Below are positions 1-64,000 of a DNA stretch of 64,000 bases, piece by piece. The notes below the pieces were generated by a model. That model was not told where the DNA came from. It saw only the letters and a program-made list of their open reading frames with translations, and did no database searches. The stretch covers positions 62,001 to 126,000 of the forward strand of contig NZ_KK088521.1 of NCBI RefSeq assembly GCF_000600335.2, written 5' to 3'. The stretch's first letter is position 1. Each line of letters starts with the position of its first letter. Source of the DNA: Rubellimicrobium mesophilum DSM 19309 (GTDB taxonomy: Bacteria > Pseudomonadota > Alphaproteobacteria > Rhodobacterales > Rhodobacteraceae). Both the position numbers and the translations under genes were made by a program.

Positions 1-352
1 GCGGGGAGGCGGCGAGCCATGACCAGAACATCGCGAGCCGGGCGCCGAAGGGGGTCCCCTGCCCGCCCAAGGCGCGCGAGACGGCATGGGTCAGCCACGC
101 GAGGCCATAGAAGACCAGTGGCCATATCGTCAGCCAGCCGAGCAGGGCGTAGGCCACGAGGCGCGCGAAGTCGTCGCCGGTGAGTTGGGCCTCGCGCATC
201 AGGCGAGGCCACTGGGCCACGAAGATCAGGGTGCAACCGATCATCAGGAAGGCCAGCGCGCGCGGCTCGTTCGGACCCTGCGCCAGATGCTCCCGCACGA
301 CGGCCCGGGGACCGTGGCGGAAGCTGCGTCCGATGTCGGCGACGACCCCCAT
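1..352 (-). CDS. YIP1-type membrane protein, 3' end cut off by window edge
   Basis: The reading frame starts at ATG 352-350, overlapping the sufD stop (TGATG), and runs off the window at base 1, so only about 117 residues are seen. Two hydrophobic segments are visible: one around ALAFLMIGCTLIFVAQW (about residue 35) and one around LVAYALLGWLTIWPLVFYGL (about residue 70). A YIP1-domain membrane protein after sufD is a common arrangement in Rhodobacterales, and the sequence fits that family. The one-base overlap implies translational coupling with sufD. Its role is unknown. The family assignment rests on context and hydrophobicity rather than on a catalytic motif. Confidence 0.7.
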   Translation of the reverse strand, partial: MGVVADIGRSFRHGPRAVVREHLAQGPNEPRALAFLMIGCTLIFVAQWPRLMREAQLTGDDFARLVAYALLGWLTIWPLVFYGLAWLTHAVSRALGGQGTPFGARLAMFWSWLAASP

Positions 353-1640
353 CAGCGACGCCGCGAGAGCCAGCCTTCGAGGCGGCGCGACAGGTCCTGG
401 GCAAGGCGTTCGTCGGCGATCTCCTGCAGGGCCTCCTGGAGGAAGGCGAGCGTGAGGAGGTCCTTGGCGTCCCTCTCGGGCACCCCGCGCGAGCGGAGGT
501 AGAACATCGCCGTCTCGTCCAGCGCCCCGGCGGTGGAGCCGTGCGAGCACTTCACGTCGTCGGCGTAGATCTCGAGCTCGGGCTTCGCGAGGAACTGCGA
601 GCGCTCGTCGAGGAGGAGCGCCTGGGAGAGCTGGTAGCCATCCGTCTTCTGCGCGCCGGGCTTCACGAGGATCTTGCCCTGGAAGACGCCGGTCGCGCCG
701 TTGCGGAGGACCTTCTTGAAGACCTGGCGGCTCTCGCAGGATTCGGCGCCGTGAGTGACGAAGACCGTGTCGTCGTGGTGGAAGTCGCCGTCGCCGACCG
801 CCGCGCCCGCGACGTGCGCGATGGCATCGTCGCCGGTGAGGTTCAGGACCACCTCGTTCCGCGTCAGCACGCCATTGAACGTCAGCGTGAACGAGCGGAA
901 GTCGGACCGCTCGCCCAGCCGGGCGAAGATATGGGTCGCGGCGCGGCGCTCCCGGTCGCGGCCCTGGGTGCGGACGTGGTGGAAGGTGGCGCCGTCGGCG
1001 ACCTCGACCTCCGTGACCTTGTTGAAGCGGGCAGCGGCGGGGCCGCTTTCGAGAAGCGTCAGGCGGGCGCCGGGCTCGAGCTTCACGACGTGATGGAGGA
1101 TCGCATCGGAGGTCGTCGAGTCGTGGCGATAGACGATATGGACGGGACGCTCGACCACGCCGGTGACGCGGATCAGGACGCCGTCCCCCGCGAAGGCGGT
1201 GTTCAGCGCGGCAAGCGGCCGGGCGACCGGCTTCTGGCCCTCTGCCTCCAGGGTGCCGTAGAGGCCCTGCGCCCAGTGGAGGTCACGGGTCGCGGCGTCG
1301 GAGAGGCGCTCGATCTCCAAGCCCTCGACGGCGTCGGCATCCGAGGCCTGCGGGTCGAAGCGGCCGTCGACGAAGACGAGGCGGAGCGCGCCGACCTCGG
1401 CGAAGGCGGGGCCTTCGTCGTCGTTCATCGGGGCGGCCGGCGTGGGATCCGGGGCGGTCAGCGTGGTCGGGTCGGTGAAGCGCCAGTACTCGTCGCGGCG
1501 CTGGGGCAGGCCCAAGGCCTCGACGCGGGCGAGCGCGCCGCCACGGGCCGCGCGCAGCCAGGCTCCGCCCTGAGGGAGCGTCAGGCCGGCGAGGCGCGAA
1601 GCCGTCGTCTCGGCCCGGAGGTTGGGACGGGCGAGGCGGC

Positions 1641-1644
<4 letters not shown>
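352..1644 (-). CDS. sufD: Fe-S cluster scaffold complex subunit SufD
   Basis: SufD is the SufB paralogue that joins SufB and SufC in the SufBC2D scaffold, where Fe-S clusters are built before transfer to apoproteins in the cytoplasm. The 430-residue protein shows the SufB/SufD beta-helix core, with stretches such as GATFHHVRTQGRDRER and the C-terminal CSHGSTAGALDETAMFYLRSRG block typical of SufD. The ATG at 1644 overlaps the sufC stop by four bases (ATGA), which fixes the start better than any upstream codon in the longer open frame. Length is normal and no disruption is seen. It sits eighth-last in the iscR-led operon order and is followed directly by the YIP1-type gene. Confidence 0.95.
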
Positions 1645-2396
<752 letters not shown>

Positions 2397-2512
2397 CCGT
2401 GTCTCCAATGTCTTCGGCCTCTCGGGCCGGTCGTGTTCCTAGATTCGCACCAAAAGGTTAACGATCCCCTCGGCCAACGCGCGGTCGTCCTAAGGAAACG
2501 TTAACGCCACCC

Positions 2513-2931
2513 CTAGCCCAGCCGCACCGCCGTGCCGGTGGCGACGACGATCAGCCGGTCGCCCAGCACCTGATGGTCCAGCCGCAGGCCGAGCACCGCG
2601 TCGGCCCCCTGCCTCCGGCCTGGGCCTTGAGGGCCTGCAGGGCCTCCTCCCGGGCTTCGGCGAGGTTGTCCTCGCCGGTGGACGACCCCCGACGGAAGAG
2701 GCGGCGGAAGCCCTTGGGCGCTCTCCGCAGGAGGCCGGCCTCCATGAGCGATTGGCCCGCGACAAAGCCGAGATAGGCCGCGACCGGGCGGCCTTCGATG
2801 ACCGGGGTCGTGGTGACGATCACGTCCCGCAGGGCCGGCTCCTCGCGACGCAGGGCGGGCTCGCCCTGACGCTGGACGGGGTCGACGGCACGGAGCACGG
2901 GCTCTCGGCGCGGGGTGGGCTGGCGGAACAT
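2513..2931 (-). pseudogene. YbjQ/DUF74-family protein, interrupted by a one-base frameshift
   Basis: Two overlapping minus-strand frames together make one YbjQ (heavy-metal-binding-like) protein. The first gives DVIVTTTPVIEGRPVAAYLG and continues to LQALKAQAGGRG. The second resumes with GADAVLGLRLDHQVLGD and ends ATGTAVRLG. The join falls at a run of five C at 2605-2609 (G on the coding strand), and one extra base there would restore a continuous frame. An N-terminal extension of about 36 residues precedes the usual IVTTT start; ATG 2931 has GGAG upstream, but a GTG at 2823 is an alternative. YbjQ-like genes between sufB and sufC are common in this group. The break is a sequencing error or a true lesion, and the sequence alone does not decide. 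YbjQ function is not established. Confidence 0.75.
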
Positions 2932-3046
2932 CAGATCGAACTCCGTTCAGTTGCGGGCCGCACCAAGGCCTTCGCCTCGCCCGCGTCAATCCCAGGGCCG
3001 CGCGGCATGGGCCGGCTGGCCCCGCCCTTCCGGGTCCCGTCCGGTC

Positions 3047-3258
3047 TCATCCCCGCCTCCGCGTGACCCGGCCGGCGATGGCGAAGCCGGCGAGGAGCTG
3101 GAACAGTCCCGCGAGGAACACCAGCGTCGCGCCGTCCACCCCCAGGACCAGCGACAGCACGACGATCACCACCCCCGTCAGGGGAAGCGCGATGGCTATG
3201 CCCGTCAAGAGATCGCGGAACGGCGCCCGCCAGCCCAGGGAGATGTCGTCGAGCAGGC

Positions 3259-3262
<4 letters not shown>
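3047..3262 (-). CDS. Small membrane protein of the suf operon, function unknown
   Basis: This 71-residue protein is predicted to span the membrane twice ([20 protein letters not shown], then [20 protein letters not shown]) and has a basic tail VTRRRG. The start is a GTG at 3262 that overlaps the sufB stop as GTGA, so it is almost certainly translated with sufB. Small hypothetical genes in this position recur in Rhodobacterales suf operons. No motif suggests a reaction. Placement in the operon is well supported, while a role in Fe-S assembly is only inferred. Confidence 0.75.
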
Positions 3263-4827
<1,565 letters not shown>

Positions 4828-4853
4828 GGTAAACCCTTCCATCGTGTCCCGGG

Positions 4854-5897
4854 TCATGCCGCCCGGCTTCTCTGCTTGCGCCTTGCGGCGATGAAGGCGT
4901 CCGCGAAGCGGAGCACCTCGTCCTCGGTCGTCTGGAGGCCGAGCGACACGCGAAGCGCGCAGGCGGCCGTCCCCTCGTCATGGCCCATCGCACGGAGCGT
5001 CCGGCTGGCCCGGACCTTGCCCGACGAGCAGGCCGATCCCGACGACAGGGCGAACCCGGCGAGGTCCATCGCCATCACCTGCGTCTCGCCCTTCCAGCCC
5101 GGAGTCAGGATCAGGCTCGTGTTGGGGAGGCGCCGGATTTGGCGCCCGACTGATATGGTGTCAGGGTCGTCGGCCTCAAGAGCCGATTCTAGAATGTTTC
5201 TAAGCTGCGCCACTTGGTCCCAAAGGCCGTTCGCGAGGTCCCGCAGGGCGGCTTGCGCCGCGGCGGCCATCCCGGCGATGGCGGCCACGTTCTCGGTCCC
5301 GGCGCGGCGGCCCATCTCCTGCCCGCCGCCCTTGGCGCGGGAATCGAGGTGGTGGCCGCGCGGGACGATCAGGGCGCCGATGCCCTTGGGGCCGCCGAAC
5401 TTGTGGGCGGAGAGGACGGCCATCTTCACGCCGGTCCAGTCATGGGCGTAGGGAACGCGCCCGACGCCCTGGGTGATGTCGCTGACGGCGAGGCCCTCGG
5501 GCAGGTCCTGGAGAATCCCGGTCTCGGAGTTGGCGAGCTGGAGGGTGGAGGTGGTCGGGTCCGACACCATCACCCGGCCGTCCGCGTCCACGGGGAGGCT
5601 CGCGTCGGTCCAGGCAAGGACGGCGTCGTGCTCCACGGGCGCGGAGTGAAGGTCGCGTCCGGCGAGGGCCAGAGCTGCCGCCTCGGTGGCGCCGGAGGTG
5701 AAGATGAGGTCGGACTGGGCGGCGCCCAAAGCCTCAAGGATCGTCTCGCGGGAACGCTCGACCAAGGCGCGCGCCTTGCGGCCTTCGGCATGGACGGAGG
5801 ACGGGTTGCCCAGGATGTCCATGGCCGCGAGCATCGCCTCGCGCGCCTCGAGGCGCAGCGGCGTCGTCGCGTTGTGGTCGAGGTAGGCGCGGCTCAA
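4854..5897 (-). CDS. Cysteine desulfurase, IscS/NifS type
   Basis: This is a PLP enzyme that takes sulfur from cysteine as a persulfide and hands it to the Suf scaffold. The 347-residue protein shows His90 in the PVEHDA motif, Asp140 and Gln143 (VSDITQ) contacting PLP, the Schiff-base Lys166 in SAHKFGG, and the persulfide Cys290 in [11 protein letters not shown]. The C-terminal SGSACSSG loop is of class I (IscS/NifS) type, not SufS type. The start is a TTG at 5897 overlapping the iscR stop (TTGA); no ATG lies near the conserved YLDHNATTP beginning. At 347 residues it is somewhat short for IscS but complete at both ends. It is the second gene of the iscR-suf operon. Confidence 0.92.
5189..5203. 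promoter_or_regulatory. Second Iron-Rhodo-box-like palindrome, inside the desulfurase gene
   Basis: The sequence CTAGAATGTTTCTAA matches the upstream palindrome at 6440-6454 except at the outermost base and one spacer base. The inner arms TAGAA and TTCTA pair perfectly around a three-base spacer. It lies in coding sequence about 700 bases into the desulfurase gene. It could be a downstream IscR operator, or a chance match favoured by two Leu/Glu-type codons. Confidence 0.4.
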
Positions 5898-6352
5898 TCG
5901 TCCACGAGCTCCAGGAGGTGCGGGACGGCGGGACAGGGGGCGAGCTGGTTCTTCACCACGTCCGAGAGGCGGGTCTGGTGAAGGAAGACATAGACATGGG
6001 CCGAGAGCCCCTCCCAGAGGCGGTTCGTCAGCGACTGCGCCTTGGTGCCCGAGGCGGCGCCCTGCGCGGCGGCGCCCTTGTGCAGCGCGCTCACCGTCTC
6101 GTCCACGGCACCGAGGATGTCGGCCACCCGGATCTCGGAAGCGGGACGGCCGAGACGGTAACCTCCGCCGGGCCCGCGCACCGAATCGACAAGGCCGACG
6201 CGGCGGAGCTTGACGAAGAGCTGCTCGAGATAGGGCAAGGAGATGTCCTGCCTCTTGGCGATCTCGCTGAGGTTCACCAGCGTGCCCTCGGGCTGCATCG
6301 CGATGTCCGCGAGCGCCACCATCGCATAGCGCCCCTTGGTGGAGAGCTTCAT
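5894..6352 (-). CDS. iscR: Rrf2-family regulator IscR, single-cysteine Rhodobacterales type
   Basis: IscR represses the suf operon and, in this group, iron-uptake genes, in response to Fe-S or iron status. The 152-residue protein has the N-terminal winged helix with the Rrf2 start MKLSTKGRYA and the wing VRGPGGGYRLGRP. E. coli IscR binds its cluster through three cysteines near residues 92-104. Here that stretch (ALHKGAAAQGAASG) has none, and Cys140 is the only cysteine in the protein. Rhodobacter sphaeroides IscR is likewise reported to have a single cysteine, so this is a lineage trait rather than damage. ATG 6352 begins the conserved MKLSTKG; six upstream residues in the same frame look non-native. 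It is the first gene of the operon and is probably autoregulated through the palindrome at 6440-6454. Confidence 0.92.
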   Translation of the reverse strand: MKLSTKGRYAMVALADIAMQPEGTLVNLSEIAKRQDISLPYLEQLFVKLRRVGLVDSVRGPGGGYRLGRPASEIRVADILGAVDETVSALHKGAAAQGAASGTKAQSLTNRLWEGLSAHVYVFLHQTRLSDVVKNQLAPCPAVPHLLELVDD

Positions 6353-6439
6353 GCCCCGCCCCTGATCCAATGACGTTGACGCTGGGCTTTGGCATGGTTA
6401 GCTGCTGCCCATCCTCCGGCCCGCGTGTGGCGAGCCGGT

Positions 6440-6454
6440 TTAGAATGGTTCTAA
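6440..6454. promoter_or_regulatory. Perfect palindrome, candidate IscR operator (Iron-Rhodo-box type)
   Basis: TTAGAATGGTTCTAA is a perfect inverted repeat with six-base arms and a three-base spacer. It sits in the divergent region between iscR (start 6352) and the alpha/beta hydrolase (start 6507), about 88 bases upstream of iscR. It is AT-rich in a GC-rich background. Its position and form fit the Iron-Rhodo-box, the predicted IscR operator of Rhodobacterales. The exact family consensus is quoted from memory. Confidence 0.7.
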
Positions 6455-6506
6455 GGTATCCGAGAGTTTTCGTCAAGATTGCTCCCGGACCTCTAAGGGG
6501 ACGTGT

Positions 6507-7160
6507 ATGCCCGAAGTCATCTTCCCCGGCCCCGAGGGCCGGCTCGAAGGCCGTTACCACCCGCAGAAGGACCGCGACGCCCCCATCGCCATCGTGCTCC
6601 ACCCCCATCCGCAGTTCGGGGGGACGATGAACAACCGCGTCGTGTACAACCTTCACTACGCCTTCCACTCGCTTGGATTCACGGTGCTCCGCTTCAACTT
6701 CCGGGGCGTCGGGCGCAGCCAGGGCGAATACGACCAGGGGATCGGGGAGCTGTCGGACGCGGCGGCGGCGCTCGACTACCTGCAGGCGATGAACACCAAC
6801 GCCAAGCATTGCTGGGTCGCCGGGTTCAGCTTCGGCGCCTGGATCGGGATGCAGCTCCTGATGCGGCGGCCGGAGATCACCGGGTTCGTCTCGGTCTCGC
6901 CGCCCGCCAACATGTACGACTTCTCGTTCCTGGCGCCCTGCCCGTCGTCGGGCCTCGTCATCAACGGCTCGGCCGACCGGGTGGCGCCGCCGCCGGACAC
7001 GTTGACGCTGGTCAACAAGCTCCATGAGCAAAAGGGCATCACCATCACCCACGAGGTGATCGAAGGAGCGGGCCACTTCTTTGAGGACCCCCACATGGAC
7101 GTTATGATCGACCATGTGAAATCCTACGTCCGCCGCCGCCTGACGGAGACCACCCGCTGA
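6507..7160 (+). CDS. Alpha/beta hydrolase (COG2945-like)
   Basis: This cytoplasmic hydrolase of 217 residues has no signal peptide. The nucleophile elbow is GFSFG with Ser108; the acid is probably the Asp of NGSADRVAPP and the base His in EGAGHFFED. The HPHPQFGGTMNNRVV block near residue 35 is the oxyanion-side signature of this small-hydrolase group. A ribosome site AAGGGG precedes the ATG. It is transcribed divergently from iscR, sharing the intergenic region with the candidate IscR operator, so iron-linked expression is possible but unproven. The next gene begins one base after its stop. The substrate is unknown. Confidence 0.85.
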   Translation: MPEVIFPGPEGRLEGRYHPQKDRDAPIAIVLHPHPQFGGTMNNRVVYNLHYAFHSLGFTVLRFNFRGVGRSQGEYDQGIGELSDAAAALDYLQAMNTNAKHCWVAGFSFGAWIGMQLLMRRPEITGFVSVSPPANMYDFSFLAPCPSSGLVINGSADRVAPPPDTLTLVNKLHEQKGITITHEVIEGAGHFFEDPHMDVMIDHVKSYVRRRLTETTR

Positions 7161-7161
7161 G

Positions 7162-8388
7162 ATGCCCTCGCTCCTCGAGGAGATCGCCGACTCCCTGGCC
7201 CGCGACGTCATCAGGGCGTCCCAGGAGCTGCGGAACGACGACCTCGTGAACGAGATCTCCAAGGTCATCGGGGCGTCCTCTCCCACCACGCAGGAGGCGT
7301 TCCTGACGGCCGTCCGGGTGAGGACGGCGGAAGCGCGCGCCCGCAAGGCACTGGCGGAGAAGCTGGGCAAGAGCAGTTGGGACGAGGTGGTGGCAGCCAT
7401 GCCGCCGCCGGCCCGCTCGGAGGCGGAGCCGGTCGCAACGCTCGTCGCTCCCGTCCCGCAGGGGGTGCCGCCGACGCTGTCCATCGCGCCGGAAGCCAGG
7501 CCCGGTCCGGCCGCCGCTCCCCATCCCGCCCTCGCGGCCGAGGCTCGGCCCCGCCCGGTCGCGCCCCGAGCGGCGCCCTCCGCCGCATCTCCGTCCTTCG
7601 GGGTGGGCGGGCCGGTTGAGCCGGAGTTGGTGGAGCCGCCGCCCGCGAGCGTTCCGCAGGGCCCGGTGGTGCCGCGGACGCCCGTGCGGCGGGTCCTGCC
7701 GCGATCCCCGGTCGGACGGCCCGAGGTGGCGTCCGCCCCGAGCGCGCCGATGGAGGTGAGTCCAAGCTCGTCGGTGCCGCCGCCCACGCCTGCGCCCAGG
7801 GTGGCTCCGGCGACATCCTCGGTCGGCCACCCGGACAGCGCAGGGGGGAGCGTCACGGCCCCAGTTGTGCCCCCGCCTTTGGCGGAGATGCCCAAACCGC
7901 TGGTCGCGAAGGCATCCGAGTGGAGGCCGGACGAGGAGCAGTTGCTTCCTTCCGGTCAACTGAAGCCGGTCGAGTTCCCGCCCGCCATCGAAGCTCGGCC
8001 GGTCGTTGCCGCTCCGGAGCCGCCGAGGGACGCCATCGACACCGCGCCGACGCCGGATACGTCCGCCGACTCAGTCGTGGTCCCCATCGCGGATGGGTCC
8101 GAGCAGACTGCGGGGTCGGAGGGATCGGCGTCGGCCCCTGTCGCCGAAGCACCGACGGTGGCGCCTGTGGACGCGAACGGGCCCGAGCGGTCGGAACCCA
8201 GCTCTGAGGACCCTCGCCCGGCCGAGCCTGCGCCGGTGCCGCCCGTCCAGCACCCGCCGGGATCGCTGGCCGAGGCTCTTGCCCGGGCGGCGGCGATGCC
8301 CAAGCCCAAGGTCGCGCCGGCCGAGCCGAAGAAGCCTGTGGTGAACCCCTACGCCGACATCGAGATGCCCGATGGCGACTGGGGCTGA
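7162..8388 (+). CDS. Pro/Ala-rich, mostly disordered protein of unknown function
   Basis: This is a 408-residue protein with a helical N-terminal domain of about 75 residues (MPSLLEEIADSLARDVIRAS... to SSWDEVVAAM). About 300 residues follow, dominated by Pro, Ala, Val, Glu and Ser with no predicted fold, and the protein closes with a conserved-looking tail [20 protein letters not shown]. There is no signal peptide or membrane segment. It begins one base after the hydrolase stop and overlaps the HD-domain gene by 17 bases, so the three genes are likely one operon. Codon usage matches the surroundings and the frame is open throughout, arguing for a real gene. I do not recognise the family; the N-terminal domain could be a protein-docking module. 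Confidence 0.7.
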   Translation: MPSLLEEIADSLARDVIRASQELRNDDLVNEISKVIGASSPTTQEAFLTAVRVRTAEARARKALAEKLGKSSWDEVVAAMPPPARSEAEPVATLVAPVPQGVPPTLSIAPEARPGPAAAPHPALAAEARPRPVAPRAAPSAASPSFGVGGPVEPELVEPPPASVPQGPVVPRTPVRRVLPRSPVGRPEVASAPSAPMEVSPSSSVPPPTPAPRVAPATSSVGHPDSAGGSVTAPVVPPPLAEMPKPLVAKASEWRPDEEQLLPSGQLKPVEFPPAIEARPVVAAPEPPRDAIDTAPTPDTSADSVVVPIADGSEQTAGSEGSASAPVAEAPTVAPVDANGPERSEPSSEDPRPAEPAPVPPVQHPPGSLAEALARAAAMPKPKVAPAEPKKPVVNPYADIEMPDGDWG

Positions 8389-8971
8389 GGCGCGCCTAGC
8401 GGCGCAGATGGCCTTCCTGGACGAGGCCGACCGGCTGAAGTCGGTCCTGCGGGCGACGACGCTCTGCGACGGGTCGCGGCCCGAGAACTCCGGGGAGCAT
8501 AGCTGGCATCTGGCGCTCTATGCGATGGTGCTGGCGGACCAGGCCGGGCCGGGGGTGAGCATCGACCGGGTGGTGAGGATGCTGATCCTGCACGACCTCG
8601 TGGAGATCGACGTGGGTGACGTGCCCATCCATTCGGCGAACGGGCAGGCGCATGGCTCGGCCGAGGTGGTGGCCAAGGAGCGCGCCGCGGCGGACCGCAT
8701 CTTCGGGCTACTGCCGGGCGACCTCGGGGCCGAGTTCCGGGCGCTCTGGGAGGAGTTCGAGGCGGCCGAGACTCCGGACGCGGTCTTCGCCAAGAGCCTC
8801 GACCGCGTGCAGCCGGTGATGCAGAACCTCGCCTGCGGCGGGGGGACGTGGCGGACCTACGGCGTGACGGCGGAGCAGTTGGAGAGCCGGGTGGGGGTCA
8901 AGGTGGCCCGGGGGACGCCGGGGTTGTGGGACTGGGTACGGGAACGGACGCGGAGCTACTTCGGCTCCTGA
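8372..8971 (+). CDS. HD-domain hydrolase, probable 5'-nucleotidase (HDDC2/YfbR-like)
   Basis: This metal-dependent phosphohydrolase of 199 residues carries the HD motif: His in [12 protein letters not shown] (about residue 40), HD in [14 protein letters not shown] (about residue 74) and a later Asp in AKSLDRVQP (about 139). The SGEHSW...LHDLVEID pattern is that of HDDC2/YfbR deoxynucleoside 5'-monophosphatases, which act in nucleotide pool control. The ATG lies inside the last codons of the preceding gene, giving a 17-base overlap and suggesting coupled translation. Family assignment is firm, but the exact substrate is inferred. Confidence 0.85.
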
Positions 8972-9069
8972 GAGCCTCGGCTCCGCATACCACGGCATAC
9001 CGCCCTTCCCCCCTCCTCGCGGATGCGCTACAGGGGCGCCCGAGCCCACCCCTGCCCGAAGGCGCGCCC

Positions 9070-10284
9070 ATGACCAAGATCAAAGTCGAGAACCCCGTCG
9101 TCGAGCTCGACGGCGACGAGATGACCCGGATCATCTGGGACTTCATCAAGAAGAAGCTGATCCTCCCCTATCTCGACGTGGACCTGAAGTACTACGACCT
9201 CGGCATCGAGGAGCGGGACCGGACCGAGGACAAGGTCACCGTGGACGCGGCCAACGCCATCAAGGAGTACGGCGTGGGCGTGAAGTGCGCGACCATCACC
9301 CCGGACGAGGCGCGGGTGGAGGAGTTCGGGCTCAAGCAGATGTGGAAGTCCCCCAACGGGACGATCCGCAACATCCTGGGCGGCGTGATCTTCCGCGAGC
9401 CGATCATCTGCAAGAACGTCCCCCGCCTCGTGCCGCACTGGACGCAGCCGATCATCGTCGGCCGTCATGCCTTCGGCGACCAGTACCGGGCGACGGACTT
9501 CAAGTTCCCCGGCAAGGGCAAGCTCACCATGAAGTTCGTGGGCGAGGACGGCGCGGTGATCGAGCGGGACGTGTTCGACGCCCCGGCGGCCGGCGTGGCC
9601 ATGGGGATGTACAACCTCGACCAGTCCATCCTCGACTTCGCGCAGGCCTCGTTCAACTACGGGCTCGCGCGGAACATGTCCGTGTATCTCTCGACCAAGA
9701 ACACGATCCTCAAGGCCTATGACGGGCGCTTCAAGGACCTGTTCCAGCAGGTCTTCGATGCGGAGTTCGCGAGCGAGTTCAAGAAGCGGGGCCTGAGCTA
9801 CGAGCACCGGCTGATCGACGACATGGTGGCCTCGGCGCTGAAATGGTCGGGCGGCTATGTCTGGGCCTGCAAGAACTACGACGGCGACGTGCAGTCGGAC
9901 ATCGTCGCGCAGGGCTTCGGGTCGCTGGGCCTGATGACCTCGGTGCTGATGACGCCCGACGGCAAGACCGTGGAGGCCGAGGCGGCGCACGGCACCGTCA
10001 CGCGGCACTACCGGCAGCACCAGAAGGGCGAGCAGACCTCGACCAACTCCATCGCGTCGATCTACGCCTGGACCGGGGGGCTGAAGCACCGCGCCAAGCT
10101 CGACAACAATTCCGAACTGATGCGCTTCGCCGAGACGCTGGAGCGGGTCACCGTCGCCACGGTCGAGGACGGCTGGATGACCAAGGACCTCGCGCTGCTC
10201 GTGGGGCCGGACCAGAAGTGGCTGACCACGATGGGCTACCTCGAGAAGGTCGATGAATACCTCAACAAGGCTCTTGCCGGCTGA
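9070..10284 (+). CDS. icd: NADP-dependent isocitrate dehydrogenase
   Basis: The enzyme converts isocitrate to 2-oxoglutarate and CO2 with NADP in the citric acid cycle. The 404-residue chain is of the eukaryotic-like homodimer type used by alphaproteobacteria: [14 protein letters not shown] at the start, [13 protein letters not shown] (substrate phosphate loop), [31 protein letters not shown] (catalytic Lys region), and [10 protein letters not shown] near the C terminus. ATG 9070 begins the conserved [18 protein letters not shown]. The long upstream extension of the open frame is not family-like. The downstream membrane-protein gene overlaps its last 32 bases. Confidence 0.97.
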
Positions 10285-10915
10285 GGCCGAGGGGGGCGCG
10301 GGCCGAACGCTCGCGCCCTCGAAGGCAGCGCACACGGCGTTCGACGACGCGCAGGGGATCGCCTTCGGGGCCGTCATGGCGGCGTTCGGGGTCGCGATCC
10401 TCACGCATCTGGGGCTCATCACCGGGCAGACGGCAGGGCTCTCGGTGCTGCTGTCCTATGCGACGGGGCTGCCCTTCGGGGCGGTGTTCTTCGCGGTGAA
10501 CCTGCCCTTCTACTGGCTGGGCTGGCGGCGCATGGGGGCGGCCTTCACGGTCAAGACCTTTGCATCGGTCGCCCTGCTTTCGGGTCTGTCGCTGCTCATG
10601 CCTGGGTGGCTCAGCTTCGCGCATCTCGACCCGCTCTTTGGGGCGATCCTGTTCGGCTTCTGCTCGGGCGCGGGGCTCCTGGCGCTGTTCCGGCATGGGG
10701 CCTCGCTCGGCGGCGTCGGGATCGTCGCGCTGATGATCCAGGACCGGACGGGGTTCCGCGCGGGCTGGACGCAACTCGGCTTCGATCTGGTGCTCTTCGC
10801 GGTGGCGCTGCTGCGGCTCGACCTTCAGACGGTGGTGCTGAGCGCGCTCGGGGCGGTGATCCTGAACCTTGTGATCGCGATCAACCACCGGCGGGACCGC
10901 TACATCGCCTACTGA
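10253..10915 (+). CDS. YitT/YczE-type integral membrane protein
   Basis: This 220-residue protein has five or six hydrophobic segments ([103 protein letters not shown]). The layout and the [11 protein letters not shown] motif match the YitT/DUF161 group, whose function is unknown. Its ATG falls 32 bases inside icd in another frame, which is unusual but leaves a normal-length product; no better internal start precedes the first membrane segment. A strong terminator follows about 70 bases downstream. Confidence 0.7.
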
Positions 10916-10985
10916 CCCTGCGGCAAAGCGCGCCGACGAATCCTCTTCCGCGCGGGCTCCAAGACCCCTATATGCCTGTCCGAAC

Positions 10986-11017
10986 GGGGGCGCGACGATC
11001 GCGCCCCCTGGCTTTTT
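10986..11017 (+). terminator. Rho-independent terminator after the YitT-type gene
   Basis: A perfect ten-base-pair stem (10986-10995 with 10999-11008) closes a three-base CGA loop. It is followed by a short spacer and five T at 11013-11017. It separates icd and the membrane-protein gene from typA. Confidence 0.85.
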
Positions 11018-11065
11018 CTGCACCTGCATCGTAACGCATCGCCGCCTTCGCCCGAGAGAGATTCC

Positions 11066-12883
<1,818 letters not shown>

Positions 12884-12887
12884 GGCA

Positions 12888-12920
12888 CAGGGGGCGGTTC
12901 CGAAGGGGCCGCCCCTGTTT
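12888..12920 (+). terminator. Hairpin terminator after typA, convergent with the endonuclease gene
   Basis: A GC stem (GGGGCGG at 12891-12897 with CCGCCCC at 12909-12915, extendable by CA/TG with a bulge) closes an eleven-base loop and is followed by TGTTT. It fills the 41-base gap between the convergent genes and may serve both. Confidence 0.7.
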
Positions 12921-12924
12921 GCAT

Positions 12925-13696
12925 CTAGAGGGGCTGGACCGGACGGTCCGAGGCCGAGGCCGTGCGGGCTTCGTCTGGGGCGGCTCGCGCCGACATCAGC
13001 GCCTGACCCGTCGCGCAAAGGTCCAGAAGCACGCACCGACCACAGGCGGGATTGCGGAAGTAGCAGCACCGCTGGCCGTGCAGCATGAGCGCCTCGTGAT
13101 CGTCGTAGACCTGCTGCGCGTCCCATTCAGGTGGCAGCAGCGCGGCCAGAGCGGCATGGGACGGACCCACGTCCATGGTGCGCGGGATCAGTCCCGTGCG
13201 CTGCGCCACCCGGTGATGGTGACTGTCGACCGGCAATGCGGCGCGACGCAAATTGCTGAAGGACAGGACGGCCGCGCTGGTCTTGGGGCCGACGCCCGGG
13301 ATGGCCTCCAGCCAGGCGCGCGCCTCGGGGACAGGCATCCCTTCGAGGAAATCGAGGGTCAGGGTGCCATGCCGATCCGTGATCGCCCCGAAGCGTCGCC
13401 TGGATGCGGGGCGCCTTCTGCTCGGGCCAGGTCACGCCTCTGATGAGCGTTTCCACCTCTGCGGTCGGCGCGTCGCGGAGAGCCTCCCAGGTCGGGTAGC
13501 GCGACCGAAGAGCGGTGAAGGCGCGACCCGAGTCCGCGTTGCGGGTGCGATGCGACAGGAGCGCGGAAACGAGTTCGCTTAGCGGATCGTGGTCATGGAA
13601 GTAGGCGATGGGGCAGCCGTACTCGCGGCAGAGGCGTCGGTGGATCGCCAGCGCCTTGGCCTTGAGGTCGTCGGGAGCTTGTCCGGAGCAGGCCAT
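12925..13696 (-). pseudogene. Endonuclease III-like DNA glycosylase, frameshifted
   Basis: Two minus-strand frames together form one HhH-GPD DNA glycosylase of about 256 residues. The N-terminal part runs from MACSGQAPDDLK through LVSALLSHRTRNADSGRAF to TLRG. The C-terminal part carries the helix-hairpin-helix LEAIPGVGPKTSAAVL, the catalytic-type Asp region LPVDSHHHRVAQRTGL, and the four-cysteine [4Fe-4S] loop (CCYFRNPACGRCVLLDLC). The usual catalytic Lys of E. coli Nth (LPGVGRKTA) is here GPK, as in alphaproteobacterial Nth-like paralogues. The frames meet at CCCC 13386-13389; dropping one base restores LRAITDRHG. All domain residues are otherwise preserved, which favours sequencing error or a very recent mutation. 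It may be the atypical paralogue rather than the main nth. Confidence 0.75.
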
Positions 13697-13833
13697 GGGA
13701 GGGGAATCCGCAGAAGCCCCATGGGTTCCAAGTTCCGCAAGATGTGTGCTGCGACACCGGCCAGCCGACGAAGGTCGGGCGGATTGTGCTGACGCCTCAC
13801 GAGATAGGACGGGTAGGTTGCTGGTCTCGGGGT

Positions 13834-14328
13834 TCAGCTTGGGCCGCGCAGGCCATCGGAGAGGATGGGCACGACTGCGTCCCCCAGAGCAAGACGCCCC
13901 GGGACGAGCACCTTGGCGTACCAGCCCCCGTGACCGCGCATCGCATTGTAGCCACCGATTCCCAAGGTTTCCTCCATGCGCGAACAGGGCGGGCATGGAC
14001 CGGTGATCTCGATGCGCGCGTCGGGCCCGATCTGGAGGGGTATGCCCTTCAGCGCGGCCAGGTTCAGATCCGAGACGACGAGGTTGCGACGCAGGCGCGC
14101 CGGGGTGGCGGCGGAGCCGCTCAGCGCCGCGATGACGGGCAGATGCTCGGCTTGGATCAGCGTGATGGCGCGGAGCCCCTCCGGGGCATGGTCGCCGGAG
14201 AGGCCGTGCGGGAGGAGGTCGGCGCTCTCCGGCAAGAGAGGTTCGACCCGCCGGGCCGGACGAAGAACGATGGCGCGCAACAGGCCTGGGCGGGGAAACC
14301 GGGAGGTCAGCTCCGCGACGGAGAGCAC
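13834..14328 (-). CDS. MOSC-domain protein
   Basis: This is a sulfur-carrier MOSC domain of about 164 residues, related to the C-terminal domain of molybdenum-cofactor sulfurases and YiiM. Visible features are the opening FPRPGLLRAIVLRPARR, GLSGDHAPEGLRAITLIQAEH, RRNLVVSDLNLAALKG, and the diagnostic cysteine loop ITGPCPPCSRMEETLG. The start is taken as GTG 14328, seven bases after the stop of the DUF1330 gene; no ATG is close and no clear ribosome site is seen, so the start is uncertain by several residues. It probably handles reactive sulfur or Moco substrates, but the substrate is not defined. Confidence 0.8.
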   Translation of the reverse strand: MLSVAELTSRFPRPGLLRAIVLRPARRVEPLLPESADLLPHGLSGDHAPEGLRAITLIQAEHLPVIAALSGSAATPARLRRNLVVSDLNLAALKGIPLQIGPDARIEITGPCPPCSRMEETLGIGGYNAMRGHGGWYAKVLVPGRLALGDAVVPILSDGLRGPS

Positions 14329-14335
14329 GGACGGC

Positions 14336-14626
14336 TCAGGCCGGGAGTTCCTCGACGAGGACCAGCTCGCGCTCGGCCGCGCCGCGGGCGTGATCGAGGG
14401 CGGCCTGATACTCGGGCGAGCGGTAGCAGGCCTCGGCGGCGGCAAGGCTCGGGAAGCGGGCCACGACCTGCCGGGAGCGTTCGGCCCCCTCAAGTTGCAC
14501 GTAGGCACCACCGCGGGCGAGCCAGACGCCGCCATGGGCCGGGATGACCTCGGACGCGATCCTCGCGTAGCGGCCGTAGGCTTCGGGGTCCGTGACCTTG
14601 ACGTGGGCGATCCAGAGGGCGGTCAT
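14336..14626 (-). CDS. DUF1330-family small protein
   Basis: This 96-residue cytoplasmic protein belongs to the ferredoxin-like dimeric alpha/beta-barrel group: [20 protein letters not shown], followed by [20 protein letters not shown]. The ATG overlaps the alaS stop as ATGA, implying coupled translation with alanyl-tRNA synthetase. Function is unknown; the fold resembles antibiotic monooxygenases and muconolactone isomerases. Confidence 0.85.
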
Positions 14627-17304
14627 GCGAGGACTCCTTCGATGACGGCCTCGGCGGCCTTGATGGCAGCCTCGGCGTTCTGGGCGCTGGCCGCCCCGCC
14701 CTGCGCGAGGTCCGGTCGCCCGCCGCCGCCCTTGCCGCCGAGCTCGGCCACGGCAGCCCGGAGAATGTCGACGGCAGAGAGCCGCTGGGCGAGGTCGGGG
14801 GTGACGCCTGCTGCGACGGCGGCCTTGCCTTGATCCTCGGCGATGAGGAGCACGGCGCCCGAGCCCATCTCGGCCTTCATGCCGTCGATCAGGCCAGGAA
14901 GCTCCTTTCCGGTGACGCCGGAGAGGACCTGCGCCCGGAACGGGACGCCGCCAATCTCACGCGCGGGCTGCGCCTCGCGGGAGGGGCCGCCGAGGGCGCG
15001 CTCGCGGCGGAGCTGGGCCACCTCGTTCTGCAAGGATCGGCGTTCGTCAAGGAGAGCCTTCACGCGGGGGCCGATGTCGGCGAGCGGGGCCTTGAGGAGA
15101 CCCGCGACCTCCTGCAGCGCCTTGTCGCGGGCGCGGAGATGGTCGAGCGCGGCTTGTCCGGTCAGGGCCTCGACTCGGCGGACGCCGGCGGAGGAGGCGC
15201 TGTCGGAGAGGAGGACGAAGGCGCCGACGTCGCCCAGGCGGCGGACATGGATGCCCCCACAGAGCTCGATGGAGTAGGTGCGGCCGTCGGTGCCCTTGCC
15301 CGAGTTGTCCAGCGCGCCCATCGAGACGACGCGGACCTCGTCGCCGTACTTCTCGCCGAAGAGGGCTTGGGCGCCGAGGGCGCGGGCCTCGTCGGGAGAC
15401 ATGAGCAGCGTCTCGACGGGGCCGTTCTGGCGGATGAACTCGTTCACCTCGGCCTCGACCTGCTCCTGCTGCTCGGCCGTGAGGGCCTGGCCGTGGGAGA
15501 AGTCGAAGCGCAGCCGGTCGGGGGCGTTGAGGCTGCCGCGCTGGGCGACGTGCTCGCCCAAGGAGCGGCGGAGCGCCTCGTTGAGGAGGTGCGTCGCGGA
15601 ATGGTTGGCGCGGATGGCGGAGCGGCGCTTATGGTCCACGTCGAGCGCCACGGCGTCGCCCACGGCGAGATAGCCCCGTTCAGGAGACACGCGGTGAGCG
15701 ATGATGCGGCCGTCCGCGAACTTCTGGACGTCGGAGACAAGGGCCGTGGTGTCATGGTCGGCGAGCTTGCGGAGCCAGCCCTGGTCGGCCGCTTGGCCAC
15801 CGGATTCGGCGTAGAACGGCGTCTGGTTCACGACGACCCAGGCCGCCTTGCCCTCACCGACCGTTTCAACGGACTTGCCATCCTCCACGATGGCGAGGAT
15901 CTGGCCCTCGGCCTTCTCGGTCTCGTAGCCCAGGAACTCGGAGGCACCGACCTTCTCGGCGATCTCGAACCAGACGGCGGCGTCCTTGGCCTCGCCGGAG
16001 CCGGCCCAGGAGGCGCGGGCGCGGGCCTTCTCCTCCTCCATGGCGGCGTCGAAGCCGGCCAAGTCGACTGCCCTGCCCTGCTCGCGCAGCGCGTCCTGCG
16101 TGAGGTCCAGCGGGAAGCCGAAGGTGCTGTAGAGGCGGAAGGCGGCCTCGCCGGGAAGCTCGGCGCCATCGGGGAGCCCGGCGACCTCGTCCTCCAGGAG
16201 CCGCAGGCCACGGTCGAGGGTCTCGCGGAAGCGGGTCTCCTCGCGCTTCAGGGTGTCGGTGATGAGGGCCTGGCCGCGCGTGAGCTCCGGGTAGGCCGCG
16301 CCCATCTGCTGGACCAGCGCGGGGACGAGGCGGTGCATCACCGGGTCCCTGGCGCCCAGCATCGCGGCGTGGCGCATGGCGCGGCGCATGATGCGGCGGA
16401 GGACGTAGCCCCTGCCTTCGTTCGAGGGCATCACGCCGTCGGCGATCAGGAAGGAGGTGGACCGCAGGTGGTCGGCGATCACGCGGTGGTGGATCTTGCC
16501 GGGGCCGTCGGGGTCGGTGTGGGTCGCGTGGGCCGATGCCTCGATGAGGGCGCGCATCAGGTCGGTGTCGTAGTTGTCGTGCTTGCCCTGCAGCAACGCG
16601 CCGATGCGCTCGAGGCCCATGCCGGTGTCGATCGAGGGGCGCGGCAGGTCGGTGCGGGAGCCGTCCTCGAACTGCTCGTATTGCATGAACACGAGGTTCC
16701 AGATCTCGATGAAGCGGTCGCCGTCCTGGTCGGCCGACCCGGGCGGGCCGCCCCAGACCGAGGGACCGTGGTCGAAGAAGATCTCGGTGCAGGGGCCGCA
16801 GGGGCCGGTCGGGCCCATCATCCAGAAGTTGTCGTTGGTCGGGATGCGGATGATCCGCTCGTCGGGAAGGCCTGCGACCTTCTTCCAGATGTCGGCGGCC
16901 TGGTCGTCGGTGTGGTAGACCGTCACCAGCAGGCGGTCGCCGTCGATGCCGAAGTCCTTGGTCAGGAGTTCCCAGGCGAAGGGGATCGCGCTCTCCTTGA
17001 AGTAGTCGCCGAAGGAGAAGTTGCCGAGCATCTCGAAGAAGGTGTGGTGCCGCGCGGTGTAGCCCACGTTGTCGAGGTCGTTGTGCTTGCCCCCCGCGCG
17101 CACGCATTTCTGCGCGGTCGTGGCGCGGCTGTAGGGGCGCGATTCCAGGCCGGTGAAGACGTTCTTGAACTGGACCATGCCGCTGTTCGTGAACATCAGC
17201 GTCGGGTCGTTCCGAGGCACGAGCGGCGAGGACGGCACGACCTCGTGGCCGTTGCGGGCGAAGAAGTCGAGGAACGTGGAGCGGATGTCGGCGAGGCTGG
17301 TCAT
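14623..17304 (-). CDS. alaS: Alanine-tRNA ligase
   Basis: It charges tRNA-Ala with alanine and clears mischarged Ser and Gly. The 893-residue protein shows class II motif 1 near [12 protein letters not shown], motif 2 at about [15 protein letters not shown] followed by [18 protein letters not shown], motif 3 around [14 protein letters not shown], the editing-domain zinc ligands [11 protein letters not shown] and CGGIH, and a C-Ala domain ending [15 protein letters not shown]. The CGGIH Ile replaces the usual Thr of CGGTH, a small local oddity next to the zinc-binding Cys/His. The ATG begins the standard [15 protein letters not shown]. It is second in line downstream of recA on the same strand but separated by about 400 bases with a terminator. 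Confidence 0.97.
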
Positions 17305-17505
17305 GGGCGGAATCCCGGTAAGCGGCTTTGGTGCAATAGCCCCCGTGGTTAACGGGGTCCAGTGGTTGAGTCGCAGGCTCTCATATGCCGGTTAACGGTT
17401 CGTTACCTGATCGTGCGGTCCTGTTAAGGAGAGGTTAACGTGCCCTGCCCTGACGTGGCGTCGGGTGGGTTCTGGTCGGTGGTCTTCGTAGATCTGTCGG
17501 GTTCA

Positions 17506-17561
17506 CTTCAGCGCACCTTCCGGTCGACGGGCCAGGTGGTGCGCTGAAGCGCACCCTACGG
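17506..17561 (+). repeat. REP-like palindromic element, copy A
   Basis: The core GGTGCGCTGAAGCGCACC (17538-17555) folds as an eight-base-pair stem with a GA loop and is followed by CTACGG. An upstream arm CTTCAGCGCACC (17506-17517) can pair instead with 17538-17549. The same design (stem, GCTGAAGC centre, CTACG flank) recurs at 52149-52171 with paired base changes. Confidence 0.7.
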
Positions 17562-17640
17562 CGCTTGGAAACGGATCGGCCGGTGTCCATGGAGCCGTCG
17601 CATGGCGATCTGAAGCCCCCCTACGAGTCGGACTCGGCCC

Positions 17641-17676
17641 AAACGGAAACGGGCGGAGCCTTGCGGCTCCGCCCGT
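17641..17676 (-). terminator. Rho-independent terminator of recA
   Basis: A perfect twelve-base-pair stem (17649-17660 with 17665-17676) closes a four-base loop. On the coding (minus) strand it is followed by TTTCCGTTT. It lies about 35 bases past the recA stop. Confidence 0.85.
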
Positions 17677-17711
17677 CCCGTCTGTCCCCCAGAGGAGCCG
17701 AGGGAAAAAGC

Positions 17712-18791
17712 TCACATCTCCACGAGGTCGCCGTCCTCGTCGTGCCCTTCGCTCGACACCGAGAAGTCGAGGCCGTGGGCGGCGCGGATCTTGTCCTCGA
17801 TCGAGTTGGCCACCTCGGGGTGATCCTTGAGGAACTGCTTCGCGTTCTCGCGGCCCTGGCCGATGCGTTCGTCGCCGTAGGAGAACCAGGAGCCCGACTT
17901 CTCCACCACGCCGGCCTTGACGCCGAGGTCGAGGAGCTCGCCGGTCTTGGAGATCCCCTCGCCGTACATGATGTCGAACTCGACCTCCTTGAAGGGAGGC
18001 GCGACCTTGTTCTTGACGACCTTGACGCGGGTCGTGTTGCCCACGACCTCATCCCGGTCCTTGATGGCGCCGATGCGGCGGATGTCCATGCGGACCGAGG
18101 CGTAGAACTTGAGCGCGTTGCCGCCCGTCGTCGTCTCGGGCGAACCGAACATGACGCCGATCTTCATGCGGATCTGGTTGATGAAGATCACCATGCAGTT
18201 CGAGCGGCTGATCGAGCCGGTGAGCTTGCGCATGGCCTGGGACATCAGGCGGGCGTGGACGCCGACAGAGCTGTCGCCCATGTCGCCCTCAAGCTCGGAC
18301 TTCGGCGTGAGCGCCGCGACCGAGTCGATCACGACGAGGCTGACCGCGCCGGAGCGGACCAGGGTGTCCACGATCTCGAGCGCCTGCTCGCCGGTGTCGG
18401 GCTGGGAGATCAGGAGCTCGTCGAGGTTGACGCCGAGCTTCTTGGCGTAGAGCGGGTCGAGCGCGTGCTCCGCGTCCACGAAGGCGCAGACGCCGCCCTT
18501 CTTCTGCTCCTCGGCGACGACGTGGAGCGTCAGCGTCGTCTTGCCCGAGGATTCGGGGCCGTAGATCTCGACGATCCGCCCCTTCGGCAAGCCGCCGATG
18601 CCGAGGGCGATGTCGAGGCCGAGCGAGCCGGTCGAGGTGGATTCGATCTCGGGCAGCTTGTTGTCGCCCCCGAGCTTCATGATCGAGCCCTTGCCGAACT
18701 GCCGCTCGATCTGCTGCAGCGCGCTTTCGAGGGCCTTCTGCTTATCGGCCGTCTTCTTGTCGGTCATCGTCAGGAGTTCTGCCACTGCCAT
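17712..18791 (-). CDS. recA: Recombinase RecA
   Basis: RecA forms filaments on single-stranded DNA, drives homologous pairing and triggers LexA self-cleavage. The 359-residue protein has Walker A GPESSGKT at 78-85, Walker [13 protein letters not shown]-binding loop L1 around [15 protein letters not shown]2 around [19 protein letters not shown], and the acidic C-terminal tail ([14 protein letters not shown]). ATG 18791 is preferred; an upstream in-frame extension of 32 residues is not family-like, and [10 protein letters not shown] at 18767 is a possible shorter start. A GTTC-N7-GTTC box lies about 50-65 bases upstream, so LexA control is likely. Confidence 0.97.
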
Positions 18792-18839
18792 CTTTGGACC
18801 CTTGTGCCATGGCCGCCCGGTGGCGGCAATCCAACTGTT

Positions 18840-18854
18840 GTTCCCGTCTTGTTC
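18840..18854. promoter_or_regulatory. SOS box (LexA operator) upstream of recA
   Basis: GTTCCCGTCTTGTTC is a perfect GTTC-N7-GTTC direct repeat, the alphaproteobacterial LexA site; it reads GAAC-N7-GAAC in the direction of recA. It ends about 49 bases upstream of the recA ATG. A weaker half-match (GTTC-N7-GGTC on the minus strand) lies about 20 bases further upstream. Confidence 0.8.
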
Positions 18855-18975
18855 CGGACCCAAGATATGGGACCAAAACGCGAACAAATCAAGTGAAATC
18901 GTCTAGGTGGATGGTGGCACGGAGGTGGTTAAGGAAGTGTTAACGCGCTGAGCGGGAACGAAGATTCCTGCGGCC

Positions 18976-20292
18976 CTAGCGGGCCAGCACCAAGTCCGCC
19001 CGAAGTCCGCCGAGTGCGACACTTTCGCCCAATCGGAGGCTGCCGCCGTGGGTCCGCGCGATGTCGGCCACGATGGCGAGGCCGAGGCCCACGTTGGGGC
19101 TGGCCTGGTTGCGCGCGGGGTCGAGCCGAGCGAAGGGACGCATGGCCTCCTCGCGCCGCTCGGGCGGGATGCCGGGGCCGTCGTCCTCCACGGAAAGGCG
19201 GATCGTGCGGCCGGAGAAGGCGAGGCTGACCTGCGCCCGGGTGCCATGCGCGAGGGCGTTGCCGAGCAGGTTCTCCAGCGCCCGGCGGATCGCCATGGGG
19301 CGGAGCGGCACGGGACCGGGGTCCTCGCCGGTCACCTCCGACAGGGTCACGGGCTGGCCGGAGCGGCGGTAGTCCTCGACCACGGCCCGGACGAGCGGGG
19401 CGACGGCCGTGTCCTCCTGCGCGTCGCCGGCATCGCCGCGCGCGAAGGCGAGGAAGGCGTCCACCATGCGGCCCATGTCGTCCACGTCGCGGATCAGGTC
19501 CTGCGCCTCGTCCTCGTCGAGGAGCGAGAGGCCGAGGCGCAGGCGGGTGAGCGGCGTGCGGAGGTCGTGGCTGATCCCGGCGAGCATGGCGGTCCGGGCC
19601 TGGCTCTGCCTCTCGATCCGGTGGCGCATGTCGAGGAAGGCGGTGCCGGCGGCGCGGACCTCGGTGGCGCCGGAGGGGCGGAAGGGCACGATGCGGCCGC
19701 GTCCGTAGGCGGTGGCGGCCTTGGCGAGCCGCAAGATGGGGCGGAGCTGGTTGCGCAGGAAGAGGCCGGCGACCGCGGTCATGAGGACTCCGAGGACGAC
19801 CGTCAGGACGAGGAGCTGGTGCGGGTTCTGGGCGGCGACGCGGCGGCGGGAGAACTCGACCTCCATGTCGCCCTGGGGGGTGGCGAGCCAGATCGTCACG
19901 CGGTTGGAGACGCTCAGGTCGACAGCTTCGAGCTGCGGCAGGCCCTGTCTCAGCGTATCGGCCATGGCGCGGCCGGCGAGGTCCCAGCGGTCGATGGAGT
20001 CGCCGGGCGGCGCCTGCGCGGGGAGCGTGACGTCGAGTTCCAGCGGCGCGGCGGCGGCGGTCGCGAAGGCCAGGGCCGAGCCGGGGTCGGGGGCGGCGGA
20101 GGCGGCCTCGTGCACGAAGCGCAGCTCGAGAAGGAGGGACCGGGTCATCTGCCGCGTCACGTCCTCGTAGTAGCGTTGGACGAAGCTGACGCCGACGACG
20201 AGCTGGAGAGTGACGACCGGAAGGAGGAGGATCAGCGCCGCCCGCGCGACCAAGGAGCGGGGCATTCGGTCGTGGAGCCATTCGCGGATCAT
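18976..20292 (-). CDS. EnvZ-like sensor histidine kinase, no adjacent response regulator
   Basis: This inner-membrane two-component kinase has 438 residues. The first membrane segment is at about 17-37 (AALILLLPVVTLQLVVGVSF), followed by a periplasmic sensor region (about 40-155) and a second membrane segment at about 160-180. A HAMP region leads to the phosphoacceptor His242 in GISHDLRTPLTRLRLGL. The ATPase domain has the N box ALENLLGNALAHG, G1 DDGPGIP and G2 GLGLAIV. I chose ATG 20292 (MIREWLHDRMPRSL) as the typical EnvZ-like start; 50 upstream residues in frame are unlikely. It is orphan in this window: no OmpR-type partner is adjacent. It is divergent from the MBL hydrolase by 73 bases. 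Confidence 0.9.
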   Translation of the reverse strand: MIREWLHDRMPRSLVARAALILLLPVVTLQLVVGVSFVQRYYEDVTRQMTRSLLLELRFVHEAASAAPDPGSALAFATAAAAPLELDVTLPAQAPPGDSIDRWDLAGRAMADTLRQGLPQLEAVDLSVSNRVTIWLATPQGDMEVEFSRRRVAAQNPHQLLVLTVVLGVLMTAVAGLFLRNQLRPILRLAKAATAYGRGRIVPFRPSGATEVRAAGTAFLDMRHRIERQSQARTAMLAGISHDLRTPLTRLRLGLSLLDEDEAQDLIRDVDDMGRMVDAFLAFARGDAGDAQEDTAVAPLVRAVVEDYRRSGQPVTLSEVTGEDPGPVPLRPMAIRRALENLLGNALAHGTRAQVSLAFSGRTIRLSVEDDGPGIPPERREEAMRPFARLDPARNQASPNVGLGLAIVADIARTHGGSLRLGESVALGGLRADLVLAR

Positions 20293-20365
20293 GGGCCGAA
20301 ACCTAGCCGGAGCGGGACTTGCGGGGAAGCCTTGCGCGCTAGGTCGGGACGGGAGGAGGTGCGCC

Positions 20366-21217
20366 GTGGAGATCGTCGAGCCGGACCTGGGACGGGTGGT
20401 CGCGCCGAATCCCTCGCCTCTCACGGCGGAAGGGACGAACACCTGGCTCCTAGGGACGAGCGAGGTCGCCGTGATCGACCCGGGGCCGGACGATGCGGGT
20501 CATCTGGAGGCGGTGCTGGCCGCGCTGGACGGACGTCCGGTCGTGGCGATCCTCGTGACCCATGCGCATCTGGACCATTCGGCGCTGGCCCCTGCCCTTT
20601 CCGTCCGAACCGGCGCGCCGGTGCTGGCCTTCGGCGACGCGCGTGCGGGCTGGCGGCCGGTGCCGGAGGCGGTCGGCGGTGGCCGGGGGGTGGACTGGGG
20701 CTTTCGACCGGACCGGCTGCTGAGGGACGGCGAGGAGGTCGGCGGCCACGGCTGGCGGCTGCGCGCCTGGCACACGCCGGGGCACATGGGGAATCACCTT
20801 TGCCTGGACGACGGGCGGCGGCTCTTCACCGGGGACCATGCCATGGGATTCGCGACGAGCCTGGTGTCTCCGCCGGAGGGCGACATGGGGGACTACGTCG
20901 ATTCGCTGGACAGGCTGATAGGGCTCGGGCCGCGGATGCTCCTGCCGGGACACGGCGCCATGGTCGAGCACGGGCCAGAGCGTCTGCGCGCCCTGCGCGA
21001 GCACCGGCGCCAGCGGGAGAAGGAGATCGTCGAGGCCCTGGGAATCGGTCCCGCGACGGTCGGCGAGATCGCGGCGCGGCTTTATGCCGGACTCGCGGTC
21101 GGTCTGCTGAGGGCGGCGGAGCGCAACGTGCTCGCGCATCTGATCGACCTGTCGCGCCGGGGGGTCGTGGCGCCGGTGGGCGCCTTGTCCAGGGTCGCCG
21201 CCTTCCGTCGGGTCTGA
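20366..21217 (+). CDS. MBL-fold metallohydrolase (LACTB2/RNase-Z-like group)
   Basis: This 283-residue cytoplasmic hydrolase has the metal motif THAHLDH (His66, His68, Asp70, His71), the third ligand His in WHTPGHMGNHLCL, the bridging Asp in FTGDHAMGF and a final His in LPGHGAMVEHG. A C-terminal winged-helix-like region (TVGEIAARLYAGLAVGL...RNVLAHLIDLSRRG) is as in LACTB2-type proteins, which include RNA endonucleases. The start is GTG 20366 with GGGAGGAGG just upstream. The frame extends further upstream but without a ribosome site. The substrate is not known. Confidence 0.85.
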   Translation: MEIVEPDLGRVVAPNPSPLTAEGTNTWLLGTSEVAVIDPGPDDAGHLEAVLAALDGRPVVAILVTHAHLDHSALAPALSVRTGAPVLAFGDARAGWRPVPEAVGGGRGVDWGFRPDRLLRDGEEVGGHGWRLRAWHTPGHMGNHLCLDDGRRLFTGDHAMGFATSLVSPPEGDMGDYVDSLDRLIGLGPRMLLPGHGAMVEHGPERLRALREHRRQREKEIVEALGIGPATVGEIAARLYAGLAVGLLRAAERNVLAHLIDLSRRGVVAPVGALSRVAAFRRV

Positions 21218-21269
21218 TGCCGTTCCCCTCTGGACGGCGGAAAACACGGTTGCTATAGGGCCCGCGTGT

Positions 21270-21344
21270 TCCGGCGTAGCTCAGCGGTAGAGCAGTTGAC
21301 TGTTAATCAATTGGTCGTAGGTTCGATCCCTACCGCCGGAGCCA
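21270..21344 (+). tRNA. tRNA-Asn (anticodon GTT), CCA encoded
   Basis: The 75-base cloverleaf has acceptor arms TCCGGCG and CGCCGGA, the D-loop AGCTCAGCGGTAGAGC, the anticodon loop CTGTTAA within GACTGTTAATC, the T-arm GTAGGTTCGATCCCTAC, a G discriminator and an encoded CCA. A TATAGG about 15 bases upstream is a plausible -10 element. Confidence 0.97.
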
Positions 21345-21653
21345 AAATCCCTAGAAGCTGCTGAATCAGCAGGATTCCCTCCATTCGGAGTCGGAGCCGA
21401 GGCTTCCCGTGCCCGGCCCGCTGCACATCTCGGTGCACAAGGCGGACGAACGGGGACTCCGCGCGCCCCAGCCAGAAGCATTTTGGGCGAGGGAGCGCTC
21501 GTCCTGCTCGACCATGCGGTCGCCGGGGCACCGCTGCGCCATCTTGGCAGACGCTCGATGACGGAACTGCTGGCGAGGCGCGTGGTGCCCTCGCCAACGA
21601 TCGGACGACCCGGGCCTCGGCTCAGGGGGCCCCGGAACCTGTGCGCCCCGTCG
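21345..21653. other. Non-coding stretch between tRNA-Asn and the Rnk-like gene
   Basis: No gene is supported in these 309 bases. Minus-strand frames here end in the antisense of the tRNA (DRTYDQLINSQLLYR), a common false protein. No direct copy of the tRNA 3' end was found elsewhere in the window, so no integration event is shown. Confidence 0.6.
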
Positions 21654-22102
21654 TCATCGCGGCTGCGACGCTGCGCTCCCGCGATCCGCCGGCCTGGTTT
21701 CGGGCTCGCCGACACTCTCGACCGTGAGCCGGTGGACTCGCCCGTCGCGGCCCGTCCAAGGGATGGACTGTCCGACGGAGAGGCCGACGAGGGCCGCTCC
21801 GATCGGGGTCAGGACCGACACCTTGCCCTGGGCGATGTCGGCGTCCTGGGGAAAGACCAGCGTCACCCGCCGCACCTGCCCCGCCTCGGTCCTGAAGCTC
21901 AGGGTGGAGCCCATGCGCACGAGGCCGGACGGGACCTGGTCCTCGGGCAGGACCTCGGCGCGGACGAGTTCCGTGAGCAGCTCGTTGGCGGCCTCGGCCT
22001 CGGGACCCGCCGAGGCCACGCCCAGATGGAGCAGCCTGTCGTAGTCCGCCTGGGTGGATCGCGATGCTGGGCTTGTGGAGTTCTAGGGGCGTCGAGCGCC
22101 AT
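21654..22102 (-). pseudogene. Rnk/GreA-like nucleoside diphosphate kinase regulator, N-terminal region frameshifted
   Basis: The C-terminal domain is intact: LVRMGSTLSFRTEAGQVRRV then DADIAQGKVSVLTPIGAALVG is the GreA/GreB/Rnk C-terminal fold that binds RNA polymerase. A good start (ATG 22102 with GAGGAG about nine bases upstream) opens a different frame. Joining the pieces MALDA, LELHKPSIAIH and ADYDRLLHLGVASAG into the expected Rnk N terminus needs one base removed at GGGG 22086-22089 and another at GGG 22052-22054. Without repair, translation could begin only at GTG 22019 (122 residues) and would lack the N-terminal helices. It is paired with a second Rnk-like gene at 22895-23437. Confidence 0.6.
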
Positions 22103-22170
22103 GTGGGGTCTCCTCTCGGGGTCGGGCCGCGTGTGGGCGGCGGGGTGGATACGCTTCGATTGCGGCGGGC

Positions 22171-22821
22171 CTACCTGGCATGTCGCTGTCTCCTTTCGTC
22201 GGGATCGAAGGGCCGGATCCGCCTTGTGGCTAATGCCAGCACTGCCGGCCCGCGCTGGGGCCTCCCCTGGCCGCCGGGGGAGGATGTCGGGGTCGGGCAC
22301 GGGTCCTCCGCCCGCTGGAAGGTGAAGGCCTGGCGGAGGCAGGCCATGTCGGCCGCCGCATCCTCCTCCGGGCCGAGCAGGATCCAACCCCAGAGCTTGC
22401 GCACCCGATGGCGCACGAGCATGGGCAGGACAAAGTGCTCGACCATGACGGTCTGCTCCCGAGGGAGTCGCGCCGTGAACCGGCCCAGGACCGGCATCTC
22501 CGTCTCGAAGGCCCGCGCCAGGTCGTTCCTCCAGTGGAACTGGAAGCCGCCGCAACATCCCCGAAGGACTTCGAAGCCCGGGGCCTCCATGCCTGCCAAG
22601 GTCAGGAGGACGGGATCGGCCTCGTCGATCCGGAAGCGCGTGAAGGGGAGATTGCTCTCGGGCCACGCGCCATAGCTCGCGGTGCCGTCGAGGACCTCGC
22701 CGCCGATGCCCTTGAGCTCGCCGTAGGTTCGGGCCTCGAGGATGCGCTCCAGAAGCCGGAGCGTCGCCGGCAGGAGCGCCTCGCGCCTGGCGATGCCCAT
22801 TCCCCTCAGTCGATGCAACAT
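22171..22821 (-). CDS. Hypothetical protein between two Rnk-like genes
   Basis: This 216-residue protein starts at ATG 22821 with an excellent AAAGGAGG ribosome site about eight bases upstream, so it is very probably expressed. There is no signal peptide or clear membrane helix. The mid part is ordered (LPFTRFRIDEADPVLLTLAG, LRGCCGGFQFHWRNDLARAF, REQTVMVEHFVLPMLVRHRV, KLWGWILLGPEED). The last about 45 residues are Pro/Arg-rich and probably unstructured. The Cys-Cys pair and several His are notable but form no motif I recognise. The flanking Rnk-like genes suggest a role in the same stress or stationary-phase response. No family could be assigned. Confidence 0.65.
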   Translation of the reverse strand: MLHRLRGMGIARREALLPATLRLLERILEARTYGELKGIGGEVLDGTASYGAWPESNLPFTRFRIDEADPVLLTLAGMEAPGFEVLRGCCGGFQFHWRNDLARAFETEMPVLGRFTARLPREQTVMVEHFVLPMLVRHRVRKLWGWILLGPEEDAAADMACLRQAFTFQRAEDPCPTPTSSPGGQGRPQRGPAVLALATRRIRPFDPDERRQRHAR

Positions 22822-22894
22822 GTTCAAGGTCCTCCTTTCGTGCTGGACCGGGTGGCGGCGGATGGTGCTCGCCCCCCGTCCGGGTGGTGCGGGG

Positions 22895-23437
22895 TCAGGC
22901 GGCGCTGGGGCCGGGATCATCGCCACACGCAGTTCGGTCCAAGATGGCTCCACGCCGCATCCGGGCGGTGCTGAGCGAGGTCACCACGGCGCCGGAGGCC
23001 CTCGATGCGGGTTGGACGATCGGTGCCGTCGCCCCGGCCGACCGAGCCGCCTCGGGCTGGTCGAGGACCGCTTCCAGCACCACGTGCTCGACCTCGCCAC
23101 CGACCGTCGGGATGGCCGCACTCCGACCTGCCTGCATCCCCAGCAGCGCCAGGCCGCGCGGCACGCTGATGGGAAGCGTCGCGTCGCGGAGCTTGCCGTC
23201 GGCCCCCCAGACCAGGACCCGCTCGTCGGCCGATCCGGCGCCGATGCGGAAGCGCACCCGGCTGTTCAGGGTCGCCACCTGCGGATCGATCTCGGGCGCG
23301 AAGACGATCGTCGCCGCCTCGAGCTTGCGGGAGAGCATGACGCGCAGGATGTCCTGGCCGGGATCGAGCTGCTGGCGCAGGCCTTCGAGGAGAGCAAAGG
23401 TGCGAGGCGTGAGGGTGATCGGATGGCCGCTGATCAT
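22895..23437 (-). CDS. Rnk/GreA-C-like transcription regulator
   Basis: This 180-residue protein has an N-terminal helical part (MISGHPITLTPRTFALLEGL, RVMLSRKLEAATIVF) and the GreA/GreB C-terminal FKBP-like domain of the Rnk family (DPQVATLNSRVRFRIGAGSA, LPISVPRGLALLGMQAG). A tail of about 45 residues beyond the domain is low complexity and unusual for Rnk. Rnk-type proteins bind RNA polymerase in the secondary channel region and compete with Gre factors and DksA. GGAG lies about ten bases before ATG 23437. It is the first gene of a three-gene minus-strand cluster. Confidence 0.75.
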   Translation of the reverse strand: MISGHPITLTPRTFALLEGLRQQLDPGQDILRVMLSRKLEAATIVFAPEIDPQVATLNSRVRFRIGAGSADERVLVWGADGKLRDATLPISVPRGLALLGMQAGRSAAIPTVGGEVEHVVLEAVLDQPEAARSAGATAPIVQPASRASGAVVTSLSTARMRRGAILDRTACGDDPGPSAA

Positions 23438-24116
23438 CGGTGGTCTCCAAGGGAAAAGAGGAGGTTCGTGCCCCGTGGGCGAAGCGCGGATGATCCGACC
23501 CTGGCCGGGCCGGTCCTCGGGGATCAGGCCGCGCCAGGGGTCAGCCGCGTGCCGGCAGGACGCGAAGGACGGATCATCGGCAGCCCCGGGACGTGCCCGA
23601 TCCCTCCGGTCGGCGACCTTCGCGGAACGGGCGAACGGAATGCCAAGCGCCGTCGCATCCGATCCAAGCGGACAGGACCGGGTCGATAGTATGTCAGAGC
23701 TGTTCGGATACGATCACGGTTCCCCTAAGCTGGCCGGGCGCAATGAGGCCAGCTTAGGGCGGCTATCCTTCGACCGGCTGTTCCCGGCGAGGGGTCCTAT
23801 GTTCGAACGACGTGATCATGCCTCGATATTAGGCCCTGACGGAACCAAATCAAGACATGGGAACGGCGCCGTGATCCTGCGTCGCGGGCCGAGGCGTCAC
23901 CCGGCACCGCGACTTCGCCCGCCGCTCCGGGCGTCGACGGATCGGGCTCGCTCGTCCCACCTTTCCTGAGGTCGGTGCCGGAGGGACGACGCTCCGAGAA
24001 GCGGGGGCAGGTCCACGCCGTCTCGCCCCCTATCCGTCGGCGGCGTTGGCCCCGTGAACTCCGGCGCAAGAGGCGGTAGCCTCGGGAGCGGAACGCCGCA
24101 TCGGAGAGAGCCGCCG
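23438..24116. other. Gene-free stretch with a strong inverted repeat
   Basis: No frame in these 679 bases looks like a protein. The left part is the leader of the Rnk-like cluster. The middle contains the 13-bp inverted repeat at 23723-23759. The segment around 23785-23850 (CGAACGACGTGATCATGCC and CGATATTAGG) is AT-richer and may hold a promoter. The right end is the LysR gene leader. Confidence 0.6.
23723..23759. repeat. Perfect 13-bp inverted repeat with 11-base loop
   Basis: CCCTAAGCTGGCC (23723-23735) and GGCCAGCTTAGGG (23747-23759) are exact reverse complements around an eleven-base loop. There is no T-run on either side, so a simple intrinsic terminator is not favoured. Confidence 0.75.
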
Positions 24117-24995
24117 TTGGAACTCGACCAGATCCCACCCCTCAACACGCTGATCGCCTTCCAGACGGTCGCGCGCTGCGGCAGCTTCTCGGATGCGGCC
24201 GCCGTCCTCGGCCTGACGCAGAGCGGGGTGAGCCGACGGATCAAGCGGCTCGAGGACGAGGTCGGCGCGGAGCTCTTCGAGCGGCTCGCCTCCGGGGTGA
24301 CGCTGACGCGCACCGGCGAGGACTACGCGCAGGAGGTCGGGCGGGCGCTCGACGTGCTGGCGAACCTGGGCGAGCGCTCGCTCGGCCGGCGGGTCCAGGG
24401 GCGGCTCACGGTCGCCTGCTCGCGTGCGGTGGGGGAGCTGTGGCTGGTGCCGCGCCTCGGCGGCCTGAGCGCGGAGTTCCCGGACCTGGAGCTGAAGCTC
24501 CTCGTCGACGACAACTTTACCCACATGCGCAGCGACGAATACGACCTCGCCATCGCGTTCCTGCTCAACCCGCCGCCGGAGCAGGTCCTCGGCCAGCTCG
24601 GTCGCGAGGAGATGGTGCCGGTGATGGCCCCTTCCCTGCCGCCGCTGGCCGAGCAGGCGCGCCCCGTGATCTTCGCCATCGAGGAGACCTTCAAGGAGTG
24701 GACCGACTGGGGGAACTGGCTGTCGGAAGCCGGGCTCCACCTGCCCGAGGCGGCCCGGCGCTGGAAGCTCAACGACTACGACATGGCGGTCCGGTCGGCG
24801 CGGGCGGGGCTGGGCGTCGCCATGGGTTGGACCTGGCTCGTGCGCGACGACCTCGACTCGGGTCGCCTCGTCCCGGCGCATCCCCATGTCCTGACGGGCC
24901 GCGGCGGCTACTTTCTCCTGCGGCCGCCGGAGCGGCATATGCGCCAGCTCGCCCGCCGCGTGGCCGACTGGATGCTGGCGAGCAATCGGCCGTGA
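24117..24995 (+). CDS. LysR-family regulator (GcvA-like)
   Basis: This 292-residue regulator has an N-terminal winged HTH (PPLNTLIAFQTVARCGSFSDA, LGLTQSGVSRRIKRLEDEVG) and a C-terminal periplasmic-binding-like effector domain (RLTVACSRAVGELWLVPRL through DDLDSGRLVPAHPHVL). GcvA-type sequences share the PPLNTL opening. The start is a TTG at 24117 preceded by GGAGAGAG; an in-frame upstream ATG adds 21 unlikely residues. It lies 180 bases upstream of and in line with the peptide ABC transporter. A palindrome in that gap suggests it controls the transporter. The effector is unknown. Confidence 0.88.
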   Translation: MELDQIPPLNTLIAFQTVARCGSFSDAAAVLGLTQSGVSRRIKRLEDEVGAELFERLASGVTLTRTGEDYAQEVGRALDVLANLGERSLGRRVQGRLTVACSRAVGELWLVPRLGGLSAEFPDLELKLLVDDNFTHMRSDEYDLAIAFLLNPPPEQVLGQLGREEMVPVMAPSLPPLAEQARPVIFAIEETFKEWTDWGNWLSEAGLHLPEAARRWKLNDYDMAVRSARAGLGVAMGWTWLVRDDLDSGRLVPAHPHVLTGRGGYFLLRPPERHMRQLARRVADWMLASNRP

Positions 24996-25019
24996 CACCC
25001 CCCTGCGGATGGCGAAAGC

Positions 25020-25035
25020 GTCATGAGGTCATGAC
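25020..25035. promoter_or_regulatory. Palindromic candidate operator upstream of the peptide transporter
   Basis: GTCATGAGGTCATGAC has perfect seven-base arms with a two-base spacer, and a further GTCAT half-site follows at 25041. It stands about 145 bases before the binding-protein start. Its TCATGAGGTCATGA core fits the loose T-N11-A form of LysR sites. It also spans the 3' flank of the LysR gene. Confidence 0.5.
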
Positions 25036-25178
25036 GAAAAGTCATTTGCTGGCCCTCGTTATGAAAAGTTACGGCTTCGAGAGGGAAGGAACTCATGGCG
25101 AACATGGGTCCGGACGGCCGTTGCCGGCAGCTCGGTCCCGTCGGCCCGGGTCGCGGCCCGGAGAGGAAGGGGGAGGAA

Positions 25179-26726
25179 ATGACGTTTCATAAGGGTCTCG
25201 TTCTCGATCGTCGGAGCCTGATCGCCGGCGCCTCGGCCCTGGGCCTGACCGGTCTCCTGGGTCGGCCGGCCCTCGCGCAGGAGACGCCGCGCAAGGGCGG
25301 CGTCTTCGTGATGGGCATCGGCGGCGGCTCGACGACCGACGACTTCGACATCCGCAAGCTCAACGACTGGGTGCCGGTCAACCAGGCCTACATGGTGATG
25401 AACGGCCTCGTGGAGATCGACTCCGACAACCGCGCGCAGCCCGAGCTGTTCGAGAGCTGGGAGGCCGCCGAGGGCGCCGCCGAGTGGACCTTCAAGGTGC
25501 GCCAGGGCGTCACCTTCCACGACGGCAAGACGCTGACCGCCGACGACATCATCTACTCGCTGAACCTCCATCGCGGCGACACCGGATCGGCCGCCCGCTC
25601 CGTCGCGGCGGCCTTCAAGGACGTGGCCAAGGTCTCGGACAGCGAGATCCGCATCACGCTGGAAAGCGGCAACGCCGACCTGCCCTATGTGCTGTCCGAC
25701 TACCACTTCCTCGTCGTGCCCGAGGGCTTCGAGGACTGGTCCAACCCGATCGGCACCGGCCCCTTCAAGGTCGAGAGCATGGAGCCCGGCGTCCGCGCGC
25801 GCTTCGTCGCAACGAATCCTACTGAAGCCCGCTGCGCCAACGTGGACGCGGTCGAGGTCATCGTCATCAACGACATCGCGGCGCGGACCAATGCTCTGAT
25901 GTCGGGGCAGGTCCAGGCGATCAACAGCCTCGACTTCAAGACGGTGGACCTTCTGGGCCGCAACCCGAACCTGCAGATCGTGCGCTCGGCCGGGGGGCAG
26001 CACTTCACCTTCCTGATGGACTGCACGCAGGCGCCCTTCACCGACAACAACGTGCGCCTCGCCATCAAGCACGCCGTCGACCGAGAGCAGCTCCTCCAGA
26101 CGGCGCTGCTGGGCAACGGCCGGCTCGGCAACGACCACCCGATCCCGAGCACCGACCGCTTCTACAACAGCGAGCTTCCGCAACGGGTCTACGACCCCGA
26201 GAAGGCGAAGTTCTACCTCAAGCAGGCCGGGATGGAGAACCTGAGCGTGACGCTCTCCACCTCGGACGCGGCCTTCCCCGGCGCGGTGGACGCGGCGGCG
26301 ATCTTCCGCACCGCCGCCGCCCCGGCCGGCATCGACGTGGAGCTCAAGCGCGAGCCTGCCGACGGCTACTGGGACAACGTCTGGATGAAGGTGCCGTTCT
26401 GCATGTCCTACTGGGGCGGACGACCGACGGCCGATCAGATGCTGACCATCGCCTACCAATCCACCTCGGCCCAGAACGACACGCACTGGAAGAACGAGGA
26501 GTTCGACCGGCTGCTCGTGGAGGCGCGCGCGCTGCTGGACGACGAGCGCCGGAAGGAGATCTACTGGCGCCTGCAGGAGATCCTCCACGACGAGGGCGGC
26601 GCCATGATCCCGATGTTCGGGGACTACCTCGACGGGGTCTCGACGCAGGTGAAGGGCGTCACGCCGCATCCCATGTTCAACCTCATGGGCGCCCGCATGG
26701 CCGAGAAGATCTGGCTCGAAGGCTGA
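25179..26726 (+). CDS. Peptide/oligopeptide ABC transporter substrate-binding protein
   Basis: This periplasmic binding protein of 515 residues belongs to solute-binding family 5 (DppA/OppA). The N terminus carries a twin-arginine signal (LDRRSLIAGASALGLTGLLG, cleavage probably after PALA), so export may be by Tat. Family 5 features include VTFHDGKTLTADDIIYSLN, NPIGTGPFKVESMEPG and the C-terminal WRLQEILHDEGGAMIPMFG. ATG 25179 has GGGAGGA directly upstream. The frame extends upstream but without signal-like sequence. First gene of a five-gene operon; its stop overlaps the first permease start (TGATG). Confidence 0.93.
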   Translation: MTFHKGLVLDRRSLIAGASALGLTGLLGRPALAQETPRKGGVFVMGIGGGSTTDDFDIRKLNDWVPVNQAYMVMNGLVEIDSDNRAQPELFESWEAAEGAAEWTFKVRQGVTFHDGKTLTADDIIYSLNLHRGDTGSAARSVAAAFKDVAKVSDSEIRITLESGNADLPYVLSDYHFLVVPEGFEDWSNPIGTGPFKVESMEPGVRARFVATNPTEARCANVDAVEVIVINDIAARTNALMSGQVQAINSLDFKTVDLLGRNPNLQIVRSAGGQHFTFLMDCTQAPFTDNNVRLAIKHAVDREQLLQTALLGNGRLGNDHPIPSTDRFYNSELPQRVYDPEKAKFYLKQAGMENLSVTLSTSDAAFPGAVDAAAIFRTAAAPAGIDVELKREPADGYWDNVWMKVPFCMSYWGGRPTADQMLTIAYQSTSAQNDTHWKNEEFDRLLVEARALLDDERRKEIYWRLQEILHDEGGAMIPMFGDYLDGVSTQVKGVTPHPMFNLMGARMAEKIWLEG

Positions 26727-27685
26727 TGTCGCGGCTGATCCTCGGGCGGCTCGCCTGGGGGCTGCTGACGCTCTGGCTGGTCTCCGTCCTGGTTTTCGCC
26801 GGGACGGAGCTCCTGCCGGGCGACGTGGCCGCCGCGATCCTCGGCCAGAACGCCACCCCGGAATCGCTGGCGGCGCTGCGCGAGGAGCTCGGGCTGAACG
26901 CGCCCGCGCTCCAGCGCTATGTCGCATGGCTGCTGGGGTTCCTGCACGGCGACCTCGGGGAGTCGCTGGCCAACCGCACGCCGGTGGCCGAGCTGCTCTG
27001 GCCTCGTTTCGGCAACACCATGGCGCTCGCGGCCTATGCGGCCGTCGTCGCGGTGCCGCTGGCGGTGACGCTGGGCATCCTCTCGGCCGTGCGGCGGGGC
27101 TCGCTCTTCGACCGGGGCGCGAACGTCATCGCGCTGGCGACGGTGTCGCTGCCCGAGTACTTCCTGGGGCTCCTGCTGATCCTGCTGCTGTCGGTGCGGA
27201 CCGGGCTGCTGCCGAGCCTCGCCAACACCTACGAGGGGATGGGCTTCCTCGCCTGGCTCCAAGCCACGACGCTGCCGATGATCGTGCTGACGCTGGTCAC
27301 GGTGGCCCAGATCATGCGGATGACGCGGACGGCGGTGCTGGGCGTCATGGACCAGCCCTTCATCGAGATGGCCTATCTCAAGGGGCTGCGGAACGGCCGG
27401 GTGGTGCTGCGCCACGCGGTGCCGAACGCGGCCGCGCCCATCGTCAACGTCGTGGCCTTCAACATCGCCTACCTCATCACGGGCGTCGTGCTGGTCGAGG
27501 CGGTCTTCAACTACAACGGGCTCGGCCGCTTCATGGTGGACGCGGTGTCCAAGCGCGACCTGCCGATGGTGCAGGGGGCCGCCATGGTCTTCGCGGCGGT
27601 CTACGTGCTGCTCAACATGACGGCCGACATCGCGGCCATCGCCCTGAACCCCCGCCTGCGCCACCCGCGCGCCAAGGAGGCCTGA
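26726..27685 (+). CDS. Peptide ABC transporter permease, DppB type
   Basis: This inner-membrane subunit of 319 residues has about six membrane helices, the first at LAWGLLTLWLVSVLVFAGTE. The family N-terminal pattern LLPGDVAAAILGQNATPESLAALREELGL and the EAA loop EMAYLKGLRNGRVVLRHAVPNA are present. The ATG overlaps the binding-protein stop by one base. The frame is intact and length is normal. Confidence 0.93.
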   Translation: MSRLILGRLAWGLLTLWLVSVLVFAGTELLPGDVAAAILGQNATPESLAALREELGLNAPALQRYVAWLLGFLHGDLGESLANRTPVAELLWPRFGNTMALAAYAAVVAVPLAVTLGILSAVRRGSLFDRGANVIALATVSLPEYFLGLLLILLLSVRTGLLPSLANTYEGMGFLAWLQATTLPMIVLTLVTVAQIMRMTRTAVLGVMDQPFIEMAYLKGLRNGRVVLRHAVPNAAAPIVNVVAFNIAYLITGVVLVEAVFNYNGLGRFMVDAVSKRDLPMVQGAAMVFAAVYVLLNMTADIAAIALNPRLRHPRAKEA

Positions 27686-27688
27686 GCC

Positions 27689-28519
27689 ATGGCCCCGCGC
27701 GCGCTGCGCTCCGTCCCCCCGACGGCCTGGATCGGCATGGCGCTGATCGCGCTCAACCTCCTGATGTTCCTGCTCGGGCCCGAGCTTGCCCCCTTCGGGC
27801 AGGAGGAGACCGTGGGAGCGCCCTTCGACCCGCCCTCGGCCGGGCATCTCCTCGGCCTCGATCAGAACGGGCGCGACATGCTCTCGCGGCTGCTCTACGG
27901 CGCGCGGATGTCCATCGGCGTTTCGCTGGCGGCGGTGGCGCTGTCCTTCTCGCTCGGCGTGCCGCTCGGCATCCTGGCCGCGATCCGGGGCCGCGCGGTG
28001 GACACTGTCCTCTCCCGCGTCGTAGACACGGTGATGAGCGTGCCGGTCCTGATCTCGGCGCTCGTCGTGCTCCAGGCGCTCGGGTCGAGCCTTCCGGTCC
28101 TGATCGTGACCATCGGGCTTCTGGACTCGACCCGCGTGTTCCGCCTGTCGCGCATCGTGGCGCAGGGGATCAACGCCATGGAATACGCCGAGGTCGCGCG
28201 GCTGCGGGGCGAGGGGCTCGGCTGGATGATCGGGCGCGAGATCCTGCCCAACGCCATGCCGCCCCTGGTCGCCGAGTTCGGCCTGCGCTTCTGCTTCACC
28301 TTCCTCTTCGTCGCGGGCCTGTCCTACCTCGGCCTCGGCGTGCAGCCGCCCTTCGCGGACTGGGGCGGCATGGTGCGGGACAACCAGCAGGGCATCCTCT
28401 ACGGCCTCTACGCGCCGCTCTTCCCGGCGGCGGCGATCGCGCTCCTGACCATCGGAGTCAACCTCGTGGTGGACTGGCTCCTGGCCGGGCGGACGACCGT
28501 GCAGGGAGAGAACCGATGA
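27689..28519 (+). CDS. Peptide ABC transporter permease, DppC type
   Basis: This is the second inner-membrane subunit, 276 residues. The family marker HLLGLDQNGRDMLSRLLYGARMS follows the first membrane helix, and the EAA loop is EYAEVARLRGEGLGWMIGREILPNA. The C-terminal YLGLGVQPPFADWGGMV block is typical of DppC. It follows the first permease by three bases and overlaps the ATPase gene as ATGA. Confidence 0.93.
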   Translation: MAPRALRSVPPTAWIGMALIALNLLMFLLGPELAPFGQEETVGAPFDPPSAGHLLGLDQNGRDMLSRLLYGARMSIGVSLAAVALSFSLGVPLGILAAIRGRAVDTVLSRVVDTVMSVPVLISALVVLQALGSSLPVLIVTIGLLDSTRVFRLSRIVAQGINAMEYAEVARLRGEGLGWMIGREILPNAMPPLVAEFGLRFCFTFLFVAGLSYLGLGVQPPFADWGGMVRDNQQGILYGLYAPLFPAAAIALLTIGVNLVVDWLLAGRTTVQGENR

Positions 28520-30129
28520 GCGCCCCGCGCGACTCCGTGCTCGCGATCCGGGACCTCCGGGTCGTGGCGCCGAACGGCGCGGTGCTGGTGGACGGCATCT
28601 CGCTCGACCTGCCGCGCGGCGAGATCCTGGGCCTGATCGGCGAGTCCGGGGCGGGCAAGTCCACGATCGGCCTCGCCGCCATGGGCTACGGCCGGGGCGG
28701 CTGCCGCATCGCCGGGGGCCGGATCGAGCTTGCCGGGACCGAGCTGACCGCGAGCTCCCGCCCCGTGCGCGAGGCGATGCGCGGTGCGCGGATCGCCTAT
28801 GTCGCCCAGAGCGCGGCGGCGGCCTTCGACCCCGCCATGCGCCTCGACCGGCAGATCCTCGAGACGCCGCTCCAGCACGGGCTCATGTCCGCGGCGGAGG
28901 CGCGGGACTGGATGGTCGAGCTGTTTCGCGCGCTGCAGCTTCCCGACCCGGAAGGTTTCGGCCGGCGCTACCCGCACCAGGTCTCGGGCGGGCAGCTCCA
29001 GCGGGCGATGATGGCCATGGCGATGTCCGGCAAGCCCGACGTGCTCGTGCTCGACGAGCCGACCACGGCGCTCGACGTGACCACCCAGGTCGAGGTCCTG
29101 GCCCTCCTGCGCGACACGATCCGCCGCTACGGCACGAGCGCGCTATACATCACCCACGACCTCGCCGTGGTGGCGCAACTCGCCGACCGGCTGATGGTGC
29201 TGCGCCATGGCCGCGAGGTCGAGAGCGGCACCACCGCCGAGGTGCTCGAGTCCCCGCGCGAGGACTACACCCGCCGGCTGGTGGCCGAGCGGCGCGAGTC
29301 CCTCGCCCCCGCCGCCGGCGTTCGGCACGACGCCGGCGAGACGGTGCTCGATTTGCGGAACGTGGATGCGGGCTACGGCGGCTCGCTGGTGCTGCAGGAC
29401 GTGTCGCTGTCGGTGCGGCGTGGCGAGACGCTGGCCGTGGTGGGCGAGTCCGGCTCGGGCAAGTCCACCCTCGCCCGTTTAGTCGCGGGCCTGCTGCCGC
29501 CCGCGCGCGGCGTGGTGGATTTCCGGGGAAGGCCACTGCCCGGCAGCTACCGCGACCGCGACCTCGCCGGCCTCAAGTCGATCCAGATGATCTACCAGCT
29601 TCCCGACGTGGCGCTGAACCCGCGCCAGACGGTCGGAGAGGCCATCGGTCGCCCCCTCGCCTTCTACCGCGGCCTGCGCGGGGCGGCGCGGCGGGAGGAG
29701 GTGGCCCGGCTCCTCGCGCTGATCGGCCTGCCCGGGGACTTCGCGGACCGCCTGCCGGGCGCGCTCTCGGGCGGGCAGAATCAGCGCGTCTGCATCGCTC
29801 GGGCGCTGGCGGCCGAGCCCGACCTCCTGATCTGCGACGAGGTGACCTCGGCCCTGGACCCGCTGATCGCCGAGGACATCCTGCGCCTCCTGCGGCGGCT
29901 GCAGGACGAGCTCGGCATGACCTACCTCTTCATCACGCACGACCTGTCGGTGGTGCGCCGCCTGGCCGACCGAACCGTCGTGATGCAGAAGGGCCGGATC
30001 GTCGAGGAGGGACCGACCGCCACCCTCTTCGAGACGCCCCGGGCCGCCTACACCCGGACGCTCCTCGACTCGGTCCCCGAGCTTCGCCGCGACTGGCTCG
30101 ACGGCGTGCTCGCGCGGCGCGTCCGCTAA
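28516..30129 (+). CDS. Fused double ATPase of a peptide ABC transporter (DppD-DppF)
   Basis: This cytoplasmic ATP-binding subunit of 537 residues joins two nucleotide-binding domains. Domain 1 has Walker [10 protein letters not shown], signature [10 protein letters not shown] and Walker [13 protein letters not shown]; domain 2 has Walker [10 protein letters not shown], signature [10 protein letters not shown] and Walker [13 protein letters not shown]. Domain 2 has Cys-Asp-Glu in place of the more usual Leu-Asp-Glu, a conservative change. The fusion replaces separate DppD and DppF genes and is common in peptide and nickel transporters. ATG 28516 overlaps the permease stop. Confidence 0.93.
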
Positions 30130-30167
30130 CCGCACCCCAACGGAACCTGCCTACGGAAGGACTCTTC

Positions 30168-32171
30168 ATGCAGCCCGACGTCATCGAGCATGTCTGGATC
30201 CCGATGCGGGACGGCTGCCGGCTCAGCGCCCGGCTCTGGCTGCCCGAGGGGCTGGCGGGCCGACCGGCGCCGGCGGTGCTCGAATACATCCCCTACCGCA
30301 AGCGCGACGGGACGCGCGGGCGCGACGAACCCATGCACGGCTTCTTCGCCGCCAACGGCTACGCCGCGATCCGCGTGGACATGCGCGGCAGCGGGGAATC
30401 CGAGGGACTGATGGCCGACGAGTACCTCGCGCAGGAGCAGGAGGACGCGCTCGACGTGATCGCCTGGATCGCGGCCCAGCCCTGGTGCTCGGGGTCCGTG
30501 GGCATGATGGGCAAGAGCTGGGGCGGCTTCAACAGCCTCCAGGTCGCGGCCCGCCGACCGCCGGCGCTCAAGGCCATCATCACCGTCTATTCCACCGACG
30601 ACCGCTTCCGCGACGACATCCACTTCATGGGTGGGTGCCTGCTCAACGACAACCTCTGGTGGGGCAGCATCATGCTGGCCTACCAGGCGCGCCCCCAGGA
30701 TCCCGCCGTCGCCGGCGAGGGCTGGCGCGAGGCATGGCTCGATCGGCTGGACGCCCTGCCGTTCTTCCCCGCGACCTGGGCCTCGCACCAGAGCTACGAC
30801 GACTACTGGCGTCATGGCTCGGTGCAGGAGGACTGGTCGGCGATCCGGTGCCCGGTCCTCGCCGTGGGCGGCTGGGCCGACACCTACACCAACGCCGTGC
30901 CGCGCCTGCTGGCGAACCTCCAGGTGCCCCGGCGCGGGATCATCGGCCCCTGGGGGCACATCTACCCGCAGGACGGCGTGCCCGGCCCGGCGATCGGCTT
31001 CCTGCAGGAGGCGTTGCGCTGGTGGGACCACTGGCTCAAGGGCCTCGACACCGGCGTGATGGAGGAGCCGATGCTGCGCGCCTATGTCAACGACGCCGTG
31101 GTCCCGGACGGCAGCCGCCTCCACCAGCCCGGGCGCTGGGTCGGCGAGCCCGACTGGCCGAGTCCCCGGATCTCGCTCCGGGAGCTTCACCTCACCGCCG
31201 CCAGTGTCCTGAGCCCGGAGGCCGACCCCGCGCCGGGTGCGCGGACGATCCGGTCGCCGCTCTGGCACGGCATGGCGGCGGGCGAGTGGATGGCGACCGG
31301 CTGCCCCGGCGAGATGCCGACCGACCAGCGCCTCGACGACGGCGGCGCGCTGGTCTTCGAGACCGCGCCGCTGGAGGTTCCCCTGGAGATCCTCGGCGCG
31401 CCCGAGCTGGAGCTTCTGCTCGAGTCCGACGCGCCGGTCGCGCAGGTGGCCGTGCGACTCTGCGACGTGCTGCCCTCGGGCGAGGTCCTGCGCGTCAGCT
31501 ACCAGGTGCTGAACCTGACGCACCGCAACGGCCATGCCTCGCCCGAGCCCCTGGTGCCGGGGCAGGCCGAGACGGTCCGGATCACGCTGAACGCCTGCGG
31601 CCACCGCTTCGCGCCGGGTCACCGGGTCCGCCTCTCGGTCGCGACGAGCTACTGGCCCCTCGTCTGGCCCGCGCCCTCGGCCGCGACGCTGACGCTCGAC
31701 ACGGCGGGATGCGTGCTGCGCCTGCCCTGCCGCGAGGGCGGGGATGCCATCGAGCCGTTCGCGCCGGCCCTGCACGGGACCGACGCGCCCACGACGCAGG
31801 TCGATCCCGGCCGCGTCGCCCGATGGTCGCGCATCGACCACCTCACCGGCGAATGCACCTACGTCACGGAGGGCGAGGGTGGGCTCTTCGGCGAGGGCGT
31901 CCTGCGCTTCGACGAGATCGACACCACGCTCTCGCACAGCCTCCGGCGCGAGCTCACGGTGCGCCCGGACGACCCGCTCTCGGCCTGCTATGTCCTGACG
32001 CAGGCCTACGACATGGGTCGTGAAGGCTGGCGCATCCGAATCGAGACCACGACGCGGATGATTTCCAGCGCGGAAACGTTCAGGATCGGGGGCGAGATGG
32101 CGGTGCACGAGAACGGGACGCGGGTCTGGACGCGGAACTGGGACGAGGAGATCCCGCGCGTTCTGATCTGA
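30168..32171 (+). CDS. CocE/NonD-type hydrolase (X-Pro dipeptidyl-peptidase family)
   Basis: This 667-residue serine hydrolase has an N-terminal alpha/beta-hydrolase fold with nucleophile motif GKSWGGFN (about residue 117) and RVDMRGSGES as the oxyanion segment. A cap region and a C-terminal jelly-roll (from about residue 400: LELLLESDAPVAQVAVRLCDV, RLSVATSYWPLVWP) are typical of CocE and bacterial X-Pro dipeptidyl peptidases. There is no signal peptide, so it acts in the cytoplasm. It follows the transporter ATPase by 38 bases with GGAAGGA before the ATG. It probably cleaves an imported peptide or ester. Substrate is inferred from context only. Confidence 0.88.
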   Translation: MQPDVIEHVWIPMRDGCRLSARLWLPEGLAGRPAPAVLEYIPYRKRDGTRGRDEPMHGFFAANGYAAIRVDMRGSGESEGLMADEYLAQEQEDALDVIAWIAAQPWCSGSVGMMGKSWGGFNSLQVAARRPPALKAIITVYSTDDRFRDDIHFMGGCLLNDNLWWGSIMLAYQARPQDPAVAGEGWREAWLDRLDALPFFPATWASHQSYDDYWRHGSVQEDWSAIRCPVLAVGGWADTYTNAVPRLLANLQVPRRGIIGPWGHIYPQDGVPGPAIGFLQEALRWWDHWLKGLDTGVMEEPMLRAYVNDAVVPDGSRLHQPGRWVGEPDWPSPRISLRELHLTAASVLSPEADPAPGARTIRSPLWHGMAAGEWMATGCPGEMPTDQRLDDGGALVFETAPLEVPLEILGAPELELLLESDAPVAQVAVRLCDVLPSGEVLRVSYQVLNLTHRNGHASPEPLVPGQAETVRITLNACGHRFAPGHRVRLSVATSYWPLVWPAPSAATLTLDTAGCVLRLPCREGGDAIEPFAPALHGTDAPTTQVDPGRVARWSRIDHLTGECTYVTEGEGGLFGEGVLRFDEIDTTLSHSLRRELTVRPDDPLSACYVLTQAYDMGREGWRIRIETTTRMISSAETFRIGGEMAVHENGTRVWTRNWDEEIPRVLI

Positions 32172-32893
32172 CGGAGCGCGGCTGTCCTTCTCCCGAGCCG
32201 GTGAGCCTTCCGATGGCTCGCCGGCGGAACTCGTCCCGGGAGTGTCGGAGCGATCCACGGCCTGCCGTGTCTCGGGTTCCGGAGTCCCTTGCCGTTGCCG
32301 CCCGCGATCAGGTCCTCCGCCGCGAGCGTCGAGCCCGACGGTGGCAAGGGGACCGGCTGTGTGAGCATCAGCGGCTCGCGTGGCCAAGGATCGGCGCCGG
32401 AGACGGAGGGTGCCGACCTTCCACAAGACGCTGCCTTGGGTCCATGGACGACCTTGTCCATTACGGGGACCTTGCGTGCGGTCTCCAAGCGGAAGCCCTG
32501 CTCGACCTCGATGATGCCGCCCCAGCCGGGCTCGTGGTCGAGCCTGTAGGCGGGCACGAGGAAGGCGCCACCGCCCATGGCGGCTGCGATCCTCGCTTCG
32601 CATTCCGCGACCGAGAGGGCGTTGATCGATGCGGTCTCCGGGCCCGCAGCGTCCGGTCGGTCTCGAATCTCCTGCGCCGGCGACCCAGCCATGAACTTCT
32701 GCCCGGGGAAGTCGTTGCGAAGATCGACGGCGGCGATGCCAACCGCGCGGGCCGACGCGACAGACTCGGCCAGAGGAAGCTGTGGCGCACATCGAAGGAC
32801 AAGCCGAAGGCCTTCGGGGCCGCGCCTCAGCCGCGGGCGTGGGCCTGGCCCATGGAGCCCGAGCCGATCAGCCCGACGCGGTGGGGAGTGCAT
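32172..32893 (-). pseudogene. Decayed remnants: oxidoreductase start and sugar isomerase/epimerase fragment
   Basis: No intact gene covers this interval. At its right end, ATG 32893 opens a frame that after a one-base shift reads HRVGLIGSGSMGQAHARG, the nucleotide-binding start of a Gfo/Idh/MocA oxidoreductase, then hits a stop; the text continues in the same broken way (AAPKAFGLSFDVR). Further on, AVGIAAVDLRNDFPGQKF and PETASINALSVAECEARI resemble the middle of a TIM-barrel sugar phosphate isomerase/epimerase. The segment FLVPAYRLDHEPGWGG keeps coding-like third-base GC. The left end has a hairpin (32198-32224) just past the hydrolase stop. This appears to be wreckage of genes that once belonged to the inositol island. 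Confidence 0.5.
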
Positions 32894-33857
32894 GACACGC
32901 GAGAGCGTCCTTGTTGACGAGAAGGCGCGGGTCGAGGCGGCCGTCGAGGTAATCGAGGGCGTTCTGCACGGACGCCACGGCCATGCGCTCGGCGGCGTCG
33001 GCGGTCAGCCCGGCGATGTGGGGGGACAGGATCACCTGCTCGAAGGCGAAGAGAGGATGGCGCTCGGGTGGGGGCTCGGCGTCGAGCACGTCGAGCCCGG
33101 CGGCGCCGACCCGGCCGGAGGCAAGAGCCTCGGCCAGCGCCGCTTCGTCCACGACGCCGCCACGGGCCGTGTTGATGAGGATGGCACCGGGCCGGAGCAG
33201 GGCGAGCTCGGCCGCGCCGACCAGCGGGCGCTCGGCCTTGGGCACGTGGACCGACACCGCATCGGCCCAGGCGAGGCCTTCGGAGAGGGTCGCGACGGGT
33301 TCGGTCCCGTCGTCGGGCCAGCCCTGCGCCGCCAGGAACGGATCGAAGGCCCGCACCCGCATGGCGAAGCCCCGGGCCATGCGCGCGAGGTGCCGGCCGA
33401 TGCGGCCATAGCCCAGGATCAGGAGGCGGCGGCCGGAGAGTTCGGTGGCCTCCAGCCGGTTGCGCCAGTTCCAAAGGCTGGGCTCGCGCGCTGCCCGGTC
33501 TGCGAGGCGGGCGCGCTTCGCACAGGCCAGGAGCATCATCATGGCGTGCTCGGCCACCGAGACGGAGTTGACGTCGCCCACGATGGCCAGCGCGATCCCC
33601 CGGGCATCGAGGGCGGCGAGGTCCACGGCATCGTAGCCCACGCCATGACGGGAGACGACCCGGAGGCGCGGGGCGCGCGCCACCGTGGCGGAGGAGAGAG
33701 GTTGGGTCCGGAGCACGAGGCCATCGGCCTTGGCGATCAGCGGGGCGTAGGACGGCTCGGAGACCTCCTCGACGTAGTCGAAGGTCACGCCGGGAGCGGA
33801 GGCCAGGAGGTCTAGGCCGGCGGGGTGCAGCTTCCCGGCGATCAGCAGATGCGGCAT
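32868..33857 (-). CDS. D-2-hydroxyacid dehydrogenase (phosphoglycerate dehydrogenase family)
   Basis: This NAD-dependent 2-hydroxyacid dehydrogenase has 329 residues. The Rossmann motif is LILGYGRIGRHLARMA; catalytic Arg lies in NTARGGVVDE, Glu in GLDVLDAEPPPE and His in ILSPHIAGLT. The chain lacks the ACT domain of SerA, so a catabolic role is likelier than serine synthesis. ATG 33857 overlaps the aldolase stop (TGATG). The C-terminal ten residues overlap the start of the decayed oxidoreductase downstream. It is the last intact gene of the minus-strand arm of the island. Confidence 0.9.
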   Translation of the reverse strand: MPHLLIAGKLHPAGLDLLASAPGVTFDYVEEVSEPSYAPLIAKADGLVLRTQPLSSATVARAPRLRVVSRHGVGYDAVDLAALDARGIALAIVGDVNSVSVAEHAMMMLLACAKRARLADRAAREPSLWNWRNRLEATELSGRRLLILGYGRIGRHLARMARGFAMRVRAFDPFLAAQGWPDDGTEPVATLSEGLAWADAVSVHVPKAERPLVGAAELALLRPGAILINTARGGVVDEAALAEALASGRVGAAGLDVLDAEPPPERHPLFAFEQVILSPHIAGLTADAAERMAVASVQNALDYLDGRLDPRLLVNKDALACHALPTASG

Positions 33858-34693
33858 CAGTAGCCTCCCCTGGCGGTGGCCGAGGCCCCATCTCTCGTCG
33901 CGCCGGTCCCTGCCCCGCTCGTCAGGTCCCGGAAGCGCGCCACCGAGGCGCCGGCCGCCGCCGCGAGGAGGCGCGAGTCGCCCGAGACGGTCACGAGGTC
34001 GAAGCCCCATTCGACCGCCCGCGCGGCGTAGTCGGGCGTGCCGCAGTGGAGGCAGGCCCTGATGCCGTGGCGGTGCGCGGCGGCCAGGATGCGCTGGATC
34101 GCCTCGATCATCTCGGGCTCCTCGCGGTCGAAGCCTGGGCTCAGGCGGCCGTCGCTCAGCCCAAGTGTCAGGTCGGAGGGGCCGATGTAGAGGCCGTCGA
34201 GGCCGGGCGTGGCGGCGATGGCGTCGAGGTTCCGCATGGCCTCGGCTGTCTCGATCATCGCGAAGCCGAGAATGACGTCGTTGGCCTGCTTGGAGTAGGC
34301 AGCGAGGCCGTGGGCCACGCCGACGCGGGTGGGGCCGAAGCTGCGCTGGCCGCGCGGGGGGTAGCGCAGGGTGCTCGCGAAGCGCGCGGCGTCCTCGGCG
34401 GTGTTGATCATGGGGCAGATGATCCCCATGGCACCCGCGTCGAGGAGCTTCATGACGATGCCGGGCTCGCACCAGGGCGCCCGGGTCATCGGCACCACTC
34501 CTGACGCGCGCAGGGCCTGGAGCATCGGCAGGACGTCGCCATAGTCGAGCGCGCCGTGCTGAACGTCGATGGTGACGCTGTCGTAGCCCTGGGCGGCCAT
34601 GATCTCGGCCGTGAAGGGGTTGCCGATCGAGAGCCAGCCGTTGAGGACGGGCCTGCCTTGGGCCCAGAGGTCGCGAACGTGGTTCGGGAGCAT
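33857..34693 (-). CDS. HpcH/HpaI-family class II aldolase
   Basis: This metal-dependent aldolase of 278 residues belongs to the HpcH/HpaI (CitE-like) family, which cleaves 2-keto-3-deoxy or 4-hydroxy-2-oxo acids to pyruvate plus an aldehyde. Visible signatures are FTAEIMAAQGYDSVTIDVQH, MGIICPMINTAEDA, the metal-binding Glu in FAMIETAEAM and Asp in IGPSDLTLGL. The last about 25 residues are Gly/Ala-rich and probably unstructured. It overlaps both neighbours by one base. With the adjacent aldehyde dehydrogenase it forms a plausible retro-aldol then aldehyde oxidation pair. Confidence 0.9.
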   Translation of the reverse strand: MLPNHVRDLWAQGRPVLNGWLSIGNPFTAEIMAAQGYDSVTIDVQHGALDYGDVLPMLQALRASGVVPMTRAPWCEPGIVMKLLDAGAMGIICPMINTAEDAARFASTLRYPPRGQRSFGPTRVGVAHGLAAYSKQANDVILGFAMIETAEAMRNLDAIAATPGLDGLYIGPSDLTLGLSDGRLSPGFDREEPEMIEAIQRILAAAHRHGIRACLHCGTPDYAARAVEWGFDLVTVSGDSRLLAAAAGASVARFRDLTSGAGTGATRDGASATARGGY

Positions 34694-36128
34694 CAGAACA
34701 CCACCTGCGCGAGCTTGGTGTCGAGATAGGCGTCGAGGCCCTCGGGGCCGCCCTCGCGACCCATGCCCGAGAAGTTCGACCCCCGAACGGCGCCTCGGAG
34801 GCGGCCATGGCGAAGCTGTTGATCCCCACCATGCCGGCCTTGAGCGCGGCGACCGTCCGGCGCGCCCGCCCCGGGTCGCGGGTGAAGGCGTAGGCCGAGA
34901 GGCCCATGTCCGAGGCGTTGGCGCGGTGGAGCACCTCGTCCTCCTCGGCGAAGCGCGTGATCGCGGCGATGGGGCCGAAGTTCTCCTCGGCGAAGACGCG
35001 CATGTCGTCGGTCACCTCGGTCAGCACCGTGGGTTCGTAGAAGTGGCCTTTGTTGAAGCCCGCCGCCCGCTTGCCACCCGAGGCGAGCGTCGCGCCCAGC
35101 TTGACCGCGTCGGCGACGATGCCCTCGATCTCCTCGAGCCGCTTGCGCGAGATGAGCGGGCCCATCTGCGTCGCGGAGTCGAGCCCGTCGCCCACCTTGA
35201 GGGCCGAGGCGCGGGCCATTAAGCCCTCGACGAAGGCGTCGTGCAGCCGCTCGTGGACGAAGAAGCGGTCTGGAGTCACGCAGACCTGCCCGGCGTTGGC
35301 GAACTTGGTCGGCACCGACAGGTTCAGCGCGAGCTCCAGGTCGGCGTCGTCGTAGACGATCAGCGGCGCGTTGCCGCCAAGCTCCATGGAGACCTTCTTC
35401 ACGGTCGCGGCGGCGTCGCGGATCATCTGCTGTCCCACGCGGGTCGAGCCGGTGAGCGAGACCTTGCGGACCCGCTTGTCGGCCATGAGCGGCGCGTAGG
35501 TCGCCTCCGTCGGGCCGCTGAGGAGCTGGACCACGCCGGCGGGCAGGTCCCCGGCCCGGCAGCAGTCCACGATCAGCATCGCCGTCCCGGGGGTCTGCGA
35601 CGAGGGGCGGACAATGATGGAGCAGCCGGCGGCAAGGGCGGGCGCGACCTTGCGGGCCACCAGCGCGGCCGGGAAGTTCCAGGCGGTGAAGGCGGCGCAG
35701 ATGCCCACGGGCTCGCGCGTCACCTCGAAGCGGCCGCCGGGGACGCGGCTTTCGACGAGGCGGCCGGTGATGCGGCGGGCCTCCTCGGCGTACCAGCGGA
35801 ACTGGTCGATGGAGAGGCCCCACTCCCTCTCCGCCTGGGCGAGGGGCTTGCCGGTCTCGGAGGAGATCATGCGCGCCGCGTCGTCGCGGCGGCGGATCAT
35901 CGCGTCGGCGATCCTGTGGAGCGCATCGGCACGGCCGAAGTTGCCGATCCGGCGCCACTCGGCGAGGCCATGCTGGGCCGCGTCAAGGGCCGTCGCCGTA
36001 TCGGATGGGGTCGCGACGGGCACCTGGCCCAGGGCAACCTCCGTGACCGGCGAAAGGACCGGGGCCGCGCCGCCATCCGAGGCGCCGCACCAGGCACCGT
36101 TGATGAACAGACCAAGCGAGTGGTACAT
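34693..36128 (-). pseudogene. NAD(P)-dependent aldehyde dehydrogenase (SSADH-like), 3' frameshift
   Basis: The first about 450 residues are a normal aldehyde dehydrogenase: FTAWNFPAALVARKVAPALA, the general-base Glu in MELGGNAPLIVYDDADLE, and the nucleophile Cys in FANAGQVCVTPDRF. Near the end the frame leaves the family at EAPFGG. The other frame continues correctly with SNFSGMGREGGPEGLDAYLD to TKLAQVVF and stops at 34693, overlapping the aldolase start. The break is at a run of five C, 34780-34784; one more base would join the halves. Loss would remove only the last about 30 residues, which help form the dimer. The ATG has GGGAGGGAG upstream. Confidence 0.8.
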
Positions 36129-36148
36129 TCGGGCTCCCTCCCCTGCTG

Positions 36149-36164
36149 CGCAACAAGTTTTGCG
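36149..36164. promoter_or_regulatory. Candidate RpiR operator in the divergent iol promoter
   Basis: CGCAACAAGTTTTGCG has inverted arms CGCAA and TTGCG with a six-base spacer. It lies in the 100-base gap between the divergent aldehyde dehydrogenase (36128) and iolD (36229). The same arms and spacing recur, with one base changed, before the rpiR gene (40293-40308). An AT-rich ACATATATTG follows and may be part of a promoter. Confidence 0.55.
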
Positions 36165-36228
36165 ACATATATTGCCTTGTCAATGGGCATTCCATACTGT
36201 GTCCGGCATTCGACCTGGGAGGGACACG

Positions 36229-38082
36229 ATGACGGGACGGACGGTTCGCCTGACCATGGCGCAGGCGCTGGTGCGCTGGCTCTGCGCGCAGGAGACCGAG
36301 GTCGACGGACGGCGCGTGCCTCTGTTCGCGGGCGTGTTCGCCATCTTCGGGCATGGGAACGTCACCTGCCTCTCGGAGGCGCTGGAGGGCGTGCAGGACC
36401 GGCTGCCAACCTGGCGCGGGCAGAACGAGCAGTCCATGGCTCTTGCGGCGATGGGCTTCGCCAAGGCGCAGCGGCGGCGGCAACTGATGGTCGCGACCTC
36501 CTCCATCGGGCCGGGGGCGACCAACATGGTGACGGCAGCGGCGGCGGCCCATGCGAACCGGCTGCCGGTGCTGCTCCTGTCCGGGGACAGCTTCGCCAGC
36601 CGCGTGCCCGACCCGGTGATGCAGCAGGTGGAGCATTACGGGAACCCGACCGCCACCGTGAACGACGCGTTCCGGGCGGTGACGCGCTACTGGGATCGCA
36701 TCGCGCTCCCCGAGCAGATCATCGGCTCCCTGCCGCAGGCGGTGGCGACGATGCTCGACCCGGCGGACTGCGGGCCGGCGTTCCTCGGCCTCTGCCAGGA
36801 CACGCAGGAGAAAGCCTATGATTACCCGGCCGAGTTCTTCGCGACGCGCCTGTGGGAGATCCCGCGCCCCCGGCCGGACCGCCGAGCGGTGGTCCGCGGG
36901 GTGGAGGTGCTGAAGGGGGCGAAGGCGCCCCTCCTCATCGCCGGCGGCGGCGTGCGCTACTCGGGCGCGAGCGAGGCAGTGGCGGAGTTCGCGGCGCGGC
37001 GCGGCATCCCCGTGGTCGAGACCATCGCTGGGAAGGGCACGCTGACGCATGACCACCCGGCCCATGCCGGGCCCATCGGGATCGTCGGCTCGACCTCGGC
37101 CAACGCGCTCGCGGCCGAGGCGGACGTGGTAGTGGCCGTGGGGACGCGGCTCATGGACTTCACCACGGGGTCGTGGACGGCGTTCCGGCCCGAGGCGCGG
37201 TTCATCGGCATCAACGCCGCGCGCTGGGATGCGATGAAGCACTCGACGCTGCCCGTGGTGGGCGACGCGCTGGAGACGGTGCAGGAGCTGGACGCGGCCC
37301 TGGGCGACTGGGCGGCGCCGGCGACCCACATGGAGCGGGCCAAGTCGCTCTTCGCCGAATGGAACGCGCTCCTCGACAGGCATCAGGCGCCGACCAACGC
37401 CGAGCGGCCGACCTATGCGCAGGTGGTCGCGATCGTGAACCGCTGGGCCTCGCCCCGCGACACCGTGGTGACGGCGGCAGGCGGCATCCCGGGCGAGGTT
37501 ATGAAGGGCTGGCGGGTCAAGGACCCGAACACCTTCGACCTCGAGTTCGGCTTCTCCACGATGGGCTACGAGATCGCGGCGGGATGGGGCCACGCGCTCG
37601 CCAAGCAGGGCGACGGGATGCCGATCGTGATGATCGGCGACGGCACCTACATGATGATGAACTCGGACATCTACTCGACCGTGCTGTCGGGGCATAAGCT
37701 CGTGATCGTCGTCTGCGACAACGGCGGGTTTGCGGTCATCAACCGGCTCCAGCAGTTCAAGGGCGTGCCGGGATTCAACAACCTGCTGAAGGACTGCCGC
37801 ACGGCGGTCGAGCCTTTCCCGGTGGACTTCGCGGCCCATGCCCGCGCGATGGGCGCGGAGTCGCGGCACTGCGAGGGCCTCGCCGACCTGCAGGCGGCGC
37901 TCGGCTGGGCCAGGGGCACCGACCGGACGACGGTCCTCTCGATCCGCACGGACGCCTATGCCTGGGTGCCCGGCGACGCCGACTGGGACGTCGGCGTCCC
38001 CGAGGTGTCCGAGCGCCCGGCCGTGCAGGAGGCCCGCGCCGCGCAGGACGCCATCCGCAGGAAGCAGCGGGTCGGCGTCTGA
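36229..38082 (+). CDS. iolD: 3D-(3,5/4)-trihydroxycyclohexane-1,2-dione hydrolase
   Basis: This thiamine diphosphate enzyme opens the ring of trihydroxycyclohexane-dione in myo-inositol catabolism. The 617-residue chain has the ThDP enzyme layout: catalytic Glu region RGQNEQSMALAAMGFAK, central domain LLIAGGGVRYSGASEAV, and the ThDP/Mg motif GDGTYMMMNSDIYSTV with NGGF. The opening RLTMAQALVRWL and LFAGVFAIFGHGNV are specific to IolD. ATG 36229 has GGAGGG upstream; longer upstream frame is not family-like. It heads the plus-strand arm of the island and lies next to the candidate RpiR operator. Confidence 0.94.
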   Translation: MTGRTVRLTMAQALVRWLCAQETEVDGRRVPLFAGVFAIFGHGNVTCLSEALEGVQDRLPTWRGQNEQSMALAAMGFAKAQRRRQLMVATSSIGPGATNMVTAAAAAHANRLPVLLLSGDSFASRVPDPVMQQVEHYGNPTATVNDAFRAVTRYWDRIALPEQIIGSLPQAVATMLDPADCGPAFLGLCQDTQEKAYDYPAEFFATRLWEIPRPRPDRRAVVRGVEVLKGAKAPLLIAGGGVRYSGASEAVAEFAARRGIPVVETIAGKGTLTHDHPAHAGPIGIVGSTSANALAAEADVVVAVGTRLMDFTTGSWTAFRPEARFIGINAARWDAMKHSTLPVVGDALETVQELDAALGDWAAPATHMERAKSLFAEWNALLDRHQAPTNAERPTYAQVVAIVNRWASPRDTVVTAAGGIPGEVMKGWRVKDPNTFDLEFGFSTMGYEIAAGWGHALAKQGDGMPIVMIGDGTYMMMNSDIYSTVLSGHKLVIVVCDNGGFAVINRLQQFKGVPGFNNLLKDCRTAVEPFPVDFAAHARAMGAESRHCEGLADLQAALGWARGTDRTTVLSIRTDAYAWVPGDADWDVGVPEVSERPAVQEARAAQDAIRRKQRVGV

Positions 38083-38107
38083 CGCCGCCCGGTTGGCCCA
38101 AGCCGGA

Positions 38108-38145
38108 GGCAGCCACGCCGCGACGACCGTGTCGGGGTGGCTGCC
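38108..38145. other. Hairpin between iolD and the shortened iolE
   Basis: GGCAGCCAC (38108-38116) pairs perfectly with GTGGCTGCC (38137-38145) around a 20-base loop. There is no T-run. It may stabilise the iolD transcript end or reduce readthrough. Confidence 0.45.
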
Positions 38146-38192
38146 CCGACCTGACCGGCAGGTCCACCATCGCAAGGAAAGGTTAAGAAAGC

Positions 38193-38537
38193 ATGAAGGC
38201 CAGGCTCGGCATCGCCCCCATCTCGTCGTGGAACCACGACCTCGCGGATCTGTCGGACGACGTGTCGCTGGAGGAGTGCCTGCGGCAGGCCCCGGAGGCG
38301 GAATTCACCGGGATGGAGACCGGGCACCGGCTTCCGATGGACAGGAAGGCGCCGAGGCCCAACCTCGACCACCGCGGCATTCGGGTCCGCGGGGGGTGGT
38401 TCCCGGACCTCCTGCCCGACGGGAACCCTGAGGCGGGGAAGGATCCGAACAAGGTCCCGCCGGCCGAGATGGCACGGATCGGACAGCGGGAGCGGATGCG
38501 CGTCAGGAGCGCCGACGGCTACGAGGTGGCCCAATGA
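38193..38537 (+). pseudogene. iolE: Shortened myo-inosose-2 dehydratase with large internal deletion
   Basis: The open frame encodes 114 residues instead of the about 300 of IolE. The first part is a good IolE N terminus (MKARLGIAPISSWNHDLADL, DDVSLEECLRQAPEAEFTGM, a degraded GGWF segment). The last about 30 residues (KDPNKVPPAEMARIGQRE to SADGYEVAQ) resemble the C-terminal end of IolE. The middle TIM-barrel with its metal ligands is missing. The frame is still open and its stop overlaps the SDR start (ATGA), so the deletion kept the frame or is followed by compensating change. It cannot be an active dehydratase. There is a GAAAGG-type ribosome site upstream. Confidence 0.7.
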
Positions 38538-39352
38538 ACCGCATGGACGGCAAGGTCTGCCTGGTCACCGGGGCGACGCAGGGACTCGGGGCGGCAGTCG
38601 CGCGGCGCCTCTCGCAGGCCGGCGCGGCCGGCGTGGTCATCACCGGGCGCAACGCCGAGAAGGGCGAAGCCACGGCTCGCTCCATCGCCGAGGCCAGCGG
38701 AACGACCGTGCAGTTCGTCCAGGCGGACTTCGCCCGGGTCGAGGATTGTCGTTCGGCGGTGGCCGAGGTGGACCGGCTCTTCGGGCGGCTCGACGTGCTG
38801 GTGAACGCCGGCGCCTCGACCGAGCGAGGGACGATCCTCGACACCTCGCCGGAGCTCTTTGACCGGATGTTCGCCACCAACGTGCGCGGGCCGTTCTTCC
38901 TGATGCAGGAGGCGATCCGGCTGATGATCCGCGACGGCGTGGAGGGCGCCATCTGCAACGTGGGCTCGATCTCGGCGCTGGCCGGGCAGCCCTTCATCAA
39001 TCCCTACTGCGCCTCCAAGGGGGCGTTGACGACCCTGACCGCCAACACCGCCTTCTCGGTCATGGCGAACCGCATCCGCGTCAACCAGCTCAACGTCGGC
39101 TGGATGGCCTCGGACAACGAGCGGCTCCTGCAGGCCGAGGGCGGCGATCCCGACTGGGAGGCGAAGGCGGCGGCCAAGCTGCCCTTCGGTCGACTCGTGG
39201 ACCCGGAGGAGGCGGCGCGGGCGATCAACTTCCTCGTCTCCGACGACGCGGGGCTGATGACCGGGGCGATCGTCAACTTCGACCAGTCGGTCTGGGGCGC
39301 GGTGGCGGGAGGGATGCCCGTGCCGGACGAGCCGATGACGCTCCCGGGCTGA
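38534..39352 (+). CDS. Short-chain dehydrogenase/reductase
   Basis: This classical SDR oxidoreductase has 272 residues. The cofactor motif is VTGATQGLG near residue 12, NAG in LVNAGASTERG, the catalytic Ser in CNVGSISALAGQ, and Tyr/Lys in NPYCASKGAL. The C-terminal end (NFDQSVWGAVAGGMPVPDEP) is characteristic of a sugar-polyol SDR group found in inositol clusters. It overlaps the shortened iolE by four bases. Probably an inositol or sugar dehydrogenase; the substrate is inferred from context. Confidence 0.9.
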   Translation: MNRMDGKVCLVTGATQGLGAAVARRLSQAGAAGVVITGRNAEKGEATARSIAEASGTTVQFVQADFARVEDCRSAVAEVDRLFGRLDVLVNAGASTERGTILDTSPELFDRMFATNVRGPFFLMQEAIRLMIRDGVEGAICNVGSISALAGQPFINPYCASKGALTTLTANTAFSVMANRIRVNQLNVGWMASDNERLLQAEGGDPDWEAKAAAKLPFGRLVDPEEAARAINFLVSDDAGLMTGAIVNFDQSVWGAVAGGMPVPDEPMTLPG

Positions 39353-39359
39353 CCGGGCC

Positions 39360-39380
39360 GGGGGAGCGCGCGGCTCCCCC
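39360..39380. terminator. Hairpin between convergent SDR and rpiR genes
   Basis: GGGGGAGC (39360-39367) pairs with GCTCCCCC (39373-39380) around a five-base loop in the 33-base convergent gap. No T-run is present on either side, so it is a weak or Rho-assisted terminator. Confidence 0.5.
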
Positions 39381-39385
39381 CCTCC

Positions 39386-40261
39386 TCAGGCGGTCGTGAC
39401 GATGGGAATGCGCGGGCTCCCCTCGCCTTGCAGCCGCGCCGCCAGCGCGACCGCGAGGGCCTGCGCGAGGCACATGGGCGCGGCCAGCGAGCGCGAGAAG
39501 GTGTATTCGTGCTCGGGCACCGCGAAGAGGACGCTCGCCCCTTTGGCGAGCGGCGAGAGCGTGCTGTCGGAGATCGCCACGATGGGCACTCCGCGCGCCG
39601 CCGCCTCCTCGGCCACGTTCACCACCTCAGTCGCGTAGAAGCGGAAGGACACGGCGAGGAGCAGGTCCGAGGGGCACGCCGCGCGCGCCATGTGGGTCGC
39701 AAGCCCTCCGCCGGGGTCGAGGAGCACGGTCCGCTTGCCGAGCATGGTCAGGACGTAGCGCAAGAGCTCCACGACGGGCACCGAGCGGAGCTGACCCAGG
39801 AGGTAGATCGTGTCCGCCTGCTCCATCAGCGTGACGGCCCGTGCGATCTGCTCGGCGGAGATGTCGGCGACGAGGTCCTGGAGCGAGGAGATGTCCCGCA
39901 CGACCAGGTCGCGCAGGAAGCCGAGCTCGCTCCGATCCTCGCGCCCGCCGAGCTCGGATTCGAGGGCGCGCACGCGTGCATCGAAGCCTGGAGCCGCGGT
40001 GGTCAGCCGCACGCGGAAGAGCTGCTGGAGCTCCTTGAAGCCTGAGAATCCAAGCGCCTGCGCGAAGCGGACCAGATTGGACGCATGGATCCCGCAGCGC
40101 TCGGCGATGGCGCCGACCGGCAGGACGCCGACGTCGTTCGGATTCTGCGTCAGGTAGAGCGCGATCTTCTGGTAGGCCTTGCTCATCCCCTCGTAGCGGT
40201 CGTGGATGACCCGGATGAGCTCCTCGTAGCTGCGAGGCGCAGCGTAGGCTTCGTCAGGCAT
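39386..40261 (-). CDS. MurR/RpiR-family regulator, probable inositol (IolR-like) repressor
   Basis: This 291-residue regulator has an N-terminal RpiR HTH (RYEGMSKAYQKIALYLTQNP, IAERCGIHASNLVRFAQALG) and a C-terminal SIS sugar-phosphate-binding domain (ADTIYLLGQLRSVPVVELLR, LLAVSFRFYATEVVNVAEEA). RpiR-type proteins control inositol genes in many alphaproteobacteria. ATG 40261 has GGAGG about eight bases upstream. It is convergent with the SDR gene. An operator-like repeat lies in its own promoter and another between the divergent catabolic arms, fitting autoregulation plus pathway control. Confidence 0.9.
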   Translation of the reverse strand: MPDEAYAAPRSYEELIRVIHDRYEGMSKAYQKIALYLTQNPNDVGVLPVGAIAERCGIHASNLVRFAQALGFSGFKELQQLFRVRLTTAAPGFDARVRALESELGGREDRSELGFLRDLVVRDISSLQDLVADISAEQIARAVTLMEQADTIYLLGQLRSVPVVELLRYVLTMLGKRTVLLDPGGGLATHMARAACPSDLLLAVSFRFYATEVVNVAEEAAARGVPIVAISDSTLSPLAKGASVLFAVPEHEYTFSRSLAAPMCLAQALAVALAARLQGEGSPRIPIVTTA

Positions 40262-40292
40262 CGAGACGTCCTCCACGCCGCTGTCGGCAGTT

Positions 40293-40308
40293 CGCAACGT
40301 TCTTTGCA
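40293..40308. promoter_or_regulatory. Candidate RpiR operator in the rpiR promoter
   Basis: CGCAACGTTCTTTGCA has the same CGCAA arm and the TTGC core of the second arm at the same six-base spacing as 36149-36164. It lies 32 bases upstream of the rpiR ATG. Confidence 0.5.
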
Positions 40309-40759
40309 GGCGGCGGACTGGCTGTCCATGACCGTGTGGCGTCCCTGGCCGGGGGGTCGCCGAAGGACGGCCTCGCCGATCGGCTGCGCAGGCCGTGGTC
40401 CGGGCGAGGCGAGCCGCTGCTCGATCTCGTCGAGCATGGCGGCCCGTGGGTGGTGTTCGTCAGTTCGCTCTGGATGGACGGGCGGCCAGGTTGCGGACCC
40501 GCCTTGAGGCAGGACCTGCCCGAGGCCTCGCGAGTGTCGCGCCGTGGACTTGATCTCGGGCTTGCCAAGGCTGGCGAGGCGGTGGCCGCAGGAACCTCGA
40601 TGCGAGGATCGGCCGACGTCCTCTCGCTGGCGATGCGCCGATCTGCTCGACGGTCCCTGCTCGACGCGGACAGGTTCCTCACCCGCCGTTGCATTTCAGC
40701 ATTGTCTAACATACGTCTGCGAAGTTGGATGCGTTTCACCCGAAGGAGCGTCGTGCAGG
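40309..40759. other. Non-coding stretch upstream of the sulfur-response locus
   Basis: No gene is supported here. Long frames on both strands have arginine- and serine-rich translations typical of shadow frames in GC-rich DNA. The stretch ATTGTCTAACATACG near 40700 is AT-rich and may be a promoter for the small gene at 40760. Confidence 0.5.
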
Positions 40760-40951
40760 ATGCGGGCTGGCCAGTCGGAGCTTGGGATTGTCGGGACGCG
40801 CGCATTCGCCCTTGCCGCGCTTTCCGCGGCCGGGGGTTGGGGCTGGAGCCTTCTGGTGGTTGCAGCGACGCCAGTCCTGGCCGGCTTCTCGCGCGTCTAC
40901 CCTGCTGGCCTGACGATGATCGTGGACCCTTGCGCCAGGAGTGGAGCATGA
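40760..40951 (+). CDS. Small membrane protein, degenerate DUF2892-like
   Basis: This frame of 63 residues has one or two hydrophobic stretches (TRAFALAALSAAGGWGWSLL, VVAATPVLAGFSRVYPAGL) and ends TMIVDPCARSGA. The last part matches the DUF2892 pattern of a hydrophobic hairpin, CP-like turn and terminal Cys, but the usual first Cys is a Val-Tyr. AAGGAG lies about ten bases before the ATG. The position upstream of a sulfur-type ArsR regulator with another DUF2892 gene nearby supports the call. It could instead be a decayed copy. Confidence 0.4.
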   Translation: MRAGQSELGIVGTRAFALAALSAAGGWGWSLLVVAATPVLAGFSRVYPAGLTMIVDPCARSGA

Positions 40952-41120
40952 CCATTCAACAAGGCTCGGGATTCGTGGCCCATGCGCCGGCGGGTCCGAC
41001 GGTCGCGCGGCCGTCGGACGTGCTCCGGGGTGACCGGACGGCCCAACTGCGGAGAGCGAGACGGCATCCCAGGTCGAGAGGCCGGCACAGGGTCGGCGAG
41101 GCTGCAAAGGATCACAGGCC

Positions 41121-41468
41121 ATGACGGAACGCGTGACCGACCCGGCGATGCCGACTCTCTGTCGCGACCATGCGTCCGAGATCGAGGTCCTCGAAGGCAA
41201 GGCGGATCAGGCGGCGCGGCTGCTGGCCGCGCTCGGGCAGACCAAGCGGCTGATGGCGCTCTGCCGCCTCATGGACAACGAGATGTCCGTCGGGGCCCTG
41301 GCCGAAGCCGTGGGTCTCGGGCAGTCCGCGCTGTCCCAGCACCTGGCCCGGCTGCGGGACCTCGGACTCGTGGCGACGCGTCGTGACGGACAGACCATCT
41401 ACTACCGCTTGGCCTCGGAGGAGGCACGGCGGCTCATCTCCGTCCTCTACGACATCTACTGCCGCTGA
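41121..41468 (+). CDS. ArsR-family repressor with the SqrR/BigR dithiol pair
   Basis: This 115-residue winged-helix repressor has the core MALCRLMDNEMSVGALAEAV and LGQSALSQHLARLRDLGLVA and TIYYRLASEEARRLI. Cys48 in ALCRL and Cys114 near the C terminus (YDIYCR) are 66 residues apart, the same spacing as the two cysteines of SqrR/BigR that form a polysulfide bridge when persulfides are present. Metal-binding ArsR motifs (CxC) are absent. A third Cys14 is extra. Downstream rhodanese, DUF2892 and efflux genes fit a persulfide response. The function is inferred by cysteine geometry and context. Confidence 0.8.
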   Translation: MTERVTDPAMPTLCRDHASEIEVLEGKADQAARLLAALGQTKRLMALCRLMDNEMSVGALAEAVGLGQSALSQHLARLRDLGLVATRRDGQTIYYRLASEEARRLISVLYDIYCR

Positions 41469-41937
41469 GCTGGACTCTCGGCGCAGGATGCAGGTCTTGG
41501 GTCCGGTCGGCCGCGCGGGCTTCGGGCCGGGGGCGCCGGGGGTGGGGCGTCGCTCGTGATGTTCGTCGACCCGAACGGCCCCCGCCACCTCATTGGCTAG
41601 ACCGGATAGGTTACGACACTCGGGGGTGCCGCCCGGTTCTCCCACGAACGGCGCAGGACCTCTCCTGCGCGCATGATCCGGTTGCGGAACCCCAGCGGGC
41701 CTTCGCCTGGGGTTTCGGCTCGCCTCGGATGGGGGCGCGGATGTGCCGGTCGTCCTTGCACGTGCCATCGGCCGTCGTGCCCTGGCTTGAGCGGACCTTG
41801 CAGGCAAGCATGGCCACGGGCTCGGCCGAGCGGACCTGCGGCCCACCGTGCTCGACCGGGATGATGCTTCGCGCGATGGCGCTGCAGTCGGGCTCGATGG
41901 CTGAATTCCTCGGGGAAAGGTCTTGCGAAGCGCGGCA
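41469..41937. other. Non-coding stretch between the repressor and rhodanese genes, with two hairpins
   Basis: No protein is supported. Two hairpins stand close together: GCGCAGGA/TCCTGCGC (41651-41670, four-base loop) and AACCCCAG/CTGGGGTT (41688-41714, eleven-base loop) followed by TTTCGG. The second could be a terminator. The rest has no visible structure and reads like decayed coding DNA. Confidence 0.5.
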
Positions 41938-41976
41938 GGACTATATATTAGATAGTTATAGGATACGTATTTAAGG
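41938..41976 (+). promoter_or_regulatory. AT-rich promoter/operator island before the rhodanese gene
   Basis: This is about 35 bases of almost pure A/T in a 70% GC region, ending in AAGGAG at 41972-41977. Arms CTATA (41941-41945) and TATAG (41957-41961) are inverted, and a GATAGTTATAGG core fits a -10-like element. BigR-type repressors bind AT-rich palindromes, so this is a good candidate operator. The rhodanese ATG is about 30 bases downstream. Confidence 0.6.
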
Positions 41977-42005
41977 AGACTACTTCCGTACTGGGCTTTC
42001 GATCC

Positions 42006-42323
42006 ATGGCTGTCATCAGGACCATGACCCCGAACGAAGTTCGTGACCTCCTTGCGCACGGCGCGATCACCTTGGTGGACGTGCGCGAGGACGAGGAATG
42101 GGCTCGCGAGCGCATTCCGGGCGCCCTCCACCATCCATTGTCGCGGCTGCACGCGACGGCTGCGTCGCTTCCCGAGCAGACGCCTGTCGTGTTCCACTGT
42201 CTCGCCGGTCGTCGTTCCGCGCAGGCCGTCGCGCTGTGCCGGTCGTTGGGGCTGGGGCACGATACCCACATGGCCGGCGGCCTTTCGGCCTGGAAGGCGC
42301 AGGGTCTGCCCGTGTCGCGATAG
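42006..42323 (+). CDS. Single-domain rhodanese (sulfurtransferase)
   Basis: This 105-residue cytoplasmic rhodanese has the domain start TPNEVRDLLAHGAITLVDVR, the CH2A-like RIPGALHHPLSRL and the active-site loop VFHCLAGRRSAQ with Cys65 as the persulfide carrier. It moves sulfane sulfur, for example from thiosulfate or persulfides. ATG 42006 is taken as the start; the nearest good ribosome site AAGGAG is 28 bases away and no in-frame earlier start exists, so initiation is unusual. It is the first gene after the AT-rich operator. Confidence 0.9.
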   Translation: MAVIRTMTPNEVRDLLAHGAITLVDVREDEEWARERIPGALHHPLSRLHATAASLPEQTPVVFHCLAGRRSAQAVALCRSLGLGHDTHMAGGLSAWKAQGLPVSR

Positions 42324-42449
42324 GTTCCGACGGCTGCCTCCTGACTGGCCGATACGGATGCAGATTCCCCCCGGCGGCCCCTGTCGACGCCACCTCGCCC
42401 GCAAAGGGCAACGGGCTTCGATCCTTGCATTGCGCAACTGGAGAATCTC

Positions 42450-42650
42450 ATGACCCTCGACCTCAGCGTCCTCGCCTTCGCCGGAGCCATGGTGCTCCTG
42501 TCGGTCCTGCTGACCGCCTTCGTCCATCCGGCCTTCGTCTGGCTCACGGTCTTCGTCGGGCTGAACATGGTCCAGTCGGCCTTCACCGGCTTCTGCCCGG
42601 CCCGGTCGGCCTTCAAGGCGCTCGGGGTCAAGCCCGGCTGCGCCTCCTGA
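42450..42650 (+). CDS. DUF2892/YgaP-transmembrane-like protein
   Basis: This is a 66-residue inner-membrane protein with two helices (LSVLAFAGAMVLLSVLLTAF, FVWLTVFVGLNMVQSAFTGF) and the family end FCPARSAFKALGVKPGC with two cysteines. The same domain is fused to rhodanese in E. coli YgaP, and here it sits 126 bases after a separate rhodanese, a split version of the same pair. GGAG lies just before the ATG. Confidence 0.88.
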   Translation: MTLDLSVLAFAGAMVLLSVLLTAFVHPAFVWLTVFVGLNMVQSAFTGFCPARSAFKALGVKPGCAS

Positions 42651-42665
42651 GCCCGGGGGCCGGCG

Positions 42666-43621
42666 ATGCGCCTCATTCCCGCCTTCCTCCTGTCGGCCGC
42701 GACGGCGACCTCCGCCTGGGCCGACTCCCTCGTCCTCGCGCCCGAGACCCTGCCCGAGTGGAAGGCCGTCTACGGGCGCGTCGAGGCCCGCGACACCGTC
42801 CCCGCCCGCGCGCCGGACTCGGCGGCGTCCTCGTGGAGCTGCTGGTCTCCGAGAGCGACGCCGTCACGGCAGGGCAGCGCATCGCGGTGGTCCGCGACGA
42901 CAAGATCGGCTTCCAGATCTCGGCGCTGGACGCCCAGCTCAAGGCGCTGCAGGCCCAGCTCGACAACGCCGAGGCCGAGCTCGCGCGCGGCGAGACCCTG
43001 GTCGACCAGGGCGTCGCCACCACGCAGCGGCTCGACCAGCTCCGCACCCAGGCCGACGTCGCCCGCAACCAGATCGCCTCCACCGAGGCGCAGCGGCAGC
43101 TCGCCATGGAGCAGGACGCCGAGGGCGAGGTCCTGGCCCCTCTCGACGGCCGGGTCCTGGGCGTGCCCGTCACGCGCGGCGCCGTGGTCCTGGCGGGCGA
43201 GACCGTCGCGACCCTCGGCGGCGGCGGCTTCTTCCTGCGCCTCGCCATCCCCGAGCGCCACGCCGCGCTCCTTCGGGAAGGCGCGACGCTGGCGGTCGAG
43301 ACCGGGCCGGGCTCGGTCGAGGGCCGCCTCGCCAAGGTCTACCCGCAGGTCGAGAACGGCCGCGTGGTGGCCGACGTGGAGGTGGACGGCCTGCCCACCG
43401 ACTTCGTTGACGCCCGCCTCCTCGTCCGCGTCCCTGTGGGCTCGCGCGAGGCGCTGATGATCCCGGCCGAGGCGGTCGCCACCCGGTCGGGGCTCGACTT
43501 CGTCACCGTGACGGGCCCCGAGGGCGAGGTCCAGCGCACCGTGGTGCTGGGCGAGCGCGACGGCGACCGGGTCGAGGTCCTGACGGGCCTCGCCGCGGGG
43601 GAGGAGGTGGTCACGCCATGA
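42666..43621 (+). pseudogene. RND efflux membrane-fusion protein, frameshifted near the N terminus
   Basis: The start MRLIPAFLLSAATATSAWAD is a signal peptide, and the first about 50 residues run to EARDTVPARA. The family sequence then continues in another frame: GGVLVELLVSESDAVTAGQR, the coiled coil (ALDAQLKALQAQLDNAEAEL to QRQLAMEQDA), the lipoyl return EVLAPLDGRVLGVPVTRGAV and the beta-barrel/MP domain to EEVVTP. A single base is missing near 42800-42830; it is not an obvious homopolymer. The stop overlaps the pump start (ATGA). In an intact form it would be about 318 residues and bridge the RND pump to an outer-membrane channel. Confidence 0.75.
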
Positions 43622-46600
43622 AGCTCGGGCTTGCAGGCCACCTGACGCGGAGCTTCATCGGCTCCGCGCTCACCCCGCTGTTCCTCCTCGCCGCCCTCGC
43701 CATGGGCCTCGTCGCGCTGATGACCCTCCCGCGCGAGGAGGAGCCGCAGATCTCGGTCCCCATGGTGGACATCCTCGTCTCCGCCCCAGGACTCCGGGCC
43801 GAGGACGCGGTGAAGCTCGTGACCGAGCCGCTGGAGACCATCGTCAAGGGCATCGACGGGGTCGAGCACGTCTATTCCCAGACCCGCGACGACCGGGTCA
43901 TGGTCACGGCGCGCTTCCTCGTGGGCACCTCCTCGGACGCTGCCGTGCTGCGCGTCCACGACAAGGTGCGTGCCAACATGGACCGCATCCCCGTCGGCAT
44001 CCCCGAGCCCCGGATCGTCGGGCGCGGCATCGACGACGTGGCTATCGTCGCCCTCACCCTCTCTCCCACTCCCGCCGAGGCCGACCACGTCACCCCCGCC
44101 GACCTGTCCCGCGTCGCCCGCGAGCTGCGGGCCGAGGTCGCCAAGGTCGAGGACGTGGGCCTCACCTACCTCGTCGGCGAGACCGGCGACGCGATCCGCG
44201 TGGCCCCCGACCCGGAACGGCTCGCGCTCTACGGCGTCACCCTCCAGCAGCTCGCCGGCAAGGTGACGGCGGCCAACACTGCGCTCCCCACCGGCCTCGT
44301 CCGCGAGGGCGGGCAGCAGATCGAGGTCGTCGCGGGCGAGACGCTGCGGACGCCCGCCGATATCGGCAACCTGCTCCTGACCTCCCGCGATGGCCGTCCC
44401 GTCTATGTCCGCGACGTGGCCGACGTCGCCTTCGCCACCGACAACGCCGACCTCTATGCCTCCACCGTGACGCGGGGCGAGGACGGCCAGCCGGTCCGCG
44501 TCCCCGCCGTGACGCTCGCCGTCGCCAAGCGCGCGGGCTCCAACGCCGTCACGGTCGCCGAGGAGGTGCTGGCGCGCGTCGACAGCCTCAAGGGCTCGCT
44601 GATCCCCGAGGGCATCGAGGTCGAGGTCACCCGCGACTACGGCGAGACCGCGAACGAGAAGGCGAACGAGCTCCTCTTCCACCTCGGCCTCGCGACGCTC
44701 TCGATCATCGCGCTCGTCTGGCTCGCCATCGGGCGGCGCGAGGCGCTGGTGGTCGCGGTCGTCATCCCGGTGACGATCCTTCTCACCCTCTTCGCCGCGA
44801 ACGTCATGGGCTACACGCTGAACCGGGTGTCCCTCTTCGCGCTGATCTTCTCCATCGGCATCCTCGTGGACGACGCCATCGTCGTCATCGAGAACATCGC
44901 CCGCCACTGGGCCATGGGCGACGGCCGATCCCGCCGCGACGCCGCGGTGGACGCCGTGGCCGAGGTCGGCAACCCGACCATCGTCGCCACCCTCACCGTC
45001 GTCGCGGCGCTCCTGCCGATGCTCTTCGTCTCCGGCATGATGGGTCCCTACATGAGCCCGATCCCCGCCAACGCCTCGGCAGCGATGATCTTCTCCTTCT
45101 TCGTCGCGGTGATCGTCACGCCCTGGCTGATGCTGAAGGTCGCGGGCAACGCCCCCGTCCACGCCCACAGCCCCCATCACGCGGGCGGCGCCCTGGGCCG
45201 CGCCTACGCCGCCGTCGCCCGCCCGATCCTGTCCTCCAAGGCGGCGAGCTGGGCCTTCCTCCTCGGCGTCATCGCGCTGACGGTCGGCTCCCTCGCGCTG
45301 TTCTGGACCAAGGACGTGACGGTCAAGCTCCTGCCCTTCGACAACAAGTCCGAGCTCGCCGTGATGATCGACCTCCCCGAGGGCGCCTCGGTCGAGGCCA
45401 CCGACGCAGCGGCGCAGGAGGTCGCGCGCGTGGCGTTCGGGATGCCCGAGGTCGTCTCCGTCCAGACCCACGCCGGCACCGCCGCGCCCTTCAACTTCAA
45501 CGGCCTCGTCCGCCACTCCTACCTCCGCGCCGAGCCGCAGCTCGGCGACGTGCAGCTCAACTTGAAGCCCAAGGGCGAGCGCGACCGCCCGAGCCACGAG
45601 ATCGCCCTCGACCTGCGGAGCCGCCTCGCCGCCCTGACGGTGCCGCCCGGCACCTCGCTCAAGGTCGTGGAGCCGCCGCCGGGCCCCCCGGTCATGGCCA
45701 CGCTGCTCGCCGAGATCTACGGCCCCGACGCCGACACCCGCCGCGCCGTCGCGAGCCGCGTCGAGGAGGCCGTCCGCTCCGTCCCCTTCGTCGTGGACGT
45801 GGACGACTCCTTCGGCACCCCCGCCCCACGCCTGCGCACGACCATCTCCACCGACGACCTCGAATTCTTCCACGTCGAGGAGAAGGACGTGCTCGACACC
45901 CTCTCCATCCTCAACGGCGCCTCGACGGTCGGCTACTCGCACCGGGGCGGCGGCCGCGCGGCCATCCCCATCGTGATCGAGCGGCCCCGGGGCGAAAAGG
46001 TCCTCGACGAGACCGCACTGACCACCCCCATCCCCGCCAACGTCCTGCCCGGCGACCGGGGCGTGGTCGAACTCGGCGACGTGATCCGCACGCGGGAGGA
46101 GACGGCGAGCTTCCCCATCTTCCGCCACAACGGCCGCAACGCCGAGATGGTCACCGCCGAGCTCGCCGGCGCCTTCGAGGCCCCGCTCTACGGGATGCTG
46201 GCCGTGCGGGACGCCCTCGACGCCCAGGACTGGACCGGCCTGCCCAAGCCCGAGATCGCCCTCCACGGCCAGCCCGAGGACGAGTCCCGCCCGACCCTCC
46301 TCTGGGATGGCGAATGGGAGGTGACATGGGTCACCTTCCGCGACATGGGCGCGGCCTTCGGGGTGGCGCTGCTCGGCATCTACATCCTCGTGGTCGCCCA
46401 GTTCGGCTCCTTCAAGCTGCCGCTGGTGATCCTGACGCCGATCCCTCTCACCTTCATCGGCATCCTGGGCGGCCACTGGCTCTTCCACGCGCCCTTCACC
46501 GCGACCTCGATGATCGGCTTCATCGCCCTCGCCGGGATCATCGTGCGCAACTCGATCCTGCTGGTGGACTTCGTCCGCCACGCCCCGCGCGAGGTTCCCG

Positions 46601-46906
46601 CCCGCGGCGCCCCCGAGGATGACGAGCCCGACATGGCCATCGTCGCCCCGCCACCCCACGAGATCCCCGCGCCCCCCCTGCGCGAGGACGGTCGAGCGCC
46701 CCCTGACCGAAATCCTGATCGAGGCCGGGTCGATCCGCTTCAAGCCGATCCTGCTGACGGCGCTCGCGGCGATGATCGGCGCCGCCGTGATCCTGACCGA
46801 CCCGATCTTCCAGGGGCTCGCCCTCTCGCTCCTCTTCGGCCTCGCCTCCTCGACGCTGCTGACCGTGCTGGTCATCCCGGCGATCTACCGGGTGTTCCGA
46901 ACCTGA
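43618..46906 (+). pseudogene. RND efflux pump inner-membrane subunit, frameshifted near the C terminus
   Basis: About 1,020 residues form a normal AcrB/MexB-fold pump: VDILVSAPGLRAEDAVKLVT, the proton-relay Asp pair in SIGILVDDAIVVIENIARHW, two periplasmic porter regions and the second half with GFIALAGIIVRNSILLVDFV. The frame then meets seven C at 46672-46678, after which the family text moves to another frame: VERPLTEILIEAGSIRFKPI to LVIPAIYRVFRT, stop 46906. Removing one C joins them. About 30 residues just before the break (PREVPARGAPEDDEP...) form a Pro-rich loop not usual in the family. Read unrepaired, the last two membrane helices would be lost. Confidence 0.8.
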
Positions 46907-47047
46907 GATGGCGCGGTGGCCAGCCGCCTGACGCGAGAGGCGAGCCATCCACGTCGGGGCGTCGAGGCGCTCCGCAAGGAAGCTGTCGAGGCCGGCTCCG
47001 GGACGTTCCTGGCGACGCACCGGCCGGGGGCCGCGATCCTGATCCCG

Positions 47048-47887
47048 TCAGTCGAACGTCACCTTGCGGACATCGAAGCGGCCGTAGGTGAAGGCTCCCT
47101 CGGTCCGATGCCAGATCGCCTCTCCTCGCGTGGCCACTCGACGGCCGTCGAACTCCCGGTAGTCCGAGAGCGGCGTGGTCCAGCGCTGGACCCTGAGGCC
47201 GCCGTCGGGCTGGAGCTCGCCCCGGTCGTCGGAGACGAAGTCGACGAGGTCGCCCTCCGCGTCGAAGACCAGCGTCGCCGAGACGACGTGCGGCCCGGCG
47301 GCAAAGGTCACGCCGGCATGGGTCGCGTCGATCGGCGTCCAGCCGAACTCCGGCCGGACCAGGGCCGAAGGGGCGAAGACGCAGAGGTCGTTGAGCAGGG
47401 TCACGGTCTCGGTCCGCGCGAGGTCCGGGCCGGACACGTCCACCATGTCGATGAGCCGCGCGGCACGGGCGCGCATGGTGGCCTCCTCGGGCCGGTAGTC
47501 GTGGAACACCGCGACGGGGAGGCCGTGCATCCGCGTGGTCATGAAGAAGAGACGGCGAGGCGGGTCCACCACGTCGATCTGATGGGCGGGGCCGGTCATG
47601 CCCGGTGCCCCGGGAGCGCCGTAGAGGGTGGCCTCGAACATGGTGTGGACCGAGGAGACAGGCGGCTTCCCCAGGGCGCCCGCGCGGCGCAGGTAGCGTC
47701 GCACCGGCTCGGGCAGATGCCCCAGGTCGGCCTCGGTCAGCGGCGCGCCGACCGGACCGGGGACCAGTCCGGCGAGGCGCCTCTCGAACTCGGCGGAGAG
47801 GTTGCCGCCGGGGCGAAGGGCCAGGGCGGCGAGCGCGGCCCCGGTAAGGGCCACGGCGGCGACGGGGATGGCGATGCTCTTCCTCAT
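47048..47887 (-). CDS. DUF6544-family protein, membrane-anchored or exported
   Basis: This 279-residue protein has an N-terminal hydrophobic segment (SIAIPVAAVALTGAALAALAL) that is a signal anchor or signal peptide. The family pattern LPEPVRRYLRRAGALGKPPV is followed by a beta-rich domain (TMFEATLYGAPG, FGWTPIDATHAGVTFAAG, REFDGRRVATRGEAIWHR) like DUF6544 proteins. Function is unknown; the fold resembles lipoprotein carriers such as LolA in overall character. ATG 47887 has GGAGG upstream and is preferred to an ATG at 47920. It is convergent with the RND pump. Confidence 0.75.
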   Translation of the reverse strand: MRKSIAIPVAAVALTGAALAALALRPGGNLSAEFERRLAGLVPGPVGAPLTEADLGHLPEPVRRYLRRAGALGKPPVSSVHTMFEATLYGAPGAPGMTGPAHQIDVVDPPRRLFFMTTRMHGLPVAVFHDYRPEEATMRARAARLIDMVDVSGPDLARTETVTLLNDLCVFAPSALVRPEFGWTPIDATHAGVTFAAGPHVVSATLVFDAEGDLVDFVSDDRGELQPDGGLRVQRWTTPLSDYREFDGRRVATRGEAIWHRTEGAFTYGRFDVRKVTFD

Positions 47888-48008
47888 GCGGGACCTCCGG
47901 GCTGAGTCGGAGGTCATCATCGCCGACGCAGCGGATCGGAGCGTTGTTCCGGATCAAGCTTCGCAGCCGCGCGCCGCCCCACCCCGTCCCTGTCGGCGGC
48001 CCTGGTCG

Positions 48009-48929
48009 TCAGCCGCGAGGCAGGATCGCGCCGCGCACGCCGATGATCCGGCTGGCGAGGGCGTGCCCCGCCTGGGCGGCCTCTTCGACCGGGGCTCCCC
48101 GCAGGCGGGCCGCGAGGTAGCCCGCGTTGAAGCCATCCCCCGCCGCCGTGGTGTCCACGACCTTCGCGGCGGGAGGATAGGCGCCCTTGAGGAGCGCCCG
48201 TCCCTCGGCCCAGAGGTGCGGGCCCGCGGACCCGTCCTTGAGGGCGATCTCGCGGACGCCCTTGCGCGCGAGGCGCTCGAAGAGGTCGGGAACGGATTCG
48301 CCGGGGTGGAGCCGGGCCTCGTCGTCGCGCGAGGGGAGCGCGATGGTGGTCGCGTCCCACATCATCGAGAAGGTCGCGCGGGCGCTGTCCTCGCTGTCCC
48401 AGAGGCGGGGGCGGTAGTTCGTGTCGAAGGCGATGGTCCTGCCCATGGCCTTGAGCCAGGAGCACTGGCCGATGAGCTTCATCCGTGCCTCGGGCGGCAG
48501 GATGGCGAGGGTGATCCCGGACAGGAACAGGACGTCGAAGCCGCCGAGCGATTCGGGGTCGAGCCCACCTTCCCCGAGCATGGACCGGGCGGCGGATTCG
48601 CTGCGCCAGTAGGAGAAGGTGCGCTCGCCCCGGTCGTCCACGTTGATCGCGTAAAGGCCGGGGAGGCGGCCCGGCAGGCGGGCGACGGCCGAGGTATCGA
48701 GACCCTCCTCCTCCATGGCCGAGATCATGCGGTCCGAGAAGGCGTCGTCGCCCAGCGCCGTGAGGTAGGCCACCCGCGCGCCCTGCCCCAGCGCCCGCCT
48801 GAGGTAGATCGCGGTGTTGAGCGTGTCGCCCGCCACGCCGAAGGCCAGCGTCCCTGCCCGAGGGTCGAGGCCGGAGAGCTCGACCATGGCCTCGCCCAGG
48901 CAGGCGATGCGGTGGGGCGTGTCGTCCAT
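48009..48929 (-). CDS. kdgK: 2-keto-3-deoxygluconate kinase (PfkB family)
   Basis: This ATP-dependent sugar kinase has 306 residues. PfkB signature 1 lies near GVAGDTLNTAIYLRRALG, the central block is AFDTNYRPRLWDSEDS, and signature 2 is VVDTTAAGDGFNAGYLA with the catalytic Asp. The GDTLN substrate loop and NYRPRLW match KdgK of the Entner-Doudoroff side branch (pectin and hexuronate degradation). ATG 48929 has GGGAGG upstream; the longer frame is not family-like. It stands alone, divergent from the haloperoxidase-like gene by 121 bases. Confidence 0.88.
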   Translation of the reverse strand: MDDTPHRIACLGEAMVELSGLDPRAGTLAFGVAGDTLNTAIYLRRALGQGARVAYLTALGDDAFSDRMISAMEEEGLDTSAVARLPGRLPGLYAINVDDRGERTFSYWRSESAARSMLGEGGLDPESLGGFDVLFLSGITLAILPPEARMKLIGQCSWLKAMGRTIAFDTNYRPRLWDSEDSARATFSMMWDATTIALPSRDDEARLHPGESVPDLFERLARKGVREIALKDGSAGPHLWAEGRALLKGAYPPAAKVVDTTAAGDGFNAGYLAARLRGAPVEEAAQAGHALASRIIGVRGAILPRG

Positions 48930-49050
48930 GGCGAGCCTCCCGGGATTCGGGGACAGGGATAGAGGAGTCCCGCGCGCCCGGCCAGAGCCGCAGGTCTCTT
49001 GCCCCGCACGCGCCCGCACGGCTTAATTGGCGCCGGGGAGGAACGGGTTC

Positions 49051-50352
49051 ATGGGGTTCATGAGGGGCGTGGCCGCCGTCGCGGCGGCACTGGCGCTGGC
49101 GTCGGCGGCCGAGGCGCGGCCTTCGCCGGAGGAGGTGCTCCAGCTCGATACCCGGCTCGCCCTGGAGCTGACGCGGCACACTCCGACGACCTCGCCGCCC
49201 GTTGCGAGCCGGGCCTTCGCCTATCTCTATGTCGCGGCCTACGAGGCGGTCGCGGGAGGGTCCGGGGACCTCGTTTCCCTGGCGGGGCAGCTCGACGGCC
49301 TCGAGCCGCTCCCGCCGCGCGAGGCTGGCGCGACCTACGACGAGGGCGTGGTGCTGCAGGCGGCGCTTTCGACGGCGATGGCCGATCTCTACTCCCACAC
49401 CGGACCGACCGGGCAGAGGGCGCTGACCCGCATGGCCGAGCGGCTGGCGGACGGGGTCGCGGACGGAGTGCCACCGGAGGTCGAGGAGCGCAGCCGGGCT
49501 CAGGGGGAGGCGGTCGCGCGTCATGTCCTCGCCTGGGCCGAGGGCGACGGGGGGGCGGTGGTGGAGAACATGGGCTTCCCGCTCGCCTGGGACCTGCCCA
49601 AGGGGGACGGGCTCTGGGTGCCGACCAGCCGGATCGTGCAGCAGCAGCTTCCGCTCCTGCCTCGGTGGGGCGGCAATCGGACCTTCGCCATGCCGGACGG
49701 GGCCGCCTGTCCCCTGCCCCCGCCGCCCGCCTACAGCACGGAGCCCGGCTCCGCCTTCATGGCCGAGGCCGAGGAGGTGCTGGACGCCCGGCGCGGCCTC
49801 ACGGACGAGCAGCGCGCCATCGCGCGGTTCTGGTCGGATGACCCGATGCTGACCTCGACGCCGCCCGGCCACTGGATCGCCATCGCCGAGCAGGTGCTCG
49901 ACGCGCAGGATGCGGACGCGGAGCGGCGGGTGGAGGTGCTGGCCAGGCTCTCGGTCGCCATGGCCGACGCCTTCATCGGCTGCTGGCACGAGAAGTTCGT
50001 CTACAACTACGTCCGGCCGGTGACGGTCATCAAGGCGCAGCTCGACCCGACCTTCGAGCCCCTGCTCATCACGCCGCCCTTTCCCGAATACCCCTCAGGC
50101 CACAGCACGCAGTCGGCGGCGGCGGCGGTGGTGCTGACCGCGATGTTCGGAGAGGACTTCGCCTTCACCGATGCCTCGCACGAGGACGATGGCCTGCCGG
50201 CGCGGAGCTTCCCGAGCTTCGAGGCGGCGGCCGAGGAGGCGGCGATGTCGCGGCTCTACGGGGGCATTCACTTCCGATCGGCCATCGAGCAGGGGCTCGC
50301 GCAGGGGCGGTGCGTGGGTGCCTATGCCGTGGCGCTGAGGACGCGCCCATGA
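49051..50352 (+). CDS. Vanadium-dependent haloperoxidase/PAP2-superfamily protein, exported
   Basis: This 433-residue protein has a signal peptide (GVAAVAAALALASAAEA, cleavage after AEA). The vanadate/phosphate site is complete: KFVYNYVRP (K-X6-RP), YPSGHSTQSA, and the SRLYGGIHFRSA motif with the catalytic His. It could be a haloperoxidase or an acid phosphatase of the same fold. The length and the sequence order fit the vanadium-haloperoxidase-like group. ATG 49051 has GGGGAGGA upstream; TTG 49027 is a possible earlier start. Its stop overlaps the CRTAC1 gene (ATGA), so the two are translated together. Confidence 0.85.
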   Translation: MGFMRGVAAVAAALALASAAEARPSPEEVLQLDTRLALELTRHTPTTSPPVASRAFAYLYVAAYEAVAGGSGDLVSLAGQLDGLEPLPPREAGATYDEGVVLQAALSTAMADLYSHTGPTGQRALTRMAERLADGVADGVPPEVEERSRAQGEAVARHVLAWAEGDGGAVVENMGFPLAWDLPKGDGLWVPTSRIVQQQLPLLPRWGGNRTFAMPDGAACPLPPPPAYSTEPGSAFMAEAEEVLDARRGLTDEQRAIARFWSDDPMLTSTPPGHWIAIAEQVLDAQDADAERRVEVLARLSVAMADAFIGCWHEKFVYNYVRPVTVIKAQLDPTFEPLLITPPFPEYPSGHSTQSAAAAVVLTAMFGEDFAFTDASHEDDGLPARSFPSFEAAAEEAAMSRLYGGIHFRSAIEQGLAQGRCVGAYAVALRTRP

Positions 50353-51929
50353 ACCGGCTGGCCCTGATCGCGAGCCTGCTGGCGACCGCCGCCCAAGCGG
50401 AGGAGCCGCTGGTCCCGAGCTTCGTGGAGGAGACCGAGGCGTCCGGCGTCGCCAGCTCCTACGATGGTGGCTGGGAATACATGGTGGGCGGCGGCGTCGC
50501 GGCCTTCGACTGCTCGGGCGACGGGTTCCCTGACCTTGCCTTCGCGGGCGGGGAGTCGGCGGCCTCGCTCTGGCGGAACCTGTCGGCGCAGGGCGGGCCG
50601 CTGCGGTTCGAGAAGGTCGAGAGCGGCATCGAGATGGACGGCGTGACCGGGACCTATCCGCTCGACGTGGATGGGGACGGGGTGCAGGACCTGATGCTCC
50701 TTCGGCAGGGCGAGAGCGTGCTGATGCGCGGCCTCGGCGCGTGCCGCTTCGAGCGCGCGGACGAGAGCTGGGGGTTCCGGGCGCCGGACGCCTGGACCTC
50801 GGCCTTCTCGGCGACCTGGGAGGACGGCGCGGAGTGGCCGACGCTGGCGCTCGGCACCTACATCGACCCCAAGGAGGAGTTCTTTCCCTGGGGGACCTGC
50901 ACGGACAACCTGCTGTTCCGGCCCGAGGGACGGCGGTTCGGGGGCCCCTTGCCCCTTCGGCCGAGCTACTGCGCGCTGTCCATGCTGTTCTCCGACTGGG
51001 ACCGCTCGGGGACGCCGGCCCTGCGGATCGCCAACGACCGGGAGTACTACAAAGGCGGGCAGGAGCAGATGTGGCGGGTGCCTCCGGGCGCGGTGCCGAG
51101 CCTCTACACCGAGGCGGAGGGGTGGAAGTACCTCCGTATCTGGGGGATGGGGATCGCCTCGCGGGACCTCGATGGCGACGGATACCCCGAATACGCGTTG
51201 AGCAGCATGATGGACAACAAGCTCCAGACGCTCATGCGGGCGCCCGGGGACGGCGCCGCGCCGCGACCGGATTACAGCGACGTGGCCTTTCCGAAGGGGG
51301 CCATCGCCCAGAGGCCTTACACGGGGGGCGACGTGCGCCCCTCGACCGGCTGGCACGTGGAGTTCGCGGACGTGAACAACGACACGCGGCCGGACCTCTT
51401 CATCGCCAAGGGCAACGTGGACGAGATGCCGGACTTCGCGGCGCAGGACCCGAACAACCTTCTCCTGCTTTGCGACGACGGGACCTTTCGGGAGGCGGGA
51501 CTGGAGGCGGGAATCGCGAGCATGGCGGTCTCGCGCGGGGGGACGCTCGCGGACCTGAATCTGGACGGGCTGCCGGACCTCGTGGTGACGAACCGGCGAG
51601 CGAACGCGCAGCTCTGGCGCAACGCGACGGAGGGGGCCGGGCACTGGCTGGAACTGCGGCTGGAGCAACCGGGGCCGAACCGCGACGGCGTGGGCGCCTG
51701 GATCGAGGTGCGGCTGGCGGACGGGGTCCATTCGCGCGAGGTCACGGTGGGCGGCGGGCAGGCGGGCGGCTCCATGGGCTGGTGGCACATGGGGCTGGGC
51801 GCCGCCGAGGAGGCGGAGGTCCGGGTCGTCTGGCCGCATGGCGAGGCGGGCGAGTGGGAGACCGTTCGAGCCGATGGGTTCTATGTCCTGAGCCCGGATG
51901 CCGCCGCGCGGGCGTGGTCCCCCGGCTAG
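50349..51929 (+). CDS. CRTAC1-family protein with FG-GAP repeats and ASPIC/UnbV domain
   Basis: This exported 526-residue protein has a signal peptide (MNRLALIASLLATAAQA). It contains a beta-propeller of FG-GAP/VCBS repeats with calcium-binding loops DVDGDGVQDLML, DLDGDGYPEYALS, DVNNDTRPDLFIA and DLNLDGLPDLVVT, followed by a C-terminal ASPIC/UnbV domain (GAWIEVRLADGVHSREVTVG, VRVVWPHGEAGEW). Such proteins are often linked to vanadium-haloperoxidase-like genes in environmental bacteria. The overlap with the upstream gene suggests a secreted complex or a shared substrate. Function is unknown. Confidence 0.88.
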   Translation: MNRLALIASLLATAAQAEEPLVPSFVEETEASGVASSYDGGWEYMVGGGVAAFDCSGDGFPDLAFAGGESAASLWRNLSAQGGPLRFEKVESGIEMDGVTGTYPLDVDGDGVQDLMLLRQGESVLMRGLGACRFERADESWGFRAPDAWTSAFSATWEDGAEWPTLALGTYIDPKEEFFPWGTCTDNLLFRPEGRRFGGPLPLRPSYCALSMLFSDWDRSGTPALRIANDREYYKGGQEQMWRVPPGAVPSLYTEAEGWKYLRIWGMGIASRDLDGDGYPEYALSSMMDNKLQTLMRAPGDGAAPRPDYSDVAFPKGAIAQRPYTGGDVRPSTGWHVEFADVNNDTRPDLFIAKGNVDEMPDFAAQDPNNLLLLCDDGTFREAGLEAGIASMAVSRGGTLADLNLDGLPDLVVTNRRANAQLWRNATEGAGHWLELRLEQPGPNRDGVGAWIEVRLADGVHSREVTVGGGQAGGSMGWWHMGLGAAEEAEVRVVWPHGEAGEWETVRADGFYVLSPDAAARAWSPG

Positions 51930-52084
51930 GACGGCATTTCGGTTCGTGTTCCGGCGACGCGAGGCCTGGGCGGAAGGCGCAACTCCCCCTACCCCGCCGG
52001 GCGGCGACCCGGGGACGGGTTCAACATGGCAGAGAAGGATTAAGGAACGGTTAAGACCGGCATGGAACGTCGTGGCGGGAGACC

Positions 52085-52107
52085 CGTAGGACGGGCATCA
52101 GCCCGCC
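52085..52107 (-). repeat. REP-like palindromic element, copy C
   Basis: A CGTAGG flank is followed by CGGGC-ATCA-GCCCG. Compared as inverted repeats, it matches 52149-52171 at 21 of 23 positions. The pair therefore forms an inverted couple about 41 bases apart in the gap after the CRTAC1 gene. Confidence 0.7.
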
Positions 52108-52148
52108 AGCGACCTCGGCCAGCAGCGCACACGCAGCCTGCGAAGCGT

Positions 52149-52171
52149 GGCGGGCTGAAGCCCGCCCTACG
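52149..52171 (+). repeat. REP-like palindromic element, copy B
   Basis: GGCGGGCT-GA-AGCCCGCC (stem of eight) is followed by CTACG. Copy A at 17538-17560 has the same centre and flank, with two stem pairs exchanged on both arms (C-G for T-A and G-C for C-G), so the stem rather than the sequence is preserved. Confidence 0.75.
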
Positions 52172-52197
52172 ACCATCCGTTCCCGCCAGACGCCGAT

Positions 52198-53195
<998 letters not shown>

Positions 53196-53196
<1 letters not shown>

Positions 53197-54221
53197 CAGA
53201 GCCTCACCGGCTGGCCGGTCCGCACGCTCTCGTCGGCCGCGAGGCAGACGGCGAGGGAGCGGACGGCGTCCTGGAGGTGGCGGGAGAGGTCGAGGTCCTC
53301 CCTGATCGCGCGGGCGACGAAGGCCTGCTCGCGGTTGCAGAGGTCCTGGTGGCCGGGCTCGTCGGCCATGGACAGGTCCTCGTCTGGCTGGCCGACCCGG
53401 TGGACGCGGAGAAGCGAGGTCTTGGTGTGGGTGTCGATGTCGTCCGACCGGGCGCTCTCGGGCATACGGATGGAGACCGCGCCGCGTGGGCTGACCACGT
53501 CCTTCACGAAGAAGGCGGTGTCGGACATCATCGGGCCCCAGCCGGCCTCGTACCAGCCGCAGGAGCCGTCGGCGAAGAGCACCTGGAAGTGGCCGTAGTT
53601 GTACATCGTGGGCGCGACCTCCTCGGAGAGGCGGAGGCCCATGCCGCGCACCTCGGTCGGCGCGGCGTCGGTGATCTGGCACATCACGTCGACGTAGTGG
53701 ACGCCGCAATCCACGATGGGCGAGGTCGTCTCCATCAGGCGCTTGTGGACCTCCCAGGTCGGGCCGCTGCTCTGCTGGTTGAGGTTGAGGCGGAAGACGT
53801 AGGGGCCGCCCAAGGCGCGGGATTCCTCGATGAGGCGGATCCAGCTCGGGTGGTGGCGGAGGATGTAGCCGACGACGACCTTTCGGCCGGTGCGTTGCGC
53901 GGCGTCAGCCACGCGCCGGGCGTCGATGACGGTGGTGGCGAGGGGCTTCTCGACGAAGACGTGGGCGCCGGCCTCCATCGCCGCGACGGCGTAATCGGCA
54001 TGGGTGTCGGAGTAGGTAGCGATGCAGGCGAGGTCGGGCTTGAGACGGTGGAGCGCCTCGTGGAAGTCGGGCGCGATGGCGTGGCCCGCGAGCTCGGGCG
54101 GGAGGTCGACGTGGGAGCGGTTGACGAGGCCCACGATCTCGAAGTCGGGGTTGGTGGCGTAGGCGAGCGCGTGGCTGCGGCCCATGTTGCCCAGTCCCGC
54201 GACGAGGACTCGGATGGTCAT
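53196..54221 (-). CDS. Gfo/Idh/MocA-family oxidoreductase
   Basis: This NAD(P)-dependent sugar or polyol dehydrogenase has 341 residues. The dinucleotide fold is VLVAGLGNMGRSHALAYA, and the catalytic Lys lies in HVFVEKPLATTV. The C-terminal beta-sheet domain is intact (HHPSWIRLIEESRALGG, VDCGVHYVDVM). It lies inside the transporter operon, so it probably acts on the imported sugar or amino sugar. ATG 54221 overlaps the permease stop as ATGA. Confidence 0.9.
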
Positions 54222-55054
54222 TTCACGGCTCCTGCGGTGATCCCGCGGATGAGCTGCCGCGAGAAGATGAGATAGAGGATCAGGACGGGCACGATGGCGA
54301 GCGACAGCGCAGCCAGCACCGCGTTCCAGTTGGTCACGAACTGGCCGATGAAGACCTGCGAGCCCAGCGTGATCGTCTTGGTCGCCTCGGAGGGCGCGAG
54401 GATCAGCGGGAACCAGAGGTCGTTCCAGATCGGGATCATGGTGAAGACCGCGACGGTCGCCATCGCGGGCCGGACGAGCGGCAGAACGAGGCGGAAGAAG
54501 ATCGCGTATTCGGAGAGGCCGTCCATCCTCCCCGCGTTCTTGAGGTCGTCCGAGACGTTCCGCATGAACTCCGACAGGATGAAGACGGCGAGAGGCAGGC
54601 CCTGGGCGGTGTAGACGAGGATCAGCGCCGTCAGGGTGTTCACGAGGCCGGCGGCGACCATGCCCTGCAGGATCGCCACGGTGCCGAGGCGGATCGGGAT
54701 CATGATGCCGAGGGCGAGGTAGAGGCCCGTCAGCGTGTTGCCCCGGAAGCGGTATTCCGACAGCGCGAAGGCGGCCATCGCCCCGAAGAGGAGGACGAAG
54801 AAGATCGAGGCGACGGTGACGATCAGCGAGTTCTGGAAGTAGCCGAAGAAGTCGCCGTTCTCGAGGACGGTGGTATAGCCCACGAGGTCCCAGGTCTCGG
54901 GCGTGGGAACGGCCAGCGGCGCGCCGAAGATCGCGCGGCGGGACTTCACGCTGTTGATGACGATCACCCAGACCGGGAAGAGTGCGATCAGCGTGTAGGC
55001 GATCAGGATCGCATGGGCCGCGAAGGTGCGCCCGGGGTGGGAGCGGGCCGCCAT
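54218..55054 (-). CDS. Sugar ABC transporter permease, MalG type
   Basis: This inner-membrane subunit of 278 residues has six membrane helices, the first at AHAILIAYTLIALFPVWVIV. The EAA loop is NAGRMDGLSEYAIFFRLVLP. It overlaps the upstream permease by one base and the oxidoreductase by four. Confidence 0.92.
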   Translation of the reverse strand: MAARSHPGRTFAAHAILIAYTLIALFPVWVIVINSVKSRRAIFGAPLAVPTPETWDLVGYTTVLENGDFFGYFQNSLIVTVASIFFVLLFGAMAAFALSEYRFRGNTLTGLYLALGIMIPIRLGTVAILQGMVAAGLVNTLTALILVYTAQGLPLAVFILSEFMRNVSDDLKNAGRMDGLSEYAIFFRLVLPLVRPAMATVAVFTMIPIWNDLWFPLILAPSEATKTITLGSQVFIGQFVTNWNAVLAALSLAIVPVLILYLIFSRQLIRGITAGAVK

Positions 55055-55959
55055 CAGAACTGGTAGCGGCGGAGCCGCGTCTGGATCGCGAAGAGGTAGA
55101 CGCAGACACCGGCCAGAATGATGAGGAACATCGCCGTGGCGATGGCCGCGCCCATGTTCGGGTCGCCGAGCTGGAGCTGGAAGCCGAAGAAGGTGCGGTA
55201 GAGGAACGTTCCCAGGATGTCGGTCGCGAAGTTCGGGCCGGCGAGCGCGCCCTGCGCCACGTAGATCAGGTCGAAGGCGTTGAAGTTGCCGACGAAGGTC
55301 AGGATCGAGATGATCCCGATGGCGGGCAGGATGAGCGGAAGCTGCACCTTCCAGAAGCGCGACCAGCCGGTGATGCCGTCCATCTCGGCGGCCTCGAGAA
55401 CCTCGTCGGGGATGGAGAGGAGCGCGGCATAGATGAGCATCATGGGGATGCCGACGAACTGCCAGACGGAGATGAGGGCGAGGGTCGTGAGCGCCGTCTC
55501 CTCCTGCCCGAGGAAGGGTTGGAAGAGGAACTTGAGGCCGACCGCCTGGAGCATGGAGGGGGCGATGCCCCAGATCGGGGACAGGATCAGCTTCCAGACG
55601 AAGCCGACGATCACGAAGCTCAGGATCGTAGGGATGAAGATGGCGGTGCGGTAGAAGGCCGCGAGGCGGAGGCGCGGGCTGGAAAGGAGCGCGGCCAGGA
55701 GGATGCCGATGGGGTTCTGGACCAGCATGTGGATGATGAAGAACCACACGTTGTTGCGGAGCGCGTTCCAGAACTGCTCGGACCAGTGGGGGTCGCCGAA
55801 GAGGGTGCGAAAATTGGCGAGGCCGACGAAGCCCTCCGCCCGATAGAGGGAAAGGTTCAGGGTCCCGAAGAGGGGCAGGATCATCACGGCGGTGTAGACG
55901 AGCACGGCCGGCGCGAGGAACACCGCGATGTGCCACCTTGTCGCCCGTCGGGCCGCCAT
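55054..55959 (-). CDS. Sugar ABC transporter permease, MalF type
   Basis: This inner-membrane subunit of 301 residues has six helices and a first helix at WHIAVFLAPAVLVYTAVMIL. The EAA loop is EAAEMDGITGWSRFWKVQLP. It is preceded by a hairpin after the binding-protein gene. Confidence 0.92.
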   Translation of the reverse strand: MAARRATRWHIAVFLAPAVLVYTAVMILPLFGTLNLSLYRAEGFVGLANFRTLFGDPHWSEQFWNALRNNVWFFIIHMLVQNPIGILLAALLSSPRLRLAAFYRTAIFIPTILSFVIVGFVWKLILSPIWGIAPSMLQAVGLKFLFQPFLGQEETALTTLALISVWQFVGIPMMLIYAALLSIPDEVLEAAEMDGITGWSRFWKVQLPLILPAIGIISILTFVGNFNAFDLIYVAQGALAGPNFATDILGTFLYRTFFGFQLQLGDPNMGAAIATAMFLIILAGVCVYLFAIQTRLRRYQF

Positions 55960-55983
55960 GATCGTCCTTTCGCTGGGTGGTGC

Positions 55984-56007
55984 GGCCCCGGGGAGGCTCC
56001 CGGGGCC
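55984..56007 (-). other. Hairpin between binding-protein and permease genes
   Basis: A nine-base-pair GC stem (55984-55992 with 55999-56007, six-base loop) stands in the 60-base gap after the binding-protein stop. It has no T-run. Such hairpins often protect the upstream message and lower permease expression. Confidence 0.6.
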
Positions 56008-56019
56008 GGAAAGTTCAGG

Positions 56020-57288
56020 TCACTGGGCGGCTTCGCCGGGCTTGTACCAGGATTCGAGGCCCTGCTGGAGGCGGGCCGCCGCGTCGGCGGGCGTCTCGGT
56101 GCCCCGGATCACGTTGGCGGAGGCGTTCCAGGTCTCGTTCTCGAGGTTCGGCGTGCCGCGCGACAGGATCTGGTAGGTCGAGCGGATCGTGCTCTCGCAC
56201 TGGTCGCGCCAGGAGATGAACTCCTGCGCGAGGGGGTCGTCGAGCGTCACCTGCGCGTTCGACAGCGGGAAGAAGCCGGGGAGCGCGTTGCCGTAGAGCT
56301 GGGCGAACTCGGGGCTGCCCACCCATTCGAGGAATTCCTTCGCCTCCTCCGGGTGCGCGGTCGCGGCGTTCATGCCGATGCCGATGTCGGTGTGGTCCGA
56401 GATGTAGCAGGTGTCGCCGGCGTTCTGGACCGGGGGCGGGAAGGCGCCCATCTCGAAGGCGTCGCCGATCTGCGGGCGGAAGACCCCGATCTCCCACGAG
56501 CCCGTCGGGTAGATCGCGGCGCGGCCGAGGGTGAAGAGGTTCTGGCTGTCGGGGTAGGTCTGCGCCTCGAAGCCGTCGCCCAGGTAGTCCTTCCAGCGGG
56601 CCAGCTGCTCGAAGGGGGCGACCCAGTCCTCGTCGGTGAGCTTCTGGGTGCCGGCGATCAGGGCCTTCCGGCCCTCCTCGCCGTGCCAGTAGTTGGGCCC
56701 GATGTTCTGGTAGCCCATGGTCGCCGCTTCCCACTGGTCGTTGGTGCCCATGGCCATGGGGATGTAGGTCCCGTCCTCCTTGATCTTGTCGAGGACGGCG
56801 AAGAACTCGTCCACCGTGGTGGGCTCCTGCAGGCCGAGCTCGTCGAAGGCGGTCTTGTTGTAGATGAAGCCGTGGATCACCGAGGCCATCGGGACGCAGA
56901 AGGTGTGCGCCCCGTCGTCGGTCTGCCAGGCGGACTTGGCCACGTCCGAGAAGTTGGCCATCGCGGCGAGGTCGGTGAGGTCGGCGAGCTGCCCCTTGTT
57001 GTAGAGCTCGAGCGAGGCGTCGAAGGGACGGCAGGTGATGAGGTCGCCGGCGGACCCCGCGTCGAGCTTGGCGTTCAGCGCGGCGTTGTATTCGGCCGGG
57101 GCGGTCGGCGCGAACTCGACGTGGATGTTCGGGTGGCTCGCCTCGAAGGCGGGGATGATGGTGTCGTTCCAGATGCCGAGGTCGTCGTTGCGCCACGACT
57201 CGATGGTCAGCGTGACCGGATCCTGCGCGAGAGCGGGTCCGGCGAGCGCGGTCGTGGCGAGGATGGCGGCGATGATCGGTTTCTTCAT
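56020..57288 (-). CDS. Sugar ABC transporter substrate-binding protein
   Basis: This periplasmic protein of 422 residues belongs to solute-binding family 1. It has a Sec signal (MKKPIIAAILATTALAGPALA), then VTLTIESWRNDDLGIWNDTI and the lobe-crossing segments typical of the family (LGRAAIYPTGSWEIGVFRPQ, AKEFLEWVGSPEFAQLYGNA). It heads the operon with the two permeases, oxidoreductase and ATPase. A palindrome lies 40-50 bases upstream of its ATG. The sugar is unknown; MurQ and a BadF-type kinase nearby suggest an amino sugar. Confidence 0.92.
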   Translation of the reverse strand: MKKPIIAAILATTALAGPALAQDPVTLTIESWRNDDLGIWNDTIIPAFEASHPNIHVEFAPTAPAEYNAALNAKLDAGSAGDLITCRPFDASLELYNKGQLADLTDLAAMANFSDVAKSAWQTDDGAHTFCVPMASVIHGFIYNKTAFDELGLQEPTTVDEFFAVLDKIKEDGTYIPMAMGTNDQWEAATMGYQNIGPNYWHGEEGRKALIAGTQKLTDEDWVAPFEQLARWKDYLGDGFEAQTYPDSQNLFTLGRAAIYPTGSWEIGVFRPQIGDAFEMGAFPPPVQNAGDTCYISDHTDIGIGMNAATAHPEEAKEFLEWVGSPEFAQLYGNALPGFFPLSNAQVTLDDPLAQEFISWRDQCESTIRSTYQILSRGTPNLENETWNASANVIRGTETPADAAARLQQGLESWYKPGEAAQ

Positions 57289-57699
57289 GGTTGTCTCCCT
57301 TGTCGTCCTGTTGTCGCCGAAGAAGGTTTACGGATCGTAAGCGGACCGTGCGTTGCGTGGGGGTCGGAGAATCCGCTTGGATGTGGCCTCCGCGCCCGAG
57401 CGGGATTCGGAAAGGCGCCCGGGTTGGGCGGATCGTCCCGCCGGAGGGGAGTGGTCCCAGGCCAGGATGGATCCGGTCGCACGTCGCCGAGCCACGACCG
57501 AGGCGTTTCCCTGGGGCGGTCGTGTCGCGCTTCGAAACTCGGATGACGCGCTTCTCTGGGTCGCCGGGCCATCTTGGTTCTTGTCTCCCTGTGCGGGGGA
57601 GAATGACCGAACCGGGAAATCTGTAAAGGCTTGTCTCCGCCGCGTTTCGGCCTAGCGGCGACCTTTCCCTTGCGCCAGAAGCGGCACGGGGGGACCGCG
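57289..57699. other. Divergent promoter region between the sugar transporter and the kinase
   Basis: These 411 bases hold no convincing gene. TTACG-GAT-CGTAA at 57328-57340 is a perfect palindrome 40 bases upstream of the binding-protein start and is the best operator candidate. The rest is moderately GC-rich and includes a Shine-Dalgarno-like GGGGGGA before the kinase ATG. Confidence 0.55.
57328..57340. promoter_or_regulatory. Palindromic candidate operator of the sugar transporter
   Basis: TTACGGATCGTAA has perfect five-base arms and a three-base spacer, in front of the binding-protein gene (start 57288) and about 360 bases from the divergent kinase. The regulator is not in this window. 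Confidence 0.5.
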
Positions 57700-58545
57700 A
57701 TGACATTCCATCTGGGAATCGACGGCGGCGGCACCGGTTGCCGCGCGGCTCTGGCGGGCGAGGACCGGAGGGTGCTGGGACGTGGCATGGCGGGGCCCGC
57801 GAACATCGCCTCGGACCCGGAGGGAGCGCTTCGGAGCATCCTGACGGCCGCGCGGGCGGCGCTGGCGGACGCGGGGCTGACGGAGGGGGAGCTGCCGAGG
57901 CTGCGGGCGGGGCTCGGGCTGGCCGGCGCGAATGCGAGCGGAACGGTCGAACGGCTTCGGGCCGCCCTGCCCTTCGCCTCGGTGCGCATAGAGACGGATG
58001 CCGTGGCGGCGGTGAAGGGGGCTCTCGCGGACGAGGATGGGATCGTCGCGGCGCTCGGGACGGGCTCCGTGTTCGGCATCCAGCGCGGCGGGCGCGTGCG
58101 GCAGATCGGCGGCTGGGGCCTCGTGCTGGGGGACGAGGGGAGCGGCGCCTGGATCGGACGGGCGCTGCTGTCGCGGGCGCTGCGGGCGGTGGACGGGTTC
58201 GTCCCGATGACGGCGCTGCTGCGGGAGGTCGTCGCCGAGCATGGCGGCCCCGAGGGGGTCGTGACCTTCTCGCTCGGCGCGAAGCCGGTGGGCTTCGCCC
58301 GCTTCGCGCCGAGGGTCATGGAATCCTCGGACCCCGCGGCGCTGGCGATCATGGGACGCGCGACGGCCGACGTGGCGGAGGCGGTGGACCTGCTCCAGGC
58401 CGGCGAGGGGCTGCCCGTCGTGCTGCTGGGCGGCCTCGGGCCCGCCTACGCGGAGCGGCTCGCGGGGCGCTGGACCTTGCGGCCGCCCCGGGGATCGGCG
58501 CTCGACGGCGCGCTGTGGCTCGCTTACGAGGGGGCCGGGCCTTGA
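57700..58545 (+). CDS. BadF/BadG-type sugar kinase (GlcNAc/MurNAc kinase-like)
   Basis: This cytoplasmic ASKHA-fold kinase of 281 residues has PHOSPHATE-1 HLGIDGGGTGCRAALAG, the central LGTGSVFGIQ and the adenosine segment GGWGLVLGDEGSGAWIGRALL. The group includes N-acetylglucosamine and N-acetylmuramate kinases. Divergence from the sugar transporter, with MurQ nearby, suggests phosphorylation of an imported amino sugar. ATG 57700 has a GGGGGGA ribosome site; the upstream extension is not family-like. The chain is slightly short but complete. Confidence 0.83.
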   Translation: MTFHLGIDGGGTGCRAALAGEDRRVLGRGMAGPANIASDPEGALRSILTAARAALADAGLTEGELPRLRAGLGLAGANASGTVERLRAALPFASVRIETDAVAAVKGALADEDGIVAALGTGSVFGIQRGGRVRQIGGWGLVLGDEGSGAWIGRALLSRALRAVDGFVPMTALLREVVAEHGGPEGVVTFSLGAKPVGFARFAPRVMESSDPAALAIMGRATADVAEAVDLLQAGEGLPVVLLGGLGPAYAERLAGRWTLRPPRGSALDGALWLAYEGAGP

Positions 58546-58623
58546 GGGCGGTGGCGTCTCTGCTAACCTCCTGGGCCAACCCGTCCGTCGCCCGCCGGCG
58601 CCCATCGCGAAAGGAGCCTTCCC

Positions 58624-60117
58624 ATGGCTGAGGACAAGAAGGTCGGGCTGACGACCCGTCAGGGCCATCCGGTCTACGACAACCAGAACACGCGCAGCGT
58701 CGGCTCTCGCGGGCCCCTGGTGCTCGAGGACTACCACTACCTCGAGAAGATGAGCCACTTCGACCGGGAGCGCATCCCCGAACGGGTGGTCCACGCGCGC
58801 GGGGCCGCCGCGCACGGGACCTTCTTCCCGACCGGCATGATGGGCGATGAGCCCATCGAGAAGTACAGCCGCGCCAAGGTGTTCCGGGCGGGAACGCAGA
58901 CGCCGATCTTCCTGCGCTTCTCCACCGTCATCAACGGCGGGCATTCGCCCGAGACGCTGCGCGACCCGCGCGGCTTCGCCATCAAGTTCTACACCGAGAC
59001 GGGCAACTGGGACCTCGTGGGGAACAACCTCAAGGTGTTCTTCATCCGCGACCCCCTCAAGTTCCCGGACATGATTCACGCCTTCAAGCCCGACCCCATC
59101 ACCAACCGCCAGAGCAACGAGCGGTTCTTCGACTTCGTGTCGATGACGCCCGAGGCCACGCACATGGTGACCTGGGTCTTCTCGCCGTGGGGCATCCCGG
59201 CCAACTACCGCGAGATGCAGGGCTCGGGGGTGAACACCTACAAGCTGGTGGACCCCGAGGGCAGGACCGTCCTCTGCAAGTTCCACTTCCAGCCGCGCCA
59301 GGGGGTACGGAACCTGACGCAGGCCGAGGCCCAGGCGATCCAGGCCAAGGACCACAGCCACGCGACGGGGGACCTCTACGACGCCATCGCGCGGGGCGAG
59401 TTCCCGGAATGGGACATGTTCATCCAGATCATGGACGACAACGAGCACCCCGAGCTCGACTGGGACCCGCTGGACGTGACGAAGCTCTGGCCCGAGGACC
59501 AGTTCCCGCTGCGGCACGTCGGGCACATCCAGCTCAACCGGAACCCCTCGGACTACCACAACGAGGTGGAGCAGGCGGCCTTCGGGACGGGGGTGCTGGT
59601 GGACGGGATCGACTTCTCGGAGGACAAGATGCTCCAGGGCCGGACCTTCGCCTATTCCGACACGCAGCGGTATCGGGTCGGGCCCAACTACCTGCAACTG
59701 CCGATCAACGCGCCCAGGTGCCCCTACGCCACCAACCAGCGCGGCGGGCAGATGAGCTACCACGTCGACGGCGCCGAGCAGGGCGCGAACCCGCACGTGA
59801 ACTACGAGCCGTCGAACTTCGACGGCTTGCGGGAGCAGGAGAGGCTGGGGCCGCCGCCGCGCACCTACTGGGCGGGCGCGATCGGACGCCAGCGCATCGA
59901 GCGGACCAACGACTTCGCGCAGGCAGGGGTGCGCTACCGGAGCTACTCGGACGAGGAGCGGGAGGAGCTGATCTCGAACCTCGTGGGGGCGCTGGGCGAG
60001 TGCGCGCCGGTGATCCAGGACAGGATGATCCGGCACTTCACGCTGGCGGACGCCGACTACGGGCGGCGCGTGGCCGAGGGGCTCGGACGCTCGGTGAGCA
60101 GCGAAGCGGCCGAGTGA
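58624..60117 (+). CDS. katA: Monofunctional heme catalase
   Basis: It breaks down hydrogen peroxide. The 497-residue protein has the catalytic His in [12 protein letters not shown], the catalytic Asn in [12 protein letters not shown], and the proximal heme-ligand Tyr in [14 protein letters not shown]. The small-subunit (clade 3) length is normal and all key residues are present. It stands alone between the kinase and an EEP protein and ends in a hairpin. No OxyR-like site was obvious upstream. The katA symbol is used for the family type. Confidence 0.95.
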
Positions 60118-60138
60118 GGCCGAGGCCCGGTTGAGGGA

Positions 60139-60173
60139 CGGCCCCGGCGAGCCAATCTCGCCGAGGCCGTTTC
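60139..60173 (+). terminator. Hairpin terminator after the catalase gene
   Basis: A thirteen-base stem with one mismatch (60139-60151 with 60157-60169) closes a CCAAT loop and is followed by TTTCC. Confidence 0.7.
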
Positions 60174-60223
60174 CGTTGGAGACCGGGCCTTTTCAAGCGA
60201 AGCCATCCGGTTAAGTTTGGCGC

Positions 60224-61312
60224 ATGGTCCTTCTCATCTGCGTCCTCGCGGTCCTGCTGGCGGGCGTCACCGTGCTGCCGCTGTCGGGGACCCACCATTG
60301 GTGGGTGCGGATGTGGGACTTTCCCCGGGTCCAGATCGCCATCGGGCAGGCGGTCGCCGCCGGGCTGGCCTTCGGGTTCCTTGGGGGCTGGCCGCTCTGG
60401 GCGGTGCTGGTGCCGACGGTCGCGGGGCTGGGGCTGCAGCTCTGGCGCATCCGGCCCTTCACGCCGCTCGCGCGCCGGGAGATGCGGTTCGCGGCGGCGC
60501 GCGGGGACGGGCACGAGGTGACGCTGCTCGCGTCCAACGTGCTGATGGAGAACGGGCGGCACGACCTCGTGCGCGACCTGATCCGGGAGGCGGACCCGGA
60601 CGTGGTCCTGCTGATGGAAACGGACCGGACATGGCTGGAGGGGGTGCGGCCGGCGCTGGAGCGGTATCCGACGGTGCTGCGGCTGCCCAAGGACGACTAC
60701 TATGGCCTGATCTTCGCGACGCGCCTCGAGGTCGTGCGGGCCGAGGTCGTCTACCTGACGCCGGATGAGACGCCCTCGGTCTTCGCGGCGCTCAGGACGC
60801 CGTCGGGGCGGCTCTTCCATTTCGTGGGGCTGCATCCACAGCCGCCGGTGCCCAGCGTGGACACGGAGGAACGGGACGCGCAGATCCTCTATGCGGCGCG
60901 GTTCGCGCGGCGTACGGACGTGCCCCTGGTCACGATGGGCGACTTCAACGACGCGGCCTGGTCGCATTCCTCGCGGCTCTTCAAGCATTACGGGCGCTAC
61001 CTGGACCCCCGGCGCGGGCGGGGGCTCTATGCGAGCTTCAGCGCCACCAACCCCCTGATCCGCTGCCCCATCGACCAGCTCTTCGTGACCGAGGACGTCG
61101 CCGTGGTGGACTTCCGGCTCGGGCCCAAGGTGGGGTCGGACCACTTCCCGGTGATCGCCTGCATCCGCATCGACCCGGAGGAGGCGCAGCGACTGAACGT
61201 CCAGCCCGTGCCCATGACGCCGGAGGAGCGGGAGGAGATCGACGCGCGGGTCGAGGAGTATCGCGTGACGGTCGAGCGCCCCGCCCCCGCCCGCGCCAAG
61301 GCGACGGGCTGA
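60224..61312 (+). CDS. Endonuclease/exonuclease/phosphatase-fold protein, membrane-anchored
   Basis: This 362-residue protein has three N-terminal hydrophobic segments (VLLICVLAVLLAGVTVLPLS, AIGQAVAAGLAFGFLGGWPL, WAVLVPTVAGLGLQLW). A DNase-I-like domain follows: LASNVLMENGRHD with Asn, ADPDVVLLMETDRTW with Glu, TMGDFNDAAW with the catalytic Asp/Asn, and KVGSDHFPVIA with the Asp-His pair. The catalytic set is complete. Such proteins are often lipid or DNA phosphodiesterases; the exact substrate is unknown. The last about 30 residues are charged and unstructured. Confidence 0.85.
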   Translation: MVLLICVLAVLLAGVTVLPLSGTHHWWVRMWDFPRVQIAIGQAVAAGLAFGFLGGWPLWAVLVPTVAGLGLQLWRIRPFTPLARREMRFAAARGDGHEVTLLASNVLMENGRHDLVRDLIREADPDVVLLMETDRTWLEGVRPALERYPTVLRLPKDDYYGLIFATRLEVVRAEVVYLTPDETPSVFAALRTPSGRLFHFVGLHPQPPVPSVDTEERDAQILYAARFARRTDVPLVTMGDFNDAAWSHSSRLFKHYGRYLDPRRGRGLYASFSATNPLIRCPIDQLFVTEDVAVVDFRLGPKVGSDHFPVIACIRIDPEEAQRLNVQPVPMTPEEREEIDARVEEYRVTVERPAPARAKATG

Positions 61313-61314
61313 GA

Positions 61315-62196
61315 TCAGGCGGATTCGCCGAGCGCTGTCCGAAGGTTGCCGCCCGAGGCCGCCAGGCGCTGCGTGGCGTCCTCGGGCGAGGTGCCGCCCG
61401 CGATCAGGACGGCCCTCTTGATGTTCCACCCGGCGGTGTCGAGGGCGGCGAGGGCGGCGTCGGGCGGGCAGGCGGCGAGGCGGGCGACCATGTCCACGGC
61501 GCGGGCCCTGAGCTTGTCGTTCAGGGGGCGCATGTCCACCATGAGGCCGCGATAGACCCGGCCCAGGCGGATCATCAGGGCCGTGGAGATCATGTTGAGC
61601 ACGACCTTCTGCGCCGTCCCGGCCTTCATTCGCGTGGAGCCGGCCACGACCTCGGCGCCCGTGTCCACGAGGATGGGGGCGTCGCAGGTGGTGAGCAGCG
61701 CGGCGCTGGCGCTGTTGGAGACGCCGATCGTGTAGGCGCCCGCCGCGCGGGCCGATTCGAGGGCGGCCAGGGTGAACGGGGTCCGCCCGCTGGCGGCGAG
61801 CCCGATCAGCACGTCGTCCGCGCCCAGCCCTGCCTCCGCGACCTGCCGACGGGCGTCGTCGGCGTCGTCCTCCGCGCCCTCGACCGAACGGATGAGGGCA
61901 TCCGAGCCGCCCGCGACGAGGAAGGCCGTCCGCTCCTCGGGCCAGTCGAAGGTGGGCGCGAGCTCGGTGCCGTCCTGCACGGCGATGCGGGCCGAGGTGC
62001 CCGCGCCGGCGTAGAGGAGCCGGCCGGAGCCCCGGGCCAACCGCTCGGCCGCCGCGTCCACCGCGCGCGAGATCACCGGGAGCGCCGGCCCGACCGCCGC
62101 GGCGGCGGCGAGCTGGCCCTCCCAGATCGCGCGGGCGACCTCGGGCGTGGTCCAGGCGTCGAGGTCGCGGTAGCGGGGATCGACGGTTTCGGGCAT
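61315..62196 (-). CDS. murQ: N-acetylmuramic acid 6-phosphate etherase
   Basis: The enzyme splits the lactyl ether of MurNAc-6-P to give GlcNAc-6-P in cell-wall recycling or scavenging. The 293-residue chain has a SIS domain with GRLLYAGAGTSARIAVQDG and the conserved catalytic segment ELAPTFDWPEERTAFLVAGG, plus VLIGLAASGRTPFT and GSTRMKAGTAQKVVLNM. The C-terminal UBA-like tail is present. It is convergent with the EEP gene (two bases apart) and divergent from the FAD oxidoreductase. Together with a BadF-type kinase it supports muropeptide sugar use. Confidence 0.93.
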   Translation of the reverse strand: MPETVDPRYRDLDAWTTPEVARAIWEGQLAAAAAVGPALPVISRAVDAAAERLARGSGRLLYAGAGTSARIAVQDGTELAPTFDWPEERTAFLVAGGSDALIRSVEGAEDDADDARRQVAEAGLGADDVLIGLAASGRTPFTLAALESARAAGAYTIGVSNSASAALLTTCDAPILVDTGAEVVAGSTRMKAGTAQKVVLNMISTALMIRLGRVYRGLMVDMRPLNDKLRARAVDMVARLAACPPDAALAALDTAGWNIKRAVLIAGGTSPEDATQRLAASGGNLRTALGESA

Positions 62197-62327
62197 GGCG
62201 TGGCTCCGGGCGAGGGTCTCTGGCCGAAGTAGCGGGACGGCGCCCGTCGTCCAAGTCCCCTGCCCTTGCCGCCGTCGCGAGGGACGGGCATCACCCAGGT
62301 CGGATCGGTCAGGTTGGGAGCGGGCGC

Positions 62328-63398
62328 GTGTCTGGGAACGTGATCGTGGTCGGGGCGGGGATCATCGGCGCGGCCGTCGCCTGGCACCTCGCACGCGGAG
62401 GGGCTCGGGTCACCGTCGTGGATCGGGGGGCGCCGGGGGGAGTCGCCACGCCCCGGTCCTGGGCCTGGATCAACGCGAGCTGGGGCCACCCCGACCACTA
62501 CGTCCGGCTGCGGATGCGCTCGATGGAGGAATGGCGCCGCATGGACGGCATCGTGCCGGGGCTGGGGGTGAACTGGTGCGGCGGCCTCGTCTGGGACCTG
62601 GAGACCGAGGAGGAGCTGCGCGGCTTCGTGGCCGAGAGGCAGGCGCAGGGCTACGACATCCGCCTCGTCGGGCGGGAGGAGGCGGCAGCGCTGGAGCCCG
62701 CCCTGACCCACCCGCCGGCCCTTGCGGCCTATTCGCCGGCCGAAGGCGCAATCGAGCCGCTGGAGGCCACGCAGGCCATCCTGGCGGACGCCGAGCGCCG
62801 AGGCGCGCACCTTCTCGTGGGGAACGGGGTCGAGCGGCCGCTGACCAAGGGGGACCGGGTCGCCGGCCTGCGGCTCGCCGATGGGACGGAGCTGACGGCC
62901 GACCGGATCGTGCTGGCGGCCGGAGCGGGCACGACGGCACTCGCCGCGCAGGCGGGCGTCGAGGTGCCGGTGGACGAGTCGGCGGGGCTCCTCATCGTGA
63001 CCGAGCCGCTGGAGCCGATCCTCAACGGGCTGATCGTCGGGCCGGGGCTGGAGCTGAGGCAGCTCCGGGATGGGCGGCTCCTGGCTTCGGGGCACTACGC
63101 GGGGAGCGATCCGGGCGCGGACCCGCAGGCGACGGCGGAGCGGCTCCTCGCGACGGTGCAGGCCGGGGTCCAGGGCGGCGAGAGGCTCATGCTCGGCGGC
63201 CATGTGATCGGGCAGCGGCCGATGCCGCGCGACGGGCTGCCCATCGTCGGGGAGGCGAGGCCGGGACTCTACCTGGCCGTGACCCATTCGGGCGTCACCC
63301 TGGCCCCGGCGATCGGTCGCTTCGTGGCCGAGGAGATCCTCATGGGGCGCCGCGACCCGCTGATCGCGTCCTTCGGGCTGGATCGGGGCGCGGCGTGA
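62328..63398 (+). CDS. FAD-dependent oxidoreductase (DAO family)
   Basis: This is a D-amino-acid-oxidase-like flavoprotein of 356 residues. The dinucleotide motif is VIVVGAGIIGAAVAWHLA, followed by RVTVVDRG and the C-terminal block RPMPRDGLPIVGEARPGLYL and HSGVTLAPAIGR. It oxidises an amine or amino acid such as a D-amino acid or sarcosine. The start is GTG 62328 with GAGCGGG upstream. It is convergent with the binding protein, so it may act on a compound from that transporter. Confidence 0.85.
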   Translation: MSGNVIVVGAGIIGAAVAWHLARGGARVTVVDRGAPGGVATPRSWAWINASWGHPDHYVRLRMRSMEEWRRMDGIVPGLGVNWCGGLVWDLETEEELRGFVAERQAQGYDIRLVGREEAAALEPALTHPPALAAYSPAEGAIEPLEATQAILADAERRGAHLLVGNGVERPLTKGDRVAGLRLADGTELTADRIVLAAGAGTTALAAQAGVEVPVDESAGLLIVTEPLEPILNGLIVGPGLELRQLRDGRLLASGHYAGSDPGADPQATAERLLATVQAGVQGGERLMLGGHVIGQRPMPRDGLPIVGEARPGLYLAVTHSGVTLAPAIGRFVAEEILMGRRDPLIASFGLDRGAA

Positions 63399-63426
63399 AG
63401 GCGGGCGGGACGCGGCGGCCCGCCTT
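63398..63426. terminator. Bidirectional hairpin between FAD oxidoreductase and binding-protein genes
   Basis: AAGGCGGGC (63398-63406) pairs perfectly with GCCCGCCTT (63418-63426) around an eleven-base loop in the convergent gap. It ends in TT on each side only, so terminator strength is modest. Confidence 0.6.
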
Positions 63427-63434
63427 CCCGGGCG

Positions 63435-64000
63435 TCAGTAGCTCGGCGCGGCGTCCCCGAACCACTTCGCCAGCAGCTCGTTCAGCGAGCCGTCCTCCTT
63501 CATGGCCGTGATGGCCTCGTCGAGCTTGGCCTTGAGCTCGGCATCGCTCTCGCGGACGCCGATACCGATCCCCTCGCCGAGCGGGACGGGATCGCCGATG
63601 AAGGTGAGCTCCCCGCCCGACGATTCGACGATAGGGGTGAGGTAGTCGGTGTCGCCGAAGGCCGCGTCCGCCTCGCCGTTCCGCACGGCCGCGACGGCTT
63701 CGTCCTGCGTGGCGAATTCGAGGAGCGTGGCGCTCGTCTCGGCGACGTGGCTGGCCTGGATGGTGTTGGTCTGCGCGGCGACGATGCCGGAGGTCACGTC
63801 CACGTCGGGCGAGAGGCCGACATAGCTCGACGGCGTGGGCGGGATGTAGTCCTGGGTGAAGTCGATCACGTCGTCGCGCTCGGGCGTGATGCTCATGCCG
63901 GCCATGATCGTGTCGTAGTTGCCGGAGACGAGGTTCGGGATGATCGAATCCCAATCGTTCGTCACCCATTCGCAGGTGAGGCCCGCGCGGGTGCAGAGCT
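63435..64000 (-). CDS. Polar amino-acid ABC transporter binding protein, 5' end outside the window
   Basis: The frame enters from base 64000 and ends at 63435, giving at least 188 residues. The family 3 signature GNYDTIMAGMSITPERDDVI, FTQDYIPPTPSSYVGLSP, VRNGEADAAFGDTDYLTPIV and the closing LNELLAKWFGDAAPSY are clear. The visible frame continues upstream of the internal Met through LCTRAGLTCEWV, so the true start lies outside. It probably binds a polar amino acid. The stop faces the FAD oxidoreductase. Confidence 0.9.
   Translation of the reverse strand, partial: LCTRAGLTCEWVTNDWDSIIPNLVSGNYDTIMAGMSITPERDDVIDFTQDYIPPTPSSYVGLSPDVDVTSGIVAAQTNTIQASHVAETSATLLEFATQDEAVAAVRNGEADAAFGDTDYLTPIVESSGGELTFIGDPVPLGEGIGIGVRESDAELKAKLDEAITAMKEDGSLNELLAKWFGDAAPSY

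Follow-up and report, generated by a model that had tools for sequence, protein, structure and literature searches.

SqrR of Rhodobacter capsulatus is described as a dithiol sensor that uses Cys41 and Cys107 (PMC9774590) and recognises the sequence ATTC-N8-GAAT (PMC9774250), and its regulon includes the rhodanese rcc01557 (PMC9995734). A BigR-like repressor is found joined with a sulfurtransferase and a membrane transporter (PMC5823870; PMC7315123), as in bigR-blh of Xylella and Agrobacterium and in Acinetobacter, where bigR stands with yeeE-yedE-pdo2. In E. coli ygaVP, the ArsR protein YgaV is encoded upstream of the rhodanese-type YgaP (PMC9774250). MexAB-OprM of Pseudomonas aeruginosa is an RND multidrug pump that is derepressed by sulfane sulfur through the MarR-family sensor MexR (PMC11211675). 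Li et al. stated in 2025 that the targets of sulfane-sulfur-responsive ArsR regulators seem to include genes for RND efflux pumps; the basis given there is gene neighbourhood, and section 2.1 of that paper makes no mention of DUF2892 or of pump operator sites (PMC12423496). Persulfide-oxidising enzymes and TauE/YeeE-type carriers are described in the papers considered here, while a role of RND pumps there rests on gene neighbourhood. A text search of three SqrR papers returned no RND pump. The name sqrR also occurs in a selenite study (PMC10128140), where it denotes a sigma-54 regulator, irrelevant here.

Within the window (the whole 64-kb stretch of Rubellimicrobium mesophilum DNA that was analysed), we confirmed a locus on the + strand containing an ArsR-family repressor (41121-41468, 115 aa), a single-domain rhodanese (a sulfurtransferase; 42006-42323), a separate YgaP-like DUF2892 transmembrane protein (42450-42650, 66 aa), an RND periplasmic adaptor (MFP; 42666-43621), and an RND pump (43618-46906). 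Eight long frames in 40298-41120 and in the gap between ArsR and the rhodanese gave no Pfam family match, and a scan of 39000-47500 gave no Rfam match to a small RNA at gathering scores; there is therefore no recognised gene in the first 360 bases from 40760. DNA relatives of 40298-42460 in plasmids amounted to 14 records, all of which match query positions 950-1122, corresponding to the ArsR gene.

The ArsR protein scores 47.7 bits against HTH_5 of Pfam (cut-off 22). Cys48 and Cys114 had been reported to lie 66 residues apart, as in SqrR and BigR; this spacing is present in the sequence, and both residues align with cysteines of HlyU, with Cys14 as an extra. Among relatives in the PDB, HlyU scores highest (84 bits), followed by NolR (79), BigR (76), YgaV (72), and SqrR (65), against 48-50 bits for SmtB. 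Because the protein reaches 95.4 bits on the curated NCBIfam BigR equivalog NF040642 (cut-off 155), it is not classed as BigR itself. Nor does it qualify as an SqrR orthologue, given its score to SqrR and a window with no exact ATTC-N8-GAAT; no SqrR match was found in the own genome at 1e-35. Both sensor cysteines are kept in 51 of the 55 ArsR matches of pump loci (a set that includes the window's own copy and species present twice). A match to the ArsR occurs in 981 plasmid records, and from the 40 of these that were listed we picked eight contexts of ArsR relatives. A sulfur gene (YeeE/YedE, PDO-type MBL hydrolase, rhodanese, TauE, or sulfite oxidase) is annotated in seven of these eight, several of the relatives sitting in BigR-type operons, and the eighth, from Sphingobium, has only a UPF0721 membrane protein. 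Judged by sequence, the window ArsR is probably a member of the SqrR/BigR/HlyU/YgaV group of dithiol persulfide sensors, and persulfide sensing is predicted for it.

The rhodanese scores 63.5 bits against Pfam (cut-off 22.2) and carries an active-site-like loop, CLAGRRS, which we take to be the rhodanese active site. The DUF2892 protein scores 41.7 bits (cut-off 25.3) and has an FCP motif, which is present in 55 of the 59 members of its cluster at pump loci that include the best 80 of 585 relatives. The two proteins had been proposed to be the separate halves of a YgaP-like protein, and Pfam bears this out, each gene having its own domain. E. coli YgaP joins a rhodanese and a membrane part in one protein. 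The window locus resembles ygaVP in having an ArsR gene with a rhodanese downstream, but differs in its two separate genes and in the RND pair that follows. It shares repressor, sulfurtransferase, and transporter with the reported BigR operons; unlike them, it has an RND adaptor and pump replacing YeeE/YedE or TauE, lacks a PDO in the operon, and has an ArsR under the curated BigR cut-off. With the SqrR regulon as published (SqrR, SQR, and rhodanese), it has in common a dithiol ArsR, a rhodanese, and, at the promoters of orthologous pumps, the SqrR sequence, whereas its ArsR is only distantly SqrR-like and its own site is AT-rich and not ATTC-N8-GAAT. Like the MexR system as reported, it ties an RND pump to reactive sulfur, although this control is predicted in the window, and the sensor and pump types differ. 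To our knowledge, the MexAB-OprM operon has no sulfur genes. A search of the own genome (91.6% complete) turned up no relative of SQR; a PDO-type protein is present there.

To define the surroundings of orthologous pumps, we collected 125 distinct loci after removal of five duplicates from 130. A sample of the order supplied 34 of them, plasmids 11, and genome_contigs 80. Since the genome_contigs loci were limited to the best 80 of 585 relatives, the set is biased toward window-like contexts. The order sample comprised 196 genomes and gave 39 loci with matches of at least 65% identity, the own genome being left out; a second pump (45-47% identical) was dropped, as were four other low-identity matches, and a Vibrio locus was viewed and left out of the counts. 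As a control, we hand-picked 40 further RND loci from the same order among the listed TIGR00915-model matches in 61 genomes. Clustering of open reading frames without preset queries ranked DUF2892 (59 loci), ArsR (46), and SQR (31) as the commonest non-pump neighbours at the 125 loci, which include the best 80 of 585. Three further clusters, present at 26, 26, and 23 loci, consist of frames antisense to SQR and DUF2892, with overlap in 77 of 78 members.

At the control loci, ArsR occurs once in 40, and DUF2892 and SQR never. Within 6 kb of the pump, the best 80 of 585 loci have ArsR in 31, DUF2892 in 47, SQR in 22, and any sulfur marker in 52, the other 28 having none; for the 57 of these 80 with full flanks, the numbers are 22, 33, 14, and 38. 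Of the 39 order-sample loci, 12 have an ArsR, which in one case lacks the Cys pair; DUF2892 is present in 7 and SQR in 3. Fisher tests against the control give p 2e-5 for ArsR at the 57 loci drawn from the best 80 of 585 (22/57 vs 1/40) and p 0.0015 for Cys-pair ArsR in the order sample (11/39 vs 1/40), values that are descriptive only because related species are not independent. The association of ArsR and DUF2892 with the pump exceeds chance; it recurs in orthologues and hardly in controls. Only 5 of the 125 pumps have a rhodanese of the window type nearby, all five on annotated plasmids, and it is absent from the surroundings of the best 80 of 585 in genome_contigs, so the gene order of the window is a rare version. 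The preliminary description was right that one locus combines a dithiol ArsR of the persulfide type with a sulfurtransferase, a YgaP-like pair encoded as two genes, and an RND pair, but the link that it called unusual recurs across many alphaproteobacterial genera and was preceded by the MexR case and by the 2025 paper. The locus is ordinary in kind. RND pumps near such regulators are already named in that paper (PMC12423496).

The SqrR sequence is concentrated at the starts of orthologous pump operons. Specifically, 47 ATTC-N8-GAAT sites stand at -1.45 to -0.80 kb of the pump in 46 of the 125 loci, against 13 sites in the remaining 1.85 Mb, an 83-fold enrichment in a set that includes the best 80 of 585 relatives. 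The sequence is often present without a nearby ArsR. In Rhodobacter aestuarii, used as a stand-in for R. capsulatus, about 1.5 kb separates the SqrR orthologue from the pump, and the five best SqrR matches in the 196 genomes are 0.3-2.5 kb away from a pump. Within 7 kb, 25 of the 125 loci (27 by clustering of open reading frames; best 80 of 585 included) have no exact site, ArsR, DUF2892, or SQR.

The window itself offers a candidate operator of a different kind. The segment 41937-41979 (strand unassigned) is the sole region of the window having 36-mers with at least 27 A/T, and the best window match to a palindromic weight matrix trained on the upstream regions of 41 relatives, a matrix that is AT-biased, is 41945-41964, just before the rhodanese. 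This site scores 17.2 bits, and 33 of the 41 relatives score at least 19 bits. In ungapped comparison with the sites of 20 relatives there is no clear winner, many matching best elsewhere; one relative (L117) has 17/29 identity at 41941, and another (L124) has 18/29 at 40687 and 17 at 41939. We claim no homology of sites, because any AT-rich stretch matches. The own genome has 12 exact palindromic SqrR sites, about 7 being expected from base composition by our estimate; a reversed-pattern control, which is a poor control here, gave one match. No sigma-70-like promoter or terminator was found in 40290-42460. We predict 41937-41979 as a candidate operator or promoter of the rhodanese-pump genes.

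Most probably, the locus is a persulfide-derepressed operon whose pump is part of a conserved alphaproteobacterial sulfide response, and the conserved neighbours and conserved SqrR sites support a place for the pump family in that response. By analogy with its family, reduced ArsR would bind as dimers to the AT-rich segment 41937-41979 and block the promoter of the rhodanese, DUF2892, adaptor, and pump genes. Persulfides or polysulfides would then link Cys48 to Cys114 by a polysulfide bridge and release ArsR, as in the chemistry of SqrR, BigR, and HlyU. The rhodanese, so classed by sequence and with predicted activity, would move sulfane sulfur, and the small membrane protein would be the other, separately encoded half of the YgaP-like pair. 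The RND pair would export something harmful once reactive sulfur rises. A persulfide or polysulfane is a plausible cargo, and the simplest assumption would be sulfane sulfur in lipophilic or thiol-bound form, as in glutathione persulfide, polysulfanes, or elemental-sulfur-like species.

The RND genes bear on several other explanations. The fusion-protein/pump pair noted earlier beside the sulfur genes is confirmed by Pfam, with both genes frameshifted. The C-terminal adaptor piece (42824-43618) scores 129.9 bits against RND_mfp (cut-off 94.9), and the pump scores 431 bits against ACR_tran. The frame changes lie at about 42806-42824 in the adaptor and about 46590-46690 in the pump, the tail of which runs to 46906 in another frame; neither gene is thus a single open frame as sequenced, which justifies the earlier caution to confirm the sequence first. 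One frameshift in each gene would fit decaying pseudogenes in R. mesophilum, but we consider decay unlikely: the two pieces were read through 1,285 codons without a stop, the pump piece shares 84% identity with its best relative, and dnaE is apparently split likewise in the same draft assembly while rpoC is intact, so indel errors are probably present. Assembly error is the likelier cause. A heavy-metal or arsenic efflux locus, with a metal-sensing ArsR and a metal-exporting pump, would agree with ArsR/SmtB family membership and with the weak CzcB likeness of the adaptor piece (89.9 bits, cut-off 319). It is highly improbable, and we rejected it on the pump's model scores and TM4 motif: the pump scores 220 bits on the heavy-metal model (CusA/CzcA; cut-off 701), below its 385 bits on the multidrug-type model, and has a DD pair in TM4 (GILVDDA). 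Such a pair marks HAE pumps, and with the ACR_tran domain and the higher multidrug-type score it makes the pump HAE-type. The ArsR cysteines, moreover, occupy persulfide-sensor positions, and SmtB scores well below HlyU.

The same HAE-like character (also TM10 IIVRNS), nearest solved relatives that include an efflux pump membrane transporter, MexB, AcrB, MdtF and similar, and the reported MexR precedent (PMC11211675) speak for an operon that is persulfide-controlled but has a general envelope-protection or xenobiotic pump, exporting no sulfur species. This is possible, although we doubt it, since the recurrent neighbours are sulfur genes (SQR, and DUF2892 with ArsR) and the pump piece 43618-46677 is over the cut-off of no curated NCBIfam multidrug RND permease family (the best, RND_permease_2, gives 384.6 bits, cut-off 1250). 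ArsR might instead control only itself or other genes, the rhodanese-pump genes being otherwise controlled and their neighbourhood accidental. The 537 bp without a recognised gene between ArsR and the rhodanese, the lack of an exact SqrR site in the window, the rarity of the gene order with rhodanese, and another, weaker AT-rich stretch some 400 bp ahead of ArsR (40687-40720, strand unassigned; a possible but unproven operator) are in its favour. Accident is nevertheless distinctly unlikely, because the best AT-rich operator-like site precedes the rhodanese, as those of relatives stand before DUF2892 or the adaptor, and because the ArsR-pump association recurs in other loci.

Building on the persulfide-derepressed operon, we tentatively consider a stronger proposal, in which an almost Cys-free RND pump family is a standing SqrR/BigR output in Alphaproteobacteria and a dedicated sulfane-sulfur exporter; we regard it as less likely true than false. 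Persulfides or polysulfanes would leave the membrane or periplasm via the pump, and pump cysteines would have been lost because the cargo would modify them. The part of the window pump that was read (43618-46677) has no cysteine, and 122 of 125 orthologue segments (including the best 80 of 585) are Cys-free, against 12 of 40 control pumps. If true, the detoxification of sulfide in bacteria would gain one more export arm next to the TauE and YeeE-type carriers. An orthologous pump locus is also carried by Paracoccus denitrificans PD1222 (PDEN_RS23385/23380). Recurrence in many related bacteria suggests that such pumps are part of ordinary sulfide defence, and a conserved pump whose promoter carries SqrR sites is a specific, widely distributed candidate for the sulfide response, one that, if true, would tie reactive-sulfur sensing to RND efflux beyond the MexR case.

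The window locus lies in a draft genome (126 contigs, 4.92 Mb, 91.6% complete, 3.7% contaminated) and in a stretch of 70% GC. Its genes are all on the forward strand: an ArsR repressor (41121-41468; Pfam HTH_5, 47.7 bits), a rhodanese (42006-42323; Rhodanese, 63.5 bits), a DUF2892 protein (42450-42650; YgaP-like_TM, 41.7 bits), an RND adaptor (42666-43621; HlyD_3, 40.6 bits), and an RND pump (43618-46906; ACR_tran, 431 bits). That this is a genuine persulfide-type operon is well supported. ArsR is flanked by gene-poor gaps of ~820 bp (40298-41120) and, before the rhodanese, 537 bp (41469-42005). Neither gap contains a Pfam family in the eight frames tested or an Rfam family, and among plasmids the gaps around ArsR have no DNA relative except within the ArsR gene itself. 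The adjoining region (35614-40297) encodes a thiamine-pyrophosphate enzyme, a short-chain dehydrogenase, and an RpiR-type regulator, and is similar in make-up to a cluster for the catabolism of sugars or, presumably, of inositol.

The window ArsR contains three cysteines, C14, C48, and C114, and the 66-residue spacing of C48 and C114 given in the preliminary description is read from the sequence as the same value. The closest solved relatives are HlyU (84 bits), NolR (79), BigR (76), YgaV (72), and SqrR (65). The protein scores below the cut-off of the curated BigR model (95.4 vs 155 bits) and is therefore not called BigR; by sequence it is best placed as a member of the dithiol subgroup, neither BigR nor SqrR proper. 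Eight contexts, not previously viewed, were picked among the 40 records listed of 981 plasmid records with an ArsR match. They contain YeeE, TauE, MBL hydrolase, and rhodanese (Microvirga); MBL hydrolase and YeeE (Paracoccus Arc7-R13); rhodanese, MBL hydrolase, and YeeE (Pseudosulfitobacter); TIGR01244 sulfurtransferase, MBL hydrolase, YeeE, and DUF2892 (Neotabrizicola); rhodanese (Acetobacter); sulfite oxidase (Sulfitobacter); YeeE (Methylobacterium); and a UPF0721 membrane protein only (Sphingobium). In these picked contexts, the plasmid relatives share the setting of BigR operons, and this is the best evidence that the window ArsR may sense reactive sulfur.

The pump appears to belong to a conserved sulfide-response neighbourhood. 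In the order sample of 196 genomes, 41, the own genome among them, have a match at E 1e-150 or better, in 40 cases at ≥65% identity. Neighbours within 6 kb of the pump were counted by tblastn with one query set and one limit. Among the best 80 of 585 relatives, ArsR is found near 31 pumps, DUF2892 near 47, SQR near 22, TIGR01244 sulfurtransferase near 7, PDO type near 1, and rhodanese near 0, with at least one sulfur-set marker in 52 and none in 28. The 57 of these 80 with full flanks give 22, 33, 14, 6, 1, and 0, respectively (any 38, none 19). At 40 control RND loci from the same order, ArsR occurs once and the rest of the sulfur set never. The order sample, whose listed genomes are all marked as the same family as the own genome, gives ArsR 12, DUF2892 7, and SQR 3 (n = 39). 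Clustering of all open reading frames at 125 distinct loci, with no preset queries, returns DUF2892 (59 loci), ArsR (46), and SQR (31) as the top neighbours other than the pump genes; the three clusters ranked below them (26, 26, and 23 loci) consist of SQR and DUF2892 genes read in antisense, and the following one, ABC-transporter ATPases (22 loci), is regarded as background. On the same loci, tblastn finds ArsR at 50, DUF2892 at 62, SQR at 31, and a rhodanese of the window type at only 5, which slightly lowers our confidence in persulfide-type regulation of the operon, still judged likely.

Both cysteines are present in 51 of 55 ArsR matches at pump loci. In Sphingomonas MM-1 (L113:10216-10551) and Asticcacaulis AND118 (L114:10204-10515), an ArsR directly 3' of the pump has a cysteine spacing of 62, not 66. 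The second cysteine is four residues earlier, about one helix turn, possibly a variant of the dithiol sensor. Two exceptions remain: another Asticcacaulis ArsR and the one at order-sample locus L099, which is without the cysteine pair.

At annotated plasmid loci the adaptor-pump pair is kept, while the combination of sulfur genes varies. Specifically, Nitratireductor has ArsR and DUF2892; Paracoccus denitrificans has ArsR, DUF2892, SQR, and sulfurtransferase; Rhizobium SL42 has the same four, more dispersed; and R. rhizogenes has ArsR, an SQR-like oxidoreductase, and DUF2892. Two Azospirillum loci and those of Methylocella, Sphingomonas, and Asticcacaulis have ArsR, DUF2892, and rhodanese, and, except A. 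thermophilum, also the oxidoreductase. The rhodanese of Sphingomonas and Asticcacaulis lies immediately 5' of the adaptor, the nearest parallel to the window order. The P. denitrificans oxidoreductase, at that locus alone, is assigned as mitochondrial-type SQR (211 bits to mitochondrial SQOR chains). No sulfur gene is annotated at the Shinella and Alloyangia loci; despite this, an exact SqrR site marks the start of the pump operon in Alloyangia (L115). DUF2892 also adjoins a Vibrio pump of 42% identity. The P. denitrificans PD1222 locus (L106; plasmid 1, 182173-199109) is a compact sulfide island, with genes for MBL hydrolase, DUF2892, YeeE, DUF6691, TIGR01244 sulfurtransferase, and ArsR, then cytochrome c and b, DUF2892, the RND pair, DUF5368, and SQR.

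In Rhodobacter aestuarii, an ArsR lies ~1.5 kb past the pump end and is identical at 97 of 105 aligned residues (counted on the alignment; 196 bits) to chain 6o8k, called SqrR on the basis of 6O8N, an SqrR structure entry in the relevant passage of PMC9774590. An SqrR site is present at the start of this pump operon (-1.10 kb). SqrR matches at 1e-35 occur in 105 of 196 genomes of the order; the five best (71-78% identity) lie 0.3-2.5 kb from an orthologous pump, and the next two (71%) are not on the same contig as their pumps. The R. aestuarii adjacency and the five best matches show that the SqrR-pump link exists around SqrR proper, in SqrR's own genus.

The SqrR site is given as deduced, ATTC-N8-GAAT, in the relevant part of PMC9774250. 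Sixty exact sites are present in the 125 pump loci. Forty-seven, in 46 loci, lie at -1.45 to -0.80 kb of the pump start, which is the pump operon start, and the other 13 are spread over the rest of the sequence (1.85 Mb), so that sites are 83-fold concentrated at the operon start; the 40 control RND loci have 6 in 0.60 Mb. At 35 of the 46 site-bearing loci, clustered ArsR is absent from the surrounding 7 kb, so the pump there seems to be one of the genes controlled by a distant SqrR. No clustered ArsR, DUF2892, or SQR accompanies the pump at 52 loci (site in 25, no site in 27), or at 49 by tblastn (24 and 25). All 48 ArsR genes examined at pump loci lack an exact site just 5' of themselves, and further relatives have AT-rich palindromes of different make immediately 5' of DUF2892.

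The 64-kb window contains no exact ATTC-N8-GAAT. Its sole stretch with at least 27 A/T per 36 bases is 41937-41979, which ends with AAGGAGA. The best window match to an AT-rich palindromic matrix, trained on 41 relatives with the window left out, lies inside it (17.2 bits; next non-overlapping match, 9.1); 33 of the 41 training relatives score ≥19, above the window. Because the matrix itself is AT-rich, this identifies a correctly placed stretch that resembles a promoter or operator, and we regard it as a candidate, not a proven, ArsR site.

The ArsR-RND pump link is already in print, as an inference. Specifically, Li et al. 2025 (PMC12423496) state, judging by which genes lie nearby, that ArsR regulators responsive to sulfane sulfur appear to target RND efflux pumps as well as other genes, and PMC11211675 summarises the MexR case of sulfur-responsive RND pump control. 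In our searches of open-licence PMC papers for SqrR/BigR-linked RND pumps, a conserved SqrR site at the pump was not reported; likewise DUF2892 in the pump unit and cysteine scarcity of the pump. The finding is of an ordinary kind and offers a useful test case.

The adaptor shifts frame at about 42806-42824, and the last part of the pump (from about 46690) is out of frame with its first ~990 codons. Assembly error is judged probable and likelier here than gene decay, because the pump is a single open frame of >1,000 residues in 125/125 orthologues examined and dnaE of the same assembly (C97:790-3895) likewise appears split, its two frames (C97:1832-3895 and 790-1833) overlapping, which points to indel errors in this assembly; rpoC is whole.

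The pump is HAE-like, with GILVDDA in TM4 and IIVRNS in TM10. Multidrug-type models outscore the heavy-metal model, and no model's cut-off is passed. Cysteine is absent from 122 of 125 orthologue pump segments vs 12 of the 40 RND pumps taken from the same order as controls (mean 1.1 Cys). This scarcity fits, and does not demonstrate, a pump working amid persulfides, and is due in part to common descent.
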